Assembly: GCA_947593515.1 (NCBI GenBank)
Contig: CANQDQ010000008.1
Span: 1 to 64,000, forward strand
Direction: 5' to 3'
Length of the DNA: 64,000 nucleotides
Source of the DNA: an uncultured Bacteroidales bacterium
GTDB taxonomy: Bacteria; Bacteroidota; Bacteroidia; Bacteroidales; UBA11471
Shown here: positions 1-64,000 of the stretch, piece by piece
Layout of the letters: each line of letters starts with the position of its first letter
Position numbering within the stretch: the stretch's first letter is position 1
Translations under genes and position numbers: made by a program
Notes under the pieces: generated by a model
Databases searched by the model: none
What the model saw: the letters and a program-made list of their open reading frames with translations, nothing else
Told to the model about the DNA's origin: nothing

Positions 1-716
1 TTGCTGCTGTTGTAGGAAGAGTTGGATTTCCGATATTTGTTCGGCTCGACATACACGACATCATTTTTTTTCAGATAGAATGCCGGCGAAGTGAATACAT
101 CGGACTTGGTAAGATCCAAACGGTAAAAAGTCGCTTCGCCGTTTTCTGTTTCGCGAACGACAAGTATATTGTCGCGACGCCCGTAAATAGTCATATCTTT
201 TGCCATACTCAACGCTTCGAGCACGGTAAGACGTTCATTCGGAATTTCAAAAACACCGGGTGATACGACTTCTCCGAGAATCGTAACTTTATTTCCTTCT
301 ATTTGCACCTTGACGATGGGGTCGGAAACAAACGGCTCGATTTCTGCGCATATCATCGTTTCAACTTCCTCTGCCGTAAGTCCCAAAACTTTAAGTTTGC
401 CTATTCCCGGAAAATCAATATATCCCTGAGCATCTACCCGGTAGGTCTGCAACTGCATCGTCGATTGAATCTGCGTTTCTCCTGCCGGCAAGGGATTTAT
501 CACCGGAGGATTATAGACCGCCACTGCTGCCGGATTGGACGACGAAACCGTGATAAGCAAGGCATCGTTGCTGGTTATGGGGGCGGCTATATTTTCCGCT
601 ATTTTGATAATGCTATCGGGAGTTACATTCTGTAAATAAGCAATATCTTGATAAGACTTGCAAGAATGAAATACAAAAATCGAAAAAAGGGTTAGAACAA
701 GTAAACTTTTTTTCAT
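1..716 (-). CDS. Polysaccharide export lipoprotein, Wza/BexD-like (3' end cut by window)
   Basis: The frame opens with ATG at 716 and runs off the left edge of the window with no stop, so the C-terminus is missing. The N-terminus is a lipoprotein signal with a lipobox ending FVFHSC, giving an outer-membrane-anchored lipoprotein. The body matches the Poly_export layout of Wza-type proteins: an N-terminal segment with repeated short beta strands (LLITVSSSNPAAV, YIDFPGIGKLKVLGLT), then an SLBB-like stretch (VTILGEVVSPGVFEIPNERLTVLEAL). Such proteins form the outer-membrane exit channel for capsule or exopolysaccharide. A perfect Bacteroidetes promoter lies just upstream and fixes the start. The family is confident; the polymer exported is unknown. 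Confidence 0.88.
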   Translation of the reverse strand, partial: MKKSLLVLTLFSIFVFHSCKSYQDIAYLQNVTPDSIIKIAENIAAPITSNDALLITVSSSNPAAVAVYNPPVINPLPAGETQIQSTMQLQTYRVDAQGYIDFPGIGKLKVLGLTAEEVETMICAEIEPFVSDPIVKVQIEGNKVTILGEVVSPGVFEIPNERLTVLEALSMAKDMTIYGRRDNILVVRETENGEATFYRLDLTKSDVFTSPAFYLKKNDVVYVEPNKYRKSNSSYNSS

Positions 717-745
717 GGGCTTTTCGTTTGTTTTTATTTCGGGTG

Positions 746-776
746 CAAAGATAGTTTTTTACCATATTTCCACAAA
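746..776 (-). promoter_or_regulatory. Promoter of polysaccharide export gene
   Basis: On the minus strand there is TTTG (773-776), 19 bp, then TATCTTTG (746-753). Both match the Bacteroidetes primary sigma factor consensus. The gene starts 29 bp downstream of the -7 box. Confidence 0.8.
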
Positions 777-886
777 ACCATCAATATATAATGTAACGAA
801 AAGATAAAACATTTATTATACACCGCAAACAAATTTTACATGTGGCCTTTTTTCTCCGGACAACAAAAAAATTACAAAGATAAAAA

Positions 887-917
887 TTGTGCGACTCATC
901 GGGATTTTTTACTTTTG
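887..917 (+). promoter_or_regulatory. Promoter of glycosyltransferase gene
   Basis: TTGT (887-890) and TACTTTTG (910-917) are separated by 19 bp. Transcription would begin near 924, which rules out the in-frame ATG at 840 and selects the ATG at 942. Confidence 0.7.
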
Positions 918-941
918 CCACACTATTTTAACGCCATAAAC

Positions 942-2132
942 ATGGAATATTTTTTCCACTCTTTTTTAGCGCCCCTCCCCTTGCTGCCAATCATTTGGGG
1001 TAGTCTTGCCATCGTGTTGCTGCTATGGCAATTCTATATCGACAAATCTTATTATCTGCATACGATTCTCTACCGCAAACAGCACGAAAACAAGGCGACA
1101 GGCAAAGAGTCTTTGCCGCCGGCTTCGGTTATCGTCTATGCCAACGACAATGCCGAATCGCTGCGTCGGAATATTCCCGTGCTGTTCGGACAGGAGTATC
1201 CCGACTTCGAGGTCATCGTGGTCGATGACGCTTCGACCGACGACACGCCGGAGGTTTTACAAGGGCTCGCAACCCGCTATCCTCACCTGTATTCGACCAA
1301 AGTTCCTGCCGACGCCTGCGCTTTAAGCCGGAGGAAACTGGCTTTGACGTTGGGTATAAAAGCGGCGAAAAACGATTGTTTGCTGCTGCTCGACGCTGCG
1401 TGCCGACCGGCATCGCCGCTCTGGCTGCGGAACATGATGCGGCATTTTGCCGAAGGCGCCGACATCGTGCTGGGCTACTCCCGCACCGACGTTCCCGCCG
1501 GGTTCACCTGCCTCTACAAAGCCTTCGACCGGCTGCTCTTTTCGCTGCGCTACCTTTCTTGCGCCGTGCGCGGCTGCCCCTATATGGGCGTAGGCTCGAA
1601 TTTGGCTTACCGGAAATCGTTATTCTTCGAACACAAGGGTTTCAGCCGGACACTCAACCTCCGGTACGGCGACGACGATTTGTTCGTCAACGAAGTGGCG
1701 ACGGGCGAAAATACCCGCGCGGAAATTGCGCCCGAAAGTTTCGTAACGGTGGAGAACGACGATTTCGACACGCTTTGGCGGATTCAAAAAATGCGCCATT
1801 TCTTTACAATGCCTTATCTGCGCCACCGCAAGCAAGTTCTTTTCGCGGGAGAACAAGCTGCCGTATATCTGTTTTACGGAGCCGTCGCCGCCTTAATGGC
1901 AAGCGGCATACATTATCTGACGGTCATACTGTGGGGCGTGCTGCTGTTGGTATTGCGGGGTGTGTTGCAAGGTATCGTTTTCCGTAAACTTTCGCAGGCG
2001 TTCGATACGCCGCAAATGGGGCTGCGGGTGCTGCTGTTCGAGTTGATGCGTCCGCTTGTGAACGGCTGTTTCCGCCTGTCGGCATGGCGGCGGCGCGAAG
2101 ACACCAAAACATGGCGAAGCATGAAGATATAA
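942..2132 (+). CDS. Family 2 glycosyltransferase, membrane-anchored
   Basis: This 396-residue protein has an N-terminal membrane helix (about residues 8-28), a cytosolic GT-A domain and C-terminal hydrophobic segments. The GT2 nucleotide-binding region is clear (VIVVDDASTDDTPEVL), as are the acceptor-side motifs GVGSNLAYRKSLFF and RYGDDDLFV. The final QxxRW-type motif is weak (QKMRHF). The DxD position reads LLLLDAACRP, so the second metal-binding Asp of the usual DAD is missing. The upstream in-frame ATG at 840 lies ahead of the promoter, so the start is 942. The neighbouring export lipoprotein suggests a role in surface polysaccharide synthesis, but the genes are divergent and the sugar is unknown. 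Confidence 0.8.
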   Translation: MEYFFHSFLAPLPLLPIIWGSLAIVLLLWQFYIDKSYYLHTILYRKQHENKATGKESLPPASVIVYANDNAESLRRNIPVLFGQEYPDFEVIVVDDASTDDTPEVLQGLATRYPHLYSTKVPADACALSRRKLALTLGIKAAKNDCLLLLDAACRPASPLWLRNMMRHFAEGADIVLGYSRTDVPAGFTCLYKAFDRLLFSLRYLSCAVRGCPYMGVGSNLAYRKSLFFEHKGFSRTLNLRYGDDDLFVNEVATGENTRAEIAPESFVTVENDDFDTLWRIQKMRHFFTMPYLRHRKQVLFAGEQAAVYLFYGAVAALMASGIHYLTVILWGVLLLVLRGVLQGIVFRKLSQAFDTPQMGLRVLLFELMRPLVNGCFRLSAWRRREDTKTWRSMKI

Positions 2133-2169
2133 ATGAAATGCGCCGGAGCAGTTCCGGCGCATTTCATTT
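2131..2169. terminator. Bidirectional terminator between glycosyltransferase and hsp20
   Basis: A perfect 17-bp stem (2131-2147 with 2153-2169) has a 5-base loop. A/T-rich flanks on both sides suit termination of both convergent genes. Confidence 0.85.
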
Positions 2170-2182
2170 TTCTGCAAAAGCA

Positions 2183-2599
2183 CTATTTGATGTCGATTTT
2201 CTTCGGCTCGGTGTTTTCCGACGTTTTCTTCTTGGGAATCTCGATGGTCAGCAGACCGTTTTCCTGACGCGCTTCGATATGGGCATCGTCGATGTTGTCG
2301 GGCAGCACGAGGGTCTGCGTGAATTGCGAGCGCGAAAATTCGCGGCGCAGGTATTTGCCTCGCTTTTCTTCTTCCTTCACGCTATCGACCGTAATGGTCA
2401 GATGGTTGTCGTCGTCGATGCGTATGCTGATTTCGTCTTTGCACAAGCCCGGCACTGCCAACTCTACGGTATAACATTTTTCGTCTTCCATGATATTGAC
2501 AGCGGGTACGGTGGAACGACTTTTGGTAATCCATTCGTCGCCGAAAAAGTCGTTGAAAATTCCGGGCAGCCAACTTTGGGTTTGTTTTGCTGGTGTCAT
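2183..2599 (-). CDS. Small heat-shock protein, Hsp20/alpha-crystallin family
   Basis: A 138-residue ATP-independent holdase chaperone. The alpha-crystallin domain covers about residues 32-125, with the typical VNIMEDEKCYTVELAVPG entry strand and the C-terminal strand QENGLLTIEIPKKK. The start at 2599 is chosen because an AGGAGG Shine-Dalgarno sits 7 bases upstream; such strong sites are rare in this window, where most genes rely on AT-rich leaders. The longer frame from 2674 would begin inside the leader and has no ribosome site. The leader holds a GC hairpin and a segment complementary to the Shine-Dalgarno (see findings), suggesting translational control by temperature. Confidence 0.93.
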   Translation of the reverse strand: MTPAKQTQSWLPGIFNDFFGDEWITKSRSTVPAVNIMEDEKCYTVELAVPGLCKDEISIRIDDDNHLTITVDSVKEEEKRGKYLRREFSRSQFTQTLVLPDNIDDAHIEARQENGLLTIEIPKKKTSENTEPKKIDIK

Positions 2600-2600
2600 G

Positions 2601-2687
2601 TCTTTTCCTCCTGAAAATAAGTGAAACAATTGAGTGATACGCCGGACAGCCATTGTCCGGCACAGATAAAACACAGAGGCGAAAAGA
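2601..2687 (-). promoter_or_regulatory. Structured leader of hsp20, candidate RNA thermometer
   Basis: In the mRNA sense, UCUUUUCGCCUCU (complement of 2675-2687) can pair with the Shine-Dalgarno segment GGAGGAAAAGA (2601-2611): seven consecutive pairs, a 2-base bulge, then four more. Between the arms lies a perfect 8-bp GC hairpin (2641-2661). This would hide the ribosome site at low temperature. The pairing is by eye, with no energy calculation, and no promoter upstream of 2687 was recognised. Confidence 0.4.
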
Positions 2688-2725
2688 TTGTTTCCGCGCC
2701 GCCGGCTAAAAGCTGTTAAAAACGT

Positions 2726-3181
2726 TTATCGCGCCGGTACGACGGCGATGTCGTAGCGCAGCAGCGTAGCGGTTACTTTGAACGGATATGCCGACTCGAT
2801 GGCTTTTCCCGTCGGCGGTGTGGTGTAATAATAATATTGCCGGTTGGTATCGAAACTGTCGAACGAGAATTTCTTTGTCATACCCGGAAGTATCTCGCCG
2901 TCGAGTACCACGTCGCGGTAGTCGAGCATTTCGTTTTGCGGAGTTTTGTAGGTAAGCCGCAGGTGCACGCGAGTTACGAGTTCGGGAGTGTTGTTTTTTA
3001 TCATCAGCGATTCGGTTTTCGAGGAGAGGATTTTTTCAAAACCCAACATCTCTATCGCCTGATAAAAGGGGGCATTTTCATTTTGCTGTCCCGTACTTTG
3101 TCCCACCGGCGCACCCGTCGTGTTCTGGGCAAAGAGCGATGTACCGAAAACGAAAAATCCGAACAACAAAATATATTTCAT
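2726..3181 (-). CDS. Secreted protein of unknown function
   Basis: A 151-residue protein with a signal peptide (KYILLFGFFVFGTSLFAQ) that would be cleaved around residue 19. The mature part begins with a Gln/Gly/Asn-rich stretch and then looks all-beta: KTESLMIKNNTPELVTRVHL and LDYRDVVLDGEILPGMTKKF resemble a small immunoglobulin-like or DUF-type beta domain. No catalytic motif is visible. The start is 3181 because the -7 box TATCTTTG at 3202-3209 puts transcription start between the two possible ATGs. It lies 126 bp upstream of hsp20 on the same strand without an evident terminator, so read-through into hsp20 is possible. I do not recognise the family. Confidence 0.7.
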   Translation of the reverse strand: MKYILLFGFFVFGTSLFAQNTTGAPVGQSTGQQNENAPFYQAIEMLGFEKILSSKTESLMIKNNTPELVTRVHLRLTYKTPQNEMLDYRDVVLDGEILPGMTKKFSFDSFDTNRQYYYYTTPPTGKAIESAYPFKVTATLLRYDIAVVPAR

Positions 3182-3201
3182 GGCACCCGAAAGATTTTTC
3201 A

Positions 3202-3209
3202 CAAAGATA
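3202..3209 (-). promoter_or_regulatory. -7 box TATCTTTG
   Basis: A consensus -7 element upstream of the secreted protein at 2726-3181. It decides the start codon at 3181. Confidence 0.6.
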
Positions 3210-3223
3210 ATAATTCTTTCCAT

Positions 3224-3262
3224 AAAAAAACAGCCTCATTCCGAAAATCGGGAACGAGGCTG
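3224..3262 (-). terminator. Terminator of prs
   Basis: An inverted repeat (3231-3244 with 3248-3262, one mismatch) is followed on the minus strand by seven T residues. It lies 24 bp after the prs stop codon. Confidence 0.85.
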
Positions 3263-3285
3263 TCGTAAAAGGTTTATCCGCTGCA

Positions 3286-4224
3286 TCAAATCACGTACTG
3301 CGAACTGATGGATTCGTTTTCATATACGCGGCGTATGGTGTCGGCAAACATATCGGCGATGCTGATGATGTGCACTTTCGGACACTCCTTGTAATAAGGT
3401 ATGCTGTCGGTGAAAATCATTTCCGTCATCTTCGAGTCGGTAACGCGCGAAGTGGCGGGGTCGGACATCACGGCATGGCTGGCAATGGCGCGCACCGAAA
3501 GGGCGCCTTTGCTTATCATCAGGTCGGCGGCTTTCGTTATCGTTCCGGCGGTATCGACCATATCATCGACGAGTATCACGTTTTTGCCCTGTACGTCGCC
3601 GATGACGGTCATACTCTCGACTTCGTTGGCTTTTGCCCGCGACTTGTGGCAAAGCACCAAAGGCACACCGAAATATTTGGCGTAAGAGTTGGCACGCTTG
3701 GAACCGCCGACGTCGGGCGATGCGATAACCATATCTTTCAGTTGCAGCGACTTGATATAGGGACAGAATACTGCCGATGCGTAGAGGTGATCGACCGGGA
3801 TATTGAAAAATCCCTGTATCTGGTCGGCGTGCAAGTCCATCGTGATGAGGCGGTTGATGCCGGCAACGCCGAGCAGGTCGGCAATGAGTTTGGCGGCGAT
3901 GGAAACGCGAGGTTTGTCTTTGCGGTCTTGGCGCGCCCAGCCGAAATAGGGCGTTACGGCAATTATCGACTCTGCCGAAGCGCGTTTGGCGGCATCGATC
4001 ATCAGCAGCAATTCCATCAAATTGTCGGAATTGGGAAACGTCGACTGTATCAAAAATACCTGACAGCCCCGTATCGACTCCTCAAACGATACCGAAAATT
4101 CTCCATCGGCAAAATGCTGGATATTCATTTTTCCCAATTCACAAGCCAGCGAGTTGCAGATTTTTTCGGCGAGATAACGGGTGTTCGTTCCTGCAAAAAC
4201 TTTGAACGGCGGTCTCTGAATCAT
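3286..4224 (-). CDS. prs: Ribose-phosphate pyrophosphokinase (PRPP synthase)
   Basis: This 312-residue enzyme makes PRPP from ribose 5-phosphate and ATP for nucleotide, His and Trp synthesis. Length and layout match class I PRPP synthases. Visible motifs are the N-terminal KVFAGTNTRYLAEKI, the metal-binding loop ITMDLHADQIQGFF and the PRPP loop VILVDDMVDTAGTI. It is preceded by a TACCTTTG -7 box (4320-4327) and followed by a strong terminator, so it is a single-gene unit. No other function fits. Confidence 0.97.
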   Translation of the reverse strand: MIQRPPFKVFAGTNTRYLAEKICNSLACELGKMNIQHFADGEFSVSFEESIRGCQVFLIQSTFPNSDNLMELLLMIDAAKRASAESIIAVTPYFGWARQDRKDKPRVSIAAKLIADLLGVAGINRLITMDLHADQIQGFFNIPVDHLYASAVFCPYIKSLQLKDMVIASPDVGGSKRANSYAKYFGVPLVLCHKSRAKANEVESMTVIGDVQGKNVILVDDMVDTAGTITKAADLMISKGALSVRAIASHAVMSDPATSRVTDSKMTEMIFTDSIPYYKECPKVHIISIADMFADTIRRVYENESISSQYVI

Positions 4225-4377
4225 AATGTGTAAACGTTTATATTTCCTATAAAGAGATTTGTACAGTATTTTCCTTTCTCCGAAAGGCGCGATGGAATGT
4301 GCTGCCTTTTTCTCCCTGCAAAGGTAGTGATTCTATCCTTATCTTGTTCGTATAGCGGCGCTTTTTTTCGTGTTAAT

Positions 4378-6075
4378 TTATTCGGACGTAATCCGGCACT
4401 TCCATACGACGGCGCCATACGCCGATAGCGGCGTATCGAACAAGGTGTCGGGCGAAAGATTTTTTTGCTGTTCGGCACCGCCGAGCAGCTCTTTACACGA
4501 CACCGCACCCGTGCGTATATGCCAGAAATCGAACAGATGCTGCGGAAGCCGTATTCCTGCCTGCACGGGCGATGCGCCGAAATTGACGGCGACGAGCAAC
4601 AGGTCGTTTTTGCAGCGGCGGGCAAACGCATATTGCCGCCGGGGGTCGAATGCATCGTTTGCGCCATTGACATACATCAGATCGAAAAATCCGCCTTCAC
4701 GCACGGCAGCTTCCCGATTACAAAGGGTCAATACCTTTCGATACATTTCGCGCAATTTTTTCCGGTCGGCTGAGAGGCGGGCGGTATTGCACTTTCCGCC
4801 GTTGTACCACTCCCGCACGGAGGGTACGCTCCAATAGTCGAAAATGGTCGTGCGTCCGTCGTGTCCGCTAAACCCTTCGGCATCTTCGCCGCGCTCGCCC
4901 AACTCCTGCCCGAAATAGAGCAGGAACGGATTGGTGTTCATCAACGCCGAGACAACCAAAGCGGGATAGGCTTTGAACGGGTCGCCGGCGTTGAACGACG
5001 ATGCCACCCGCTGTTCATCGTGATTTTCAAGGAAATTGACCATTCGGTCGCCGATGCCGTCGAGCGACTGCCAGCAGCCGGTTATGCCGGCGGCAGGGAC
5101 GCGGCAGCCCACCACTTCGCGCAGCAGGTCGTACAAGCCCACTTTGTCGTAGAGGTAGTCGAACCGACCGTTTTGCAGGTAGTTGCGATATTCGTTCGGG
5201 TTATAGACTTCGGCTATGAAAAGCAGGTCGTGGAAGGCTTTTTTGACTTGGGGTATCGCCCAGTGCCAAAATTCGACCGGCACCATCTCCACCATATCGC
5301 AACGAAAGGCGTCGATGCCTTTGGTTGCCCAGAAAAGGAGGATATGGAGCATCTTCGTCCACGTGTCGGGCACGGGGTCGAAGTGAGCGGCGCGACCGCC
5401 CAGATAATCGACGCCGTAGTTGAGTTTGACGGTTTCGTACCAGTCGTTCATCGACGGAGCGGCACAGAAACAATCGTTACCTGTCGCCTTGGCAGGAGAT
5501 TCGATGTAGCGCTCCTGCCCCTCTCCTATAAAGAACCGGGGCGAGAATGTTTCGTCGGGGAAATAATAGAAGTTGTTGGCGGTATCGAAATGATGGTAGC
5601 GATTATCGTTTTCGCCGAGGTCGCTTACGCCGACAGGCTTGGCATCGGAACGGTACTGCCGCGCCACGTGGTTGGGCACGAAATCGATGACGACCCGCAA
5701 ACCGTTCTCATGGGTGCGCGCCACAAGCGACTCGAACTCCGCCATACGGGCGGCAACGTTCACCGCCAAATCGGGATCGACGTCGTAATAATCCTTGACG
5801 GCATAGGGCGAACCGGCTTTTCCTTTGACGATGTAACGGTTGTCGGGCGCGATGCCGTATGCCGAATAGTCGGTCTGCGTGGCGTGTTCCAAAATGCCGG
5901 TGTACCACACGTGCGTGCAACCAAGCCGCTTTATCGCTGCCAGGGCATTGTCGTTTATATCGTTGAATTTGCCGACGCCGTTTTCTTCAAGGCTTCCGCC
6001 GACGACGCAATTTTCCGTCGTATTGCCGAAAAGGCGGGGCAGCAACTGGTAGATGATGATTTTTTCTTTTTTCAT
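4378..6075 (-). CDS. Cytoplasmic GH13 alpha-amylase
   Basis: A 565-residue glycoside hydrolase of family 13 acting on alpha-1,4-glucans. The four conserved regions are present in order: DFVPNHV (about 131-137), GIDAFRCDMV with nucleophile Asp260, FIAEVYN with acid/base Glu289, and NFLENHDEQR (about 348-355). There is no signal peptide, so it probably acts on internal glycogen or imported maltooligosaccharides. The C-terminal part (about 480-565) looks like the usual beta domain C. The start at 6075 is preferred over 6102 because the protein begins like its relatives there. Its promoter overlaps that of the divergent esterase gene. Confidence 0.92.
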   Translation of the reverse strand: MKKEKIIIYQLLPRLFGNTTENCVVGGSLEENGVGKFNDINDNALAAIKRLGCTHVWYTGILEHATQTDYSAYGIAPDNRYIVKGKAGSPYAVKDYYDVDPDLAVNVAARMAEFESLVARTHENGLRVVIDFVPNHVARQYRSDAKPVGVSDLGENDNRYHHFDTANNFYYFPDETFSPRFFIGEGQERYIESPAKATGNDCFCAAPSMNDWYETVKLNYGVDYLGGRAAHFDPVPDTWTKMLHILLFWATKGIDAFRCDMVEMVPVEFWHWAIPQVKKAFHDLLFIAEVYNPNEYRNYLQNGRFDYLYDKVGLYDLLREVVGCRVPAAGITGCWQSLDGIGDRMVNFLENHDEQRVASSFNAGDPFKAYPALVVSALMNTNPFLLYFGQELGERGEDAEGFSGHDGRTTIFDYWSVPSVREWYNGGKCNTARLSADRKKLREMYRKVLTLCNREAAVREGGFFDLMYVNGANDAFDPRRQYAFARRCKNDLLLVAVNFGASPVQAGIRLPQHLFDFWHIRTGAVSCKELLGGAEQQKNLSPDTLFDTPLSAYGAVVWKCRITSE

Positions 6076-6087
6076 ACAATGCAGATA

Positions 6088-6118
6088 TTTGATATTTTTC
6101 AAAAAAAGCGTATATTCG
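6088..6118 (+). promoter_or_regulatory. Promoter of esterase gene
   Basis: TTTG (6088-6091), 19 bp, TATATTCG (6111-6118). The divergent amylase promoter (-7 box TAATTTTG, complement of 6137-6144) lies within 20 bp, so the two genes share a compact control region. Confidence 0.65.
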
Positions 6119-6136
6119 CCTTGTTAAAAAATCGCA

Positions 6137-6144
6137 CAAAATTA
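6137..6144 (-). promoter_or_regulatory. -7 box of alpha-amylase gene
   Basis: TAATTTTG on the minus strand, with a TTCG-like -33 element near 6165-6168. Transcription would start near 6130 and cross the divergent esterase promoter. Confidence 0.5.
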
Positions 6145-6185
6145 CCGATTTTTTCGATACGCATCGAACTCTAAAAACGAAAAAG

Positions 6186-7076
6186 ATGATAAACCGAAAA
6201 CAAATGTTGAGTTTATTGACCGCCCTGTCGATAGGCGCGGCAGCCGGCGCACAAAAGCCGTTCACCGTAGCCGTATGGCCCGGCGGCGCAGCCGAAAACA
6301 ACGGCATACGCGCCGAAGAAAAATTGACGGAAAGCGGACATTACATCAATGCCCGCACCGCCGAGTTGTATGTTTACCTTCCCGAAAAAGCGGTGAATAC
6401 CGGCGCGGTAGTCATCATCTGTCCGGGCGGGGGCTATACCCGACAAGCCATGCAGCACGAAGGCATACAGTTTGCCGAGATGTTGCAGAAAAAAGGCGTG
6501 GCAGGCATCATACTCAAATACCGGCTTCCGAACGGACATCATGCCATACCGCTCGCCGATGCTGCCGAAGCCGTGCGCATCGTCCGCGCCCATGCCGCCG
6601 AATGGGGTATTGCTCCCGACAAAGTGGGGATTGCGGGCTTTTCGGCAGGCGGGCATCTGGCATCGACGCTCGGGACGCACTATACGACGGAGAGCCGCCC
6701 CGACTTCATGCTGCTGTTTTATCCGGTCGTAACGATGAAAGAGTTTACGCATAAGGGGTCGCGCGACAACCTGCTGGGTGCGGAGAAAGACAACGCCGCA
6801 CTGATAGACTTATATTCCAATGAACTGCATGTTACTGCCGACACGCCACCCGCCCTTTTCCTGCTGAGCGACGACGACAAATCGGTGCCTCCCGCCAACA
6901 GCGTGCAGATGTATGCCGCCATGAAAAAAGCGGGCGTAGCGGCATCGATGCACATCTTCGCCACCGGCGGACACGGGTGGGGCTGCCGACCCTCATTCGC
7001 CTATTACGATTCGTGGCAATCGCTTATGTGGAAATGGCTAACCCAGCGCGGCATCATTTCATCTGAAACAAAATAA
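6186..7076 (+). CDS. Secreted alpha/beta-hydrolase, acetyl-esterase-like
   Basis: A 296-residue protein with an N-terminal signal peptide ending near AAGAQ (residue 23), so periplasmic or outer-membrane-exported. It has the alpha/beta-hydrolase fold of carbohydrate esterases (BnaA/acetylxylan-esterase-like): oxyanion-hole motif ICPGGGY, nucleophile elbow GFSAGGHLAS, acid loop LLSDDDKSVPP and the terminal His in TGGHGWG. Relatives deacetylate xylan or other plant glycans, but the substrate cannot be read from the sequence. It is divergent from the amylase and followed by a 108-bp gap with the next promoter, so it is transcribed alone. Confidence 0.83.
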   Translation: MINRKQMLSLLTALSIGAAAGAQKPFTVAVWPGGAAENNGIRAEEKLTESGHYINARTAELYVYLPEKAVNTGAVVIICPGGGYTRQAMQHEGIQFAEMLQKKGVAGIILKYRLPNGHHAIPLADAAEAVRIVRAHAAEWGIAPDKVGIAGFSAGGHLASTLGTHYTTESRPDFMLLFYPVVTMKEFTHKGSRDNLLGAEKDNAALIDLYSNELHVTADTPPALFLLSDDDKSVPPANSVQMYAAMKKAGVAASMHIFATGGHGWGCRPSFAYYDSWQSLMWKWLTQRGIISSETK

Positions 7077-7141
7077 CACTTTTTATGTCAAATTTCATAT
7101 CAAAAAAAGAAGAAAAGTGTTTTTTTCTACAAATAATTTTT

Positions 7142-7149
7142 TACTTTTG
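7142..7149 (+). promoter_or_regulatory. -7 box of DUF3332 gene
   Basis: TACTTTTG lies 35 bp before the start codon. A T-rich -33 region lies near 7119-7122. Confidence 0.55.
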
Positions 7150-7184
7150 CGCAAATAAAAACAATAACCCCAAATTTTTGTATT

Positions 7185-7718
7185 ATGAAAAAGAAATTAA
7201 CTGTGGCTGTTGCCATACTGATGGCAGGTAGTCTGACATTCTCTTCCTGCATCGGCTCGTTCGGTCTGACGAACAAAATCTTCGACTGGAACAACAATAT
7301 GGGTTCCAAATGGGTGAACGAAGTGGTATTCTTCGCATTCCTTATCCTCCCCGTTTATGAAATCTCGTTGATTGCCGACGGTTTGGTTATCAACTCCATC
7401 GAATTTTGGTCGGGAAACAACCCCTTGGCTGACAATGTAAAACACATCGAAGGCGAAAACAGCGACTACCTCGTAGAATCCAACGAAAACGGTTACAAAG
7501 TTACCGATACGGTTACCAACGAAACGGTTGAATTTACCTATAACAAGGAAGAAAATTCGTGGGCTGTAAACGGTATCACGTTCCTTACTTTCATCGATGA
7601 CGAACACATCGGCGTATATGCCGGCGAAGGTCAAATGGTAACGGTTGAAAAATCGCAAGCCGGTCTTTTGGCTTACAAATCGATGATCGGCGCAGCCGGC
7701 TTCATGGCAAGCAAATAA
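7185..7718 (+). CDS. DUF3332-type lipoprotein
   Basis: A 177-residue protein with a lipoprotein signal (lipobox TFSSC, Cys about residue 22), then GSFGLTNKIFDWNNNMGSKWVNE and a hydrophobic segment FFAFLILPVYEISLIADGL. These features are typical of the DUF3332 family, whose function is unknown. The C-terminal half is predicted beta-rich and soluble. A -7 box and a terminator bracket it as a single-gene unit. Codon use is strongly biased towards common codons (AAC, GGT, GTT), suggesting high expression. Confidence 0.8.
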   Translation: MKKKLTVAVAILMAGSLTFSSCIGSFGLTNKIFDWNNNMGSKWVNEVVFFAFLILPVYEISLIADGLVINSIEFWSGNNPLADNVKHIEGENSDYLVESNENGYKVTDTVTNETVEFTYNKEENSWAVNGITFLTFIDDEHIGVYAGEGQMVTVEKSQAGLLAYKSMIGAAGFMASK

Positions 7719-7740
7719 TATTCACCGATTTTTTCATTGT

Positions 7741-7778
7741 CCGGACTTCACTCCTGCGGGAATGAAGTCCGGTTTTTT
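7741..7778 (+). terminator. Terminator of DUF3332 gene
   Basis: A 14-bp stem with one mismatch (7741-7754 with 7759-7772) is followed by T6. Confidence 0.88.
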
Positions 7779-7903
7779 ATGTCGGGACATCATTCTTTTT
7801 CACCGACTGCCCCGATGAAATTTTTTAGTCTTTTATTCCCTTTATAAAATAGTGCCATTTCGAAAAATAATTTTTATCTTTACCTGTTTTCAGACTACAA
7901 CGT

Positions 7904-9331
7904 ATGAAGAAGAAAATACTCTTATGGTCGCTCATGGCTCTTTTCTGCACCGCAGCATATGCACAGGAAAGCGCCGTATCGGACGAGGACGACTATCCCC
8001 GCATCATCACGCGCGACTCCGTTTTTTATTACGCATCGCTCGTAAACGACTATTTCATGCGCACCTATCCCGACCCGACCGAAGACTCATTCGTGGGTGG
8101 AAAAAAACGCAACAGCCGCATCTGGACACGGGGCGTTTACTACGAAGGACTGATGGCGATGTACCGCCAGCGACAGGTAGAAACTTGGTATGAATACACA
8201 CGGGAATGGGGCGACTTTCACAAATGGATTTCCAACGATACTAAGGCCCCGACCAATGCCGACTTCCACTGCTGCGGCATGGCGTATCTCGATATGTATA
8301 TGCTCGAACCGACCGACACCATACGCAAAACGCACATCAAAAACCATATCGACATGCTGATGTATAAGCGCCAAACCATAAACGACTGGTCTTGGGTGGA
8401 CGCCATACACATGGCGATGCCCATCTACGCGCAACTCGGTGTCATCGAACACGACGAACGCTACTTCGAATATATGTACAATATGTATATGTACACACGC
8501 GACAAACAGGGCGATTCGAAGAAAGGCGGCTCGCCGCTGTTCAACGAGCAAGACGAACTGTGGTACCGCGACAACAAATTCGACCCACCCTACACCGACA
8601 AAGTGGAAAAGGACAAACCCTGCTACTGGTCGCGCGGAAACGGGTGGGTATATACGGCTCTGGCGCGGGTGCTCTACTATGCTCCCGACACGCTTTGCCA
8701 CCGGCAGCAATACATCGACGATTTCACCACCATGTCGAAGGCGCTTGCCGAATGCCAACGGGAAGACGGCTTTTGGAGCGTGAGCCTCGCCGCCCCGAGC
8801 AACTACGGTTCGACCGAATCGGAAGGTCCGGAAACATCGGGCACGGCGCTTTTCGTGGCAGGCATGGCATACGGCGTGCACACGGGTCTGCTCGACAGCG
8901 CCACCTACATGCCGCACGTACGAAGCGGCTGGACGGCTCTATGCCTCAAAGCCGTAGACGAAGACGGATTCCTGCATTACGTACAAGGCACCGGCTCCAC
9001 GCCCGAAGACTCGCAGCCCATCGTATATGCCACCGTGCCCGACTTCGAAGATTTCGGCGTGGGCTGTTTCCTGCTGGCAGCAGCCGAAGTGTACCAGCTC
9101 GGCGACGTGGATATAAAAACCGATAACACGGACAGCGGCGATAATGAAGAGAGCTCCAGCGACGGAGAAGAGAGTTCGACCGGCAGCCTCAACGCCGAAA
9201 GGCGAATCGTCGGCACCGAAATCTACTCGGCAAGCGGCATCGCGCAGCCGCAGCCCGTACAGGGCATAAACATCGTGAAAACGCTTTACTCCGACGGAAG
9301 CATCGATGTGAAGAAAATTTTTATCAAATAA
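7904..9331 (+). CDS. GH105-type unsaturated glycuronyl hydrolase with degenerate C-terminal sorting tail
   Basis: A 475-residue secreted protein with a signal peptide ending AAYAQ. The (alpha/alpha)6 barrel shows the YteR-like signatures WSWVDAIHMAMPIYA (catalytic Asp region), CYWSRGNGWVYTAL and PETSGTALFVAGMAYG. The family removes the unsaturated uronic acid left by polysaccharide lyases on rhamnogalacturonan or related glycans. After the barrel an acidic Ser/Asp/Glu linker (about 410-430) leads to a short tail, IVGTEIYSASGIAQ to the C-terminal IDVKKIFIK, resembling shortened T9SS sorting domains. A TATCTTTA -7 box lies at 7875-7882. No lyase or SusCD genes adjoin it, so the exact substrate is open. 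Confidence 0.85.
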   Translation: MKKKILLWSLMALFCTAAYAQESAVSDEDDYPRIITRDSVFYYASLVNDYFMRTYPDPTEDSFVGGKKRNSRIWTRGVYYEGLMAMYRQRQVETWYEYTREWGDFHKWISNDTKAPTNADFHCCGMAYLDMYMLEPTDTIRKTHIKNHIDMLMYKRQTINDWSWVDAIHMAMPIYAQLGVIEHDERYFEYMYNMYMYTRDKQGDSKKGGSPLFNEQDELWYRDNKFDPPYTDKVEKDKPCYWSRGNGWVYTALARVLYYAPDTLCHRQQYIDDFTTMSKALAECQREDGFWSVSLAAPSNYGSTESEGPETSGTALFVAGMAYGVHTGLLDSATYMPHVRSGWTALCLKAVDEDGFLHYVQGTGSTPEDSQPIVYATVPDFEDFGVGCFLLAAAEVYQLGDVDIKTDNTDSGDNEESSSDGEESSTGSLNAERRIVGTEIYSASGIAQPQPVQGINIVKTLYSDGSIDVKKIFIK

Positions 9332-9385
9332 AATTATTTACACGACAATAAGTACTTTTTGTCGAATATTGTGTCTGACAGCTCG

Positions 9386-9424
9386 AAAACAAAAAGTCCG
9401 ACCTCCGGTCGGACTTTTTGTTTT
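9386..9424. terminator. Bidirectional terminator between GH105 and ATPase 1
   Basis: A perfect 18-bp stem (9386-9403 with 9407-9424) has a 3-base loop and A/T runs on both ends. It separates two convergent genes. Confidence 0.9.
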
Positions 9425-9449
9425 CTCCTGCCCCATAAACGGGTCGATT

Positions 9450-10760
9450 TCAATCTTTAAGGCAAGCCAGCGGGATAACCTTCACCCCATCGTCGCGCGT
9501 GTAAGCAAACTCACCGCCCGTAAGCACTATCAGCAAATCGGGCTCTCTAAGAGGCACTTGGCGTTCATTTTCATTTCTTGCTCTGATGAGCTGTTGCATT
9601 TCGAGCAAATGTTTTGCACCCTCTTCTACGTCCCGACTACCCAATTTACACTCTATCAACGCATATCTGCCGTCTTTCAGATGCAAAACGATATCCGCTT
9701 CCAGCCCGTATCTGTCGTGATAATAGGAAACCCTGCCCTCTATCGCCTGAGAATACACTTTCAAATCGCGTATGCACATACATTCGAATACAAAACCGAA
9801 TGTCCGCAAATCCAGCTCCAATGTTTTCGGCGTCGCCCCCATGGCTGCCACAGCGATGGAAGGGTCGATAAAACATCTTTTCTTTCCGCTTCTGATGGCA
9901 GAGGCCGAGCGTATCGCCGGACACCATGCATCGATATCTTCAATCACATACAGACGTGTCAGCGCGTTGATGTAATCTTCAAAGGTCGTCATGGACACCG
10001 ATTCCATTTCGGCTTGTACATCAGCCAGCATACTCGTTTTTTTTGCCAAAGTGCAGAGATTGCGCGCATACGAGCGCAAAATAAGACGGGCAAGCACGGC
10101 ATTTCGCCGGACATCATCTATCCGCGATATATCTTCTTCGCAAACGACATTCAGGTAATCGCCCGCAATTAACAATTTCGCTTTATCGCTCTTTACACCC
10201 AACGAATCAGGCCAACCGCCCCGACAAGCAGCAAGTATAAGATTTTCTATCGACATTCTCGAAGCAATACCGTCGATATCGTTTTTTTTATGGTCGAAAA
10301 GTTCTTGCAGGGATATTTCTCCGGAAGATTCCAACGATTCGTACAGACTCATCGGATACATGGTTATCGACGAAATTCTGCCGGTACCTGAGTGCATTCT
10401 TTTTTGCACCTCCGGACTGTTTTTCCCCTCTTCTATAACCGTAGACCCCGTAAGAATGAATTGACCTTTCAATTTTCTATCATCAACGGCCGTTCTCACA
10501 GCGTCCCACAAAACAGGTGCGTCCTGCCATTCATCGATCAGTCGCGGCGTATCGCCTTTCAAAAGTATCGAGGGCTTAGTACGTGCAGTAGCAAGATATC
10601 CGGCTCGTCTGTCGGGGTCTTGCAACTTAATCACGCTTTTGGCATGACGCTCTGCTGTCGTAGTTTTTCCACACCATTTATGGCCTTTGATTTGTACTGC
10701 GCCAAAGGCTTCCAGTAACAATGCCAATTGCCTGTCCGCTATTCTTTGCAAATATTCCAT
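9450..10760 (-). CDS. AAA/DUF4143 ATPase 1
   Basis: A 436-residue solitary ATPase. Walker A is GHKWCGKTTT (about residues 28-37), the Walker B-like strand is PRLIDEWQ, and FILTGSTV provides sensor 1. The C-terminal DUF4143 part ends with GLEADIVL then ALIECKLG, the spacing of a PD-(D/E)xK nuclease-like fold (ExD...ExK). The promoter -7 box at 10779-10786 lies within the longest open frame, excluding the start at 10781 and giving 10760. It has its own promoter and terminator, and a five-copy 23-bp tandem array just upstream. Three further genes of this class lie in the window. Physiological role is unknown; members have been proposed as mobile or defence-related ATPases. Confidence 0.85.
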   Translation of the reverse strand: MEYLQRIADRQLALLLEAFGAVQIKGHKWCGKTTTAERHAKSVIKLQDPDRRAGYLATARTKPSILLKGDTPRLIDEWQDAPVLWDAVRTAVDDRKLKGQFILTGSTVIEEGKNSPEVQKRMHSGTGRISSITMYPMSLYESLESSGEISLQELFDHKKNDIDGIASRMSIENLILAACRGGWPDSLGVKSDKAKLLIAGDYLNVVCEEDISRIDDVRRNAVLARLILRSYARNLCTLAKKTSMLADVQAEMESVSMTTFEDYINALTRLYVIEDIDAWCPAIRSASAIRSGKKRCFIDPSIAVAAMGATPKTLELDLRTFGFVFECMCIRDLKVYSQAIEGRVSYYHDRYGLEADIVLHLKDGRYALIECKLGSRDVEEGAKHLLEMQQLIRARNENERQVPLREPDLLIVLTGGEFAYTRDDGVKVIPLACLKD

Positions 10761-10778
10761 ACGCAAATGTTTACGCGG

Positions 10779-10786
10779 CAAAAATA
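10779..10786 (-). promoter_or_regulatory. -7 box of ATPase 1
   Basis: TATTTTTG on the minus strand, with a TTGC-type -33 near 10806-10809. It decides the ATPase 1 start codon and directly adjoins the 23-bp repeat array. Confidence 0.65.
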
Positions 10787-10812
10787 ATGATATTTTTTAT
10801 ATTGCGCAACGC

Positions 10813-10927
10813 TGCTGTGTGTTTTTGTGGCAATTCACTGTGCGTTTTTGTGGCAATTCACTGTGCGTTTTTGTGGCAATTCACTGTGTGTTTTTGTGGC
10901 AATTCACTGTGTGTTTTTGCGGTAATC
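10813..10927. repeat. Five-copy 23-bp tandem array
   Basis: The plus-strand unit contains GTTTTTGTGGCAATTCACTG. Copies start exactly 23 bp apart (CAATTCA at 10831, 10854, 10877 and 10900), with only C/T variation at one position, and a fifth degenerate copy ends in the purM stop region. Units are contiguous without spacers, so this is a minisatellite. It lies between the ATPase 1 promoter and the 3' end of purM. Confidence 0.95.
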
Positions 10928-12092
10928 AATACTCGAAGCGTCCGAATTCCGATTCGATAATCAGTCGGTTGCGCTCGGCAGGCGCCACGTAGCCGACGAT
11001 GCGCGCATCGATGCCGAACGAGCGGGTGATGTCGATGACCGTCTGCGCATCTTCAGGAGCGAGGTACACCTCCATACGGTGCCCCATGTTGAAGACTTTG
11101 TACATTTCCTGCCAGTCGGTTCCCGACTGTTCCTGTATGATGCGGAACAAAGGAGGCACGGGAAAGAGGTTGTTTTTCACCACCTCCATGCCTTCGACGA
11201 AGTGCATGACTTTGGTCTGCGCGCCGCCCGAACAGTGCACCATGCCGTGTATGCGGGGGCGCATTTCGTCGAGCATTTTTTTGACTACCGGCGCATACGT
11301 GCGGGTGGGCGAAAGCACCAACTTGCCGGCGTCGATGCCGAGCGACTCGATGGCGTCGGTGAGGTGCAGACTGCCGGAATATACCAACTCGTCGGGCACG
11401 GCGGCGTCGTAACTTTCGGGGTATTTTTCCGCCAGATATTTTGCGAACACGTCGTGGCGCGCCGAAGTAAGCCCGTTGCTGCCCATACCGCCGTTGTAGC
11501 TTTTTTCGTAAGTCGCCTGTCCGAAAGATGCCATGCCCACGATGACGTCGCCCGGACGGATATGCGCGTTGTCGATGACGTCGCTGCGCTTCATGCGGCA
11601 GGTTACCGTGCTATCGACGATGATGGTGCGCACGAGGTCGCCCACATCGGCAGTCTCGCCGCCGGTGGCATACACGCCCACGCCCATGTCGCGCAGCTCG
11701 GCAAGCAGTTCGTCGGTGCCGTTGATAATGGCGGAGATGACCTCGCCGGGCACCAACAGTTTGTTGCGCCCGATAGTCGATGACACCAGAATGTTATCGG
11801 TGGCGCCGACGCAGAGCAGGTCGTCGATGTTCATGATGAGTGCGTCCTGCGCAATGCCTTTCCATACGGAGAGGTCGCCCGTCTCGCGCCAATACATGTA
11901 TGCCAGCGACGATTTCGTGCCGGCACCGTCGGCGTGCATGATGTTGCACCATGCGGGGTCGCCGCCCAGAATGTCGGGGATAATTTTGCAAAAGGCTTTC
12001 GGGAAAATGCCCTTGTCGATATTTTTTATGGCGTTGTGTACGTCTTCTTTCGAGGCGGATACGCCGCGCAGGTTGTAACGTTGATCACTCAT
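10926..12092 (-). CDS. purM: Phosphoribosylformylglycinamidine cyclo-ligase (AIR synthetase), long form
   Basis: A 388-residue enzyme closing the imidazole ring in purine synthesis. Conserved PurM/PurL-superfamily features are IMHADGAGTKSSLAYMYW (ATP site), DALIMNIDDLLCVGA, YATGGETADVGDL and GMASFGQATYEKSYNGGMGSNG. It is about 40 residues longer than the common bacterial PurM and diverges in the N-terminal segment; this longer form is typical of Bacteroidetes. The start at 12092 is supported by a perfect promoter just upstream. The stop codon touches the degenerate end of the 23-bp array, so array growth or loss could reach the 3' end. Confidence 0.9.
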   Translation of the reverse strand: MSDQRYNLRGVSASKEDVHNAIKNIDKGIFPKAFCKIIPDILGGDPAWCNIMHADGAGTKSSLAYMYWRETGDLSVWKGIAQDALIMNIDDLLCVGATDNILVSSTIGRNKLLVPGEVISAIINGTDELLAELRDMGVGVYATGGETADVGDLVRTIIVDSTVTCRMKRSDVIDNAHIRPGDVIVGMASFGQATYEKSYNGGMGSNGLTSARHDVFAKYLAEKYPESYDAAVPDELVYSGSLHLTDAIESLGIDAGKLVLSPTRTYAPVVKKMLDEMRPRIHGMVHCSGGAQTKVMHFVEGMEVVKNNLFPVPPLFRIIQEQSGTDWQEMYKVFNMGHRMEVYLAPEDAQTVIDITRSFGIDARIVGYVAPAERNRLIIESEFGRFEY

Positions 12093-12108
12093 AGCAACAG
12101 ATTTTCTG

Positions 12109-12139
12109 CAAATTTAATGTAAAAAAAGGGGGCGGCAAA
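12109..12139 (-). promoter_or_regulatory. Promoter of purM
   Basis: TTTG (complement of 12136-12139), 19 bp, TAAATTTG (complement of 12109-12116). Confidence 0.8.
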
Positions 12140-12151
12140 GCGTTTTCGCCA

Positions 12152-12715
12152 TTATTCGCCGAACGGGGTCGCATAGTCGTTGTGCGACACCGTCTTTTCG
12201 AGGGGCTTGCGTTGCTTCTCGCGCAAGGGGTCGGCGGAATATCCGATGACGATGTCGAGCAGCACGCGCTTGCCGGAGGGGATATGCAGCACCTTGCGCA
12301 CCGCCGCTTCGTCGAACCAGCCCAGCATACAGGAGCCCAGCCCTTCGTCGGCGGCAGCCAAAACGATGTGGGCGGCGACAATGCCGATGTCGAGGTGGGG
12401 AAAATGTTTCCGCTTCACCCAGCCGCCTACTGTCGAAGTGAAATTGCCCGACTCCTCCACGACGAGAATGTGCACGGGCGCCTGTTTGGTAAAATGATTC
12501 ATGCCCAGCACCTTGCTCGCCACCGCATCGGCAACGCGTTTTTTGGTGTCGGCATCATCGACCACGATGAAATGCCACGGCTGCGAATTGCACGCCGACG
12601 GCGCCAGACGCGCCGCCTCGATGATACGCGCCAGCTTCTCCGGCTCGACGCGGCGGTCGGGGTCGAACCGCCGGTCGCTCTGACGACCGGCTGCCAATTC
12701 GAGAAAACTTTTCAT
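12152..12715 (-). CDS. Nitroreductase family protein
   Basis: A 187-residue FMN-dependent oxidoreductase. The N-terminal RQSDRRFDPDRRVEPEKL and APSACNSQPWHFIVV form the FMN phosphate site, and GLGSCMLGWFDEAAVRKVLHIP is the usual late motif. It starts 15 bp after the riboflavin synthase stop, so the two are probably co-transcribed, which makes sense for a flavin enzyme. It is cytoplasmic. The physiological substrate is not evident. Confidence 0.9.
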   Translation of the reverse strand: MKSFLELAAGRQSDRRFDPDRRVEPEKLARIIEAARLAPSACNSQPWHFIVVDDADTKKRVADAVASKVLGMNHFTKQAPVHILVVEESGNFTSTVGGWVKRKHFPHLDIGIVAAHIVLAAADEGLGSCMLGWFDEAAVRKVLHIPSGKRVLLDIVIGYSADPLREKQRKPLEKTVSHNDYATPFGE

Positions 12716-12730
12716 ATCCTTGTCATTCCA

Positions 12731-13336
12731 TTATTTACCGTATGCCATCATGCGGCTGATGTATTTGCCGATGATGTCGAATTCCAGATTGACGATGCTG
12801 CCCTCCTTTATCCGGTGGAAATTGGTGTGTTCGTGAGTATAAGGAATAATCGCCACCTGAAAGCCGTCGGGACGGGAGTTGCAGACGGTAAGGCTCACGC
12901 CGTTCACCGCCACCGAGCCTTTTTCCACCGTAACATATCCCTGCCGCACCATTTCGGGCGTGGAATCGTAAACGAAAGTGTAGTACCAACTGCCGTCGGC
13001 TTCTTCGACACGGGTGCAGCGCGCCGTGCAATCGACGTGTCCCTGCACGATGTGCCCGTCGAGGCGGCCGTTCATCAGCATACTGCGTTCGAGATTCACT
13101 TTGTCGCCCACCTGCAACAGCCCGAGGTTGCTGCGGTCGAGCGTTTCCTGTATGGCGGTAACGGTGTAGGTATCGCCGTCGAGGCTCACCACCGTAAGAC
13201 ACACGCCGTTGTGCGAAATGCTCTGGTCGATTTTCAACTCGCCGGCAAACGAACACGAAAGCGTCAGATGCAGGTTTCCCTGCTCGCGACGCAAGGCGAC
13301 TACGGTCGCCGCTTCTTCCACGATTCCTGAAAACAT
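12731..13336 (-). CDS. ribE: Riboflavin synthase, alpha subunit
   Basis: A 201-residue enzyme making riboflavin from two 6,7-dimethyl-8-ribityllumazine molecules. It is a tandem of two lumazine-binding domains. The first opens with the invariant MFSGIVEEAATV; the second contains MNGRLDGHIVQGHVD. Length matches the family exactly from the ATG at 13336; the open frame upstream to 13624 has no family similarity and crosses the promoter. The -7 box TACTTTTG is at 13365-13372. No FMN riboswitch is seen in the short leader. Confidence 0.95.
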   Translation of the reverse strand: MFSGIVEEAATVVALRREQGNLHLTLSCSFAGELKIDQSISHNGVCLTVVSLDGDTYTVTAIQETLDRSNLGLLQVGDKVNLERSMLMNGRLDGHIVQGHVDCTARCTRVEEADGSWYYTFVYDSTPEMVRQGYVTVEKGSVAVNGVSLTVCNSRPDGFQVAIIPYTHEHTNFHRIKEGSIVNLEFDIIGKYISRMMAYGK

Positions 13337-13364
13337 TTTTATTCCATATTTATATTGAATGGAA

Positions 13365-13372
13365 CAAAAGTA
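13365..13372 (-). promoter_or_regulatory. -7 box of ribE
   Basis: TACTTTTG on the minus strand, 28 bp before the ribE ATG. The -33 element is not clear. Confidence 0.55.
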
Positions 13373-13416
13373 GAAAAATTTTTTCGCACTGCCTCTGTCG
13401 TATCGACACAAATCCG

Positions 13417-13424
13417 TATTTTTG
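13417..13424 (+). promoter_or_regulatory. -7 box of menA
   Basis: TATTTTTG. It overlaps an upstream in-frame ATG at 13422, which is therefore unlikely to be the start; menA begins at 13461. Confidence 0.55.
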
Positions 13425-13460
13425 AAAAAATTTTCGCATTTCGACCAAACAAAAGAACGC

Positions 13461-14366
13461 ATGAATACGAAAGTGTGGATAGAAGCCGCCCGTCCCCGCA
13501 CGCTGCCGACCTCCGTGTGTCCGGTCATTGCCGCCACCGCGTATGCGTGGGCGCAGGGGAAAGCCGACTGGGGGGCTGCCGCCATCTGTTTCTTTTTCGC
13601 GCTCGCGGCGCAGGTGGCTGCCAACTTCGGGAACGACTACTTCGACTACAAACGGGGCGCCGACCGCGCCGACCGCGTGGGTCCGCGCCGCGCCGTTACC
13701 GCCGGCGACATTTCGCCGCGCGCCATGCTCGGCGCCACGCTGGCGACACTGGGTATCGCCTGCGCCGCCGGCTGCCTGCTCATACCGACAGCGGGGTGGT
13801 GGCTCGTCGCCGCCGGCGCCGTCATCGCCGTTGCCGCACTGGCTTACTCGGCAGGTCCTTACCCGCTCTCGTATCACGGATTGGGCGATGTTACGGTATG
13901 GACGTTTTTCGGCTTGGTGGCAGTGAACCTGACCTACTACGTGCAAGCCTTGTCGTTCGATTTCGACGTGTTCCTTTGCAGCGCAGCCATGGGGCTGCTG
14001 TCTGTCAATATATTGATTGTCAACAATTACCGCGATTACGAAGACGACAAAGCCGCCGGCAAGCACACGACAGTGGTACTGTTCGGACGGCGTTTCGCCC
14101 GCACGGCTTACCACCTCAACGGCATCGCCGCTCTGCTGCTCACGGTAAACGCATGGATTGCCGCCGGCGCGGCGGGCATCGTGCTGCTGCACGTCTACGT
14201 GGTGCTGCACCTCAAAGGCTGCCGCGCCCTCTCGACCTGCACGGGGCGCGAACTCAACAAGGTATTGGGCATGACTGCCCGCAACCAACTGATATTTACC
14301 CTGCTGCTCGTAGCGGCACTCCTGCTCGCAGCATTCGACATACCCTTTTTCCTCTTTACCTTATGA
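13461..14366 (+). CDS. menA: 1,4-dihydroxy-2-naphthoate polyprenyltransferase
   Basis: A 301-residue integral membrane UbiA-family enzyme that prenylates dihydroxynaphthoate in menaquinone synthesis. It starts with WIEAARPRTLPTSVCPVIA, typical of MenA. The first Asp-rich motif is NDYFDYKRGADRADRVGPRR; the second is NNYRDYEDDKAAGKHTTVV. About eight hydrophobic helices follow. It overlaps the next gene by four bases (ATGA), indicating translational coupling. Anaerobic respiration through menaquinone fits the host group. Confidence 0.94.
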   Translation: MNTKVWIEAARPRTLPTSVCPVIAATAYAWAQGKADWGAAAICFFFALAAQVAANFGNDYFDYKRGADRADRVGPRRAVTAGDISPRAMLGATLATLGIACAAGCLLIPTAGWWLVAAGAVIAVAALAYSAGPYPLSYHGLGDVTVWTFFGLVAVNLTYYVQALSFDFDVFLCSAAMGLLSVNILIVNNYRDYEDDKAAGKHTTVVLFGRRFARTAYHLNGIAALLLTVNAWIAAGAAGIVLLHVYVVLHLKGCRALSTCTGRELNKVLGMTARNQLIFTLLLVAALLLAAFDIPFFLFTL

Positions 14367-15238
14367 ACCGTTTTTTCCATACCTTTTCCGATGCTTCGTT
14401 TGCCGTAAAGGTTTGCATCTTTTTGTTGTTCGAGCTGGCGGGGCTTTGTCTGACCATGCTCCTTTCCGTTATCTACACCGCCCTTTTCGACGGCATCGCC
14501 GCCCTGCGTCTTGCCCTCGCTTCGCAAGACCTGTTCCTGTTCATCGTGCCGGCATGGTGCGCCGCGCTGTTTTTCGGCGGCAACGCTGCGCGGTATCTGC
14601 ACGCCGACCGAATGCCCCGCGCCGCCTCCCTGCTCGGTATGCTCGCCGTGCTGCTCGCCGCCACGCTGCCGATGGAGAGAATCATCGCATGGAACGAAGC
14701 GGTGCGGCTGCCCGAATCGCTTGCCACCCTCGAATCGTGGCTGCGGGCGCAGGAAGATGCGGCGCAGGCGCTGACGCAGCAGATTCTGCAATTCGGCTCC
14801 GTCGGCGATATGCTCGCGATGCTGCTTATCGTGGGCGTACTCACCGGCATCGGCGAGGAGTTCGTGTTTCGCGGCATCGTGCAGCGGCTGCTGTTGGAAA
14901 AGCTGCGCAACAGCCACGCCGCCGTGTGGATTGCCGCATTTCTGTTCAGCGCCATACATTTTCAATTTTACGGCTTCGTGCCGCGTATGCTGCTCGGGGC
15001 GTTCTTCGGGTATCTGTTAGTATGGTCGGGCAACATCTGGCTGCCGGTGGCAGCCCATGCCCTGAACAACAGCTTCGCCGTACTCGACGCCTATTTTTCG
15101 GAAAATATGGCAGCGAGCGAGGAAATACGCAACTGGGCGACAGCGGGCGGCGCGTGGATATGGCTCGTCAGCCTGCCGATACTTGCCGTGCTGCTCGGGT
15201 GGCTGCGAAACCGGTGTCTGCACGAGCGGCGACGGTAA
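14363..15238 (+). CDS. CPBP family intramembrane metalloprotease
   Basis: A 291-residue polytopic membrane protein. The CPBP/Abi motifs are in order: EEFVFRGIVQRLLLEKL (Glu pair plus Arg), FSAIHFQFYGFVPR (His) and the final HALNNSFAV. Such proteins are Rce1-like proteases, some linked to prenyl-protein processing, bacteriocin immunity or signalling. The start overlaps the menA stop as ATGA, so they form an operon. A partner substrate is not evident nearby. Confidence 0.87.
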   Translation: MNRFFHTFSDASFAVKVCIFLLFELAGLCLTMLLSVIYTALFDGIAALRLALASQDLFLFIVPAWCAALFFGGNAARYLHADRMPRAASLLGMLAVLLAATLPMERIIAWNEAVRLPESLATLESWLRAQEDAAQALTQQILQFGSVGDMLAMLLIVGVLTGIGEEFVFRGIVQRLLLEKLRNSHAAVWIAAFLFSAIHFQFYGFVPRMLLGAFFGYLLVWSGNIWLPVAAHALNNSFAVLDAYFSENMAASEEIRNWATAGGAWIWLVSLPILAVLLGWLRNRCLHERRR

Positions 15239-15342
15239 CTCCGCCGACCCGGACAAGAATACGCAAAAACGAGCCGCTTGCTTTCCTTTTTTCGGAAAAA
15301 TTATTTTTTCGCTTATCTTTTCGATAAAAAAGATGAAAATAT

Positions 15343-15373
15343 TTTGCAATTCCCGTTTTTCTCTTTATCTTTG
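15343..15373 (+). promoter_or_regulatory. Promoter of the Phe/Tyr operon
   Basis: TTTG (15343-15346), exactly 19 bp, TATCTTTG (15366-15373). Transcription should start near 15380, about 20 nt before the leader peptide ATG. Confidence 0.85.
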
Positions 15374-15400
15374 TCCCTCGAAAAAAATTTCGAGAACGAT

Positions 15401-15457
15401 ATGAAACAGATGTTCAACTACGCATATTCCTTTTATTTTTACTTTACCCAAAAGTAA
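15401..15457 (+). CDS. Phe/Tyr leader peptide
   Basis: The peptide is MKQMFNYAYSFYFYFTQK (18 residues). It has four Phe and four Tyr, including the uninterrupted block FYFYF at residues 11-15 (codons 15431-15445). It lies between a consensus promoter and a Rho-independent terminator directly upstream of pheA. Charging of tRNA-Phe and tRNA-Tyr would govern ribosome position, as in classical attenuation of amino acid operons. The stop codon ends at 15457, two bases before the antiterminator arm. It is too short for gene finders; evidence is composition and placement. Confidence 0.85.
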   Translation: MKQMFNYAYSFYFYFTQK

Positions 15458-15529
15458 AAACGGGATTTCGCGCGGCTGCACATTCGATAAAATAAAGAAA
15501 AATCCCGTTCACAAGACGGGATTTTTTTT
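15436..15529 (+). promoter_or_regulatory. Transcription attenuator of the Phe/Tyr operon
   Basis: Three structures are visible. A proximal hairpin pairs 15436-15445 with 15451-15460 (10 bp) at the end of the leader peptide. An antiterminator pairs AACGGGATTT (15459-15468) with AAATCCCGTT (15500-15509). A terminator pairs 15498-15508 with 15516-15526 (11 bp), with T8 at 15522-15529. Antiterminator and terminator share the strand 15500-15508 and are mutually exclusive. A ribosome at the stop codon would cover 15459-15468 and favour termination. A ribosome stalled in FYFYF would leave it free and favour read-through. Confidence 0.85.
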
Positions 15530-15547
15530 GATATAAACAAGAAACAA

Positions 15548-16393
15548 ATGAAACGCATCGCCATACAAGGAGGCAAAGGCTCGTTCCACGACATCACCGC
15601 CCACCGCTATTTCAGCGGCGAGGAGATAGATGTACTCTACTGCGCCACGTTCGAAGACGTTTTCAAAAGCATCAAATACGACGACAGCGTCATCGGTCTG
15701 GTAGCCATAGAAAACACCATTGCGGGGAGCCTGCTGCAAAATCATGAACTGCTGCGGGAAAGCGGATTTCAAATCATCGGCGAAGCCCGCCTGCACATCT
15801 CGCACTCGATTATGTGCCTGCCCGACGACGACTGGGACGACATCACCGAAGTAAACTCCCACCCTATTGCCCTGATGCAGTGCCGCGAATTTCTCAACGC
15901 ACACCCCCGCATGAAAGTGGTGGAAACCGAAGATACCGCCCAAAGCGCGGAAAACATCTTCAACCAAAACCTGCGCGGACACGCCGCCATCTGCGGAAAA
16001 GACGTCGCCGCCATGTACGGCATGAAAATATTGCAGGAGGGCATCGAAACCAACAAACACAACTCCACCCGCTTTTTGGTAATCGCCGACCGGTGGCACG
16101 CCGAAGAGTACCGCAAAAAAGAGAATCCGAGCAACAAGGCAAGCCTCGTGTTCTCGCTGCCGCACACCGAAGGCAGCCTTTCGCAGGTGCTTTCGATACT
16201 CTCGTTCTACAAAATGAATCTGACGAAAATACAGTCGCTTCCCATCATCGGACGGGAGTGGGAATACCAGTTCTACATCGACGTGGTTTTCGACGATATA
16301 TCGCGGTATCATCAGGCTATCAATGCCATACGACCGCTTATCGGAGAACTTAAAATATTAGGAGAATATGCCGAATCAAAAGACAACCTGTAA
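15548..16393 (+). CDS. pheA: Prephenate dehydratase
   Basis: A 281-residue enzyme converting prephenate to phenylpyruvate. The PDT domain (1-180) contains GSFHDITAHRYF, VAIENTIAGSLLQNHELL and the catalytic NSTRFLV. The C-terminal ACT domain (about 195-275; GSLSQVLSILSFYKMNLTKI) would bind Phe for feedback inhibition. It is monofunctional here: chorismate mutase is fused to the DAHP synthase downstream. It begins 18 bp after the attenuator T-run and its 3' end overlaps the next gene by 26 bases, so the operon is tightly coupled. Confidence 0.95.
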   Translation: MKRIAIQGGKGSFHDITAHRYFSGEEIDVLYCATFEDVFKSIKYDDSVIGLVAIENTIAGSLLQNHELLRESGFQIIGEARLHISHSIMCLPDDDWDDITEVNSHPIALMQCREFLNAHPRMKVVETEDTAQSAENIFNQNLRGHAAICGKDVAAMYGMKILQEGIETNKHNSTRFLVIADRWHAEEYRKKENPSNKASLVFSLPHTEGSLSQVLSILSFYKMNLTKIQSLPIIGREWEYQFYIDVVFDDISRYHQAINAIRPLIGELKILGEYAESKDNL

Positions 16394-17555
16394 CCCTGTC
16401 GTACCCGCCAATCGGGTGAATACGATCAGCGAATACTACTTCTCGAAAAAACTCAAAGAGGTGGCGGAAATGAATGCGCGCGGACTGAATGTCATCAGTC
16501 TGGGCATCGGCAGTCCCGACAAGCCGCCGCACCGCGACGCCATAGAAACGCTCTGCCGCGAAAGCCGCAAGAACAACACGCACGGGTATCAACCCTACGT
16601 GGGCATACCGGCGTTGCGCAAGGCTTTTGCCGAGTGGTACAAAGAATGGTACGGCGTAACGCTCGACCCGCAAACCGAAATACAGCCGCTTATCGGTTCG
16701 AAAGAGGGCATACTGCATATATCGCTGGCATTCCTCAATCCGGGCGACGGCGTATTGGTGCCCAATCCGGGATACCCGACCTACACGTCGGTGAGCCGTC
16801 TGGCAGAGGCGCGCATCATTCCTTACGAGTTGAGGGAGGAGAACAAGTGGCAACCCGACTTCGAGGCGTTGGAGCGGAGCGACCTTTCGGGCGTGAAACT
16901 CATGTGGGTGAACTACCCCAATATGCCGACCGGTGCACCCGCTTCGCGCGAACTGTTTGAGAAATTAGTGGACTTCGGTCGTCGACACGGCATCGTCATC
17001 GTAAACGACAATCCGTACAGCTTCATACTCAACGACAAGCCGTTGAGCCTGCTTTCGGTCGAAGGGGCGAAAGACATCTGCATAGAAATGAACTCCATGA
17101 GCAAAGCGCACAATATGCCGGGCTGGCGCATCGGTATGCTGGCATCGAACCGTCAATTCGTGGAATGGGTCTTGCGGGTGAAAAGCAACATCGACAGCGG
17201 CACGTTCCGCCCCATGCAGGAGGCGGCCGTAACGGCGCTCGCCCTGCCGGCATCGTGGTACCGCGACATCAATGCGGTGTATAAAGAGCGGCGCATCGTA
17301 GCGGAGCAAATCGTCAAAGCCTTAGGCTGCACGTTCGACCCCGACCAACGAGGTATGTTTCTGTGGGCGAAAGTGCCCGACAGCGTCGAAAGCGGGGCTG
17401 CGCTGGCCGACCGCGTACTCTACGAAGCGCACGTATTCATCACGCCGGGCATGATATTCGGCAGTCAAGGCGAACGCTATATCCGCATTTCGCTCTGCGC
17501 CGACCTGCCCGCCTTGCAGGAAGCATTGGAACGCATCGAACAACACATACGATAA
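16368..17555 (+). CDS. Class I/II pyridoxal-phosphate aminotransferase, probably aromatic
   Basis: A 395-residue fold-type I aminotransferase. Recognisable segments are ISLGIGSPDKPPHRD, PLIGSKEGILHISLAFLNPG, PNPGYPTYTSVSRLAEA, WVNYPNMPTGAPAS (substrate Asn) and the PLP-lysine motif EMNSMSKAHNMPGWRIGM. Family members include aspartate, LL-diaminopimelate and aromatic aminotransferases. Its position between pheA and the DAHP synthase argues for the last transamination to Phe and Tyr. It overlaps pheA by 26 bases. Confidence 0.88.
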   Translation: MPNQKTTCNPVVPANRVNTISEYYFSKKLKEVAEMNARGLNVISLGIGSPDKPPHRDAIETLCRESRKNNTHGYQPYVGIPALRKAFAEWYKEWYGVTLDPQTEIQPLIGSKEGILHISLAFLNPGDGVLVPNPGYPTYTSVSRLAEARIIPYELREENKWQPDFEALERSDLSGVKLMWVNYPNMPTGAPASRELFEKLVDFGRRHGIVIVNDNPYSFILNDKPLSLLSVEGAKDICIEMNSMSKAHNMPGWRIGMLASNRQFVEWVLRVKSNIDSGTFRPMQEAAVTALALPASWYRDINAVYKERRIVAEQIVKALGCTFDPDQRGMFLWAKVPDSVESGAALADRVLYEAHVFITPGMIFGSQGERYIRISLCADLPALQEALERIEQHIR

Positions 17556-17572
17556 ATAAAAAACATTAGAAT

Positions 17573-18649
17573 ATGGCAGACAAAGTTTTAGACTTGGAAC
17601 CCTTCACCTTTGCAGGTGTCGAAAACAAGCGACCCCTTATCATTGCCGGTCCTTGCAGCGCAGAGACCGAAGAACAGGTGCTCGAAACCGCCAAAGGGCT
17701 TGCAGCACAAGGCATCAAAATATTCCGTGCCGGAATATGGAAACCCCGTACCAAACCCGGAGGATTCGAGGGCGTGGGCAGCATCGGACTGCCGTGGCTC
17801 AAACGGGTGAAAGAGGAAACGGGTATGTACGTAGCTACCGAAGTCGCCAACCAGTACCACGTGCTCGAAGCGCTCAAACACGGCATCGACATTCTGTGGA
17901 TAGGCGCGCGCACCTCCGCCAACCCCTTCGCCATGCAGGAGATAGCCGACGCCCTGAAAGGCGCCGACATTCCCGTGATGATAAAAAATCCGGTGAACCC
18001 CGACCTCGAACTGTGGATAGGCGCGGTAGAACGCATCTACAATGCCGGCATACGCAAAATTGCCGTTATCCATCGCGGTTTCAGTTCATACGACAAACGG
18101 CTCTACCGCAACCTGCCGCAGTGGCATATCCCCATCGAATTTCGCCGTCGCTACCCGCACATACCGCTTTTCTGCGACCCCAGCCACATCGGCGGCAAAC
18201 GCGACCTCATCGCTCCGCTCTGCCAGCAGGCTATGGACTTGGGCTTCGACGGTCTCATCGTGGAATCGCACTGCAACCCCGACTGCGCATGGAGCGACGC
18301 CTCGCAGCAGGTTACGCCCGACACCCTCTCCTACATCTTGAATATGCTCGTGATACGCGAGACTTCGCAAAGCACGGAAAACCTGAACGAACTGCGCCGC
18401 CAAATCGACGAACTCGACAACCAACTGCTCGAACTGCTCGCCCGACGTATGCGCGTAGCCCGCGAAATAGGCGTGTACAAAAAGGAACACGGAATGCCCG
18501 TATGGCAGGCTGCCCGATACGATGAACTGTTGAGCAAGCGCGTAGAACAGGCGGTCGAACTCGAAATGGACGGCGATTTCATGAAAACTGTTCTCGCGGC
18601 TATTCACGAGGAGTCGGTAAGACAACAAATGATTATCATCAACCAATAA
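17573..18649 (+). CDS. Bifunctional DAHP synthase / chorismate mutase
   Basis: A 358-residue fusion. Residues 1-260 form a type I-beta DAHP synthase (LIIAGPCSAETEEQVLETAK, FRAGIWKPRTKPGGFEGVG, VMIKNPVNPDLELW, LFCDPSHIGGKRDLI, DGLIVESHCNPDCAWSDA) that condenses PEP and erythrose 4-phosphate. Residues 268-355 form an AroQ chorismate mutase (LRRQIDELDNQLLELLARRM, IGVYKKEHGMPVW). The fusion joins the first pathway step with the branch point and allows allosteric coupling. It sits 17 bp after the aminotransferase in the same operon. Confidence 0.96.
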   Translation: MADKVLDLEPFTFAGVENKRPLIIAGPCSAETEEQVLETAKGLAAQGIKIFRAGIWKPRTKPGGFEGVGSIGLPWLKRVKEETGMYVATEVANQYHVLEALKHGIDILWIGARTSANPFAMQEIADALKGADIPVMIKNPVNPDLELWIGAVERIYNAGIRKIAVIHRGFSSYDKRLYRNLPQWHIPIEFRRRYPHIPLFCDPSHIGGKRDLIAPLCQQAMDLGFDGLIVESHCNPDCAWSDASQQVTPDTLSYILNMLVIRETSQSTENLNELRRQIDELDNQLLELLARRMRVAREIGVYKKEHGMPVWQAARYDELLSKRVEQAVELEMDGDFMKTVLAAIHEESVRQQMIIINQ

Positions 18650-18659
18650 CGGCAACACC

Positions 18660-19433
18660 ATGAAGATTTTGATTTTGGGCGCAGGAAAAATGGGTTCGTT
18701 CTTCGCCGACGTGCTGAGTTTCGAACACGAAGTGGCGATATTCGACACCGACCCGCAACGCCTGCGATTCACATTCAACACGCTGCGCATGACGACGATG
18801 GACGAGGTGGAGGCTTTCCGCCCCGAACTGCTGATAAACGCCGTTACCCTGAAATACACGATTCCGGCATTCGAGAGCGTGCTGCCGCACCTGCCCGCCA
18901 CCTGCATCATCTCCGACATCGCTTCGGTGAAAACGGGACTGCCGGAATTCTACAAAAAAACGGGCAGACCGTTCGTATCGACACACCCGATGTTCGGCCC
19001 CACATTCGCCAACCTCGACAAACTCTCCGAAGAAAACACGATTATCATTTCGGAATCCGACCACTTGGGAAAGGTATTTTTCAGAGACCTGTACAGCCGG
19101 CTGCACCTCAACATCTTCGAATACACGTTCAAAGAACACGACGAAACCATCGCCTACTCGCTCTCCATACCGTTTGCCTCGACGATGGTATTCGCCGCGA
19201 TTATGAAACATCAGGACGCACCGGGTACGACGTTCAAAAAACACATGAACATCGCTCGCGGACTGCTCTCGGAAGACGACTTCCTCGTGATTGAAATTCT
19301 GTTCAATCCGCATACGCCCGAACAGTTGGAGAAAATACAGCAGCAACTCTCCACGCTGCAAAAAATCATTCGCGAAAAAGACAGCGACGAAATGAAAAAA
19401 TATTTGAGCCGCCTGCGGGAAAACATCAAATAA
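18660..19433 (+). CDS. tyrA: Prephenate dehydrogenase
   Basis: A 257-residue NAD(P)-dependent enzyme for the Tyr branch. The N-terminal Rossmann motif is MKILILGAGKMGSFFADVLS; DIASVKTGL and STHPMFGPTFANLDKL are the prephenate dehydrogenase signatures. No chorismate mutase or ACT domain is attached, consistent with the fusion upstream. It starts 10 bp after the DAHP synthase-mutase and is followed by a strong terminator, ending the operon. Confidence 0.94.
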   Translation: MKILILGAGKMGSFFADVLSFEHEVAIFDTDPQRLRFTFNTLRMTTMDEVEAFRPELLINAVTLKYTIPAFESVLPHLPATCIISDIASVKTGLPEFYKKTGRPFVSTHPMFGPTFANLDKLSEENTIIISESDHLGKVFFRDLYSRLHLNIFEYTFKEHDETIAYSLSIPFASTMVFAAIMKHQDAPGTTFKKHMNIARGLLSEDDFLVIEILFNPHTPEQLEKIQQQLSTLQKIIREKDSDEMKKYLSRLRENIK

Positions 19434-19457
19434 TCCCTGCCGGCAGCCCCCTGTATC

Positions 19458-19490
19458 CGCCACCCGACCAACGGTCGGGTGGCGTTTTTT
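19458..19490 (+). terminator. Terminator of the Phe/Tyr operon
   Basis: A perfect 12-bp GC stem (19458-19469 with 19473-19484) is followed by T6. A near-identical hairpin recurs at 21053-21079. Confidence 0.92.
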
Positions 19491-19513
19491 ATTCGTAACG
19501 CGCTCCATTTTTT

Positions 19514-19628
19514 CCGGAAAATGTGAAAAATCGCCCGTAATAAATGCCGATTCTGTGAAATTTTAGCGATATTTTTCTCCGATTCCGTGAAAAATAAGTA
19601 CATTTACAGCGTCGAAAATGTGAATATC
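19514..19628 (+). repeat. Imperfect 32-33-bp tandem repeats upstream of ATPase 2
   Basis: The core GTGAA recurs at 19523, 19555, 19587 and 19620 (steps 32, 32 and 33). Units 2 and 3 share CCGATTC(T/C)GTGAAA. Units 1 and 4 share GAAAATGTGAA. The array covers the promoter region and ends at the start codon of ATPase 2. Confidence 0.7.
19599..19606 (+). promoter_or_regulatory. Probable -7 box of ATPase 2
   Basis: TACATTTA lies inside the repeat region, 23 bp before the chosen ATG. No good -33 element is visible. Confidence 0.45.
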
Positions 19629-20969
19629 ATGGATAAACTCCTTAGAAGAAAGATAGATAGTGTACTCGCAGAATGGAAGAATCGAGCCGACCACAAGCCG
19701 TTGATCATCAAAGGCGCCAGACAAATCGGGAAAACAGTTTCCATTTCGGCATTCGCCCGCACGAACTACAAAAGTTTTATCTATATCAATTTTGTAGAAC
19801 AGAAAAAATACCGGAGCATCTTCGACGACGGCTATGAAGTAGAGACCATTCTGAAAAACATATCTCTGCTCAATCCCTCTTTCACGTTCATTCCCGGAGA
19901 TACGCTGTTTTTTTTCGACGAACTGCAAGAGTGTCCGTCATGCGCCACCGCCCTGAAATTTTTCAGCCTCGACGGACGCTACGATGTCATCTGCTCCGGC
20001 TCGCTGATGGGTATCAATTACCATGAAATAGAATCGAATGCCGTAGGTTTCAAAGAAGATTTCGAGATGCACTCGATGGACTTCGAGGAATTTTTGTGGG
20101 CAAAAAATTATTCCGACGACTTCATCGAAGATATGTACTGTCATATGCTCGACCTTCAACCCTTTACCGCGTTGGAACTCGACACCCTTTTCGGCATCTT
20201 CAAAGAGTATATGGTGCTGGGCGGAATGCCCGATGTGGTCAAAACCTATATCACCAACAAGAATTTTTCGGGAACGCTCAACATTCAAAAACAATTGCTT
20301 ATCGACTACGACGAAGATATTACCAAATATGCCGCAGGTCTCGACAAGGCAAAAATAAGAAATGTATATAATCATATTTCGGTGTTTCTTGCCAAAGAGA
20401 ACAAACGGTTTCAAATATCGAAAGTCGCCCTGAATGCCCGCAACCGCGACTACATCGGCATCATCGACTGGCTTTCTTCGGCGGGTATCATCAACCCGTG
20501 CTACTGTCTGGCAGAGGTGGCGCTGCCCCTGAAAGGCAATTACGACCCCAAATCGTATAAAATCTATTTCAAAGATACCGGACTGCTGATTGCATCGCTC
20601 GACGAGGAAGCGCAGGAAGACCTGCGGGCAAACCGGAACTTCGGCACCTACAAAGGCGCCATATACGAAAATATCGTGGGCGATATGCTGGCAAAACAGG
20701 GATATAACCTCTATTATTACAAACACGATAACCCCACGTTGGAAATGGATTTCTTTATCCGCGATGCCCGCAACCTGATTCCGGTAGAGGTGAAAGCAAA
20801 CGACGGAGCCACGCCGTCGCTCAAAAAACTCATTGAGGAGGACAAATACGGAGACATCTATTTCGGCATCAAACTGGGATATAAGAATATCGGTTTCAAC
20901 GGGCAATTCTATACATTTCCTTATTTCTTGACATTCCTGCTGAAACGCTATTTAAGAGAGCGGAAATAA
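19629..20969 (+). CDS. AAA/DUF4143 ATPase 2
   Basis: A 446-residue solitary ATPase. Walker A is IIKGARQIGKTVS (about 26-38), Walker B is TLFFFDELQ, and sensor 1 is VICSGSLMG. The central part carries the family motif EFLWAK. The C-terminal DUF4143 domain ends with PTLEMDFFI and IPVEVKAND, matching the ExD...ExK pattern of PD-(D/E)xK folds. The start is 19629, downstream of the -7 box; the ATG at 19587 lies in the repeats. The gene is bracketed by two nearly identical terminator hairpins (19458-19484 and 21053-21079), as expected for an inserted cassette. Function unknown. Confidence 0.85.
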   Translation: MDKLLRRKIDSVLAEWKNRADHKPLIIKGARQIGKTVSISAFARTNYKSFIYINFVEQKKYRSIFDDGYEVETILKNISLLNPSFTFIPGDTLFFFDELQECPSCATALKFFSLDGRYDVICSGSLMGINYHEIESNAVGFKEDFEMHSMDFEEFLWAKNYSDDFIEDMYCHMLDLQPFTALELDTLFGIFKEYMVLGGMPDVVKTYITNKNFSGTLNIQKQLLIDYDEDITKYAAGLDKAKIRNVYNHISVFLAKENKRFQISKVALNARNRDYIGIIDWLSSAGIINPCYCLAEVALPLKGNYDPKSYKIYFKDTGLLIASLDEEAQEDLRANRNFGTYKGAIYENIVGDMLAKQGYNLYYYKHDNPTLEMDFFIRDARNLIPVEVKANDGATPSLKKLIEEDKYGDIYFGIKLGYKNIGFNGQFYTFPYFLTFLLKRYLRERK

Positions 20970-21051
20970 GGCAAAATGCCGTCGAGTTCGAGGTGTCTGC
21001 CGGCAATGCCGTGCGCCCCCTCTCGGTAACCGAAATCGATATTTTTCTCGA

Positions 21052-21088
21052 AGCCACCCGACCGACGGTCGGGTGGCTGTTTTTTTGA
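21052..21088 (+). terminator. Terminator of ATPase 2
   Basis: A perfect GC stem (AGCCACCCGACC with GGTCGGGTGGCT) is followed by T7. It differs from the Phe/Tyr operon terminator by one loop base and the end pair. Confidence 0.9.
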
Positions 21089-21095
21089 CAGTGTT

Positions 21096-21953
21096 TCAAC
21101 GCAAGAGAATGCCGGAAACGAAACGGCCGAACAGTTTTCCGCCGGCACGGCGCGAGGAGAAAAAGAGGTCGTTGCGGTGGCAGGTGCAGATGCCCGCCGT
21201 AACGATATGTTCGGGCAGCACGCCTGCCGAGAGCAAATCGAGGCGGTTGGCAGCGCACAAATCGACATGATGCCGGTTGGCTGCGCCTCGTCGAGGCGTA
21301 ATAACCGTATCCCGAAAATCGGGATAGGCAGCGACAAAATCGGCAACTACCTCGTCGCCCACCTCGAAAGCGGATTCGCCGATAGAGGGACCTATCGCCG
21401 CATAGATGTCGGAGGGGTCGCAGCCGCAGGCGGCTTGCATCGCACCGACGGTGCGGGAGGCAATGCGTCCCACCGTACCGCGCCAACCGGCATGGGCGGC
21501 AGCCACCACGCGGCGCCGCGCATCGTAATAGAGCAGCGGCACGCAGTCGGCGGTGGATATGGCGACGCACACGTCCGTCATGCCGGTAACGAGGGCATCG
21601 ACTTGCGACAGGTATTCGCCCTGCCGTGCGGTGTCCCATGTAAAATATTCGGGAGTAATGATTCGTACCTCATTGCCGTGCACCTGTCGGGGCTGCACCA
21701 ACCGCTCGGGCGGAATAGCAAGGGCTTCGCACAGGTGCGCCCGCCGCGCCAAAACAGCCGACAAGTCTTCGCCGGAATGACGACCCAAGTTAAAGGTGGA
21801 AAAAGGGTTGGCAGGCTCGACCCGCCCCCGCGTCGTAACGAAGTGGGTCAATCGCTCGAAAGCATCGAATGTGCGGAAAGTGCAAACGTCGATTTCAGGC
21901 GCCAGACGGCGCAGCACGATTTCAGGCGTTATCGTCGTCCCAATCGTATTCAT
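21096..21953 (-). CDS. pgeF: Peptidoglycan editing factor / laccase-domain protein (YfiH family)
   Basis: A 285-residue protein with the conserved metal-site residues of the family: [10 protein letters not shown] (His), [13 protein letters not shown] (Cys), [13 protein letters not shown] (His) and [15 protein letters not shown]. Family members were once annotated as polyphenol oxidases; bacterial members are thought to remove misincorporated peptidoglycan or act on purine nucleosides. The start is uncertain: ATG 21953 overlaps the obg 3' end by 32 bases, and 21968 is an alternative. The order hpt-adk-obg-pgeF points to one transcription unit with obg. Confidence 0.88.
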
Positions 21954-23028
21954 CGTAATTCGCTTCATCATCGCCATCGTCCTCCATGTGCGCGACATCG
22001 AGGTTGCGATGCACGGGTGTCGCCGTGCGGACGGCATCGCTGTCGATAGCCTTCCACAAACAATCTTTCAATTCGGCAATGCCCTGCCCCGTAACCGACG
22101 ATATGTAGACGACGGGCACATCGGAGGGCACTTTCTGCCGGAGGGCGGCGAGCAATTCATCGTCGAGCATATCGCACTTGGAAACCGCCAGTATGCGCTG
22201 CTTGTCGAGCAGGTCGGGGTTGTAGGCGGTCAATTCGCCCAAAAGTATTTCGTACTCGCGACGTATGTCGTCGGCATCGGCGGGCACCATGAAAAGCAGC
22301 ACGGCGTTGCGCTCAATGTGGCGGAGGAAACGCAAGCCCAAGCCTTTGCCCTCGCTCGCCCCCTCGATGATGCCGGGAATATCCGCCATGACGAACGAGC
22401 GGTTTTCGCGATAGGAAACGATGCCCAGATTGGGTTCCATCGTGGTAAAGGGATAATCGGCAATTTTGGGCTTCGCCGCCGAAACGGCAGCCAGCAGGGT
22501 GGACTTGCCGGCGTTGGGGAATCCCACCAGCCCGACATCTGCCAAGAGTTTCAACTCCAAAACGACCGCCCGCTCGATAGAAGGCTCGCCGGGCTGGGCG
22601 TAGCGCGGCGTCTGGTTGGTGGCGCTGCGGAAATGCCAGTTGCCCAATCCGCCCCGACCGCCTTTCAGCAATATGGTTTCTTGTCCGTCGTCGGTCAGTT
22701 CGCAGAGGTATTCGCCCGTTCCGGCGTCGAAAACGACCGTTCCGCAGGGCACTTCGATCACGCGGTCTTCGCCGTCCTTGCCGGTGCTGCGGTTCGCCGT
22801 GCCCGGCTCGCCGTTTCCGGCGTACACGTGGCGCTCGTAGCGCAGGTGCAGCAGCGTCCAATAGTTGCGGTTCGCCCGCAAGATGATGTGTCCGCCGCGC
22901 CCGCCGTCGCCGCCGTCGGGACCGCCTTTCGGCGTGTATTTCGCCCGATGCAGGTGCGCCGAGCCGGCACCGCCCTTACCGGAGCGGCAGTATATTTTTA
23001 CGTAATCGACAAAATTCGACTCTGCCAT
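21922..23028 (-). CDS. obgE: Obg family GTPase
   Basis: A 368-residue ribosome-associated GTPase. The Gly-rich Obg fold occupies residues 1-158 ([28 protein letters not shown]). The G domain has [11 protein letters not shown] (G1), [16 protein letters not shown] (G3) and VSKCDML (G4). The C-terminus is acidic ([18 protein letters not shown]). The start at 23028 is fixed by a promoter at 23049-23080. It is co-oriented with adk upstream and overlaps pgeF downstream. Confidence 0.96.
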
Positions 23029-23048
23029 ATCATTGAAATTCGTGGCAA

Positions 23049-23080
23049 CAAAGATAAGGGTTTGCCGCGACACGGGCAAA
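23049..23080 (-). promoter_or_regulatory. Promoter of obgE
   Basis: TTTG (complement of 23077-23080), 20 bp, TATCTTTG (complement of 23049-23056). It gives obg-pgeF its own start in addition to any read-through from adk. Confidence 0.75.
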
Positions 23081-23108
23081 TCCGGAGAGGGGATAAAAGA
23101 AGAAGCGG

Positions 23109-23684
23109 TTAGAGACAGGCGGAAAGTTCGCGCGCTATTGCCTCGAAAATGGCATCGACGGCGCCGGTGCCTTTGATGGCGCGGTATCTGCCGCTCTCCT
23201 TGTAAAAATTCTGCAAGGGGGTCGTCTGGGAGTGATATACGTCAAGACGCTTCTTTATGGTTTCGAGGTTGTCGTCGGAGCGACCGGACACCTGTCCGCG
23301 TTTGAGCAGGCGGTCGATTAATTCGGCTTCGCCCACTTCCAGCCCGACAACCGCCGACACGGCTGTACCCCGCTCCGCCAGCAGCGTGTCCAACGCTTCG
23401 GCTTGCGGTATCGTGCGCGGGAATCCGTCGAAAATCACGCCGTTGCGTGTTTCTGGTATCGTATCCAACAGATTAGCAAGCATTTTTATGATAATGGCAT
23501 CGGGCAGAAGCTGTCCTTTGGAAATATAGCCGTCGGCTATTTTTCCCAACTCGCTGCCCGCCTCTATCTCCTTGCGCAGGAGTTCACCCGTAGAAATATG
23601 GTAAAGACCGTATTTCTCCACGATTTTTTCGCTCTGCGTCCCTTTTCCGGAACCCGGAGCACCGAAAATAACGACATTCAACAT
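23109..23684 (-). CDS. adk: Adenylate kinase
   Basis: A 191-residue nucleotide kinase, ATP + AMP to 2 ADP. Walker A is [27 protein letters not shown] is the AMP site; [17 protein letters not shown] is the classical signature; [17 protein letters not shown] forms a short LID. This is the short isoform without a zinc-binding LID, as usual in Bacteroidetes. It lies 39 bp after hpt and is probably co-transcribed with it. Confidence 0.97.
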
Positions 23685-23723
23685 AATTTACCTATTCTTT
23701 TTTACCGATTCTTCTTTTGAAAA

Positions 23724-24260
23724 TCAATCGTCTATAACATATATATCTTTCAGGTTGCGACCCTGCTCGTTGTAATCGAGACCGTAACCGACAATAAAAT
23801 CGCGGGGAATGCGGAACGCCGCATAATCGACGGCGAAATCGTAGCGCAGCGATTCGGGCTTGAAAAGCAGCGCGGCGATTTTTATGCTCTGCGGACGGCG
23901 CTCACGCAACCGCTGCAACAAGAAGTGCATGGTCGTACCCGTATCGACGATGTCTTCGATAAGCACCACCGTGCGGTCTTGTATATCGACCCGTATATCC
24001 TGTATCACCTCCACGCTGCCGGTCGATGCCGTACCGTCGTAGGAACGCACGCGCATAAACTCGACTTCGCACGGAAAGTCCATCGCCCGCAGCAAGTCGG
24101 CGGCGAAGATGAACGCACCGTTCAACAACACGACAAAAAGGGGATTTTTTCCGGACATATCGGCAGCCATGCGGAGAGCCAACTCCCCGACTTTCTCCGC
24201 AATTTTCTCCTGCGGAATGTAGAGGCGAAAACGCTTGTCTCCGATACAGACCTTATCCAT
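23724..24260 (-). CDS. hpt: Hypoxanthine phosphoribosyltransferase
   Basis: A 178-residue purine salvage enzyme. Core motifs are FVVLLNGAFIFAADLLRAM, FMRVRSYDGTASTG and the PRPP loop VVLIEDIVDTGTTMHFLL. The start at 24260 matches family length; the open frame to 24380 crosses the promoter (-7 box complement of 24284-24291). It heads the hpt-adk unit. Confidence 0.95.
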   Translation of the reverse strand: MDKVCIGDKRFRLYIPQEKIAEKVGELALRMAADMSGKNPLFVVLLNGAFIFAADLLRAMDFPCEVEFMRVRSYDGTASTGSVEVIQDIRVDIQDRTVVLIEDIVDTGTTMHFLLQRLRERRPQSIKIAALLFKPESLRYDFAVDYAAFRIPRDFIVGYGLDYNEQGRNLKDIYVIDD

Positions 24261-24283
24261 CTTTCTTACACTGAAAACCGATG

Positions 24284-24291
24284 CAAAAGTA
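24284..24291 (-). promoter_or_regulatory. -7 box of hpt-adk
   Basis: TACTTTTG on the minus strand, 24 bp before the hpt ATG, with a CTTG-type -33 near 24312-24315. Confidence 0.6.
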
Positions 24292-24409
24292 ATCATTTCA
24301 ACCGAAAAAGACAAGTTTTCAAAACATTTATACCAATCCTCTTTCGTTTTCCCGACAAAATGACGGAATGGTAGAGTCAACCGGCAAGTGCAACATTACA
24401 AAAAGAATC

Positions 24410-25771
24410 TTATAATAATTCTGTCATATACGCAGGCAGGCAAATAATATCCTTGTCTTTTCGTAAATCTTTGGTATAGAGCAGATACCTGTAAAGCGTT
24501 CGTTCTGAAAATTTTTGTTGAAATTTATCAAGAGATTTATGTGAATTATATCCGGAAGATTTAACTTCAATCGGGCATATCTTATCTTTACGTGAAAGCA
24601 GGAAATCTATCTCGTAACCACGAATCGTTTTGTTTTCTTCCTCTTTATATATTTCTTCTTTGAATGTATAGTAAAATAATTCATTGCCGGCGCTTTTCAG
24701 CATTTGAGCTATTACATTCTCGTATATATATCCCAAATTCGTACTAAGTTTATCTGAAAGAAGTTTTCGGTATATCACGTTATCTGTATAGTCTCTGTCC
24801 ATGAAAGCAAGTGTAACGAATAATCCTGTATCGGCAAGAAACATCTTAAAATATTCGTAATCGGCATGAAGGGAAAATCCTACGCTTGGATCATTGGCAT
24901 GATAGGCAAAGTTTACCGTCATGGAATCCTCCATATCCATCAATAGTTCACTAATCCGAGCAGCTGTTGCATTCTCAATCACACTTCCCACCTTATAGCG
25001 TGTCGTATTACGAGAGAGTTCTGTCGGAATCGAGGTAAACAATCGTGAAATACGACCTGTCGGGTCGATTTTCCGGAAATCGTCGATATAAAGTTCAAGA
25101 ATATTCCGTTTTACCGCATCTATGGCTGAAAAATCATTCGATTCGAGGTACGCATTTACCGCCTGCGGCATACCGCCGATAAGCATATACAATCGGAAAT
25201 TGCGCATCAAATCACGATTGACGGCCTCTCCCAACGGCTTGAGGTTTTGATACGAATACCGGATCAATTCATAGATCTGAGTTTTATCAACAGCCCACAA
25301 AAATTCTTCATAATCAAGCGGATACATAGTAATACGTGTCTCTTCGCTGGGTATCACGATACCTTTTACATTTTTTTTGATAGAAAGTAGCGAACCGGTT
25401 TCTATGTAGTCATACCGGTGGTCTTTTACCAGATGTTTGATTGCTTGTCGGGCCGGAGGATACAATTGTACTTCATCGAACACAATGACCGAGTTTCGGT
25501 CATGCAACGATACGTTGAATAGCGACTGAATCCGTAGAAAGAAGTAATTCAAATCTGAAATATGGGAAAACAATTCTCTGACCGCATCATCAGCTATCGA
25601 AAAATCGATAATGATGCAGGATTCATATTCCCGCCGAGCAAACTCCTCGACAATTGTCGATTTCCCGACCCGACGTGCTCCTTTTATCAGAAGTGCTGTC
25701 TGTCCATCGCTTTCATTCTTCCATTGGAGCATTTTTTTGTAGATTTTACGCTTGAATATTTTTTCAGACAT
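24410..25771 (-). CDS. AAA/DUF4143 ATPase 3
   Basis: A 453-residue solitary ATPase. Walker A is LLIKGARRVGKSTIV (about 26-40), Walker B is SVIVFDEVQLY, sensor 1 is YIETGSLLS, and the family motif EFLWAV follows. The C-terminal DUF4143 domain ends GYEIDFLLS and CPIEVKSSG, again the ExD...ExK pattern. The start at 25771 follows the promoter at 25794-25824, which is built into a 33-bp repeat array. Base composition is more AT-rich than neighbouring housekeeping genes (hpt, nnr), hinting at separate origin. No terminator was recognised at its 3' end. Confidence 0.85.
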   Translation of the reverse strand: MSEKIFKRKIYKKMLQWKNESDGQTALLIKGARRVGKSTIVEEFARREYESCIIIDFSIADDAVRELFSHISDLNYFFLRIQSLFNVSLHDRNSVIVFDEVQLYPPARQAIKHLVKDHRYDYIETGSLLSIKKNVKGIVIPSEETRITMYPLDYEEFLWAVDKTQIYELIRYSYQNLKPLGEAVNRDLMRNFRLYMLIGGMPQAVNAYLESNDFSAIDAVKRNILELYIDDFRKIDPTGRISRLFTSIPTELSRNTTRYKVGSVIENATAARISELLMDMEDSMTVNFAYHANDPSVGFSLHADYEYFKMFLADTGLFVTLAFMDRDYTDNVIYRKLLSDKLSTNLGYIYENVIAQMLKSAGNELFYYTFKEEIYKEEENKTIRGYEIDFLLSRKDKICPIEVKSSGYNSHKSLDKFQQKFSERTLYRYLLYTKDLRKDKDIICLPAYMTELL

Positions 25772-25793
25772 ACCTTGCAGTTTTTTATTCGGA

Positions 25794-25824
25794 CGAAAAT
25801 AAACATTTTGTCGGAAACAGCAAA
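25794..25824 (-). promoter_or_regulatory. Promoter of ATPase 3, embedded in repeats
   Basis: TTTG (complement of 25821-25824), 19 bp, TATTTTCG (complement of 25794-25801). The -33 element falls inside the promoter-proximal 33-bp unit. Confidence 0.7.
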
Positions 25825-25880
25825 ATGTTTTTCTGTTTTTTTGTCGGAAAACACGAAATGTTTTCACGCGAATTTGTCGG
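25805..25880 (-). repeat. 33-bp imperfect tandem repeats upstream of ATPase 3
   Basis: TGTCGGAA on the plus strand starts at 25809, 25842 and 25875, exactly 33 bp apart. On the gene strand the units begin TTCCGACAAA and carry a second conserved block (G)AAAACATTT. The array overlaps the -33 element of ATPase 3. The rest of the 312-bp gap (25772-26083) contains only this promoter and that of nnr. Confidence 0.75.
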
Positions 25881-26035
25881 AATCAAGGATATCTATGCTA
25901 TTTTTTCGTCGTCCTAAAAAATATATCCGGCCAAAATCGTTCCTTAATTAGAACTTTCAATATAGGAAACTTTTCTGATTCAGGAAAATGACGGAATATT
26001 TCAGCACATCTGTTCCGTCTTTTCAAAAAATCTTT

Positions 26036-26043
26036 TATCTTTG
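26036..26043 (+). promoter_or_regulatory. -7 box of nnr
   Basis: TATCTTTG lies 40 bp before the nnr ATG. The upstream in-frame ATG at 25988 precedes the promoter and is discarded. Confidence 0.65.
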
Positions 26044-26083
26044 TTTGTCGATAACTCCGTTTCAACAGCAGAAAAATTCAGGC

Positions 26084-27604
26084 ATGAAAATATTTACGAC
26101 CGACATTATCAAAGAGATAGACCGCTACACGATAGAGAACAAACCCATTGCGTCGGTCGATTTGATGGAACGCGCGGCGACTGCCGTCGCCAATGCCATT
26201 GCCGCCCGTTGGGGAAACGAGCGCCGCATTACGGTGTTTGCCGGTACGGGCAACAACGGCGGCGATGCTTTGGCGGCAGCGCGTCTGCTTGGCGAAAAAG
26301 GCTATGCGGTCGAAACCTATCTTTTCAATCCGTACCGGCGGCTGTCGCCCGACTGCGAAGCCAACCTCGAACGGTTGAAAGCTACGGGCGCAACCGTGCA
26401 CGAAATCGTCGAGGAATTTACGCCGCCCCGCCTGTCGCCCGACACGCTCGTCATCGACGGGCTGTTCGGCTCGGGACTGAACCGCCCCCTCGAAAAAGCC
26501 TATGCCGCATTGGTACAATACCTCAACGCCTCAGGCGCAACGATAGTTTCTATCGACATACCGTCGGGTATGGCGGGCGAAGACAACGGCGAGTACCGGC
26601 GGCAGAACATGATACACCCCGCCCTCACGCTCACGCTGCAATTCCCCAAACTTTCGTTTTTCACGGCGGAAGAGACTCCGCTGTGCGGCGAATGGGAAAT
26701 GCTCGACATCGGGCTGCACCCCGACTTCATACGGGAGAAAGAGACGCCCTATCACTACACCCTGCCCGAAGAAGCGGCAGGCGAATTGAAGCTGCGTCCG
26801 CGCTTTTCCGACAAATACGACTACGGCCATCTGCTCGTCGCAGCCGGCAGCCGCGGCATGATGGGCGCAGCGGTAATCGCCGCCCGCGCAGCCCTGCACA
26901 GCGGCGCGGGGCTGGTAAGCCTGCACACTCCCGCCTGCGGCGAAACAATCGTACAGACCGCTCTGCCCGAAGCGCTCTTTTCCGCCGACCGGCACGCCAG
27001 CCACATAAGCGACGTACCGACGACGCGACGGTACGATGCCGCCGTCATCGGTCCCGGCATCGGCCGCCACGACGACACGCGATACGCCCTCTCGCAGCTG
27101 CTGCCGCGCCTCTCGTGTCCGACGGTGCTCGACGCCGATGCGCTGAATCTGTTAAGCGAAAGCCCCGTCTTGTTCGGACAACTCGCCCCGCAAACGATAC
27201 TCACGCCGCATCATCGGGAGTTCGACCGTCTTTTCGGCGAAAGCGCAACACAATACGAGCGGCTGCAAAAGGCGCGGGATATTTGCCTGCGGCATAATAT
27301 CATCATCGTGCTGAAAGGCGCCTACACCGCCGTCGTGGCAGGCGACGGCTCCGTACATTTCAACAGCACGGGAAACGCCGGCATGGCAACCGCCGGCAGC
27401 GGCGACGCCCTCGCCGGAATCATCGGGGCTTTGCTCGCCCAACACTACACGCCGCTGCAAGCCGCCACATTAGGCACCCTGCTGCACGGCATGGCAGGCG
27501 ACCTCGCCGCACGGGAGGAATCGCAGGAATACGTTACCGCCGGCGAAATAATCCGCCACCTCGGGCAGGCATTTACCCAACTGCATTCATACAGAAATCA
27601 ATAA
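26084..27604 (+). CDS. nnr: Bifunctional NAD(P)H-hydrate epimerase / ADP-dependent dehydratase
   Basis: A 506-residue metabolite-repair enzyme. The N-terminal YjeF_N epimerase domain (1-210) carries VFAGTGNNGGDALAAARLL and SIDIPSGM. The C-terminal ribokinase-like dehydratase domain (about 225-500) carries VAAGSRGMMGAAVIAARAAL, AVIGPGIGRH, LTPHHREFDRLFG and the catalytic loop NAGMATAGSGDALAGIIGAL. Together they restore damaged NAD(P)HX. It is followed after 9 bp by the DUF4831 gene, so the two form an operon. Confidence 0.96.
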   Translation: MKIFTTDIIKEIDRYTIENKPIASVDLMERAATAVANAIAARWGNERRITVFAGTGNNGGDALAAARLLGEKGYAVETYLFNPYRRLSPDCEANLERLKATGATVHEIVEEFTPPRLSPDTLVIDGLFGSGLNRPLEKAYAALVQYLNASGATIVSIDIPSGMAGEDNGEYRRQNMIHPALTLTLQFPKLSFFTAEETPLCGEWEMLDIGLHPDFIREKETPYHYTLPEEAAGELKLRPRFSDKYDYGHLLVAAGSRGMMGAAVIAARAALHSGAGLVSLHTPACGETIVQTALPEALFSADRHASHISDVPTTRRYDAAVIGPGIGRHDDTRYALSQLLPRLSCPTVLDADALNLLSESPVLFGQLAPQTILTPHHREFDRLFGESATQYERLQKARDICLRHNIIIVLKGAYTAVVAGDGSVHFNSTGNAGMATAGSGDALAGIIGALLAQHYTPLQAATLGTLLHGMAGDLAAREESQEYVTAGEIIRHLGQAFTQLHSYRNQ

Positions 27605-27613
27605 CTCAAAAAT

Positions 27614-28720
27614 ATGAAACGTATCATACCCCTACTCGGATTGTTTCTCGCGTTAGACATTGCAGCGCAGGAAACCGTGAAAACGACCGCCAACAAATTC
27701 AACGGCTACGGCATCGTGTACTCGCTGCCGACGACCGCCATCGACTTGCAAGTAACAACCACCCGCTCGGTGGAAAAGGTGGGACCTTTCAGCAAATACG
27801 CCCAAAAATATTTAGGCGTTGCACCGACGGTTACACAAAACCGCACTGTCTGGACTATGGACAAAGTAACTGCCGTTCCCAAAGGCATACCCGACCCCGA
27901 ACAACAATATGCCATACAACTGAAATCGGGTAATCAAACGGCATTCTACCTGACACCCGACGGACTGCTGGCAGGCATAAACGTGAAACCGGAATGCAAC
28001 GACCCACACCCCCATGCGCCGAAAAAAGGGCATAAATACACCGACGCAGAAATGGCGCAACTCTATACGGAAGATATGCTGCTCATGGGCTCCACCGCCA
28101 AAATGGCGGAGGCGGCAGCCAAACAGATCTACGCCATTCGGGAATACCGGCTCGACCTGCTTACCGGCAATGCCGACGTGCTGCCGACGGACGCTTCTCT
28201 GAAAATCATTCTTCGGGAGATGGCTCGTCGGGAAGCTCTTTTGACAGAACTTTTCATGGGGTCGGCAGAGAAAAAGACAATAGTGAAACACGTCGTATAT
28301 ATGCCCGACACCGCAGAACAGGGCAATCGCATCGCGTTCCGCTTCTCGGAACACAACGGAGTAGTCGGCACGAAAGACCTGTCGGGCGAGCCGGTGTATG
28401 TCGCCGTAACGCCGACACGGGAGGGCACCGCACCGACCAACAGTAAAGGACGCGCCGTTGCCCCAAGCAAAGGCTCGCTTGCCTACACCATACCCGGATA
28501 TGCCGACGTGAAAGTTTCGTTCAAGGGCAAAACGCTTTTCAACGAGAATCTTCCATTCGCCCAACTCGGCGTAGTTTACGGACTCGACGCCTCGCTCCTC
28601 TCCGGCAAAAACCGCATGGAAGCGCGCTTCTGCCCGCAGACGGGTGCGCTGCTGAATATCTCGACGGTAGGGACAGACAAGACGGAACAAACCAGCAAGC
28701 CGGTGCCGACTGCGAATTGA
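27614..28720 (+). CDS. DUF4831-type secreted protein
   Basis: A 368-residue protein with a signal peptide (GLFLALDIAAQ, cleavage near residue 19). The opening NGYGIVYSLPTTAIDLQVTTTRSVEKVGPFSKYAQKYLG is typical of the DUF4831 family of Bacteroidetes. Function is unknown; mostly beta structure is expected, with a helical stretch around 165-215. It is coupled to nnr by a 9-bp gap and ends at a strong terminator. No catalytic motif is visible. Confidence 0.78.
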   Translation: MKRIIPLLGLFLALDIAAQETVKTTANKFNGYGIVYSLPTTAIDLQVTTTRSVEKVGPFSKYAQKYLGVAPTVTQNRTVWTMDKVTAVPKGIPDPEQQYAIQLKSGNQTAFYLTPDGLLAGINVKPECNDPHPHAPKKGHKYTDAEMAQLYTEDMLLMGSTAKMAEAAAKQIYAIREYRLDLLTGNADVLPTDASLKIILREMARREALLTELFMGSAEKKTIVKHVVYMPDTAEQGNRIAFRFSEHNGVVGTKDLSGEPVYVAVTPTREGTAPTNSKGRAVAPSKGSLAYTIPGYADVKVSFKGKTLFNENLPFAQLGVVYGLDASLLSGKNRMEARFCPQTGALLNISTVGTDKTEQTSKPVPTAN

Positions 28721-28748
28721 TTTCAAAAAAATTTCTTCACCCGTAAAA

Positions 28749-28787
28749 AACAAAAAGGTCGCGCTTTGCAGCGCGACCTTTTTTGTT
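28749..28787. terminator. Terminator between DUF4831 gene and galM
   Basis: The stem GGTCGCGC/GCGCGACC has a TTTGCA loop and is flanked by A and T runs. It can serve both convergent units. The same 33 bases recur at 47406-47438. Confidence 0.88.
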
Positions 28788-28810
28788 CTATCGTCCATAT
28801 CCATGCGACC

Positions 28811-29827
28811 TTATCCGACGACGGAGAGTCTATACAAAGTAGTATAGTGATACGGTTTATCCGGAGAGACGAGAGTCGGCGGAAATTCTTTATGATTCGG
28901 AGCATCGGGATAGCCCTGCGCTTCCAGACAGAAACCTTGCAAGGGTGCGTATTTATACCCCTGTTTCCCGATTATCTGCGAAGATAAATATCCGGCAGAA
29001 TAAAACAGGACACCGGGGTATGAAGTAAAGACATCGAGTTTCCGTTTCGAGGTCGGTTCGCATACACAGGCAGCAAACTTTATTTTGCCATTTCGATGAT
29101 AGGGCAGAATATAATAATGGTTATAGCCCTTGTTCCAAATGAGCTGCTGCGAGAGTGTTTCCAAACCCTTTCCAATGGATTTTCCGATTCGGAAATCAAA
29201 TTCCGTTGTCGCAACGGGACGAATCCGTCCGGAAGGTATAAACTCCTTATCCGTATCGAGTATATATGCCGACGGTATTTCAACGCAGTGCTGCAATACA
29301 TCACCGTGCCCCGCCAGATTGAAATATGCGTGGTTGGTTAAATTGAGTATGGAAAGCCGGTCGGATACAGCATCGAAATCAATACACACCGTCCCGTCGG
29401 AAGTAAAACCATAAGAAACCGTTACGTCGATATTTCCCGGATACCCGCCTTCCAAATGAGGAGAATGGAGACGGAACACGATTTTATCGTCTTCACGGCT
29501 TCCATGCCAGATTTTGGAATGGAAACCTGAAAATCCTCCATGATTGGTATTTTTCCCGTCATTCTTTTCCAATGTATAGCTTCGACCGTCCAACGAAAAT
29601 GAAGCGCGACCTATGCGGTTGGCAAAGCGACCGACAACCGCCCCCATATAACAATCGTCCTGCAAATAGTCCGCCGGAGAAGAATAGCCCAGTAAAATAT
29701 CGGAGTAACAGCCGCTGCCGTCGGGAACGACCCACGACAGCCATCTTGCGCCCAAATTGCTCACTTCGATATAAGAGCCGTCGGGGCGTGAGAGGCGATA
29801 AGCCCGAATCTGCTGCGTGTCATTCAT
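28811..29827 (-). CDS. galM: Aldose 1-epimerase (galactose mutarotase)
   Basis: A 338-residue enzyme interconverting alpha- and beta-galactose or glucose. Signatures are VGRFANRIGRASF, NDGKNTNHGG, LNLTNHAYFNLAG (catalytic His) and GFCLEAQGYPDAPNH (catalytic Glu). There is no signal peptide, so it acts in the cytoplasm on imported galactose. It is the last gene of the PUL operon. An ATG at 29848 is an alternative start, but a 16-bp hairpin lies directly before it, making 29827 likelier. Confidence 0.93.
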   Translation of the reverse strand: MNDTQQIRAYRLSRPDGSYIEVSNLGARWLSWVVPDGSGCYSDILLGYSSPADYLQDDCYMGAVVGRFANRIGRASFSLDGRSYTLEKNDGKNTNHGGFSGFHSKIWHGSREDDKIVFRLHSPHLEGGYPGNIDVTVSYGFTSDGTVCIDFDAVSDRLSILNLTNHAYFNLAGHGDVLQHCVEIPSAYILDTDKEFIPSGRIRPVATTEFDFRIGKSIGKGLETLSQQLIWNKGYNHYYILPYHRNGKIKFAACVCEPTSKRKLDVFTSYPGVLFYSAGYLSSQIIGKQGYKYAPLQGFCLEAQGYPDAPNHKEFPPTLVSPDKPYHYTTLYRLSVVG

Positions 29828-29849
29828 ACCATTTTCCGTTAAAAGCATT

Positions 29850-29885
29850 TTGTTGTTCCCTCTGTCGGTACAGAGGGAACAACAA
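29850..29885 (-). other. Intercistronic hairpin before galM
   Basis: A perfect 16-bp stem (29850-29865 with 29870-29885) has a 4-base loop and lies between the alpha-galactosidase stop and galM. There is no T-run on the minus strand, so a role in mRNA processing or stability is likelier than termination. Confidence 0.75.
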
Positions 29886-29917
29886 ATAACAATCTTTTTT
29901 CCCTTATCAATTACTCT

Positions 29918-32281
29918 TTACTCTTTTATAAACGGCGCGATAAACCTATCTTTGGTTACGTTGTCGGTAGATACCAATATATAACTTCCTGTCGGAAGTC
30001 GGTTTACATCAATAACGTTTCCTGTGAAATCCGACAAGGAGAGAAATTTTTTCCCCATAATCGAATATAAATCGTAATCGAAACTGCTATTGCAATCTAC
30101 TTTATTGATAAACAAGCATTCCCGACAAGGATTCGGATAGACACTGAATTTTTTCTCTGCCGCAACCGAACATACCGACGACGAATTATTATCGACATAA
30201 ATCTTATAGACCCGAGCATCGATACGAGGGACTTTCAAAGTCAATACGGAAGCATCGGCAGCCGTTTGCTCCTTGCTGTCCGTCCAAAGTTCATGCACCG
30301 TATAAACCGTGCCTTCTGAAAGCCCCAAATCGCTATATTTCAATTCAATGGTTTTCTGTGCCGGAGACGATGCAAAATGATATGCTGCTACATAAAGCGT
30401 ATCGCCGTTTCTATACATAAATGCGTCTGCCTGACCTGTTGCCCAAGCGGCATTTTCGACCGGGCGGAAAGATTTTCCTATTTTCCCGATACGATTTATT
30501 TCCTCATTTTTGGCAATGAGTTGGGCGCGGGTGCGAGTTGCGTCCGAGCAGTTCAAAAAATCATCGCCCAAAAGGCACAAGCCCGAAGTTACGACCGATG
30601 TATATCTGGCTCTGTTTGTTCCGACAGGATATAACGTATATGTTCTTCCGGAGGGATATGCACCGTTTCCTTCAAATTTTCCGAAGACCATGTAGTCGGG
30701 ATCGTTATAACAATAGAATCTATCCGTCCACCAGCTATGCGTCAATGCATTCAAGGCATATTTCGTATCGTTTATGGTTCCGTAAGTATCGCAGGCATAT
30801 CGGCGACCGTTGGCATACTGCGACGGGAAAAGAGGTGCAATGGAAAGGTTTATATACATTTTGTCGCCAATCTTGTCGGAGATATATTTCATGCCCTGAT
30901 TGTACGCCTGTATGCCCGTAGTTATTTCGGGGTCGTACCATGAATCGGCTTCAAATGTACCATGTGTCATAAAGTCGATTTTTATATATTCATATCCGTC
31001 TTTTATCCATTGGTCGATATAGTAGTCGATACGCATTTTCGTACCTATGTGGGTCGGATCCAACGCCCAGCCTTTTCCTCCGCCCGGAAATTCAGCCGGT
31101 TTCCCGTTGATTTTAAGCATTATATCTCCGTATTTATATTTTCCATCGGTACCTTCGACCACTTTATTAACATCGCCGCCCCAATCAACGAAAGGTGTCC
31201 AATAAATTCCCGGTTTCTGTCCGCGACTTTTACATTCATTGACAAAACGGCGACGGTTTTGCGCCGTGATATTCGTCCAGTAAGAGTCGAGCCCGATATA
31301 GCAAGTGCCGTCGTTGGAGAACTCGGGTGCCAGTTTTTCGGCAAAAAAGCTCGATACAGCGGAGGCTATGGTATATGAAAGGTCGGACATGGCATTTCCC
31401 CAGCTGTTCCAGCCGAAAGGCGTTCCTTTGTTCCATGCTCGTTTGGGAGCCACAATGGCATTCAACTCGCCATAGGTTTCCATACCATCGCGCCAATCGT
31501 CGAAATATCCGAGCATTATTTTGGGCGATTTCACCATCGTCCCTTTTACCTTACCATGAGGCAGCTGATCGCGAGTGGTAGGTGTGGTACCGTCATAATT
31601 ATCGCTGATTCCTCCATATACCGTAAGCGATAAAATTTTATTCGAAGAGCCGACTTTCGTGACGACGCCCGTCTTCCAGTTGTCGTGTTCGATAGAGCCC
31701 AATACCAGTCCGTCGTTATTTTCTGTGCTGTACAGGCAGCCGGCTTCATAGCTCGTATATGTGTGTCCCGACCGGAATACATTGGAACCGTAGCGCACCC
31801 ATGCGTCGTTGTCGAACGGTACAATCAGAGCGACATTCGTGCCGCTTACTTCGGGCAAGAACGCGCTTGTTTCCGTCGTTGTCAAGGGCGACATATAGTT
31901 GGAAGCTATGACATCGGTCGATTCCACTTTCAATTCGGTCAATATGTAGTCTTTTTCCGAATAAAGATAATAGATGTGCGATGCCGTCAATGCCGGATTT
32001 TCGAGGGTATATACGATTTCCACACGCTTGCCCGTACCGAAAGCATCTGATTGAGTTTCGACATTCGCTCCGGTAAATGCGAGCGAAGCAGTTACAGGAT
32101 ATTCTATATCGTCGAGCTTAAATACGGCATGATTTTTGGGAACCAGCAATACATCATTTTTATAGATATCGGTCTGTCCGTCTTTGTCCGAAATATCCAA
32201 TTTCCAAGCGCCCTCCTCTACCGTTACTGCCGAAGCGGTAAAAGAAGCCATGCAACACAAGAGAGTAATAAGTCGGTTCAT
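29918..32281 (-). CDS. Secreted alpha-galactosidase-like clan GH-D enzyme with T9SS sorting domain
   Basis: A 787-residue protein with a signal peptide (cleaved near residue 18). The catalytic barrel carries clan GH-D (GH27/GH36) marks: TPFGWNSWG (290-295), IGLDSYW (about 329-335), YIKIDFM with presumed nucleophile Asp436, and NDPDYMVFG (about 526-534) with the presumed acid/base. Residues 712-787 form a T9SS type A tail: FSVYPNPCRECLFI, YSIMGKKFLSL, LPTGSYILV. The enzyme would be exported to the surface and act on terminal alpha-galactose. It fits the SusCD operon and complements the GH36 gene upstream. The exact GH family needs a profile search. Confidence 0.85.
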   Translation of the reverse strand: MNRLITLLCCMASFTASAVTVEEGAWKLDISDKDGQTDIYKNDVLLVPKNHAVFKLDDIEYPVTASLAFTGANVETQSDAFGTGKRVEIVYTLENPALTASHIYYLYSEKDYILTELKVESTDVIASNYMSPLTTTETSAFLPEVSGTNVALIVPFDNDAWVRYGSNVFRSGHTYTSYEAGCLYSTENNDGLVLGSIEHDNWKTGVVTKVGSSNKILSLTVYGGISDNYDGTTPTTRDQLPHGKVKGTMVKSPKIMLGYFDDWRDGMETYGELNAIVAPKRAWNKGTPFGWNSWGNAMSDLSYTIASAVSSFFAEKLAPEFSNDGTCYIGLDSYWTNITAQNRRRFVNECKSRGQKPGIYWTPFVDWGGDVNKVVEGTDGKYKYGDIMLKINGKPAEFPGGGKGWALDPTHIGTKMRIDYYIDQWIKDGYEYIKIDFMTHGTFEADSWYDPEITTGIQAYNQGMKYISDKIGDKMYINLSIAPLFPSQYANGRRYACDTYGTINDTKYALNALTHSWWTDRFYCYNDPDYMVFGKFEGNGAYPSGRTYTLYPVGTNRARYTSVVTSGLCLLGDDFLNCSDATRTRAQLIAKNEEINRIGKIGKSFRPVENAAWATGQADAFMYRNGDTLYVAAYHFASSPAQKTIELKYSDLGLSEGTVYTVHELWTDSKEQTAADASVLTLKVPRIDARVYKIYVDNNSSSVCSVAAEKKFSVYPNPCRECLFINKVDCNSSFDYDLYSIMGKKFLSLSDFTGNVIDVNRLPTGSYILVSTDNVTKDRFIAPFIKE

Positions 32282-32299
32282 ATCATAGGTATTTTTTCA

Positions 32300-32327
32300 A
32301 TCGCAGGGGAGTTTCCTCCCCTGCGAT
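32300..32327 (-). other. Intercistronic hairpin before the clan-D enzyme
   Basis: A perfect 12-bp GC-rich stem (32300-32311 with 32316-32327) has a 4-base loop. It is not followed by a T-run on the transcribed side (TTGAAAAAA), so it is not a typical terminator. Confidence 0.7.
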
Positions 32328-32367
32328 CAGGTTTGAAATTAAAATGAACAGAATAAATCTCGGTATG

Positions 32368-34242
32368 TTACCATGCCGTTGCGACTTTGTAGGCAACGAC
32401 CTCGTTTCCGATAGCAACACGTACTACATACGCGCCGACTTTTACTTCGAGGGCTTTGCTCTCGCCGGCAGCGAGGTTTTGTTGCAGCAACGATTTGCCG
32501 TCGAGGTTCAGTACGTCGAACGAAGCGGTCTTGTCAGATGCGTTCTGCAAATAGAGGGTCTGTCCGACAACATATACTTTACAAGCCTCTTCGCTCACCG
32601 TTTTAACGGCTGAAGAGCCGGTCGATGCGAACGAGCTGCTCAACCAGCCGTTGTCCACAGCCGAAACAGCGATTTCTATGCCTTCGGTTTCGGGCATATA
32701 CAAATCGTAGTGATTGACCGGTATCAACGGATATTGCGTTCCGTACACTTTCAAGGCGCCTGTCGCTTTGTCGGCGGGAAGCGTGAAATATACCTTGCCA
32801 TCGGGGGTCTTGACATACAAATTGTAGCGGATAGCGTCCGCCGGAGTGGTATCATCGGTCGATTTGTCCCATTTCACCTCATAACATTTCTTGGCGGCAT
32901 TGTAGCTTACCGTAACGTTTTGGGGGGCAGCGGGGGCTGTATTGGCAGCTACACCGTCGCCGCCTTTATTGAACAGAATATAATCAGGCCAACCGGATCC
33001 GTCGCCATCGTCATCATGATAACCGAAGAGACTCAAGTCGATGAATCCGTCTTTATCGATATGTGCAAATGTGGTGGAACCTCCGCGACAGATGGCGGCT
33101 TTGGGGACGAGGTCTTCTTTCGTAAAGGTATTGTCGCCGTTGTTCCACATAAACGTGGAGTTGGTAGCCCAGCCCGACATGAAATAGTCGGTAAGCCCGT
33201 CGTTATTGACATCAGCTATCGCCAAAGCGCAACCGCCTCCGAAGAAAGTGGTTTCTTCTTCTTCATGACGGGTAAATGTTCCGTCCTGATTGTTGATATA
33301 CAACTTGCCGAAAGCAGTCCAACTGTTTTTGACATCACGCCCTATTTCTATAATATCGGCGTATCCGTCATTGTTTACATCGATGAAAGCGGTCTCACCC
33401 TGTTGATGACCGACGAAGTCGATACCGGTAATTTCGGTAAAGGTGTCGTCGCCGTTATTTTTATACAGCTTTGTTACGGTACTCAAATCATCGTTGTAAC
33501 CGGTAACCAGAATGTCCATATAACCATCGCAATTGAAATCGGCAGCATCGACAGAACCGCCATTCAAGCTGATGAAATTTTCCGTTCCATTCACCGGATT
33601 CTCTAACAGTTCAAACGTTCCTTTGTTGTTTTTCATAATAGCCACGACACGAGTCTGATCGTTTCCGCCGGTAACAGCTTCCCATTGTCCTCCGGCATTT
33701 CCGTTAATGAGCAGGTCGGTCCAGCCATCGTTGTTGTAATCGAAAGCAACAAGAATTTTGGTGCCGTTGTCATTGGATTCGGTACTGAGACCCGGAAAAA
33801 CTTCTGCCATCTCCCAATCTGCCACGAATTTATAATCGGGAGCTCCGCTGTTTTTATATACATCGGTAAACGCATCTCCTCCGTTTTTCCCGACCGTAAT
33901 CAAATCGAGATTTCCATCGTTATCGATGTCGATAAACAAAGCCGAACTGCAACTCTTGGCATACAAATCTTCCGATGCCTCTGTAACATCGGTGTATGTA
34001 CCATCGGCATTTCCTTTGAACAATCCGATGACTTCGGTTTCGGTGTTACCTTGTCCGGAAATAATGAAATAATCCAAGATACCGTCGTTGTTGAAATCGA
34101 CAAATAACTGACGACCGGAAGCTGTACCCGGGAAACCGCCCGACCCATCGACCGGATTTTGCAAGATTTCCCACTTAACCGAGTTTACGGCAAAACTCGG
34201 CAACGCAATGCCCATAAGGGCAAAAATCAATAGTTTTTTCAT
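32368..34242 (-). CDS. FG-GAP/VCBS beta-propeller surface protein of the PUL
   Basis: A 624-residue protein with a signal peptide (LLIFALMGIALPSFA). Residues 40-430 hold about seven FG-GAP/VCBS-type blades with Ca-binding loops such as DFNNDGILDYF, DIDNDGNLDLI, DYNNDGWTDLL, DVNNDGYADII and DVNNDGLTDYF. A fibronectin-like segment follows (about 440-540; PAAPQNVTVSYNAAKKCYEVKW), then a T9SS-like tail (CKVYVVGQTLYLQN to VVAYKVATAW). It takes the place directly after susD where a SusE/SGBP glycan-binding lipoprotein is usual, so a role as surface glycan-binding protein is inferred. No lipobox is present. Confidence 0.8.
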   Translation of the reverse strand: MKKLLIFALMGIALPSFAVNSVKWEILQNPVDGSGGFPGTASGRQLFVDFNNDGILDYFIISGQGNTETEVIGLFKGNADGTYTDVTEASEDLYAKSCSSALFIDIDNDGNLDLITVGKNGGDAFTDVYKNSGAPDYKFVADWEMAEVFPGLSTESNDNGTKILVAFDYNNDGWTDLLINGNAGGQWEAVTGGNDQTRVVAIMKNNKGTFELLENPVNGTENFISLNGGSVDAADFNCDGYMDILVTGYNDDLSTVTKLYKNNGDDTFTEITGIDFVGHQQGETAFIDVNNDGYADIIEIGRDVKNSWTAFGKLYINNQDGTFTRHEEEETTFFGGGCALAIADVNNDGLTDYFMSGWATNSTFMWNNGDNTFTKEDLVPKAAICRGGSTTFAHIDKDGFIDLSLFGYHDDDGDGSGWPDYILFNKGGDGVAANTAPAAPQNVTVSYNAAKKCYEVKWDKSTDDTTPADAIRYNLYVKTPDGKVYFTLPADKATGALKVYGTQYPLIPVNHYDLYMPETEGIEIAVSAVDNGWLSSSFASTGSSAVKTVSEEACKVYVVGQTLYLQNASDKTASFDVLNLDGKSLLQQNLAAGESKALEVKVGAYVVRVAIGNEVVAYKVATAW

Positions 34243-34260
34243 GTCCATAAAATTTTAGGT

Positions 34261-34318
34261 GTGGTCTGGTTTATAATCTCGCTCGACAGAACAGACCACT
34301 TAATTCTGCCGAGCGAGA
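34261..34318 (-). other. Interleaved inverted repeats between susD and the FG-GAP gene
   Basis: Arm A GTGGTCTG (34261-34268) matches A' CAGACCAC (34292-34299). Arm B (34277-34291) matches B' (34304-34318) at 14 of 15 positions. The order A-B-A'-B' is the topology of an H-type pseudoknot, or of two competing hairpins. It lies 19-76 nt upstream of the FG-GAP start codon. Confidence 0.6.
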
Positions 34319-34333
34319 ATAACTCGCGTAGTA

Positions 34334-35887
34334 TCAATTCAATCCGGGATTTTGGTCTCCGGTGAGATTCGGATTTTGTTTTATTTCCACCATAGGAAGC
34401 GGAAAAAGACGATGTTTGGCTTCGACCGTAGGATTGGCAACCTGCCACGTGTTGCGCGCTCTTATCAACTCTTCAAACTTTCCCGTTCTGGCAAGGTCGA
34501 TGCGGCGCCACCCTTCACAAGCCAATTCACGCATACGTTCATCGAGTATTTTCGTGCGGAATTCGTCTTGCGACATACCCGTATCCCACGTATATTCTGC
34601 GGGCAAAGCGCCTCCAAAGGCACGGGTGCGCACCGTCGTATTGACCAGCGTAACCGCCTCTGAGGTATTTCCGGTTTCGTTCATGCACTCTGCCAACATC
34701 AGCAGGGCATCGGCATAACGGAAATAGTACATATTGCCGCCTGTATTATAGAATGACTTGGTACCGTCGATGCGGACATCTTCATATTTCTTGAAGTGGG
34801 GTTTCAGCTGGTCTTCACCGAATCCTGCTGCCGGAGAGGGCTGCTTTCCGTTATACACGAAATCGGTTCTTATGCTGACATCTTTTCTCTTATCGCCCGG
34901 CTCGAAGATATTCACGCAATACGACGTGGGGAGAATCAGGTCATAGCCGCCATACATGCAGTTGGGGTCGCTGGAACAAGCTCGGGAGCCGCAATACCAT
35001 TGCGCCTGATTGTCGTCCGGCCAAACGTTGTTGAAATAGAAAGTGAAAATTTCTTCCGTGCTTGCTTCGGACGGCAGATGGCCGGCAACTTTACTGGCAT
35101 CGAACAAATCGGCATAATTGCTTTCCAGCGCAAATCCGCCTCTGTTTTTCAAATCTTCCAATAAATTCCGCGCTTCAGCGAAATTTCTATATCCCGATTC
35201 TTCCGGAGCCGCCATATACACTTTCGCCAACAACATCTTTGCCGCCCACACGGTCGGAATGCGACCGTCAGTAGGACGTTTTTCCGACAAAGTGGCAATG
35301 CTCGTTTCCAAATCGTCTGTAATCATCTTATAGACTTCCTGCAAACTTTTACGTGCGCCCAACTGATTTTGACCGTCTACGACATTGGGCAACGGAAGTT
35401 TGCCCCAGTACTGTGTCAATTCAAAGAGTATGCACGCCCGATAGAAAGAAATCTGCCCCAAAAAGAGCTTGTATTGCTCGGCTTCTTCGCCGGAGGCTTT
35501 ACCCAAAAGTTTGTTTATATGATACAGCCCTTCGCTTGCCTGTACGGCTACCGGCCAACGAATATTCCATGCTTCGGCTATGGACGTATTTTCGGAATCG
35601 TAATATCCGTCATATCTGTCGAATGCAGCCTGCATAGGCTCTGTCCGCACCTGATACTCGCCTTGCTGGGCTTCGTCGGTGCCCAACATGGTATAGAAGC
35701 CTTTTCGGTTTACGCGGGTCGTGCGCCACTGATAGTACAATCCGTAAACAAATGCCTGCACACTTTCAGGATTTTCAAAAACCTGTTCGCTCGACAAGGC
35801 AGTTTGCGGCTCTTGTTCCAAAAAAGGATCTTTACACGAAAATCCGACAATTGTAAAAAATATAATAATATATATATACTTTTTCAT
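34334..35887 (-). CDS. susD: SusD/RagB-family outer-membrane glycan-binding lipoprotein
   Basis: A 517-residue lipoprotein (lipobox IVGFSC, Cys about residue 18). The start DPFLEQEPQTALSSEQVFENPES is typical SusD. Helical TPR-like segments and the C-terminal RagB motif ILDERMRELACEGWRRIDLARTGKF are present. SusD caps the SusC barrel and helps bring oligosaccharides in. It follows susC after 21 bp. Confidence 0.96.
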   Translation of the reverse strand: MKKYIYIIIFFTIVGFSCKDPFLEQEPQTALSSEQVFENPESVQAFVYGLYYQWRTTRVNRKGFYTMLGTDEAQQGEYQVRTEPMQAAFDRYDGYYDSENTSIAEAWNIRWPVAVQASEGLYHINKLLGKASGEEAEQYKLFLGQISFYRACILFELTQYWGKLPLPNVVDGQNQLGARKSLQEVYKMITDDLETSIATLSEKRPTDGRIPTVWAAKMLLAKVYMAAPEESGYRNFAEARNLLEDLKNRGGFALESNYADLFDASKVAGHLPSEASTEEIFTFYFNNVWPDDNQAQWYCGSRACSSDPNCMYGGYDLILPTSYCVNIFEPGDKRKDVSIRTDFVYNGKQPSPAAGFGEDQLKPHFKKYEDVRIDGTKSFYNTGGNMYYFRYADALLMLAECMNETGNTSEAVTLVNTTVRTRAFGGALPAEYTWDTGMSQDEFRTKILDERMRELACEGWRRIDLARTGKFEELIRARNTWQVANPTVEAKHRLFPLPMVEIKQNPNLTGDQNPGLN

Positions 35888-35908
35888 TTTCTTAAAAATT
35901 TTATTGTT

Positions 35909-38900
35909 TTAGAATGATAGGTTTATTCCGGCTACATACATACGGGTATTCGGGTACCAGTCGCCGGTTTCGGGATCGAATCCTTTGTATTTCGTTGCCG
36001 TCAAAAGATTGTTTCCGGTGAAGTATATGCGGAGATTTTCGAGATAAATTTTACGCATCCATTTGTGCGGGAATGTATATGCCAGCGTTACCTGAGACAG
36101 GCGGAAGAATGAGGCGTCTTGTACGCACAAACTCGTACTGCCATAACCGAATCCTGTAAATGCGTGATAAGCTCTCGGGATAGTCGTGTTGGTATTTTCA
36201 GGTGTCCAACGGTTCAAAATATCTTCATGGGCAGCGCCGCGGCCATCACTGGTTATCAATGTATTATACAGCGAACTAACTCTCTTGGCGCCATACGAAT
36301 AGTTGCCGACAAGGGTCAATTCCAACCCTCTCCAACGCAACGTGGTATTGATGCCGCCATAGAATTTCGGGTCTTTGACGCCGACAACGGTGCGGTCTTG
36401 GTCGTTGATGATTCCGTTGTGGTCTCTATCCAGCGGCAGAATGTCGCCCGGCTGCACCATGCGGGAACTCAGCTCGAGAGAGTTTACATAGTCCATATCG
36501 GACTCTTGTACGATTCTGTCGAACAAATACATATAAATCGTATTCAACGGCTGTCCCACAAAGAGGTTTCCTTCACTCTGAATTTCATTGTTGGTATAGC
36601 CTCCGAGATTATAAATTTCCTGAGCCTGTCCGTCCAATTTGATAATTTTGTTTCTATCGGCAGAGATATTGAATCCGATGTCCCAGCTCCAATCTTTCGT
36701 GCGGACAGGCGAGGCGTTCAACGAAAGTTCGACGCCTTTGTTGCGAAGGGTACCGACATTTGCCAGTTGGGTGAGGTAGCCCGACGAGGGCGACTTGCTG
36801 ATAGTCATCAACAAATCTTCGTTGTCGATATGGAAAAAGTCGAGGGCAAAGCTCAGGCGGTCCTTGAACATTCCGTAATCCAATCCCACATTTACCTGCT
36901 TTTGTTTTTCCCAGCGCAAATCGGGATTGCCGTAGCGTCCGAAATTGACCAGTGCGCTCGAAGCAAGAGTGGCACGGACATCGTAAAGGGTTTGATATCC
37001 GTAGTTGGGTATGTTCTGATTACCAGCCAGACCGTATCCTACCCGAAGTCTCAAATTGCTGACGACATGTTGATTTTGCATGAATTTTTCGCCCGTGATA
37101 TTCCACGAGGCAGATACCGACGGGAAGAAACCCCATTTGTTATTGGGACCGAATTTCGACGAGCCGTCATAGCGACCGGTCAGGGTGATATAATAGCGAC
37201 TGTCGTACACATATCCGAGCCGCAAAAATACCGAAGCCATAGAGTAAGTCCAGAAATCGGAACTTACGTTGAAGTCTTCTTTTTTCGATGCGCCGGCAAT
37301 GGCTTTATAGAGAAAGAAATCGTTATCGAAACCTCTTACATCTATATTGCTCCAATTGTAACTGTAATAAGACATATTGGTACCCAAAATGGCAGATATG
37401 GAATGCTTATCGGCTATCAGGGTTTTGTAGGAAACGGTATTATCCCACTGCCAGTTGAGCAGCTTGTCTTTGCGCTGTACGGCATCGCCGTCTGCCGAGT
37501 TTTTGTACGAGGTGGTCGTCTCAGTCGAGTAATACGTATAATCTTCTTTACTCATAAAGTCGACGGAGAATGTCGAACGTATGTCCAAACCTTTTACCGG
37601 ATTGATGTTGACAAAGTTGGAACTCATAAAACGGGCTTGATCGGCATCGCGTACGATATTCAAATCTCTTATGGGGTTATTGTGGCTTTGACTCTCTTCG
37701 GTACCGTACCTCATATACCAATAGTCTCCCGAAACCGGCAGCAAGGGATCTGCCGTAAGCGCCGTCGAGAAAGTGTTATCGTTGCCTACGGGGTGTCCCG
37801 ATTGATAAACGAACGTGCTGTTGGTTCCTACTTTCAACCAAGGTTTTACCATCTGCTCCAAATTGACCTTTCCCGAATAGCGTTTATAGCTTACGTTTTT
37901 CATCAAACCGGTTTGTTGGTTGTAGTTGAAGCTCAAAAAGTAAGAGCCTTTATCGCCGGCGCCCGAAACGCTTATGGCATGATTTTGTTGATGCGCTTTT
38001 TGGGTAACGGCATCGAGCCAGTCATAGGTTTCGCCCGCCAGATAGGCATTCATTTCATCTTCCGTGAATATCGTATTGGGAGGCACGGTTGTCGATCTGA
38101 AATTGTTTTCTATGTACCATTCTCTCCTCGCTGCCGGAAGCGTGGAGGTATTGTTGAATTCGTTGATATATGCCTCTACACGCAAGTCGTGCAGTTGAGC
38201 GCCGTCGATCATAGGCATTGTTTTGCTGAAATTTTGTGCCCCGAACCAACCGTCGTATGTAACGCGGGGTTTCCCTTTTTGACCTTTTTTGGTGGTAATC
38301 ACCACTACGCCATTGGCGCCGCGCGCACCATAAATAGCCGTTGCTGAGGCATCTTTCAGCACATCAATGGTGGCGATGTCCGACGGATTCAACATTTCAA
38401 AGCCTTGATCGACCAACAATCCGTCTATCACATAAATAGGTGATGTTCCGTATTGTATGGAATTGTTGCCCCGAATTTTTATGCTTGCCGCTTCTCCGGG
38501 TTTTGCACTATTTTGAATATACACGCCGGCAACTTTTCCTTGCAGGGCGGCATTCAAGTCGGCAGACGGAGTTTGTTGCAAGGCTCTCTCGGAAACGCGT
38601 GCCACAGAACCGGTCAAATCGCTTTTTTTCATGGAGGCACCGACGACGATTACTTCGTCCATATCTATTGCCGAAGGCTCCATTTCGAGTTGAATTTTGG
38701 CATTGGTTTTCACGACATATTCCTGTTTATCGTATCCGATAAAAGAAAATTCAAGTACCGAGCCTCTCTGTGTGGTAATGGAAAACTCGCCCTTGCCATC
38801 TGTCATCGTACCTGCCGATTCGCCCTGAACCGAGACGTTCACTCCCGCCAACGCTTCTTTGGTCTGAGAATCCCGGATAGAACCTTCTATTTTCATATTC

Positions 38901-38965
38901 TGTGCCATTGCACCTAAGGGCAAGACGCACATCAAAAGAATAAGGTACAATCTTAACTTACTCAT
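35909..38965 (-). CDS. susC: SusC/RagA-family TonB-dependent transporter
   Basis: A 1018-residue outer-membrane transporter with a signal peptide (LLMCVLPLGAMAQ). Residues 25-100 are the carboxypeptidase-regulatory-like domain (IEGSIRDSQTKEALAGVNVS). The TonB box region is DMDEVIVVGASMKKSDLTGS, and the plug domain carries ASIKIRGNNSIQYGTSPIYV and KDASATAIYGARGANGVVVIT. The barrel ends in a terminal Phe (GINLSF). It imports oligosaccharides with SusD. No extra N-terminal STN domain is seen, so it is not a sigma/anti-sigma transducer; regulation probably comes from the AraC-type gene. Confidence 0.97.
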   Translation of the reverse strand: MSKLRLYLILLMCVLPLGAMAQNMKIEGSIRDSQTKEALAGVNVSVQGESAGTMTDGKGEFSITTQRGSVLEFSFIGYDKQEYVVKTNAKIQLEMEPSAIDMDEVIVVGASMKKSDLTGSVARVSERALQQTPSADLNAALQGKVAGVYIQNSAKPGEAASIKIRGNNSIQYGTSPIYVIDGLLVDQGFEMLNPSDIATIDVLKDASATAIYGARGANGVVVITTKKGQKGKPRVTYDGWFGAQNFSKTMPMIDGAQLHDLRVEAYINEFNNTSTLPAARREWYIENNFRSTTVPPNTIFTEDEMNAYLAGETYDWLDAVTQKAHQQNHAISVSGAGDKGSYFLSFNYNQQTGLMKNVSYKRYSGKVNLEQMVKPWLKVGTNSTFVYQSGHPVGNDNTFSTALTADPLLPVSGDYWYMRYGTEESQSHNNPIRDLNIVRDADQARFMSSNFVNINPVKGLDIRSTFSVDFMSKEDYTYYSTETTTSYKNSADGDAVQRKDKLLNWQWDNTVSYKTLIADKHSISAILGTNMSYYSYNWSNIDVRGFDNDFFLYKAIAGASKKEDFNVSSDFWTYSMASVFLRLGYVYDSRYYITLTGRYDGSSKFGPNNKWGFFPSVSASWNITGEKFMQNQHVVSNLRLRVGYGLAGNQNIPNYGYQTLYDVRATLASSALVNFGRYGNPDLRWEKQKQVNVGLDYGMFKDRLSFALDFFHIDNEDLLMTISKSPSSGYLTQLANVGTLRNKGVELSLNASPVRTKDWSWDIGFNISADRNKIIKLDGQAQEIYNLGGYTNNEIQSEGNLFVGQPLNTIYMYLFDRIVQESDMDYVNSLELSSRMVQPGDILPLDRDHNGIINDQDRTVVGVKDPKFYGGINTTLRWRGLELTLVGNYSYGAKRVSSLYNTLITSDGRGAAHEDILNRWTPENTNTTIPRAYHAFTGFGYGSTSLCVQDASFFRLSQVTLAYTFPHKWMRKIYLENLRIYFTGNNLLTATKYKGFDPETGDWYPNTRMYVAGINLSF

Positions 38966-38993
38966 AATTGTAGGTTTTAGTTGATATTTTATG

Positions 38994-41171
38994 TTATTTT
39001 ACTGATTCAATGTATATTACTTTACTCTCGTATTCGTTATACATCGTAAAACGAAGTCCGTATTTCATCAGGTAATCGCCGGAAAAGACTTTTCCTTCCA
39101 AAGGGGTAAACCAAGAATATCCTTGCGACGCCTTGTTCAACTCTGTAACTTTGTAATTTCGAGCGGGCTCAAGACCTTCGAGAATCAGAGGCTGCGTATC
39201 GCCGTTAATAGTCTTCTTCAACAAATAGGCAAACAATACCGCCTCGCTCTTGTCTTCGGCAACATACATCATCGCCGTGCGCCGGCTTTCGTAGGGTGAA
39301 AGCAAACGGTACAAATCGCCGAATTGCACAATGGGTCGTATTTTATAGTAATCTTTTATGGCATTTCGGGAAAAAGTCTTGTCTTCGGGCGACATATCTT
39401 TGGGTTGCAAATCCATGCCCAACTTTGCCGACATCGCCACGTCGAATCTGAATTTCAGGGGTTCCGTGCGTCCGGTGATATGATTGGGGACTACCGATAC
39501 ATGACTTGCCAGCGCCATAGAGGGGAAGAATTGAGTGGTTCCCCACTGTATGAAAATGCGATCGAGGGCATCGGTATTGTCGCTTATCCAAAATTCATCG
39601 AAATAAGGGAGAGTGGCGTAGTCTATCCGTCCGCCGCCTCCGGAGCAGCACATCATGGAAACGTCTTTATATTTAGTGCGCACCCGTTCGAGGACAGAGA
39701 ACAATCCCCGCACATAACCAATCCAAAGGTGCGACTGCTTCTCCGGCGACAAAAAGTAAGAGCCCGAATTGGTAACGAAACGGTTGCAATCCCATTTAAT
39801 GTAGGCAATATCCGGATTTTCGCTCAATATTTTGTCTATCACGCCAAAGACAAAGTCTTGTACCTTCGGGTTGGAAAGGTCGAGTATCAACTGATTACGG
39901 CTCAAATCGAGCTGACGGTGCGGCTGTCCGATTACCCAATCGGGGTGCTTTTCGTACAATTCGCTCTTAGGATTGACCATTTCGGGTTCGAGCCATATTC
40001 CGAATTTGATGCCGTTTTTCTTGGCTTCTTCGACCAAATAACCCAATCCGTGAGGGAGTTTCTTCTTATTGCAATCCCAATCGCCCAGACCGGCGTTATC
40101 ACTGTTTCGGGGATATTTATTGCCAAACCAGCCGTCATCGAGGAGGAAGAGTTCGAAGCCCATATCGGCGGCATCTTTGATGATTCCGCTCAAAACTTCT
40201 TCGTTGAAATCGAAATAGGTTGCTTCCCAGTTATTCAACAAAGTAGTACGGGTCTTATCGCCCCGATATATGCCATACTTTTGCGCCCAACGGTGAAAAC
40301 GTCTCGAAATGACGCCAACTCCACTGTCGGAATAGGTGTAAAGAAGTGCCGGCGTTTTGAATACCTCTTTGGGGGCAAGAATATAATGCGAAGCGTATGG
40401 ATTGATTCCCGATACGATATGTAAATTTTCCCGATGATCGACCTCGAACGAAAGGCGGTAACTGCCCGGCCACGCCAAGGTGCCGCCTATTACTCTGCCG
40501 GCACGTTCCTGCGCTTTCCCGCCCAGTGAAAGATAGAAGCAGGGGTGCGCATGTTGGTCGGAGCGCACACCGAGTTTCGACTCGATATTTTTTACGCCCC
40601 GCGACAATTGCGTTTCAACCATATTCATTTCCATTGCCCATTCCCCGCAAAATTGGGTAAGGTAATAGGAGGGTTCATTGAAAAACAAATGCGACGAAGC
40701 AAAATTGTAAAGCGTTACCGGCTTCTTTTCGGCATGGGTGATTTCGCTCCATTGCTCGATAATATCGTTTGTTTCGTAAGCTCTGAAAAAAAGTTTTACG
40801 GTAAATGGGAAATACCCGTCTTTAAGCGTAATGACCGTTTCGGTCATGTCGTCGCCCAAGCGGTTTTGCTCTACTCCGTCGAAATACAGCTCGGTAGAGG
40901 TATTGCCGTCGCCATGCACCACACGCAAAGCGGCTTCATTGATATATGAAGTACCGAATGCCGGATAAGCATCGACTTGCGTCATCTGTGTGTTTTCAAC
41001 CGATTCGGCATCTAAAATCGGACCGAAATAAATCTGCCTCAATTTTCCGGCGTCATCTACTTTATAAATCAACGATGTATTCCGCGTATTGACGGTGATT
41101 GTCGTCGTTTCGGCATACGCTGTCGCAGCCACACAAAGCAACAGACAGCCGGCTATTTTACTCTTTTTCAT
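38994..41171 (-). CDS. Secreted GH36 alpha-galactosidase
   Basis: A 725-residue enzyme with a signal peptide (LLLCVAATAYAE). GH36 marks in order are NNWEATYFDFNEE, LFLLDDGWFG (343-350), FGIWLEPEMVNPKSELYEKHPDW, YIKWDCNRF with nucleophile Asp461, and CSGGGGRIDYATLPYFDEFW followed by SDNTD (about 530-534) with the acid/base. It would remove alpha-1,6-galactose from raffinose-type sugars or galactomannan in the periplasm. It overlaps the MFS gene by four bases and precedes susC by 28 bp. Confidence 0.94.
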   Translation of the reverse strand: MKKSKIAGCLLLCVAATAYAETTTITVNTRNTSLIYKVDDAGKLRQIYFGPILDAESVENTQMTQVDAYPAFGTSYINEAALRVVHGDGNTSTELYFDGVEQNRLGDDMTETVITLKDGYFPFTVKLFFRAYETNDIIEQWSEITHAEKKPVTLYNFASSHLFFNEPSYYLTQFCGEWAMEMNMVETQLSRGVKNIESKLGVRSDQHAHPCFYLSLGGKAQERAGRVIGGTLAWPGSYRLSFEVDHRENLHIVSGINPYASHYILAPKEVFKTPALLYTYSDSGVGVISRRFHRWAQKYGIYRGDKTRTTLLNNWEATYFDFNEEVLSGIIKDAADMGFELFLLDDGWFGNKYPRNSDNAGLGDWDCNKKKLPHGLGYLVEEAKKNGIKFGIWLEPEMVNPKSELYEKHPDWVIGQPHRQLDLSRNQLILDLSNPKVQDFVFGVIDKILSENPDIAYIKWDCNRFVTNSGSYFLSPEKQSHLWIGYVRGLFSVLERVRTKYKDVSMMCCSGGGGRIDYATLPYFDEFWISDNTDALDRIFIQWGTTQFFPSMALASHVSVVPNHITGRTEPLKFRFDVAMSAKLGMDLQPKDMSPEDKTFSRNAIKDYYKIRPIVQFGDLYRLLSPYESRRTAMMYVAEDKSEAVLFAYLLKKTINGDTQPLILEGLEPARNYKVTELNKASQGYSWFTPLEGKVFSGDYLMKYGLRFTMYNEYESKVIYIESVK

Positions 41172-42580
41172 AACGAATCGTTTTTATCTTTGACTAATTC
41201 TTTTTCGAGATATTCGAGGGATTTCCCTTTTGTTTCGGGAATGTATTTGAGGGTGAACAGGAATCCCAACAAGCAGATAACCATATACAGCAGGAACGTG
41301 CCGCCGGTACCCAAGCCAGTATTCAGGAACGGGAACGTATAGGTGAGAAGGAAACTTGCTATCCACAAAGCGCCGGTACATACCGACATGGCGACCCCGC
41401 GCACGGCATTGGGAAATATTTCGGAAAGCAATACCCAAGCAACAGGTCCCAACGACATGGCATACAAACTTATTGCGCATACGACCAATACAATCATGAA
41501 TATACCGCTCGCATGAATAAAATAACAGTATGCCAAAATACTGTATATAACCAGCAAACCGGTGGCACCTATCAACACCAGTTTTTTTCGTCCGAGTTTC
41601 TCGACCGTGAAAATGGCGACAAATGTAAATACCAGATTCGCCATACCCGTAACCACGATATTCATCAACACATCGGATATTCCATAACCGGCGGCTGAAA
41701 ATATTTCCTGTGCATAGTTGAATATGACATTGATTCCGCACCACTGTTGAAAGACCGCTATTACCAGTCCGATGATCAAAACAAGACGCATCTTTTTCGA
41801 GAAAAGCTGTTTGAGAGAACCTTTCGCCCGTTTTCGTGCGGCCGTATGCGACTCTCGGTAATCGGCGCATTCGGCTATGGCATATTCCCGATTGCCTATT
41901 TTTTGCAGTGCGTCCATCGCCTTTTGTTCATACCCTTTTTGCATCAGCCAACGGGGACTTTCGGGAATGAAGAATACCAATACAAAAAAGAAAAACGAAG
42001 GAAAACAAACGGCATAAAACATCCATCGCCAACCGGTCGTTCCGTTCCAAGAAGTTGCAATATCGGCAACCGTAGCACCGACGGGTACGTCTTCGGCAAC
42101 AAGCATATTGACGATTTGTGCCGCCAGTATGCCCAATACCGTAGTGAGCTGATTAAGCGACACGAGTTTTCCACGTATATGCGCAGGGGCGATTTCGGCT
42201 ATATACATGGGCGAAACGTCGGCGGCGAGCCCTATCGCTATTCCCCCGATGAAGCGCGAAACGACAAAAACCGTAAATACGGTCGCCATACCGGTACTCA
42301 ACGAGGAAAAGAAGAATACCAACGCTGCTACTATCAACAGGCGTTTTCTGCCATATTTGTCTGCCAACGCTCCCGCAATCATCGCCCCGACGAGACAACC
42401 CAGCAATGCCACACTCATGGCAACAGCCTGCATGGCATTGTCATGGGCTATTCCGAAAAACGGCTCATAAAACGGCTTTGCCCCTCCGATTACGACCCAG
42501 TCATAACCGAACAACAATCCGCCCATAGCCGATACAAGGCATATAAAGTAAACAAATCCTTTTTTATATTGTGTTTTCAT
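41168..42580 (-). CDS. MFS sugar:proton symporter (sugar porter family)
   Basis: A 470-residue inner-membrane transporter with 12 hydrophobic segments. Sugar-porter signatures are GGLLFGYDWVVIGGA, ADKYGRKRLL, SRFIGGIAIGLAADVSPMYIAEIAPAHIRGKLVSLNQ, PESPRWLM, QQWCGINVIFNYA and the C-terminal PETKGKSLEYLE. It probably carries galactose or the released monosaccharide into the cytoplasm. The start is 26 bp after the DUF5107 gene, and its end overlaps the GH36 start. Confidence 0.94.
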   Translation of the reverse strand: MKTQYKKGFVYFICLVSAMGGLLFGYDWVVIGGAKPFYEPFFGIAHDNAMQAVAMSVALLGCLVGAMIAGALADKYGRKRLLIVAALVFFFSSLSTGMATVFTVFVVSRFIGGIAIGLAADVSPMYIAEIAPAHIRGKLVSLNQLTTVLGILAAQIVNMLVAEDVPVGATVADIATSWNGTTGWRWMFYAVCFPSFFFFVLVFFIPESPRWLMQKGYEQKAMDALQKIGNREYAIAECADYRESHTAARKRAKGSLKQLFSKKMRLVLIIGLVIAVFQQWCGINVIFNYAQEIFSAAGYGISDVLMNIVVTGMANLVFTFVAIFTVEKLGRKKLVLIGATGLLVIYSILAYCYFIHASGIFMIVLVVCAISLYAMSLGPVAWVLLSEIFPNAVRGVAMSVCTGALWIASFLLTYTFPFLNTGLGTGGTFLLYMVICLLGFLFTLKYIPETKGKSLEYLEKELVKDKNDSL

Positions 42581-42606
42581 GTGTTTGGTTTTAAGGTTTT
42601 TATCTT

Positions 42607-45600
42607 TTACAGGACATTCAATCCCTGATGGTTTATATCGAGCTCCCGCACCTTATCGAGAAATTTTCGGGCTTTCTCTTTCTCGTTCAATCCCAAATAA
42701 CCCAGCCCCATTACCCAATTGCAATGTATTTGGTTCCGTCGGTTCAGATCGTCTTCCCATATCAAGAGGTCAGGAAGAGATACGGCGAAGTAGTCGATTT
42801 TCACGCGATCGAAATAATGTTGTTCACCATGTGTGATGAGTTTGTTGAAGCGGCTGCGGGCTTTTTTCTCGTCGCCCAATTTTCGCCATGCAAGTCCCTG
42901 ATAATAAATTTTATCAGGTTGTTGGTCGTTGTAAAAGAATGCGATTGCCGGTTCGGCAGAGCCGACGGTGGCTTTTCTGAAACAGCGTTTGGCATTTTCT
43001 TTATCGTCCAATCCTTCGTAGGCACAGCCCATAAAATAGTATATGTCGTTTTCTTCTGCTCCGGCGAGTTTTCCCTCACCGAGATTGTGCGGGTAGTATT
43101 CTGTTTCTTTAAGCAGATTTACAGCGTCTTGATAACGTTTTTCGGCAATTGCTTTTTTTGCCAATTCTACACGGCATATAACATATTGTCCCGAAATTTT
43201 TCCCTCTCCGCCTTCCCACGGGTGAAATTTTCTCGATGCTATCAGCGATTTTGCCTTTTCGTATTCACCCAACTGATTATACAGCGTAACGCGTTCTACG
43301 CAAAGGTCGTCACGCTGTTCCACCAAATGAAGGTATTTTTCAAGAAATGCCAAGCGCTCTCTATGCGGTCTGCCCATTTTTTTATACAACTGATCAAGCT
43401 CCATCAAGATGCGCGCATCTGTATCATCGAGGGCAAAAGCCTTTTCGAGACAGACGAGTGCCTCGTCTTTCCGATCGTACTTATTGTAATATGCCAGCGC
43501 CAGATTTCGCCATGCAGTGGGATAGTTATCGTCTATCTTGACAGAACGTTCCCAGCAGGCGACAGCATCGTCGTACTGACGCGCCCCATACCAGAAGTTT
43601 CCGAGATAATACCACGCTTTGCTGTCATTCGTCTGCAAGCGAACGGCATCTTGCAACATAAGCACTTCTTCCAATTTATTGGGAAAGCAATATTCGGGAG
43701 ACATCTGTGCCGCTTTTTCATAATAATGTAACGCTTTGGCATCGTCGCCGGCTTTGGCGGCAAAGTAACCAAGTGCGTAATAGACCATCGGATATACGTT
43801 GCCATCATTTTTGTTCACCCATAAAAGGAGAAACTGTTCGGCTTCCGTATAAAGTCCGGCACCGGCAAAGTCCGACGCATATTCTATATAGTCGTGTACT
43901 GCTGTCGTCGTATTCATTAAAGAGGTCATTTCGTCAAGCACCTGTCGGGCGGAATCCCCACCGAGCAGGTATGACTCGAAACGACAACCCACATTGAATT
44001 TATCTATGGCAAGCGACTCGGCAACAAGTGCCTCCGCCTCTTTTTTACGTTCCAATTTTCTGAGTAGGGAGGTCTTCAACTGACGTGCTTTATGATTATG
44101 CCAATTGCGTACCAGCGAACGGGATACATGGTCGAGAGCCTTCTCGAAATCGCCTCTCATACAATCAATTTGCGCAAGCGCATAATATGCAGGGTCTTGC
44201 CATGCAGCACACCATGTCGCTTTATAAAAAGCATCGTAAGCCTCATCGTATTTGCCTTGCATTTTAAGGCTCCAACCCAAATTGTAATGCGGCTCACCGT
44301 CGATGGGATTGGGATTGCGCTCCACCAAAGTAGCAATAGCCTTTTCAAAGTAAGGCTGCGCTTTTGCGAACTGTCCTCTTCGCATCAAAAGCAATCCGAC
44401 AGCATTGTTGCAGCGAATGTCGCCAGCCTCCCGACTCAAAGCCTCCATATAATAATTCATAGGATTATACGTGGCATGGCGATATTGTTCCAAATGCAGA
44501 CCGGTGAGATAAAGTTGCTCGATACTGGCAATCTCTTTGGGGTCTTTGGCTGCTTTTGCCGGTTCCGGAATCGGTCTGATTCCTGTTTTCTCGCTCTCGT
44601 ATTTCACCAAGATTTTACCCTTATCATCGAATACATACACTTTTAAGGCATCGAAATCGACACCCTTCAACGGAAATGTTTCTTTCACCGGCTCGGCAGG
44701 AGAAACATTGCAAAGAATATCCATACAAGTTTTGCTGCCGTCGGTTACCCATATTCTCACATTTACATAGATACTTGTCGTATAGAGTATCACTTCGCCT
44801 TTTTCCGTTTCTTTTTTGAGGGTAACAATGGCATCTTTGGTTGCATTTTTCACCAATCCTACGGCACTGTAAGGCATGAAATACTGCGACCAACTTTTTT
44901 CTTCATACGGCTGCAACCACGTAAAATCGGGCTGATTATCGCAATACATACCTGTCATAAGCTCTATGTAAGGACCATCTTCATCGGTCAGATTCCGATC
45001 CCACGCCTGTCCGAAATCGCCACACCCCCACGTCCATTGCTTTTTACCGGCATTGATATGATGGTCGGCGACATGCAGCAATCCGGCTTCGACATTTTCT
45101 TCATAGCCGCCAACAAAGTCGTATTTGGAATTGATAGCCATATAAGATGTGGGCACCGGAATGTTCTTATACCGAGAAATATCCACTCCCGAAGAATAGT
45201 CTTGCTTATAATATACTCCGGTGGCAATGGGGAATGTGGAGACCGCCCGTTTGCCATGATCGAAAACAGCGTTTACGTCGGGCGGAAATACCGAATAGTA
45301 ATCTTTGTGTACTCTTACAGCCGGATTCGCCCACCACAAAAACGATTGGGGAAACGAAGTGCGGTTATATACTTTCGCTTTTATTTCGAGATATGCTTTT
45401 CCGGGATACAATGTAAATCCTGCCATTCCTTTGGTACGGGACATACGTTCCACTTCGGAACACCACACCGTTTTACTCCCGTCGGCAAATTCTTCTATGG
45501 TATATTCGGTCGGCAAATAGGTGGAAGGTCGATGATGCTGCGGCCAATTAAACTCTATGCCGCCCGAAATCCAAGGTCCTGTCAATCCGACAAGCGCCGG

Positions 45601-45942
45601 CTTGATAACTTGATTATAATATACAAAATGCCGCTGTTTTACTTTGTCGTATGCCATTTGAACACGCCCGCCGAGCTCGGGAAGAATCATTATCTTCAAA
45701 TATTCATTTTCCAAGAAAACAGCTCGATACGGTTTATCTTTTTTTTCGTCGAATATCTTTTCTATGACCGGATAGGGATATACGACTCCGGAGCTTCCCT
45801 GATAAACTCGTTTTTCAAGAAAAATCGGATTTTTTTCTTCTTTGCCTATATCGTAGGTCGGCAACATAATCGTTTCTGCCCAAGCTCTCACTTCGCTTTT
45901 CCCCACCGTGCTTTTGATAAGATATGAGGTGATATTTTCCAT
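42607..45942 (-). CDS. DUF5107-TPR protein, first gene of the PUL operon
   Basis: An 1111-residue protein without a signal peptide. Residues 1-440 match the DUF5107 domain, a mutarotase-like beta fold (YLKIMILPELGGRVQMAYDK, GPWISGGIEFNWPQHHRP). From about 480 to the end lies a long TPR array with typical units (YYLGNFWYGARQYDDAVACW, AWRNLALAYYNKYDRKDEAL). The N-terminal fold suggests carbohydrate binding or catalysis; many PULs carry such genes but the activity is not established to my knowledge. It is cytoplasmic by sequence. It heads the operon 520 bp from the divergent AraC regulator. Confidence 0.82.
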   Translation of the reverse strand: MENITSYLIKSTVGKSEVRAWAETIMLPTYDIGKEEKNPIFLEKRVYQGSSGVVYPYPVIEKIFDEKKDKPYRAVFLENEYLKIMILPELGGRVQMAYDKVKQRHFVYYNQVIKPALVGLTGPWISGGIEFNWPQHHRPSTYLPTEYTIEEFADGSKTVWCSEVERMSRTKGMAGFTLYPGKAYLEIKAKVYNRTSFPQSFLWWANPAVRVHKDYYSVFPPDVNAVFDHGKRAVSTFPIATGVYYKQDYSSGVDISRYKNIPVPTSYMAINSKYDFVGGYEENVEAGLLHVADHHINAGKKQWTWGCGDFGQAWDRNLTDEDGPYIELMTGMYCDNQPDFTWLQPYEEKSWSQYFMPYSAVGLVKNATKDAIVTLKKETEKGEVILYTTSIYVNVRIWVTDGSKTCMDILCNVSPAEPVKETFPLKGVDFDALKVYVFDDKGKILVKYESEKTGIRPIPEPAKAAKDPKEIASIEQLYLTGLHLEQYRHATYNPMNYYMEALSREAGDIRCNNAVGLLLMRRGQFAKAQPYFEKAIATLVERNPNPIDGEPHYNLGWSLKMQGKYDEAYDAFYKATWCAAWQDPAYYALAQIDCMRGDFEKALDHVSRSLVRNWHNHKARQLKTSLLRKLERKKEAEALVAESLAIDKFNVGCRFESYLLGGDSARQVLDEMTSLMNTTTAVHDYIEYASDFAGAGLYTEAEQFLLLWVNKNDGNVYPMVYYALGYFAAKAGDDAKALHYYEKAAQMSPEYCFPNKLEEVLMLQDAVRLQTNDSKAWYYLGNFWYGARQYDDAVACWERSVKIDDNYPTAWRNLALAYYNKYDRKDEALVCLEKAFALDDTDARILMELDQLYKKMGRPHRERLAFLEKYLHLVEQRDDLCVERVTLYNQLGEYEKAKSLIASRKFHPWEGGEGKISGQYVICRVELAKKAIAEKRYQDAVNLLKETEYYPHNLGEGKLAGAEENDIYYFMGCAYEGLDDKENAKRCFRKATVGSAEPAIAFFYNDQQPDKIYYQGLAWRKLGDEKKARSRFNKLITHGEQHYFDRVKIDYFAVSLPDLLIWEDDLNRRNQIHCNWVMGLGYLGLNEKEKARKFLDKVRELDINHQGLNVL

Positions 45943-46029
45943 AATGTGAATATTTTTCGTGTGTTTCTTTTTTATCGGTGGTAAATATATAACTTGAAAA
46001 CAGGTGCGAAAATGTACGGAATATTTGAA

Positions 46030-46063
46030 AATATGTAAATTATATGCTCATATTTACCATACC
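46030..46063 (+). repeat. Direct repeat, copy 1 (PUL control region)
   Basis: It matches 46416-46449 at 30 of 34 positions, in the same orientation. The first 18 bases (AATATGTAAATTATATGC) are identical. This copy lies near the operon side. Confidence 0.85.
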
Positions 46064-46415
46064 GACAAAATGGGAGCCTGCTATGCAAAGATATAAATTA
46101 TATAACACGGTGCAAAATAATTTAGGAAAATTTTCAAGTTTTTTCTCATTTCTCGCTGAAAGAACATTTGAGAACTTCGTAGCTATCGCAATCTCTACAA
46201 AAGAAAACATACGAAACAACGGCATTTTCCAACTATCTCCCGACGAATAATTATTTTTCGGACAAGAAAATTTATTTGCAAAATTTTATCCAACTTTCCA
46301 CAAACATACTTTCCGGATATTTGCCAATATGGACTTCGGCACGATAGCGACTTTTTTCTGTCCATAATAATATGTAACACTACCATCGATGAAAAAATAC
46401 TATATGAAAAATAAG

Positions 46416-46449
46416 AATATGTAAATTATATGCGTATATTTGCCATACG
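46416..46449 (+). repeat. Direct repeat, copy 2, overlapping the regulator promoter
   Basis: Second copy of the 34-bp repeat; it contains the -7 box of the AraC-type gene (46435-46442). Its position suits an operator for autoregulation. Confidence 0.85.
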
Positions 46450-46461
46450 ATTATAGATACC

Positions 46462-47382
46462 ATGAGCATAAAAACATTTATTCCATCGGGATTTCCGGGT
46501 GAAAGGGAGATTATAATTCCGGAAAATTTACTGGAATCCTTAATAAGCAATCCGGTAACCGGACAATTGTATGTTACCCATATCGGCTATTATCCGAATG
46601 CCAAATGTCATTACAGAGAGCGACCCAACGGCGCAGAACAATACATATTCATATACTGTGAAAACGGTATCGGCTGGGTAGAGTATAACGGAAACCGCAT
46701 GATACTGTCAAAAAATCAATTTATCATACTTCCGCCATTTGAAAAACATGCGTATGGGTCGGGCGACAAAAAGCCGTGGAGCATATACTGGATACATTTT
46801 CAAGGAACAAACGCCTCTTTTTTCAACTCTATCATGGGGCGCAATATCGAAATAAAAGAGGCGGACAACAGCCGTATTCAAGACCGGCTTATCCTGTTTA
46901 CAGAAATATACCGGAATATCGAGCGCGATATATACGACATCGACAATCTCCAATACACGTCTTTCTGTCTGCTGCACTTCTTGGCGTCTCTAAAATACAT
47001 CAAATCGTTTCGCGAAATAAAAAGCATCGGAAAAATAGACAATATTCAAAAATGCGTACAATTCATGAAAGACCATTTGGAAGAAAAAATCACGCTCAAA
47101 GATATTGCCGATTTCGGCGGCTATTCCATCACGAGAATCAATACGCTTTTCAGAATAGAAACCGGATTGACTCCTATGGAATATTTCTCCAATCTGAAAA
47201 TTCAAAGAGCTTGCATATATCTTCGGGATTCCGACTTGAAAATCAAAGAAATCGCTTTCAAGCTCAACTACTTCGATCAGTTTCACTTTTCAAAAACCTT
47301 TTACAAAAAAATGGGGATACCGCCTCAACGATATAGAAAAATGGCGCAATCGACCCAAACCGTCATGCCCCATATTTTATAA
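46462..47382 (+). CDS. AraC-family transcriptional regulator of the PUL
   Basis: A 306-residue regulator. The N-terminal cupin sensor (about 25-150) shows AEQYIFIYCENGIGWVEYNG and QFIILPPFEKHAYGS, as in sugar-sensing AraC proteins. The C-terminal HTH_18 domain (about 205-300) shows ITLKDIADFGGYSITRINTLFRIETGLTP and the second helix-turn-helix IKEIAFKLNYFDQFHFSKTFYKKMGIPPQRYR. It is divergent from the operon and has its own promoter overlapping a direct repeat. It probably senses galactose or a galactoside and activates the operon. Confidence 0.92.
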   Translation: MSIKTFIPSGFPGEREIIIPENLLESLISNPVTGQLYVTHIGYYPNAKCHYRERPNGAEQYIFIYCENGIGWVEYNGNRMILSKNQFIILPPFEKHAYGSGDKKPWSIYWIHFQGTNASFFNSIMGRNIEIKEADNSRIQDRLILFTEIYRNIERDIYDIDNLQYTSFCLLHFLASLKYIKSFREIKSIGKIDNIQKCVQFMKDHLEEKITLKDIADFGGYSITRINTLFRIETGLTPMEYFSNLKIQRACIYLRDSDLKIKEIAFKLNYFDQFHFSKTFYKKMGIPPQRYRKMAQSTQTVMPHIL

Positions 47383-47400
47383 GAACGAAGTTATTTCTAA

Positions 47401-47438
47401 AAACAAAAAAGGTCGCGCTTTGCAGCGCGACCTTTTTT
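47401..47438. terminator. Terminator between AraC regulator and PFOR
   Basis: A 14-bp stem (47405-47418 with 47425-47438) with a TTTGCA loop sits between two convergent genes. It is identical over 33 bases to the hairpin at 28752-28784. Confidence 0.9.
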
Positions 47439-47456
47439 CATGTATAGAAGGGTCGA

Positions 47457-50400
47457 TTATTCGGCATCGACACCCCATTGCTGTTTCGACAGGCGTTTGT
47501 AGTTGTTGTAACGCCATTGTGCGTTCTCCTTGGCGGCAGCGAAGAGTTGTTCGGCTTCGGCAGGATATTGTTTCATAACCGATGCGTAACGTACTTCGCC
47601 TTTGAGGAAGTCCTCGAACTTATCCCATTGCGGCTCTTTGCTGTCGAGCGTAAAAGGATTCTTGCCTTCGGCTTCGAGTTCGGGGTTGTAACGCCACAAA
47701 TGCCAGTATCCGCATTCAACGGCAGCAGCCTCCTCGGCTTGGGCATGGCCCATGCCTTTTTTGAGACCGTGGTTGATACAGGGAGCATAAGCGATAACAA
47801 TCGAAGGACCGTTATAGGCTTCGGCTTCGCGAATGGCTTTCAAGGTCTGAGCCTGATCGGCACCCATAGCCACCTGTGCGCAATATACGTAACCGTAGGT
47901 CGATGCGATGAGCCCGAGGTCTTTTTTGCGGACACGTTTGCCGGCAGCGGCAAATTTGGCGATAGCGCCGAGCGGGGTGGCTTTGGAGGCCTGACCGCCA
48001 GTGTTGGAGTAAACCTCCGTATCGAGAACGAGAATGTTCACATTCTTGCCCGATGCCAATACGTGGTCGAGACCGCCGAATCCGATGTCGTACGAAGCAC
48101 CGTCGCCGCCGATAATCCACTGCGATTTCTTAACGAGGAATTTGCCGAGTGCGGCAATGCCTTTGCAGAATTCGCATTTGTCGGCGTTGGCTTCTACGAT
48201 AGGACGTATCTTGGCAGCCAGTTCGACACTCTTTTCGGTGTTCTCGCGGTTTTCTATCCATTCGCCGAAGAGAGCTTTCACGTCGGCGGGAGTGCCTTCG
48301 GCTTCGATAGCGCCTTTCATAAGGCTCTCGATGCGGTTGCGCATCTTCTCGACAGCGAGCGTCATACCCAGACCGAACTCGCAGAAGTCCTCGAAGAGGG
48401 AGTTTGCCCAAGCAGGACCGTGTCCCTTTTCGTTGGTGGTGTACGGAGTCGAAGGTATGGAACCGGAGTAGATGGAGGAGCAACCGGTAGCGTTTGCCAC
48501 CATTTCACGGTCGCCGAAGAGTTGCGAGATGAGTTTCACATACGGAGTTTCACCGCAGCCGGAGCAAGCGCCGGAGAACTCAAACAACGGAGTAGCGAAT
48601 TGCGAATTTTTGGGATTGGCTTTCACATCTACCAAATGTTGTTTGCTCTTCACGTTGTTTACGCAGTATTCCCAGTTGGGAGCTTCGGCGAGTTGTCCTT
48701 CGAGGGGCTTCATGGCGAGGGCTTTGCCTTGCTTGTTGCCCGGACATACATCGACGCAGTTGCCGCAACCGAGGCAGTCGAGTACATCGACCTGCATTCT
48801 GAACGTCATGCCTTCGAACATCTTGCCCACAGCTTTAATCGTCGTGAAGTGCGCGCCGGCTTGTTCGGCAGCGTCGAATACGAACGGACGAATGGCAGCG
48901 TGAGGACAAACGTACGAACATTTGTTACACTGGATACAGTTTTCGGGAGTCCACTCGGGAACGAAAGCAGCCACACCGCGTTTTTCGTATTTGGCGGTTC
49001 CCTGCGGCCACGTACCGTCTTCGATGCCTTTGAATGCGGAAACTTTCAACAAGTCGCCGTTCTGGGCATTGATAGGACGCACGATTTCGTTGATGAAAGC
49101 GGGGTCGTTGTTTGCCGCTTGCTCATCGTCGGGCAGGTTAGCCCATGCCGGATCGACAGCGAGTTGTTTGTATTCGCCACCGCGATCGACGGCTGCGTAG
49201 TTCTTATTAACCACATCTTCGCCCTTCTTGCCATACGACTTCACGATGAATTTCTTCATTTGTTCGATAGCCAAATCGACGGGTATGACGCCGGTGATGC
49301 GGAAGAATGCCGATTGCAGAATGGTGTTGGTACGGTTGCCGAGACCGATTTCCTGTGCTATCTGCGTAGCGTTGATGTAGTAAACTTTGATATTCTTCTG
49401 TGCGAAATAACGTTTTACGTTGTTAGGCAGATTCTTTACCAGCTCGTCGTCGCTCCAAATAGTGTTGAGCAGGAACGTACCGTTCTCGCGGAGACCGCGC
49501 GTTACGTCGTACATACGCAGGTAAGCCTGTACGTGGCAAGCCACGAAGTTAGGCGTGTTTACGAGGTAGGTCGAACGAATGGGGGTGTCACCGAAACGGA
49601 GGTGCGAGCAGGTGAAACCGCCCGATTTCTTCGAGTCGTACGAGAAGTAAGCCTGACAGTGTTTGTCGGTGTTGTCGCCGATGATTTTTACGGAGTTCTT
49701 GTTGGCACCTACCGTACCGTCTGCGCCCAAGCCGTAGAATTTGGCTTCAAACATACCTTCGCCGCCCATGGCGATTTCTTCTTTCGGAGGCAGGGAGGTG
49801 AACGTTACATCGTCGATGATGCCGAGCGTGAAGTGGTTTTTCGGTTCGGGCAAAGCGAGGTTCTCATATACGGAAAGTATTTGAGCCGGCGTGGTGTCGT
49901 TGGAGCCGAGACCGTAACGTCCGCCTACAATCATGGGAGCGTTCTTTACGTCGTAATAAGCCTCTTTCACATCGAGATAGAGGGGTTCGCCATTGGCGCC
50001 CGGTTCTTTGGTGCGGTCGAGTACGGCAATGCGTTTTGCGCTTGCGGGTACGGCAGCCAAGAGGTGTTTTACCGAGAACGGGCGATAGAGGTGTACCGAT
50101 ACAAGACCTACTTTCTCGCCTTTGGCCGCGAGGTAGTCGATAGCTTCGCGGGCAGCTTCGGTAACAGAACCCATAGCGATGATTACGCGGTCGGCATCGG
50201 CAGCGCCGTAATAGTCGAACAGACCGTATTTGCGACCGGTGATTTTCGAGATTTCGTTCATGTACTCTTCCACGATGCCGGGAACGGCGTTGTAGAAGCT
50301 GTTGCACGATTCGCGGTGCGTGAAGAAGGTATCGGGGTTTTCAGCCATACCGCGAGCAACGGGATTCTCGGGATTGAGAGCGCGGTCGCGGAATTCTTTC

Positions 50401-51005
50401 AATGCCTTCTGGTCGATGAGCGGAGCGAGGTCTTCGTTTTCCAGCATCTCGATTTTCTGTATCTCGTGCGAGGTACGGAAACCGTCGAAGAAATTGACGA
50501 AAGGCACACGCGACTTGATGGTGGAGAGGTGTGCCACACCCGCGAGGTCCATCACTTCTTGTACGGAACCTTCGGCCAACATGGCGAATCCGGTCTGACG
50601 GGTGGACATCACATCTTGGTGGTCGCCGAAGATACAGAGGGCGTGCGATGCCAATGTACGTGCCGACACGTGGAATACGCAGGGAAGAAATTCACCGGCG
50701 ATTTTGTACATGTTGGGAATCATCAGCAAGAGACCTTGCGAAGCGGTGTAGGTCGTAGTGAGCGCACCGGCTTGCAACGAGCCATGTACAGCGCCGGCGG
50801 CACCGGCTTCGGACTGCATTTCTTGCACCGTAACAGTTTCGCCGAAGATATTTTTTCTTCCGGCGGCAGCCCATTCATCGACGTACTCGGCCATCGTCGA
50901 GGACGGAGTGATGGGGTAGATGGCAGCCACTTCGCTGAACATATACGAGATATGGGCAGCGGCTTGGTTACCATCGCAGGTAATGAATTTCTTTTGTTTG
51001 CTCAT
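47457..51005 (-). CDS. nifJ: Pyruvate:ferredoxin (flavodoxin) oxidoreductase, single-chain
   Basis: An 1182-residue enzyme converting pyruvate and CoA to acetyl-CoA, CO2 and reduced ferredoxin. Domains in order: pyrimidine-binding domain (IYPITPSSTMAEYVDEWAA), domain II, gamma domain, two 4Fe-4S clusters (CIQCNKCSYVCP at 690-701 and CLGCGNCVDVCP at 744-755), and the C-terminal TPP domain with CSGCGETPY and GGDGASYDIGFGG. It is central to anaerobic glycolysis. The promoter (TAACTTTG, complement of 51050-51057) overlaps the 3' end of the ATPase 4 gene. Codon use is highly biased, suggesting strong expression. Confidence 0.98.
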   Translation of the reverse strand: MSKQKKFITCDGNQAAAHISYMFSEVAAIYPITPSSTMAEYVDEWAAAGRKNIFGETVTVQEMQSEAGAAGAVHGSLQAGALTTTYTASQGLLLMIPNMYKIAGEFLPCVFHVSARTLASHALCIFGDHQDVMSTRQTGFAMLAEGSVQEVMDLAGVAHLSTIKSRVPFVNFFDGFRTSHEIQKIEMLENEDLAPLIDQKALKEFRDRALNPENPVARGMAENPDTFFTHRESCNSFYNAVPGIVEEYMNEISKITGRKYGLFDYYGAADADRVIIAMGSVTEAAREAIDYLAAKGEKVGLVSVHLYRPFSVKHLLAAVPASAKRIAVLDRTKEPGANGEPLYLDVKEAYYDVKNAPMIVGGRYGLGSNDTTPAQILSVYENLALPEPKNHFTLGIIDDVTFTSLPPKEEIAMGGEGMFEAKFYGLGADGTVGANKNSVKIIGDNTDKHCQAYFSYDSKKSGGFTCSHLRFGDTPIRSTYLVNTPNFVACHVQAYLRMYDVTRGLRENGTFLLNTIWSDDELVKNLPNNVKRYFAQKNIKVYYINATQIAQEIGLGNRTNTILQSAFFRITGVIPVDLAIEQMKKFIVKSYGKKGEDVVNKNYAAVDRGGEYKQLAVDPAWANLPDDEQAANNDPAFINEIVRPINAQNGDLLKVSAFKGIEDGTWPQGTAKYEKRGVAAFVPEWTPENCIQCNKCSYVCPHAAIRPFVFDAAEQAGAHFTTIKAVGKMFEGMTFRMQVDVLDCLGCGNCVDVCPGNKQGKALAMKPLEGQLAEAPNWEYCVNNVKSKQHLVDVKANPKNSQFATPLFEFSGACSGCGETPYVKLISQLFGDREMVANATGCSSIYSGSIPSTPYTTNEKGHGPAWANSLFEDFCEFGLGMTLAVEKMRNRIESLMKGAIEAEGTPADVKALFGEWIENRENTEKSVELAAKIRPIVEANADKCEFCKGIAALGKFLVKKSQWIIGGDGASYDIGFGGLDHVLASGKNVNILVLDTEVYSNTGGQASKATPLGAIAKFAAAGKRVRKKDLGLIASTYGYVYCAQVAMGADQAQTLKAIREAEAYNGPSIVIAYAPCINHGLKKGMGHAQAEEAAAVECGYWHLWRYNPELEAEGKNPFTLDSKEPQWDKFEDFLKGEVRYASVMKQYPAEAEQLFAAAKENAQWRYNNYKRLSKQQWGVDAE

Positions 51006-51049
51006 ACAGTTAATATTTGAGGATTAAGGTTAATTTTCAAGTTGGATAG

Positions 51050-51082
51050 CAAAGTTAATATAAAAAACCGAATAACCACAAA
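51050..51082 (-). promoter_or_regulatory. Promoter of the PFOR gene
   Basis: TTTG (complement of 51079-51082), about 21 bp, TAACTTTG (complement of 51050-51057). It lies within the last codons of ATPase 4. Confidence 0.65.
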
Positions 51083-52236
51083 GGAATCTTATTTTCTTTT
51101 CCGATTTCGCAATTATCGAGCGCATAAAAACAGTCGGGAATGTTCCGCCCCCGCACGAAATCGCCTTCGATTCGGAAGTTATATTTCTCATCTACAAGAA
51201 AATGCGTATTTCGCACGCCTTCGTTCAGGCGATAGTTCTTATGCAGGGCGTTATAGAAAAAAGTTTCCCGCAGGGCTTGGGGCGAAACGTCTTCGGGGCA
51301 AATCGGGTACATCAGATTGGTGTTGTGCATATAGATGCGCGCCGGTTTGCGGGGAAACTCCTCGCCGACGGGATAGAGCATATTGATGAGCCGGGCGTCT
51401 TTGAGGTATTTGATATAATTGACGACCGTCGCCCGCGAAGTGCGTATCGCCTCGCTGAGGCGGCTCACGTTGGGCGAGCAGGGCGACGATACCGCCAGCA
51501 AGTAGAGCAGGCGGCGTATCTTGGGCAGATAGGTAAATTCTATTTGTTTGATAAAGAGTATATCCACTTCCATCATCATGTTCATGGTCTTCACCAAATT
51601 CTCGGAAAAGTCGTGCTGTTCGAGAAAGAAAGGATAAAAGCCGTGATGCAGGTATTCGCGGAAGTAGGGCAATGGGTGTATGCGACTCGTTATTTCGCTG
51701 GCAAGGGCGGTATGGCGGGCGAGCAGGTCGTCGAGGCGCAGGGCGGGAAAGTCTGTGCCTGCCATCAGATTGAGAAATTCGCGAAAGGAATAGCCGCGCA
51801 GGTCGTATGAATCGACGATTCCAGAAATGGGCGAAGGTTCTTCGCGCAGGCGCATCACCGACGAACCGGCAAAGACGATATGCAGGTCGGGGCAGCTATG
51901 ATAGCACTGCGCCAACTCCTCCTGCCACGAGGGATATTTGAATACTTGGTCGATAAGCAGACAGCGCCCGCCCGCTTCGTAGAAGCGTTCGATAAAGTCG
52001 GAGAGTTTTTTGTCGGCAAAATAGAGGTTGTTGAGGTTGATGTAAAGACACGCGCGATTGTCGGCGCCGTATTTTTCGCGGGCGTACTGCAAGAGAAACG
52101 TGGTCTTGCCCACGCCGCGGCTGCCTTTGATGCCGATGAGGCGGCGCGACCAGTCTATTTCCTGCATCAAGCCCCGCTTCACGGGCGATTTCACGTGTTC
52201 TACAAGGTATTTGTGCGTTCTGTAAAAAGTCTCCAT
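51055..52236 (-). CDS. AAA ATPase 4 (AAA_14-like, no nuclease motif)
   Basis: A 393-residue solitary ATPase. Walker A is IGIKGSRGVGKTTFLL (about residues 30-45), the Walker B position is RCLLIDQVFKYP (LIDQ, with Gln in place of the usual Glu), and sensor 1 is IVFAGSSVM. A winged-helix-like segment follows (LSEAIRTSRATVVNYIKYLKDARLI). The C-terminus ends IPLWLFGFLY, typical for a subfamily that lacks the ExD...ExK motif seen in ATPases 1-3. The start at 52236 is set by the promoter at 52261-52292; the longer open frame to 52704 has no similarity. Function unknown. Confidence 0.85.
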   Translation of the reverse strand: METFYRTHKYLVEHVKSPVKRGLMQEIDWSRRLIGIKGSRGVGKTTFLLQYAREKYGADNRACLYINLNNLYFADKKLSDFIERFYEAGGRCLLIDQVFKYPSWQEELAQCYHSCPDLHIVFAGSSVMRLREEPSPISGIVDSYDLRGYSFREFLNLMAGTDFPALRLDDLLARHTALASEITSRIHPLPYFREYLHHGFYPFFLEQHDFSENLVKTMNMMMEVDILFIKQIEFTYLPKIRRLLYLLAVSSPCSPNVSRLSEAIRTSRATVVNYIKYLKDARLINMLYPVGEEFPRKPARIYMHNTNLMYPICPEDVSPQALRETFFYNALHKNYRLNEGVRNTHFLVDEKYNFRIEGDFVRGRNIPDCFYALDNCEIGKENKIPLWLFGFLY

Positions 52237-52260
52237 CTCGTTTTTGTCGATAAGACAAGG

Positions 52261-52292
52261 CAAATATACATTGCTTTTTCTTTTTTTGCAAA
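52261..52292 (-). promoter_or_regulatory. Promoter of ATPase 4
   Basis: TTTG (complement of 52289-52292), 20 bp, TATATTTG (complement of 52261-52268). It decides the start at 52236. Confidence 0.75.
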
Positions 52293-52400
52293 GCGGGGAT
52301 AGCAATTTTTCGCAAAGAATTTTTCCGATTGTTTTTTCAAAAGGTCGGTACGCGGCGCGTGCCGGCTGCCTATCGCCGGAAAAACGGAAACGGTCGGCGA

Positions 52401-53063
52401 TTATTTTTTCGGAGCGAATCGGCGGGCGTTGTCGTCGCGTTTCTTTGCCGATTGCTCCTTGTCGCCGTCCGTCGTATTTGCCGGCTTTTCCACCGGAAAT
52501 ATGCCTGTCGTGTGGCGTATCGTGTAGCGGGTCATCTCTTCGTTGGAAACGAAACCCACGCCCTCGATGATGCGGTCGACGCGCTCGATGTGAATGGCGC
52601 TGTCGGAATAGATAGACTTTTGTTTCTGGTCCCAATAGATTTCTTCGGTGGCGAAACGTTCGTCCTGCATATTCTCGATATGTACGTTGCCGCGAAGCCG
52701 CCACAACTGTTTTTTATTGAAAAAGATCGCCGTATCGCTGACGATGAACGATTCGGTGTCGAAATTCTCGTCGAATTTTTCGACATAGATTCCTTGCGGA
52801 AAAGACCAATAAGGCTCGGCAGCTTTTTCGAAAATGCGCCACTCTTTGGCTTTGATACGATAGCGGGTTATGCCCGAATCGGAAATGAGCGTATTGACGT
52901 CGAATGTCGAGAGCGACGGCACGTCCTGTTCATTGTCGAAACTCGCCACGAATGATTTTTTCTCTTTTTGGCAGGCGGTCAGCACGGGAAGGCTTGCCAT
53001 GCAGACGACGACGGCAACGGCAGCAAGCAGAGGGAACGGTATGTATCGGTTTCGCATTTTCAT
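52401..53063 (-). CDS. lptC: LPS export component LptC
   Basis: A 220-residue lipoprotein-like periplasmic protein with an N-terminal membrane segment and a Cys in PVLTACQKEKK (about residue 32). VPSLSTFDVNTLISDSGITRYRI and YWSFPQGIYVEKFDEN are typical of Bacteroidetes LptC. It bridges LptBFG to LptA in lipopolysaccharide transport. The start at 53063 is preferred because a GGGAGAGG ribosome site precedes it; GTG at 53072 and ATG at 53057 are alternatives. It follows the porin gene in the coaX cluster. Confidence 0.88.
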   Translation of the reverse strand: MKMRNRYIPFPLLAAVAVVVCMASLPVLTACQKEKKSFVASFDNEQDVPSLSTFDVNTLISDSGITRYRIKAKEWRIFEKAAEPYWSFPQGIYVEKFDENFDTESFIVSDTAIFFNKKQLWRLRGNVHIENMQDERFATEEIYWDQKQKSIYSDSAIHIERVDRIIEGVGFVSNEEMTRYTIRHTTGIFPVEKPANTTDGDKEQSAKKRDDNARRFAPKK

Positions 53064-53087
53064 ATCGGGCACCTCTCCCCTCTCCCA

Positions 53088-54353
53088 TTATTGCAGACGG
53101 CTCTTATAGAACCACATTTCATTGAAAGTAAGTCCGATGGAAACCCGAAATTCATTTTCCGTTACCGACGACGAAGGGGTGGTGCGGCGGTTTTGGTAGC
53201 CGAATGAGATATTGATAATCGACTTGTTGCGTTTCATCGGAAGTCCCGCGCCTATGGTAAATCCCGTCTCCCACAAGTCGTTGTAGGTTTTATCCGACGC
53301 CTTGATACGGGCGTAGGAACGGCACACATTCACGCCGGCACGGTAGCGCACACTTTGGAAAAAGGTGGAAGAATAGAGTTTCGGCATAAATTCCGCGCCG
53401 ACAATCACTTGCAGGTAGTTGTTGAAATAAGTGGTGGAGCCGGCATATTTCGCTTTGCTCCACGGCTGGAATGTAATGTCGATGCCGGCGGTGAGGCGGT
53501 CGTCATACGTGTAGGTAAAGCCTGCACCGTAAGTGGCTGGAAGCGAATAGCTATCTTTCAGTTTCACCGTATCGTTCTGGAAAGCAACCGTATTTCCGGA
53601 GGAAACATTGTAGGCGCCGCCTCGTATGTATCCTTTGCCGAGCAATTTTTTCGCAGGGGTGTAGAGAATGCCGACCGTAAAGCGGTTTTTGGCATTGAGC
53701 CGGCAGGTGTATTGCGCGCCGATTTCGACGCGAAAATCCGAAATGTCCAATACGTTCTCGAACAGCGTGGCATTCACAGCATCGAGCGACGACACCGATA
53801 TGGAGTTGTTGTTCAATTCACCGAAAAGGTAATTGAAGTTGAAGCCGAGCGAAAATCCTTTGTATATGTATGCGCCAAGTCCGAGAAACGCCTCATTGAG
53901 GCTACCCTCGCCGGTCTGTCGCACCGAACCGTTCTCGATGCCGCCCGCATAGTTGTAGCCCACCGTCGAATAGGGTACGACGCCCAAACTCGCCGCCAGC
54001 CATTTGGCTAAGGGAAATTGCAGGGCAATGTAGTCGAAACACCAACTGACGCGGTTTTCTTTTGCCGCCCCCTCTTTCATCGTATTTGAAAGAAGGCTCA
54101 CCCCGAAGTCGCACAAAAACGTCAGCGTGTCGATAGCGGCATACGAAGCGGGATTTTTCACGTTTATCTGTTTTCCGCTCTGTAAGGCATAGCCCAGCCC
54201 GTCCATAGCGCGCGACGCGCCGATGCCCCGATTGTCGAGAACGCCGTACCCGTATCGGGAATAGGGGCTGTTTACATTAGTCTGCGCCCGCAGCGAAAAC
54301 GTCGGGAGCAGCAGTCCGAGAGAAAACAGAAAAAGAAAAATCCTATTTACCAT
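53088..54353 (-). CDS. Outer-membrane beta-barrel protein (porin/FadL-like)
   Basis: A 421-residue secreted protein with a signal peptide (LFLFSLGLLLPTFSLRAQ). The mature start NSPYSRYGYGVLDNRGIGASRAMDGLGYA and alternating hydrophobic strands point to a beta-barrel distantly like FadL. Substrate is unknown. It overlaps coaX by 11 bases and is followed by lptC, an arrangement that suggests a link to envelope assembly. Confidence 0.75.
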   Translation of the reverse strand: MVNRIFLFLFSLGLLLPTFSLRAQTNVNSPYSRYGYGVLDNRGIGASRAMDGLGYALQSGKQINVKNPASYAAIDTLTFLCDFGVSLLSNTMKEGAAKENRVSWCFDYIALQFPLAKWLAASLGVVPYSTVGYNYAGGIENGSVRQTGEGSLNEAFLGLGAYIYKGFSLGFNFNYLFGELNNNSISVSSLDAVNATLFENVLDISDFRVEIGAQYTCRLNAKNRFTVGILYTPAKKLLGKGYIRGGAYNVSSGNTVAFQNDTVKLKDSYSLPATYGAGFTYTYDDRLTAGIDITFQPWSKAKYAGSTTYFNNYLQVIVGAEFMPKLYSSTFFQSVRYRAGVNVCRSYARIKASDKTYNDLWETGFTIGAGLPMKRNKSIINISFGYQNRRTTPSSSVTENEFRVSIGLTFNEMWFYKSRLQ

Positions 54354-55071
54354 ATTGCAATATCCGGTTTAATCCTTTGAGTACGATACATTCATCTACA
54401 AAGATGGGAGTTTTTAATTTGTCTGCCAATAAAAACGCATCGCCACCCGTTAAAAAAATCAAAAGTTGCGGATATTCCTGCCGCAAGGCATTTACATATC
54501 CATCGATTTCGTAACAGATTCCGCGCACGGCGCCCGCCCGCATCGCTGTCTCGGTGTCGCAGCCCAGCACGGGGGTGTCGCCGATTTTCTCCACCAAGGG
54601 CAGCTTTCGGGTATAGGCGTGCATGGCTTTCAAGCGCATTTTCACGCCCGGAGCTATGTTGCCGCCGCGATAGTGCCCGTCGGCGGTGAGCAGGTCATAG
54701 GTGATGCAGGTGCCGGCATCGACCACCAACAGGTCTTTACCGGGCGCCTCTCCGGCTGCCCCCACAACGGCGGCAATGCGGTCGCGCCCCAGCGTTTGCG
54801 GCGTGCGGTAATCGACGGCAACAGGCAGCGGCGTATCGGCATCGAACAGCACGAACTCTGGCACGCGGGCTTGCAGACTGGCCACGACCGATGCATCGAC
54901 GTCCACGACCGATGAATAAATGCACGACGATATGGCATAGCGCGAAAAAAGCGTGTCGAGATACCCCGTATCGAAACGGCGCACCCGCTCGACAAAAGCC
55001 GGCTCGCCGTCCGTCGTCGAAAACAACGCCGTCTTTACAGAGGTATTTCCTTCATCTATGACCAGTCGCAT
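54343..55071 (-). CDS. coaX: Type III pantothenate kinase
   Basis: A 242-residue enzyme for the first step of coenzyme A synthesis. The ASKHA-fold motifs are MRLVIDEGNTSVKTALF (phosphate 1), VVDAGTCITYDLL, GGNIAPGVKMRLKAMHAYTRKLP and LTGGDAF. The start at 55071 matches family length; frames extending to 55143 add an unrelated Arg-rich segment. It heads the coaX-porin-lptC unit with overlapping ends. Confidence 0.95.
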   Translation of the reverse strand: MRLVIDEGNTSVKTALFSTTDGEPAFVERVRRFDTGYLDTLFSRYAISSCIYSSVVDVDASVVASLQARVPEFVLFDADTPLPVAVDYRTPQTLGRDRIAAVVGAAGEAPGKDLLVVDAGTCITYDLLTADGHYRGGNIAPGVKMRLKAMHAYTRKLPLVEKIGDTPVLGCDTETAMRAGAVRGICYEIDGYVNALRQEYPQLLIFLTGGDAFLLADKLKTPIFVDECIVLKGLNRILQYGK

Positions 55072-55234
55072 GGCTCGGTTGTTGCAGGGAAGCGGACTTC
55101 GACAGCAAACCGTCCGTCGCGTCCGCCCGCCTTCCGCCCGCAAAGATACGAAACCCCGACGAATTTCCGGCGAAATGTCACCGTTTATTTTTCAAATCGT
55201 CGCTCGGGACACAAGGGAAAAAATCAAAATACCA

Positions 55235-55669
55235 CTATCGGGAACGTTTTCGGGAAAACAAGTCGAATACACGTTTACCGCGAATCTCCCTCAATTCCGT
55301 ACACCCGTCAAAAACGCCCTCTCCAACTCTTGCAACACTTAAAGGTATCACTATCGATCTCAATCCGGTACAACAGTAAAAGGCATACGAATCGATAAAT
55401 TCAATGCTATTCGGCAGCGTTACCGATTTTAAGTCGCCACACAAAGAAAACGCATAAAAACCTACTGCTGTAACACGATATGCTCTACCTCCATATTCCA
55501 CTATCGAAGGCACCGATATATTGCCTGCATATTTTACGTCGCCCCTCGTTACCTCCACTGTCAAATTGTAAGAAGAGGTTATATTGTAATATATGCTGTC
55601 GCAGACAAAATCGTATGCTTGCAACGGCAACGCCACGCCCCACAATAACAACAAATAGAAAATTTTCAT
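55235..55669 (-). CDS. Short BspA-like leucine-rich repeat protein (stub)
   Basis: A 144-residue secreted protein with a signal peptide (YLLLLWGVALPLQA). It carries an N-terminal beta segment and then only about three LRR_5 units (LKSVTLPNSIEFIDSYAFYC, LRSIVIPLSVARVGEGVF). It stops abruptly with a basic tail, FDLFSRKRSR. Normal BspA proteins have many more repeats and a sorting tail, so this looks like a truncated relic or a recombination product of the large gene upstream. It has its own promoter (55706-55735), so it could still be expressed. Confidence 0.65.
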   Translation of the reverse strand: MKIFYLLLLWGVALPLQAYDFVCDSIYYNITSSYNLTVEVTRGDVKYAGNISVPSIVEYGGRAYRVTAVGFYAFSLCGDLKSVTLPNSIEFIDSYAFYCCTGLRSIVIPLSVARVGEGVFDGCTELREIRGKRVFDLFSRKRSR

Positions 55670-55705
55670 TTCCGTTCCTGTTTTCTCGGTTACTGTATGT
55701 GGCTG

Positions 55706-55735
55706 CAAAATTATATATTAAATACATAATGCAAA
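55706..55735 (-). promoter_or_regulatory. Promoter of the short BspA-like gene
   Basis: TTTG (complement of 55732-55735), 18 bp, TAATTTTG (complement of 55706-55713). Confidence 0.6.
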
Positions 55736-55832
55736 ACTTATTTCAAAAATTTCAGATTTTTTCCGATAAAAATTTTTTTCGGACAACGAGATTCGACCCT
55801 GAGAACGCCGCTGCCTTTCCGTGCGAAAACAT

Positions 55833-55868
55833 AAAAAAAGCCGCCCTGCCATTCGCATGGCAGGGCGG
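55833..55868 (-). terminator. Terminator of the large BspA-like gene
   Basis: A perfect 12-bp stem (55841-55852 with 55857-55868) is followed on the minus strand by T7. Confidence 0.88.
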
Positions 55869-55936
55869 CGGATTAACGGTTAGCTATTCAACAATTTATT
55901 TTTTCATTCTACGTCTTTTGCAGCAATATCGTTGCG

Positions 55937-58900
55937 TTATCGGGCGATAATCATCGTCTTGCCGTTCACGATGTAGGCGCCGTTCTGTAACGTTTTGAGG
56001 GCGGCGGCATCGTCGGCTTGCAATACCAACACGCCTTGCAAATTATACACGGTTATGCGTTCGGCAGCTTGCTCTTGTTGCGTCTCCGTAATAGCGGAAG
56101 ATTCGTCTATCGGCAATATCTCTCCGAACTCGCGCCACCCTTCGGCAAGTTGATACTCATTTACCGATTCGGCAGGCACGTAAAGCGTACAGTTGGCACA
56201 ATCCACATACTCGAAAGCAAAGCTATCCCCCCATTCATTTGTTACTACAATATTCACCGGTTTCGGATTATAGGCAGTTACCGACTTCAAGCTGTCGCAC
56301 GACTCAAAAGCATAGTCGCCGATAGTAGTAACCCCCTTGCCTATCGTTACAGACTTCAAACCGTAGCAATCGGAAAAAGCACGGGCGCCGATAGCGGTAA
56401 CACTGTTGGGTATCGTTACCGATGTCAAACCGTAGCAAAACTCAAAAGCACCGTAGCCGATAGTCGTAACACTGTTGGGTATCGTTACCGATGTCAAACC
56501 CGTACAACGGTCAAAAACTCCATAGCCGATAGCGGTAACACCGTCGGGTATGGTATATTGGCTTAAATCACTCGGAGCAAAAGCCACTAACGTATCTTTT
56601 ACAATAAGAGTGCGATTATCTTTCGATGCCAATTTTCCTTCAAATTTTTCCAATTTATCGCAATCGGAAAAAGCCTCCCTGCCGATAGTCGTAACACCCT
56701 CGCCTATCTTTACCGTTTTCAAGCTGTCGCAAGACCCAAAAGCAAGGTCGCCGATAGCGGTAACACTGTTGGGTATTGTTGCCGTTTTCAAACCGCAATT
56801 GCAAAAAGCATAGTCGCCGATAGCGGTAACACTGTTGGGTATCGTTATCTCCGTCAAGCCTGAACAACCGTAAAAAGCATCTTCGGGAATCTGTTTGACA
56901 TTCTCTCCGATATGTACCGTCGTCAATGCCTCACAATCGCTGAAACCTCCGCTTATACAGTTATCGGCATTAAACCAAACTTCTGTCAAACCGTCGCAAC
57001 CGGAAAATGCAGCGTAGCCGATAGTGGTAACACCCTTGGGTATCGTTGCCGTTTTCAAACCCTCGCAACCGGAAAAAGCTTCGTAGCCTATAACTTTAAC
57101 ATCGTCAGGTATAGTATAAGAGGACAACCCGCTCGGTGCAAAAGCCACCAATGTATCGTTTACGACAAGACTCCGATGATTTATCGCAAATTTTCCTTCA
57201 AAATTTTCCAATCCCGTACAACCGGAAAAAGCATAACTACCGATAGTAGTAACACTGTTGGGTATCGTTACCGTCTTCAAACCCTCGCAACCGTAAAAAG
57301 CTCTGTCTGGAATCCGTTTTACCTTATCTCCGATATGTACCGTCGTTACAGAACGGGGGAAAACGCCCCTTATACAGAAATAGGCATTGAACCAAACTTC
57401 TGTCATACTGTAGCAATCGGAAAAAGCATCGTAGCCGATAGTTGTAACACCCTCGCCTATTGTTGCCGTTTTCAAACCGCAAGACCTAAAAGCACCGGAT
57501 CCGATAGTAGTAACACTGTTGGGTATCGTTATCTCCGTCAAGCCCGTACAATGGTAAAAAGCATCGTCGGGAATCCGTTTGACATTCTCTCCGATATGCA
57601 CCGTTGCTAATGCCTCACACCACTCAAAACCTCCGCTTATACAGGAGTCGGCATTGAACCAAACTTCATTCAAACCTGTGCAACCGGAAAAAGCACTTTC
57701 GCCGATAGTATCAACACTTTCGGGTATCGTTACCGTTTTCAAACCGGTACACTCGGAAAAAACATTCCCCGCAATAGCGATAACGCCTTCAGGTATATCA
57801 TAATTACTCAAACCGTTCGGTGCAAAAGCTTTCAAGGTATCGCTTACAACAAGACAACGATAATCGGGTGTTGCCAATTTTCCTTCAAACTTTTCCAACC
57901 CCGTACAACCGGAAAAAGCTCTTTCGCCGATAGTGGTAACGCTCTCGGATATTGTTACCGTCTTCAAACTCTTGCAACCGAAAAATACACCGTCAGGAAT
58001 CCGTTTTACTTTCTCTCCGATATGTACCGTCGTCAATGCCTCACAATCGCTGAAACCTCCGCTTATACAGTTATCGGCATTAAACCAAACTTCCGTCAAG
58101 CTGTTGCAACCGTAAAATGCACCGTAGCCGATAGTCGTAACACCCTCGCCTATCGTTGCCGTTTTCAAACCGCAAGACCCAAAAGCAAGGTCGCCGATAG
58201 TAGTAACACTGTTGGGTATCGTTACCGATGTCAAACCCTTGCAATTCCGAAAAGCACCGTAGCCGATAGTGGTAACACCGTCGGGTATCGTTACCGATGT
58301 CAAATCATGGCAACCGGAAAAAGCCCTTTCGCCGATAGTCGTAACACCCTCGCCTATTGTTGCCGTTTTCAAACCGCAATCGGAAAAAGCTCTTTCGCCG
58401 ATAGTCGTAACGCTATTGGGTATCGTTATCTCCGTCAAGCCCGAACAACCGGAAAAAGCATCTTCGGGAATCTGTTTGACATTCTCTCCGATATGTACCG
58501 TTGCTAATGCCTCACACCCCTCAAAGCCTCCGTACGTACAAGAGTCGGCATTAAACCAAACTTCATTCAAACCTGTGCAACCGGAAAATGCATAGCTGCC
58601 GATAGTAGTAACTCCCTTGCCTATCGTAACAGCCTTCAAACCCTCGTAACCGGAAAAAACTTCGTAGCCTATAACTTTAACATCGTCAGGTATAGTATAA
58701 GATGACAACCCGCTCGGAGCAAAAGCCACCAATGTATCGTTTACGACAAGACTCCTATTATCGGCTGTCGCCAATTTTCCGTCAAATTTTTCCAAATTCA
58801 TACAACCGTAAAATGCACCGTAGCCGATAGTCGTAACGCTATTGGGTATTGTTACCGATGTCAAACCCTCGCAACCGGAAAAAGCCCTTTCGCCGATAAC

Positions 58901-60055
58901 GGTAACACCGTTGCCTATCTTTACCGTTTTCAAGCTGTCGCAAGACCCAAAAGCATAGTCGCCGATAGCGGTAACACTGTTGGGTATCGTTATCTCCGTC
59001 AAGCCTGAACAACCGTAAAAAGCATCTTCGGGAATCTGTTTGACATTCTCTCCGATATGTACCGTTGCTAATGCCTCACAATCGCTGAAGCCTCCGCTTA
59101 TACAGTTATCGGCATTAAACCAAACTTCATTCAAACCTGTGCAACCGGAAAATGCATAGCCGTCGATAGTGGTAACCCCCTTGCCTATCGTTACAGACTT
59201 CAAACCGAGACAATAAGCAAAAGCATGGGCGCCGATAGCGGTAACACCGTCGGGTATCATTATTTCCGTCAAGCCTTCGCACAAACAAAAAGCATTGTCG
59301 CCGATAGTGGTAACGCTATTGGGTATCGTTACCGATGTCAAACCCTTGCAATTCTGAAAAACACTCTCGCCGATAACTTTAATTTTGTCCGGTAGAGTAT
59401 ATTGGGTCAATCCGATCGGGGCAAAAGCTACCAATGTATCGTTTACGACAAGACTCCTATTATCGGCTGTCGCCAATTTTCCGTCAAACTTTTCCAAATT
59501 CATACAACCGAAAAAGGCATTTTCGCCGATAGTGGTAACGCTCTCGGGTATCGTTACCGTCTTCAAACCCTCGCAACCGGAAAAAGCAGCGGAACCGATA
59601 GTGGTAACGCTATTGGGTATCGTTATTTCCGTCAAGCCCAAACAACCGAAAAAAGCACCTTCGCCGATAGTGGTAACACTGTTAGGTATCGTTATCGACG
59701 TCAAGCCTTCGCACAAATAAAAAGCATTGTCGCCGATAGTGGTAACGCTATTGGGTATCGTTACCGTCTTCAAACCGAGACAATAAGCAAAAGCATAGTT
59801 GCCGATAGTGGTAACACCGTCGCCTATCTTTACCGAAACGATGTCATAACTATAACCACGCCATGGCGCGTAAAAATAATCTTCACCCATAGAACCCTTG
59901 CCGGAAATCTCAAGAGCACCGGTTTCGGTATTGAACGTCCAAGTAAGATTCTCACCATCGGCACCGAACTTGCCGGATACGATTTCGGCTTGCGCCGTTG
60001 CCGTTCCGCCCCATAAGAGCGCGGACACGACTAAAAACTGTAATCTCTTTTTCAT
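55937..60055 (-). CDS. BspA-like leucine-rich repeat surface protein with super-repeats
   Basis: A 1372-residue protein with a signal peptide (VVSALLWGGTATAQA). After a short beta domain (about 25-75; GALEISGKGSMGEDYFY) it is almost entirely LRR_5 units of about 23 residues of the type GLTSVTIPNSVTTIGDNAF. Five larger blocks repeat the non-LRR insert LVVNDTLVAFAP, giving a super-repeat of roughly 200-250 residues. The C-terminus carries a T9SS-like remnant (ITVYNLQGVLVLQADD, LQNGAYIVNGKTMIIAR). BspA proteins bind host matrix or other bacteria. DNA repeats are nearly identical in places, so length may vary by recombination. Confidence 0.9.
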   Translation of the reverse strand: MKKRLQFLVVSALLWGGTATAQAEIVSGKFGADGENLTWTFNTETGALEISGKGSMGEDYFYAPWRGYSYDIVSVKIGDGVTTIGNYAFAYCLGLKTVTIPNSVTTIGDNAFYLCEGLTSITIPNSVTTIGEGAFFGCLGLTEITIPNSVTTIGSAAFSGCEGLKTVTIPESVTTIGENAFFGCMNLEKFDGKLATADNRSLVVNDTLVAFAPIGLTQYTLPDKIKVIGESVFQNCKGLTSVTIPNSVTTIGDNAFCLCEGLTEIMIPDGVTAIGAHAFAYCLGLKSVTIGKGVTTIDGYAFSGCTGLNEVWFNADNCISGGFSDCEALATVHIGENVKQIPEDAFYGCSGLTEITIPNSVTAIGDYAFGSCDSLKTVKIGNGVTVIGERAFSGCEGLTSVTIPNSVTTIGYGAFYGCMNLEKFDGKLATADNRSLVVNDTLVAFAPSGLSSYTIPDDVKVIGYEVFSGYEGLKAVTIGKGVTTIGSYAFSGCTGLNEVWFNADSCTYGGFEGCEALATVHIGENVKQIPEDAFSGCSGLTEITIPNSVTTIGERAFSDCGLKTATIGEGVTTIGERAFSGCHDLTSVTIPDGVTTIGYGAFRNCKGLTSVTIPNSVTTIGDLAFGSCGLKTATIGEGVTTIGYGAFYGCNSLTEVWFNADNCISGGFSDCEALTTVHIGEKVKRIPDGVFFGCKSLKTVTISESVTTIGERAFSGCTGLEKFEGKLATPDYRCLVVSDTLKAFAPNGLSNYDIPEGVIAIAGNVFSECTGLKTVTIPESVDTIGESAFSGCTGLNEVWFNADSCISGGFEWCEALATVHIGENVKRIPDDAFYHCTGLTEITIPNSVTTIGSGAFRSCGLKTATIGEGVTTIGYDAFSDCYSMTEVWFNAYFCIRGVFPRSVTTVHIGDKVKRIPDRAFYGCEGLKTVTIPNSVTTIGSYAFSGCTGLENFEGKFAINHRSLVVNDTLVAFAPSGLSSYTIPDDVKVIGYEAFSGCEGLKTATIPKGVTTIGYAAFSGCDGLTEVWFNADNCISGGFSDCEALTTVHIGENVKQIPEDAFYGCSGLTEITIPNSVTAIGDYAFCNCGLKTATIPNSVTAIGDLAFGSCDSLKTVKIGEGVTTIGREAFSDCDKLEKFEGKLASKDNRTLIVKDTLVAFAPSDLSQYTIPDGVTAIGYGVFDRCTGLTSVTIPNSVTTIGYGAFEFCYGLTSVTIPNSVTAIGARAFSDCYGLKSVTIGKGVTTIGDYAFESCDSLKSVTAYNPKPVNIVVTNEWGDSFAFEYVDCANCTLYVPAESVNEYQLAEGWREFGEILPIDESSAITETQQEQAAERITVYNLQGVLVLQADDAAALKTLQNGAYIVNGKTMIIAR

Positions 60056-60087
60056 AATCTATTTTGTTGGTTATTCGATTCTTTCCG

Positions 60088-60118
60088 CAAAAATATTTCA
60101 AGAAAATAAAAATTCAAA
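60088..60118 (-). promoter_or_regulatory. Promoter of the large BspA-like gene
   Basis: TTTG (complement of 60115-60118), 19 bp, TATTTTTG (complement of 60088-60095). Confidence 0.75.
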
Positions 60119-60209
60119 ACTTTTTACTGAAAATTTTTGGTTTCATTCGCAAAAAAAAAGGAATTGAGAAAATCGGAAACAAAATATTTTCGTTACCGGA
60201 AAGTTTGCG

Positions 60210-60217
60210 TATATTTG
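60210..60217 (+). promoter_or_regulatory. -7 box of the FtsB/DivIC-like gene
   Basis: TATATTTG, 23 bp before the ATG at 60241, with a TTTTCG -33 near 60187-60192. Confidence 0.6.
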
Positions 60218-60240
60218 TGGGTACATTACAGGCGTATGGC

Positions 60241-60546
60241 ATGAAAGAATCGTTACGGAAAATATGGTCGCATCTGCGGCGCGTGCCGCTGTTCGTGTAT
60301 ATCGGAGGCGCGCTGCTGTTCGAGATGGCGTTTGTCGACGAAAACAGTTTCGTACAGAGTTATCGTTACAGCCGGCAGATTGCCCGACTGAAAGCGACTG
60401 CCACGCAATACCGCGAAGTGATAAAGAACGACAGCATACGCCTCGACGAACTGAAATCGAGCGACGAGAATCTGGAAAAATTCGCACGGGAAACGTACCA
60501 GATGAAAGGCAAAGATGAAGATGTATTCATCATCGTGGAGGACTGA
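60241..60546 (+). CDS. FtsB/DivIC-type septum formation initiator
   Basis: A 101-residue bitopic membrane protein. One transmembrane helix (about 15-33; PLFVYIGGALLFEMAFV) is followed by a coiled coil (QSYRYSRQIARLKATATQYR) and the short motif LEKFARETYQMKGKDEDVF, equivalent to the conserved KxARExY...K(P)GE motif of FtsB/DivIC. It is thought to join the divisome with FtsL and FtsQ. It is coupled to the next gene by a 3-bp gap. Confidence 0.87.
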   Translation: MKESLRKIWSHLRRVPLFVYIGGALLFEMAFVDENSFVQSYRYSRQIARLKATATQYREVIKNDSIRLDELKSSDENLEKFARETYQMKGKDEDVFIIVED

Positions 60547-60549
60547 ACC

Positions 60550-60897
60550 GTGAAGCCGACCTTCATACAAAATATTCTGTTCCCCTGTTCGGCGCTGTTC
60601 CTCGTGGCGGCTGCCGCAGCATACGCATTCGTGGGCGAACGGGCGGTCGTGCCGTTTGCCATAGGAGCGGCAGGTATGTTCGCCGCCCGCCTCTTGCGGA
60701 GGTACAAGGGAAAAAATGTCCGCCTGCAACGGCTTTACCGACAGGAGACTTTTTCGTCGATGCTGTTTCTGGCGGCGGCATTCCTGATGTATCGGACGGG
60801 CGGCTACGACTGGGTGGTGCTGTTCATCATCGCCACGGCGCTGCAAATATATACGGCGATTTTCATTCCGCGCGAAGAAGAGAAAGAAAAACCGTGA
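60550..60897 (+). CDS. Small integral membrane protein, unknown function
   Basis: A 115-residue protein with four hydrophobic helices and a basic loop (RLLRRYKGKNVRLQRLYR). It starts at GTG 60550, three bases after the FtsB-like stop, so translation is coupled. No motif allows a functional call; its partner suggests a possible link to cell division or envelope. Confidence 0.75.
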   Translation: MKPTFIQNILFPCSALFLVAAAAAYAFVGERAVVPFAIGAAGMFAARLLRRYKGKNVRLQRLYRQETFSSMLFLAAAFLMYRTGGYDWVVLFIIATALQIYTAIFIPREEEKEKP

Positions 60898-60920
60898 TGC
60901 CGCTCTTGCAGCGGGGCAAA

Positions 60921-60960
60921 ACAAAAACGGGAAGATTGAACATTCAATCTTCCCGTTTCT
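60921..60960. terminator. Bidirectional terminator between the FtsB-like operon and rplI
   Basis: A perfect 15-bp stem (60925-60939 with 60944-60958) has a 4-base loop. Confidence 0.88.
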
Positions 60961-60977
60961 TATATAAAGAGAATGAT

Positions 60978-61436
60978 TTATTCTGCGGGAGCGTCTTCGC
61001 TGACTACGGCAAATGCTACATCGACACTTACCTCTTTGTGCAGCTTGATGGTAGCCTTGTAGGAACCGACTTCCTTGATGGCGTCTTTCACCACGATGAT
61101 TTTGCGGTCGATTTCGTATCCGGCGTTAGCGAGAGCTTCGGCTATCTGGATATTGGTAACGGAACCGTAAATCTTACCGGTAGAACTGGTTTTGGTGGTG
61201 ATGGTGAGAGCTACGCCGGCGAGTTTGTCTGCCAAAGCCTGAGCGTCTTGTTTGAGCTTTTCGAGCTTGTGAGCGCGCTGCTTGTTGTTCTCAGCCAACT
61301 GTTTCAATGCCGACGGCGAAGCGATAACCGCCTTTCCCTGCGGAATGAGGTAGTTGCGTCCGTAGCCGTCTTTTACGGTTACGACATCGTCTTTATAACC
61401 TAAATTCAAGACATCTTCTTTCAATATAACTTGCAT
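60978..61436 (-). CDS. rplI: Ribosomal protein bL9
   Basis: A 152-residue ribosomal protein. The start [32 protein letters not shown] is the L9 signature, followed by the long connecting helix and the C-terminal domain ([12 protein letters not shown]). It is the third gene of the rpsF-rpsR-rplI operon. Confidence 0.98.
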
Positions 61437-61460
61437 ACTTGAGTCCTCCTGTTTTTTAGG

Positions 61461-61730
61461 TTATTTCATCATATCGGTTACGTAGGGCAGCAAAGCCAAG
61501 TGACGGGCACGTTTTACGGCTTGCGCGATACGGCGCTGGAATTTGAGTGAAGTTCCCGTAATGCGACGGGGCAGGATTTTGCCCTGTTCGTTGAGGAATT
61601 TTTTCAAAAACTCGGGGTCCTTGTAGTCGATATATTTGATACCGTTCTTTTTGAAGCGGCAATATTTTTTCTTTTTCACATCGACCGAGGGAGGGGTCAA
61701 ATATCTGATTTCAGATTGTGCTTGTGCCAT
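61461..61730 (-). CDS. rpsR: Ribosomal protein bS18
   Basis: An 89-residue small-subunit protein. The S18 motif KIYD-like segment reads [20 protein letters not shown], then [30 protein letters not shown]. It lies 2 bp after rpsF and 24 bp before rplI. Confidence 0.98.
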
Positions 61731-61732
61731 GA

Positions 61733-62083
61733 TTAATTCTCCTTCTCTTCTTTTGATGATTTCATACTTCTTCTCTTGGCGGCGTATTCGGCAGCAAATT
61801 TATCCATCTTGAAGGTCAAGAAACGGATAACGCGCTCGTCGCGGCGGAAATTGACTTCAAGCTTTTTGATGAGAGCAGGCTCTGCATCGAACTCCAACAA
61901 TTGGTAGAAACCGGTAGATTTTTTCTGAATGGGATAGGCGAGTTTGCGCAAGCCCCAATTCTCCTCATTCACGATTGTCGCACCGTCTTCGGTGAGAATC
62001 GCTTTGAACTTATCTACCGTTTCCTTCATCTGAATATCAGACAAAACGGGAGTTAGAATGAAAACGGTTTCGTAATGGTTCAT
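61733..62083 (-). CDS. rpsF: Ribosomal protein bS6
   Basis: A 116-residue protein partnering S18. The start [21 protein letters not shown] and the segment [24 protein letters not shown] are diagnostic. The start is 62083; the longer frame to 62143 crosses the promoter. It is the first gene of the operon. Confidence 0.97.
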
Positions 62084-62129
62084 AATGTTTTTGTTATTGA
62101 ATCGGTTAATACTTGTTTCAATTGCGGGG

Positions 62130-62160
62130 CAAAGGTACGACAATATTTTTTATTTGCAAA
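62130..62160 (-). promoter_or_regulatory. Promoter of rpsF-rpsR-rplI
   Basis: TTTG (complement of 62157-62160), 19 bp, TACCTTTG (complement of 62130-62137). The leader of about 40 nt shows no evident S6:S18-binding structure. Confidence 0.8.
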
Positions 62161-62202
62161 CGAGCGGCACACTTTTTTTCAGTCATTTCTTGCGAGTGGG
62201 AA

Positions 62203-62242
62203 TAAAAGAGGCGGGAATCCGCTCCGGAGAGGGATTCCCGCC
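62203..62242 (-). terminator. Terminator of the M16 peptidase gene
   Basis: An 11-bp GC stem (62210-62220 with 62232-62242) is followed on the minus strand by CTCTTTTATT, a weak T-run. Confidence 0.6.
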
Positions 62243-62264
62243 TTGACAATTCGATATTCAGAGA

Positions 62265-64000
62265 TTATTGACGCTCGACGCCATAACGAATAATTTTTAT
62301 TTTATCGGGCGAGGAGATGATTTTCTTGGCAAGTTTTTGCACATCTTCCACCGTTATCTTTTCGAGTGTAGGCAGATAATCATCGGCAGTGTACATACCG
62401 GTCGTATAGTAGCTGACAAGCTGCGAGAGCCAATAGCTGTTTTCCTTGATGCTGTTTTGGTAACTCTTCACCATGAAGGTTTTTACCTTGTCGAAAGTTT
62501 CCTGCGCAGGACCTTCTTCACTGACTTTCACCAGTTCGGCGATGGTACGATCGGAAAGGCGGGCAGCCATTTCGGCATTGGTGTCGAACTGTATGGTATA
62601 AGTCCAGCGACCTTTGGGACGCAGCGACAAGTCGCCGCCGGTAGATACGCCGTAAGTGCCGCCCTCCTCCTCACGAATGGTTTCGGTGTAAACCACCTCC
62701 ATGACTTGGGAGAGTATCGACATAATCATTCTGTTTTTCAAATTGTATTTTTCTTTTCCGGCATAGGAAATATATACCATTGTCTTCGGCGACTCCATAG
62801 GCTGCTCGAATACCGATTCGCGATAACCGGTACGCGGTTTCGGCAAGGCTTTTTCGTTGGCTTTTTCGTGTTTGCCGGTGGAGGGCAGCGCACCGATGTA
62901 CTGCTCTATAAGGGGCAGCGCCTTATCTTTGTCGATGTTTCCGATAAAGATAAACGTGAAGTCGGCAGCATTGTTCAGACGTTGGCTGAACAGGTCGAGC
63001 GTATGGAGGTAATCGACGCGGTCGAGGTCGGCTTGGGTAAAGCGGCGGGCACGCGGGTGATCGCCGTATGAGAGATAAGAGAGCGTGTCGGAAATGGGAC
63101 GCATGGGGTCGCTCTCGGAGAGTTTCAACGAATTGCTCATACGGCTTTTCCATGCGACGAACAAGGCGCTGTCGGCACGCACGGTGGTGAAACGCAAGTA
63201 GGTAAGTTGCAGCAATTTTTCAAAATCTTTCACATTGCTGCTTCCGGTAACCGTTTCATTGTAAGTGCTTATCGAAGCCGATGCACTGGCTTGTACTCCG
63301 CTAAGCTGCTTCATCAAATCCTTCGGACTGAAATCGCCCAGACCGCCTATCGATGCCAGCGTGTTCATTACCGAGAAATTGGATAGCTCGGAAAGGTCGA
63401 ACAAGGAATTTCCTCCCTCACTCACAGCATACATACTTATTTCATCGGCTTTGAAGTCGGTCGTCTTTATCACTACTTTCGCACCGTTGGAGAGGGTGTA
63501 TTCCGTAGCGTCGAGTTTTTTGTTCTCTTTCGTTTTCACGACACTGCCTTTCGTGGGCATCTGCGCAATCAAGGGACGTTGCGTATATTCTTCTTCGTAA
63601 GGCGACACGGCGGTCTGCCATGCGGCAGCGTAGGCATTCAAAAGTTCTTCCGATGAAGGCATATTGCTGTTTTCGCTTTCTTCGCCTTTCATGACGAATG
63701 AAATGTTTTTGCCGTCGGCGGGGAAGAAATTGCGGAAATGAGCATCGAGTTCCTGCAACGAAACGGTGGGTATCATTTCGTTGTAGAGTTCATAGAAATA
63801 TTCTTCGGAGAGCTGCGGCTCCTTGTAGAGGAAATGTTGCAGTGCCATATTCACGAAAGTGGGATTTTTGCGGGTGGCACGTTCGTTGTAGCCGCGCTCC
63901 ACCGACGACGACAGCTCGGCAACAGCACGGTCGAGCTCAGCTTGCGTGAAACCGTATTGAAGCGCCTGTTTGGTGGCGGCTATCATCGCATCGAGGGCAG
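62265..64000 (-). CDS. M16 (insulinase-like) zinc peptidase, C-terminal part
   Basis: The frame is open to the right edge, so the N-terminus with the HxxEH active site is outside the window. The visible 578 residues contain the end of the first half and the second inactive half typical of M16B proteins: LDATEYTLSNGAKVVIKTTDF, SGVQASASASISTYNETVTGSS, FTFIFIGNIDKDKALPLIEQYIGALP and IREEEGGTYGVSTGGDLS. Bacteroidetes members are secreted periplasmic peptidases of about 940 residues. It ends in KIKIIRYGVERQ. Confidence 0.93.
   Translation of the reverse strand, partial: ALDAMIAATKQALQYGFTQAELDRAVAELSSSVERGYNERATRKNPTFVNMALQHFLYKEPQLSEEYFYELYNEMIPTVSLQELDAHFRNFFPADGKNISFVMKGEESENSNMPSSEELLNAYAAAWQTAVSPYEEEYTQRPLIAQMPTKGSVVKTKENKKLDATEYTLSNGAKVVIKTTDFKADEISMYAVSEGGNSLFDLSELSNFSVMNTLASIGGLGDFSPKDLMKQLSGVQASASASISTYNETVTGSSNVKDFEKLLQLTYLRFTTVRADSALFVAWKSRMSNSLKLSESDPMRPISDTLSYLSYGDHPRARRFTQADLDRVDYLHTLDLFSQRLNNAADFTFIFIGNIDKDKALPLIEQYIGALPSTGKHEKANEKALPKPRTGYRESVFEQPMESPKTMVYISYAGKEKYNLKNRMIMSILSQVMEVVYTETIREEEGGTYGVSTGGDLSLRPKGRWTYTIQFDTNAEMAARLSDRTIAELVKVSEEGPAQETFDKVKTFMVKSYQNSIKENSYWLSQLVSYYTTGMYTADDYLPTLEKITVEDVQKLAKKIISSPDKIKIIRYGVERQ

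Follow-up and report, generated by a model that had tools for sequence, protein, structure and literature searches.

A leader region upstream of pheA in an uncultured Bacteroidales gut bacterium very probably regulates the pheA-aminotransferase-aroG/CM-tyrA operon by classical ribosome-mediated attenuation of transcription, in response to the charging of tRNA-Phe and tRNA-Tyr; sequence and comparison lead us to assign this reading a probability of about 0.93. The window, i.e., the whole 64,000-nucleotide stretch of DNA that was analysed (contig CANQDQ010000008.1), contains all the elements of such a device on the forward strand, and its relatives display class-wide conservation, covariation, a fixed spacing between codons and antiterminator arm, and a codon content that follows the genes. 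The attenuator interpretation had been put forward in an earlier note on the bare sequence, and it is strongly supported by the comparative data.

Promoter, leader frame and operon

The region opens with a Bacteroides-type promoter at 15343-15373, read directly as TTTG (15343-15346), a 19-nt spacer and TATCTTTG (15366-15373), in agreement with the Bacteroides -33/-7 pattern; as expected for a promoter of this type, a sigma-70 scan of the region returned no match. The coordinates given for the promoter in the earlier note were exact on re-reading, and the element is conserved in relatives: TAnnTTTG occurs within 110 nt 5' of the leader ATG in 103 of 120 order-level relatives, against 7.8% of shuffles, and the longer pattern TTG-N18-22-TAnnTTTG occurs upstream of the leader in 86 of the same 120, against 0.7% of shuffles.

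The leader ORF (15401-15457), read from the sequence, encodes MKQMFNYAYSFYFYFTQK followed by a stop codon and comprises 18 codons, with four Phe and four Tyr, and its aromatic run FYFYF at residues 11-15 (15431-15445) contains the putative sensing codons, as suggested by the codon pattern in aligned order-level leaders; the frame, its composition and the run had been described in the same terms, base for base. Met1 is preferred to Met4 as the start because the congeners, with MKHCFGHTYFFYFYFNNK and MKRCFGYTYFFYFYFNER, lack Met4. Across the last eight codons of 129 aligned order-level leaders, the first base is a near-invariant T, the second is T or A (Phe or Tyr) and the third is free to be T or C, a synonymous freedom that fits a translated frame. 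The site thus has a short ORF rich in codons for the products of the pathway, kept with synonymous changes in relatives.

The genes downstream are those named from the sequence alone, as judged by Pfam: pheA, encoding prephenate dehydratase (15548-16393; PF00800, E 3.7e-53); a class I/II aminotransferase, presumed to be an aromatic aminotransferase (16368-17555; PF00155, E 2.5e-60); a DAHP synthase-chorismate mutase fusion, aroG-aroQ (17573-18649; PF00793 and PF01817); and tyrA, encoding prephenate dehydrogenase (18660-19433; PF02153, E 4.2e-8), which matches the NCBIfam prephenate dehydrogenase models at E 2.3e-20 but under their curated cut-offs. The operon ends at a strong intrinsic terminator (19458-19493), made of a 12-bp stem at 19458-19484 and a T run. 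Directly 5' of the promoter, at 13464-15238, menA (UbiA family) and a gene for a CPBP-type (Rce1-like) intramembrane protease lie on the same strand, and an AAA_14/DUF4143-type ATPase gene is found just 3' of the operon terminator, at 19632-20966. Elsewhere in the window, a simple scan for further amino-acid leaders turned up a single match, at 2016, which was not convincing, and a plasmid search with pheA gave none. An additional match to the leader region in the same genome (L002) was set aside, being a plain terminator that follows an unrelated gene.

Alternative RNA structures

Four RNA segments are distinguished from the aromatic run up to pheA. Segment 1 (15428-15445) is the 5' side of a 1:2 protector hairpin found in the minimum free energy (MFE) folds, in which 15436-15445 pairs with 15451-15460 and 15428-15431 with 15462-15465, sequestering the antiterminator arm; it is a third pairing, an element of classical attenuators that the earlier note lacked. 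Segment 2, the antiterminator arm AACGGGATTT (15459-15468), begins 1 nt past the leader stop codon and is the perfect complement of 15500-15509, as had been claimed. Segment 3 (15498-15509) is a shared arm that, by complementarity and by covariation with both partners, pairs either with segment 2 to form the antiterminator or with segment 4 to form the terminator. Segment 4 (15516-15526), the perfect complement of 15498-15508, forms with a run of eight T an intrinsic terminator whose 3' portion covers 15516-15529; the terminator pairing was correctly proposed, and its T8 is corrected to 15522-15529, five of the eight T lying inside the 3' arm. Only 18 nt separate this T run from the pheA start at 15548.

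The RNA at 15390-15540 folds with z = -4.6 relative to shuffles, and the terminator hairpin (15488-15528) has a stability of about -15.8 kcal/mol. In a calculation on the growing RNA, a free arm has already bound segment 3 by the time segment 4 is made, whereas a masked arm leaves only the terminator; in the full-length equilibrium the terminator is more stable than the antiterminator, so that read-through would be a kinetic outcome. Antiterminator and intrinsic terminator are thus predicted to be mutually exclusive from complementarity, covariation and fold calculations alike. The 1:2 protector hairpin, present in the MFE structure, is favoured by the native choice among synonymous codons: when native Phe/Tyr codons are compared with synonymous permutations across loci, the 1:2 fold with the arm is more stable for the native codons in 111 loci, against 36.

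Conservation and covariation in relatives

Since the window's own genus and family were represented in the sample by only seven genomes, pheA was traced through order, class and phylum; the counts that follow come from relatives that are not independent of one another. The full unit of aromatic leader, pairing arm and terminator was found 5' of pheA at 183 of 227 Bacteroidia loci; 681 shuffles of the upstream sequence yielded not one. In another set, of 183 loci that included phylum-level ones, an aromatic-rich frame, defined as at least six Phe, Tyr or Trp in eight residues, occurs at 151, compared with 6% of dinucleotide shuffles, and 16 of the 32 loci that lack it are phylum-level outgroups with pheA in other surroundings. 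Nearly all Bacteroidales genomes have a short aromatic frame 5' of pheA, examples being MNSFAYTFSFFFYFYFSHKVEREFVCI (Bacteroides ihuae), MTRFSFTYSYFYFYFSRVKAGICL (Parabacteroides) and MIGSVFAFGFWFYFYFSR (Proteiniphilum). The leader is absent in some lineages (e.g., L052, L053 and one class-level family, L264-L269). Similar pheA clusters without any aromatic leader were seen in these genomes and in L275 and L287 of the class-level sample, where the attenuator has been lost or was never present.

The paired arms change together. The duplex between antiterminator arm and terminator arm averages -15.2 kcal/mol when both come from their own locus, -10.0 kcal/mol when they are swapped between loci and -6.4 kcal/mol when they are shuffled, and the own-locus duplex is better than the mean swap in 147 of 150 loci. 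At the central position, a C in segment 3 is matched by a G in segment 2 in all 80 cases and a T by an A in 46 of 49, changes that arose about seven times independently on the pheA tree; the covariation is three-way, linking segment 3 with segments 2 and 4. Of the checks that the earlier note had called for, the two open to sequence analysis, an alignment of the regions upstream of pheA and a search for covariation, therefore both came out in its favour: the leader frame is kept across order and class, and each of the alternative stems is conserved and covaries.

These data also bear on whether the site is just an ordinary terminator or insulator between the menA/CPBP genes and pheA, with the leader as a chance AT-rich frame. 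T-rich DNA of low complexity readily yields Phe and Tyr codons, as the 6% of shuffles with an aromatic-rich frame illustrate; nevertheless, a full unit at most real loci and at no shuffled one, a conserved promoter just 5' of the frame and the covariation of the antiterminator arm go against chance, and the conservation refutes this explanation, to which we leave hardly any probability.

The relatives also locate the part of the geometry under constraint. In 130 of 150 loci the antiterminator arm starts 8-13 nt (median 9) past the final aromatic codon, which places the arm at the expected front edge of a ribosome holding that codon in its A site. Conversely, the position of the leader stop ranges between -44 and +5, one locus excepted, the arm spacing is independent of the stop, and in 66 of 150 relatives, Bacteroides included, the ORF reads through the arm. 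What the relatives keep is the codon-to-arm spacing and not the place of the stop. For the window, the proposal that a ribosome resting on the stop codon masks the arm is right. As judged from geometry, the position of a stalled versus a finishing ribosome would decide which structure forms.

Leader codons and operon splits

Function is best supported by a natural experiment, in which the codon content of the leader appears, from sequence comparison, to follow the genes controlled. Where pheA is operon-linked, i.e., beside the aminotransferase, aroG/CM or tyrA, Tyr is missing altogether from the ten-residue run in just two of 143 leaders, and four contain no more than one. Six genomes have a solitary pheA, and in five of them the codon run is devoid of Tyr (MTRFFTHFFFFFTQQ, MRRNSFRFFFFFAFFFC..., MITINNSFFFFFFRSDPEKGL, MYFDFVFGFLFCFPKS and MYNTSASFFSNFFFVFTWRR); the sixth leader, MRQFNSFYWFYFDFTQQG, precedes a pheA that is followed by trp genes. 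The difference between solitary and operon-linked pheA in leaders with at most one Tyr in the run gives a Fisher value of 1.3e-6. On the pheA tree, which contains five independent separations, Tyr was lost in 4.6 of five pairings on average and the opposite never occurred, a tree-controlled test in which five pairs allow a sign-test p no lower than 0.0625. In five of the six solitary-pheA genomes, the aroG-tyrA cluster, now elsewhere, sits behind a leader and terminator of its own, and all of these leaders are Tyr-rich (MNNTFGYYAFYYYFFYNN, MIKNISVFAYFYYYFYFSKK, MTTYTFSYFYYWFRTP, MQTLNAYFYSYYYFAWQR and MQQLNAYVYSYYYFTLTR); in two more split genomes, where pheA has no leader, the cluster leaders are MSTFAYFYYYFYFNIK and MATQLFVYSYYFYFSWTS. 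An extra class-level sample of 60 loci added three solitary pheA genes, none with any leader, so that the split test gained no power.

Tyr content does not track the presence of tyrA inside the operon (3.4 vs 3.7 Tyr), which indicates that only the complete separation of pheA matters. As for other surroundings, one solitary pheA with a Phe-only leader (L130) is followed by ilvD-ilvB-like genes, and two loci (L056, L057) have trpB and further trp genes 3' of pheA on the same strand and a Trp codon in their leaders.

Two other sensors can be weighed against these observations. The leader could be an arrest peptide of the TnaC type, in which the ribosome halts at a fixed peptide when free Phe, Tyr or some other ligand occupies its tunnel, and codon starvation is not the signal. 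The strong conservation of an FYFYF-like peptide across families, beyond what an aromatic codon count needs, would suit such a mechanism. Arrest requires fixed critical residues, whereas the leaders arrange Phe, Tyr and Trp in differing orders, include Phe-only and Tyr-rich forms and follow the controlled genes in their content; the alternation of Phe and Tyr may also stem in part from the 1:2 RNA pairing. With this geometry, stalling by an abundant product would leave the arm unmasked and turn the operon on, opposite to what a biosynthetic operon needs. We consider arrest very unlikely. Slightly less probable still is a terminator/antiterminator switch driven by a protein or ligand, i.e., an RNA-binding regulator or a riboswitch, with the short ORF incidental. 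Alternative stems taken by themselves could serve any sensor, but the frame is kept with synonymous third-base changes, the arm keeps its distance from the codons and the choice of amino acids encoded varies with gene content; in addition, no Rfam family exceeds its threshold in the window, which speaks against a T-box or known riboswitch at the site.

Trp codons and tandem attenuators

Among the residues of the core run that are neither Phe nor Tyr, Trp comes first (20 of 53), though two base substitutions separate TGG from every Phe or Tyr codon. Given that the operon includes a DAHP synthase, the leader may respond to Phe, Tyr and Trp alike in many relatives.

Two complete attenuators lie in series within 400 nt 5' of pheA in at least 13 loci (L006, L007, L016, L020, L086, L126, L131, L132, L135, L146, L147, L155 and L160), to which a looser look adds a few. 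An FYxYYFFYFM-like run recurs in the second leader of several of the Bacteroidales tandem loci, accompanied in some by a GGTGGGA arm. In L006 and L007, of the window's own genus, the interval between the first terminator and pheA holds another leader (MIQRFFRFYGYYFFYFMQQSVKVGG...), complete with arm and terminator; the window species has only 18 nt there and either lost this second unit or always lacked it. Its sequence is what a deletion from one T run to the other in a tandem form would leave.

Taken across the class, the leader may well be a retunable aromatic sensor, Phe-only with a lone pheA, Tyr-rich on a detached tyrA cluster, with Trp in many lineages and in tandem in several; we hold this broader view with less assurance than the attenuator itself and consider it somewhat favoured.

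Proposed mechanism

RNA polymerase would start from the promoter at 15343-15373 and the ribosome behind it would translate the 18-codon leader. When Phe- or Tyr-tRNA is short, the ribosome would stall in the aromatic run with its front edge just before 15459, leaving the arm at 15459-15468 free to pair with 15500-15509 once this has emerged; with the antiterminator formed, the terminator would come too late and the operon would be transcribed. When both charged tRNAs are plentiful, the ribosome would reach the stop codon and cover the arm, 15498-15508 would pair with 15516-15526 and transcription would end in the T run near 15529. If the leader is not translated, the codon run would pair with the arm (1:2) and termination would again be expected. 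The start of transcription, the stalling, and the termination and read-through in the cell are predictions of this scheme, which needs transcription-translation coupling in Bacteroidota.

Relation to known attenuators

In Proteobacteria, the pheA leader (pheL) is a Phe-rich leader that mediates ribosome-dependent attenuation of prephenate dehydratase by 1:2/2:3/3:4 logic. The window site would likewise be a ribosome-type attenuator of prephenate dehydratase with the same logic; unlike pheL, it is predicted to sense Tyr as well as Phe (and Trp too in relatives) and to control also tyrA and DAHP synthase. Its RNA is not a member of the Phe_leader family (RF01859), against which it scores 25.5 bits (E 0.021), under the gathering threshold of 55 bits; Thr_leader and Phe_leader are the nearest Rfam families, at about half their thresholds. 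The use of one leader to sense several amino acids made by one operon is established in Escherichia coli for ilvGMEDA (Ile/Leu/Val) and thr (Thr/Ile). The window leader would likewise sense several amino acids, but other ones, and differs in that the content of leaders of its type changes with gene content in five independent lineages.

Within Bacteroidota, Table 7 of Song et al. 2005 (PMC1173090), drawing on Merino's predictions, includes a putative attenuator 5' of the Bacteroides thetaiotaomicron pheA>hisHb>aroAIb-aroQ>tyrA operon, whose gene order is that of the window; the table entry consists of the attenuator symbol only and gives no leader peptide, sensed amino acids, mechanism, covariation or distribution. 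Leader-peptide attenuation was proposed from transcriptome maps for amino-acid operons of Flavobacterium psychrophilum (PMC9723704), which shares phylum and proposed mechanism with the window; the matching passages of that paper mention no pheA or Phe/Tyr leader. In B. thetaiotaomicron, sORFs reminiscent of leader-peptide attenuation were noted (PMC7366714). The Bacteroid-trp RNA (RF01692) of Weinberg et al. 2010 (PMC2864571) is a cis-regulatory RNA of Bacteroidetes trp genes, different from the pheA site in operon and sequence; it does not match the pheA site, and its only match in the window's genome, at trpB, is sub-threshold. At that trpB, the genome has a Trp leader (MTTNTQHNFWWWRYLQRKMS and a stop, with WWW) and a terminator (L239 1520-1650, G000:C9:41608-41729), scoring 45.7 bits for Bacteroid-trp against a threshold of 49.

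The view in the earlier note that no dual Phe/Tyr attenuator is known to have been described in Bacteroidales has to be narrowed, given the listed attenuator on the same operon, the Flavobacterium proposal and the Trp leader in the same genome; it holds for this leader, which the literature search, as far as the sources extend, found described in no paper, while older attenuation surveys may hold parts of it. The Phe/Tyr(/Trp) specificity, the class-wide spread, the tracking of gene content and the tandem copies were found described nowhere, and the features themselves are well supported.

Significance

Ribosome-mediated attenuation is known chiefly in Proteobacteria and Actinobacteria. According to Naville and Gautheret 2010 (PMC2965389), no leader-peptide system was known to be demonstrated outside these two groups before their own Firmicutes case. 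A class-wide leader in another phylum, with codons that follow the genes through five independent splits, is strong evolutionary evidence of function. It suggests how abundant gut bacteria set their aromatic amino-acid synthesis, offers a ready-made sensor for Bacteroides engineering and provides a clean test of whether the ribosomes of Bacteroidota trail RNA polymerase closely enough for attenuation. Lastly, a retunable sensor conserved in this way would, if real, imply coupling of transcription to translation in Bacteroidota.
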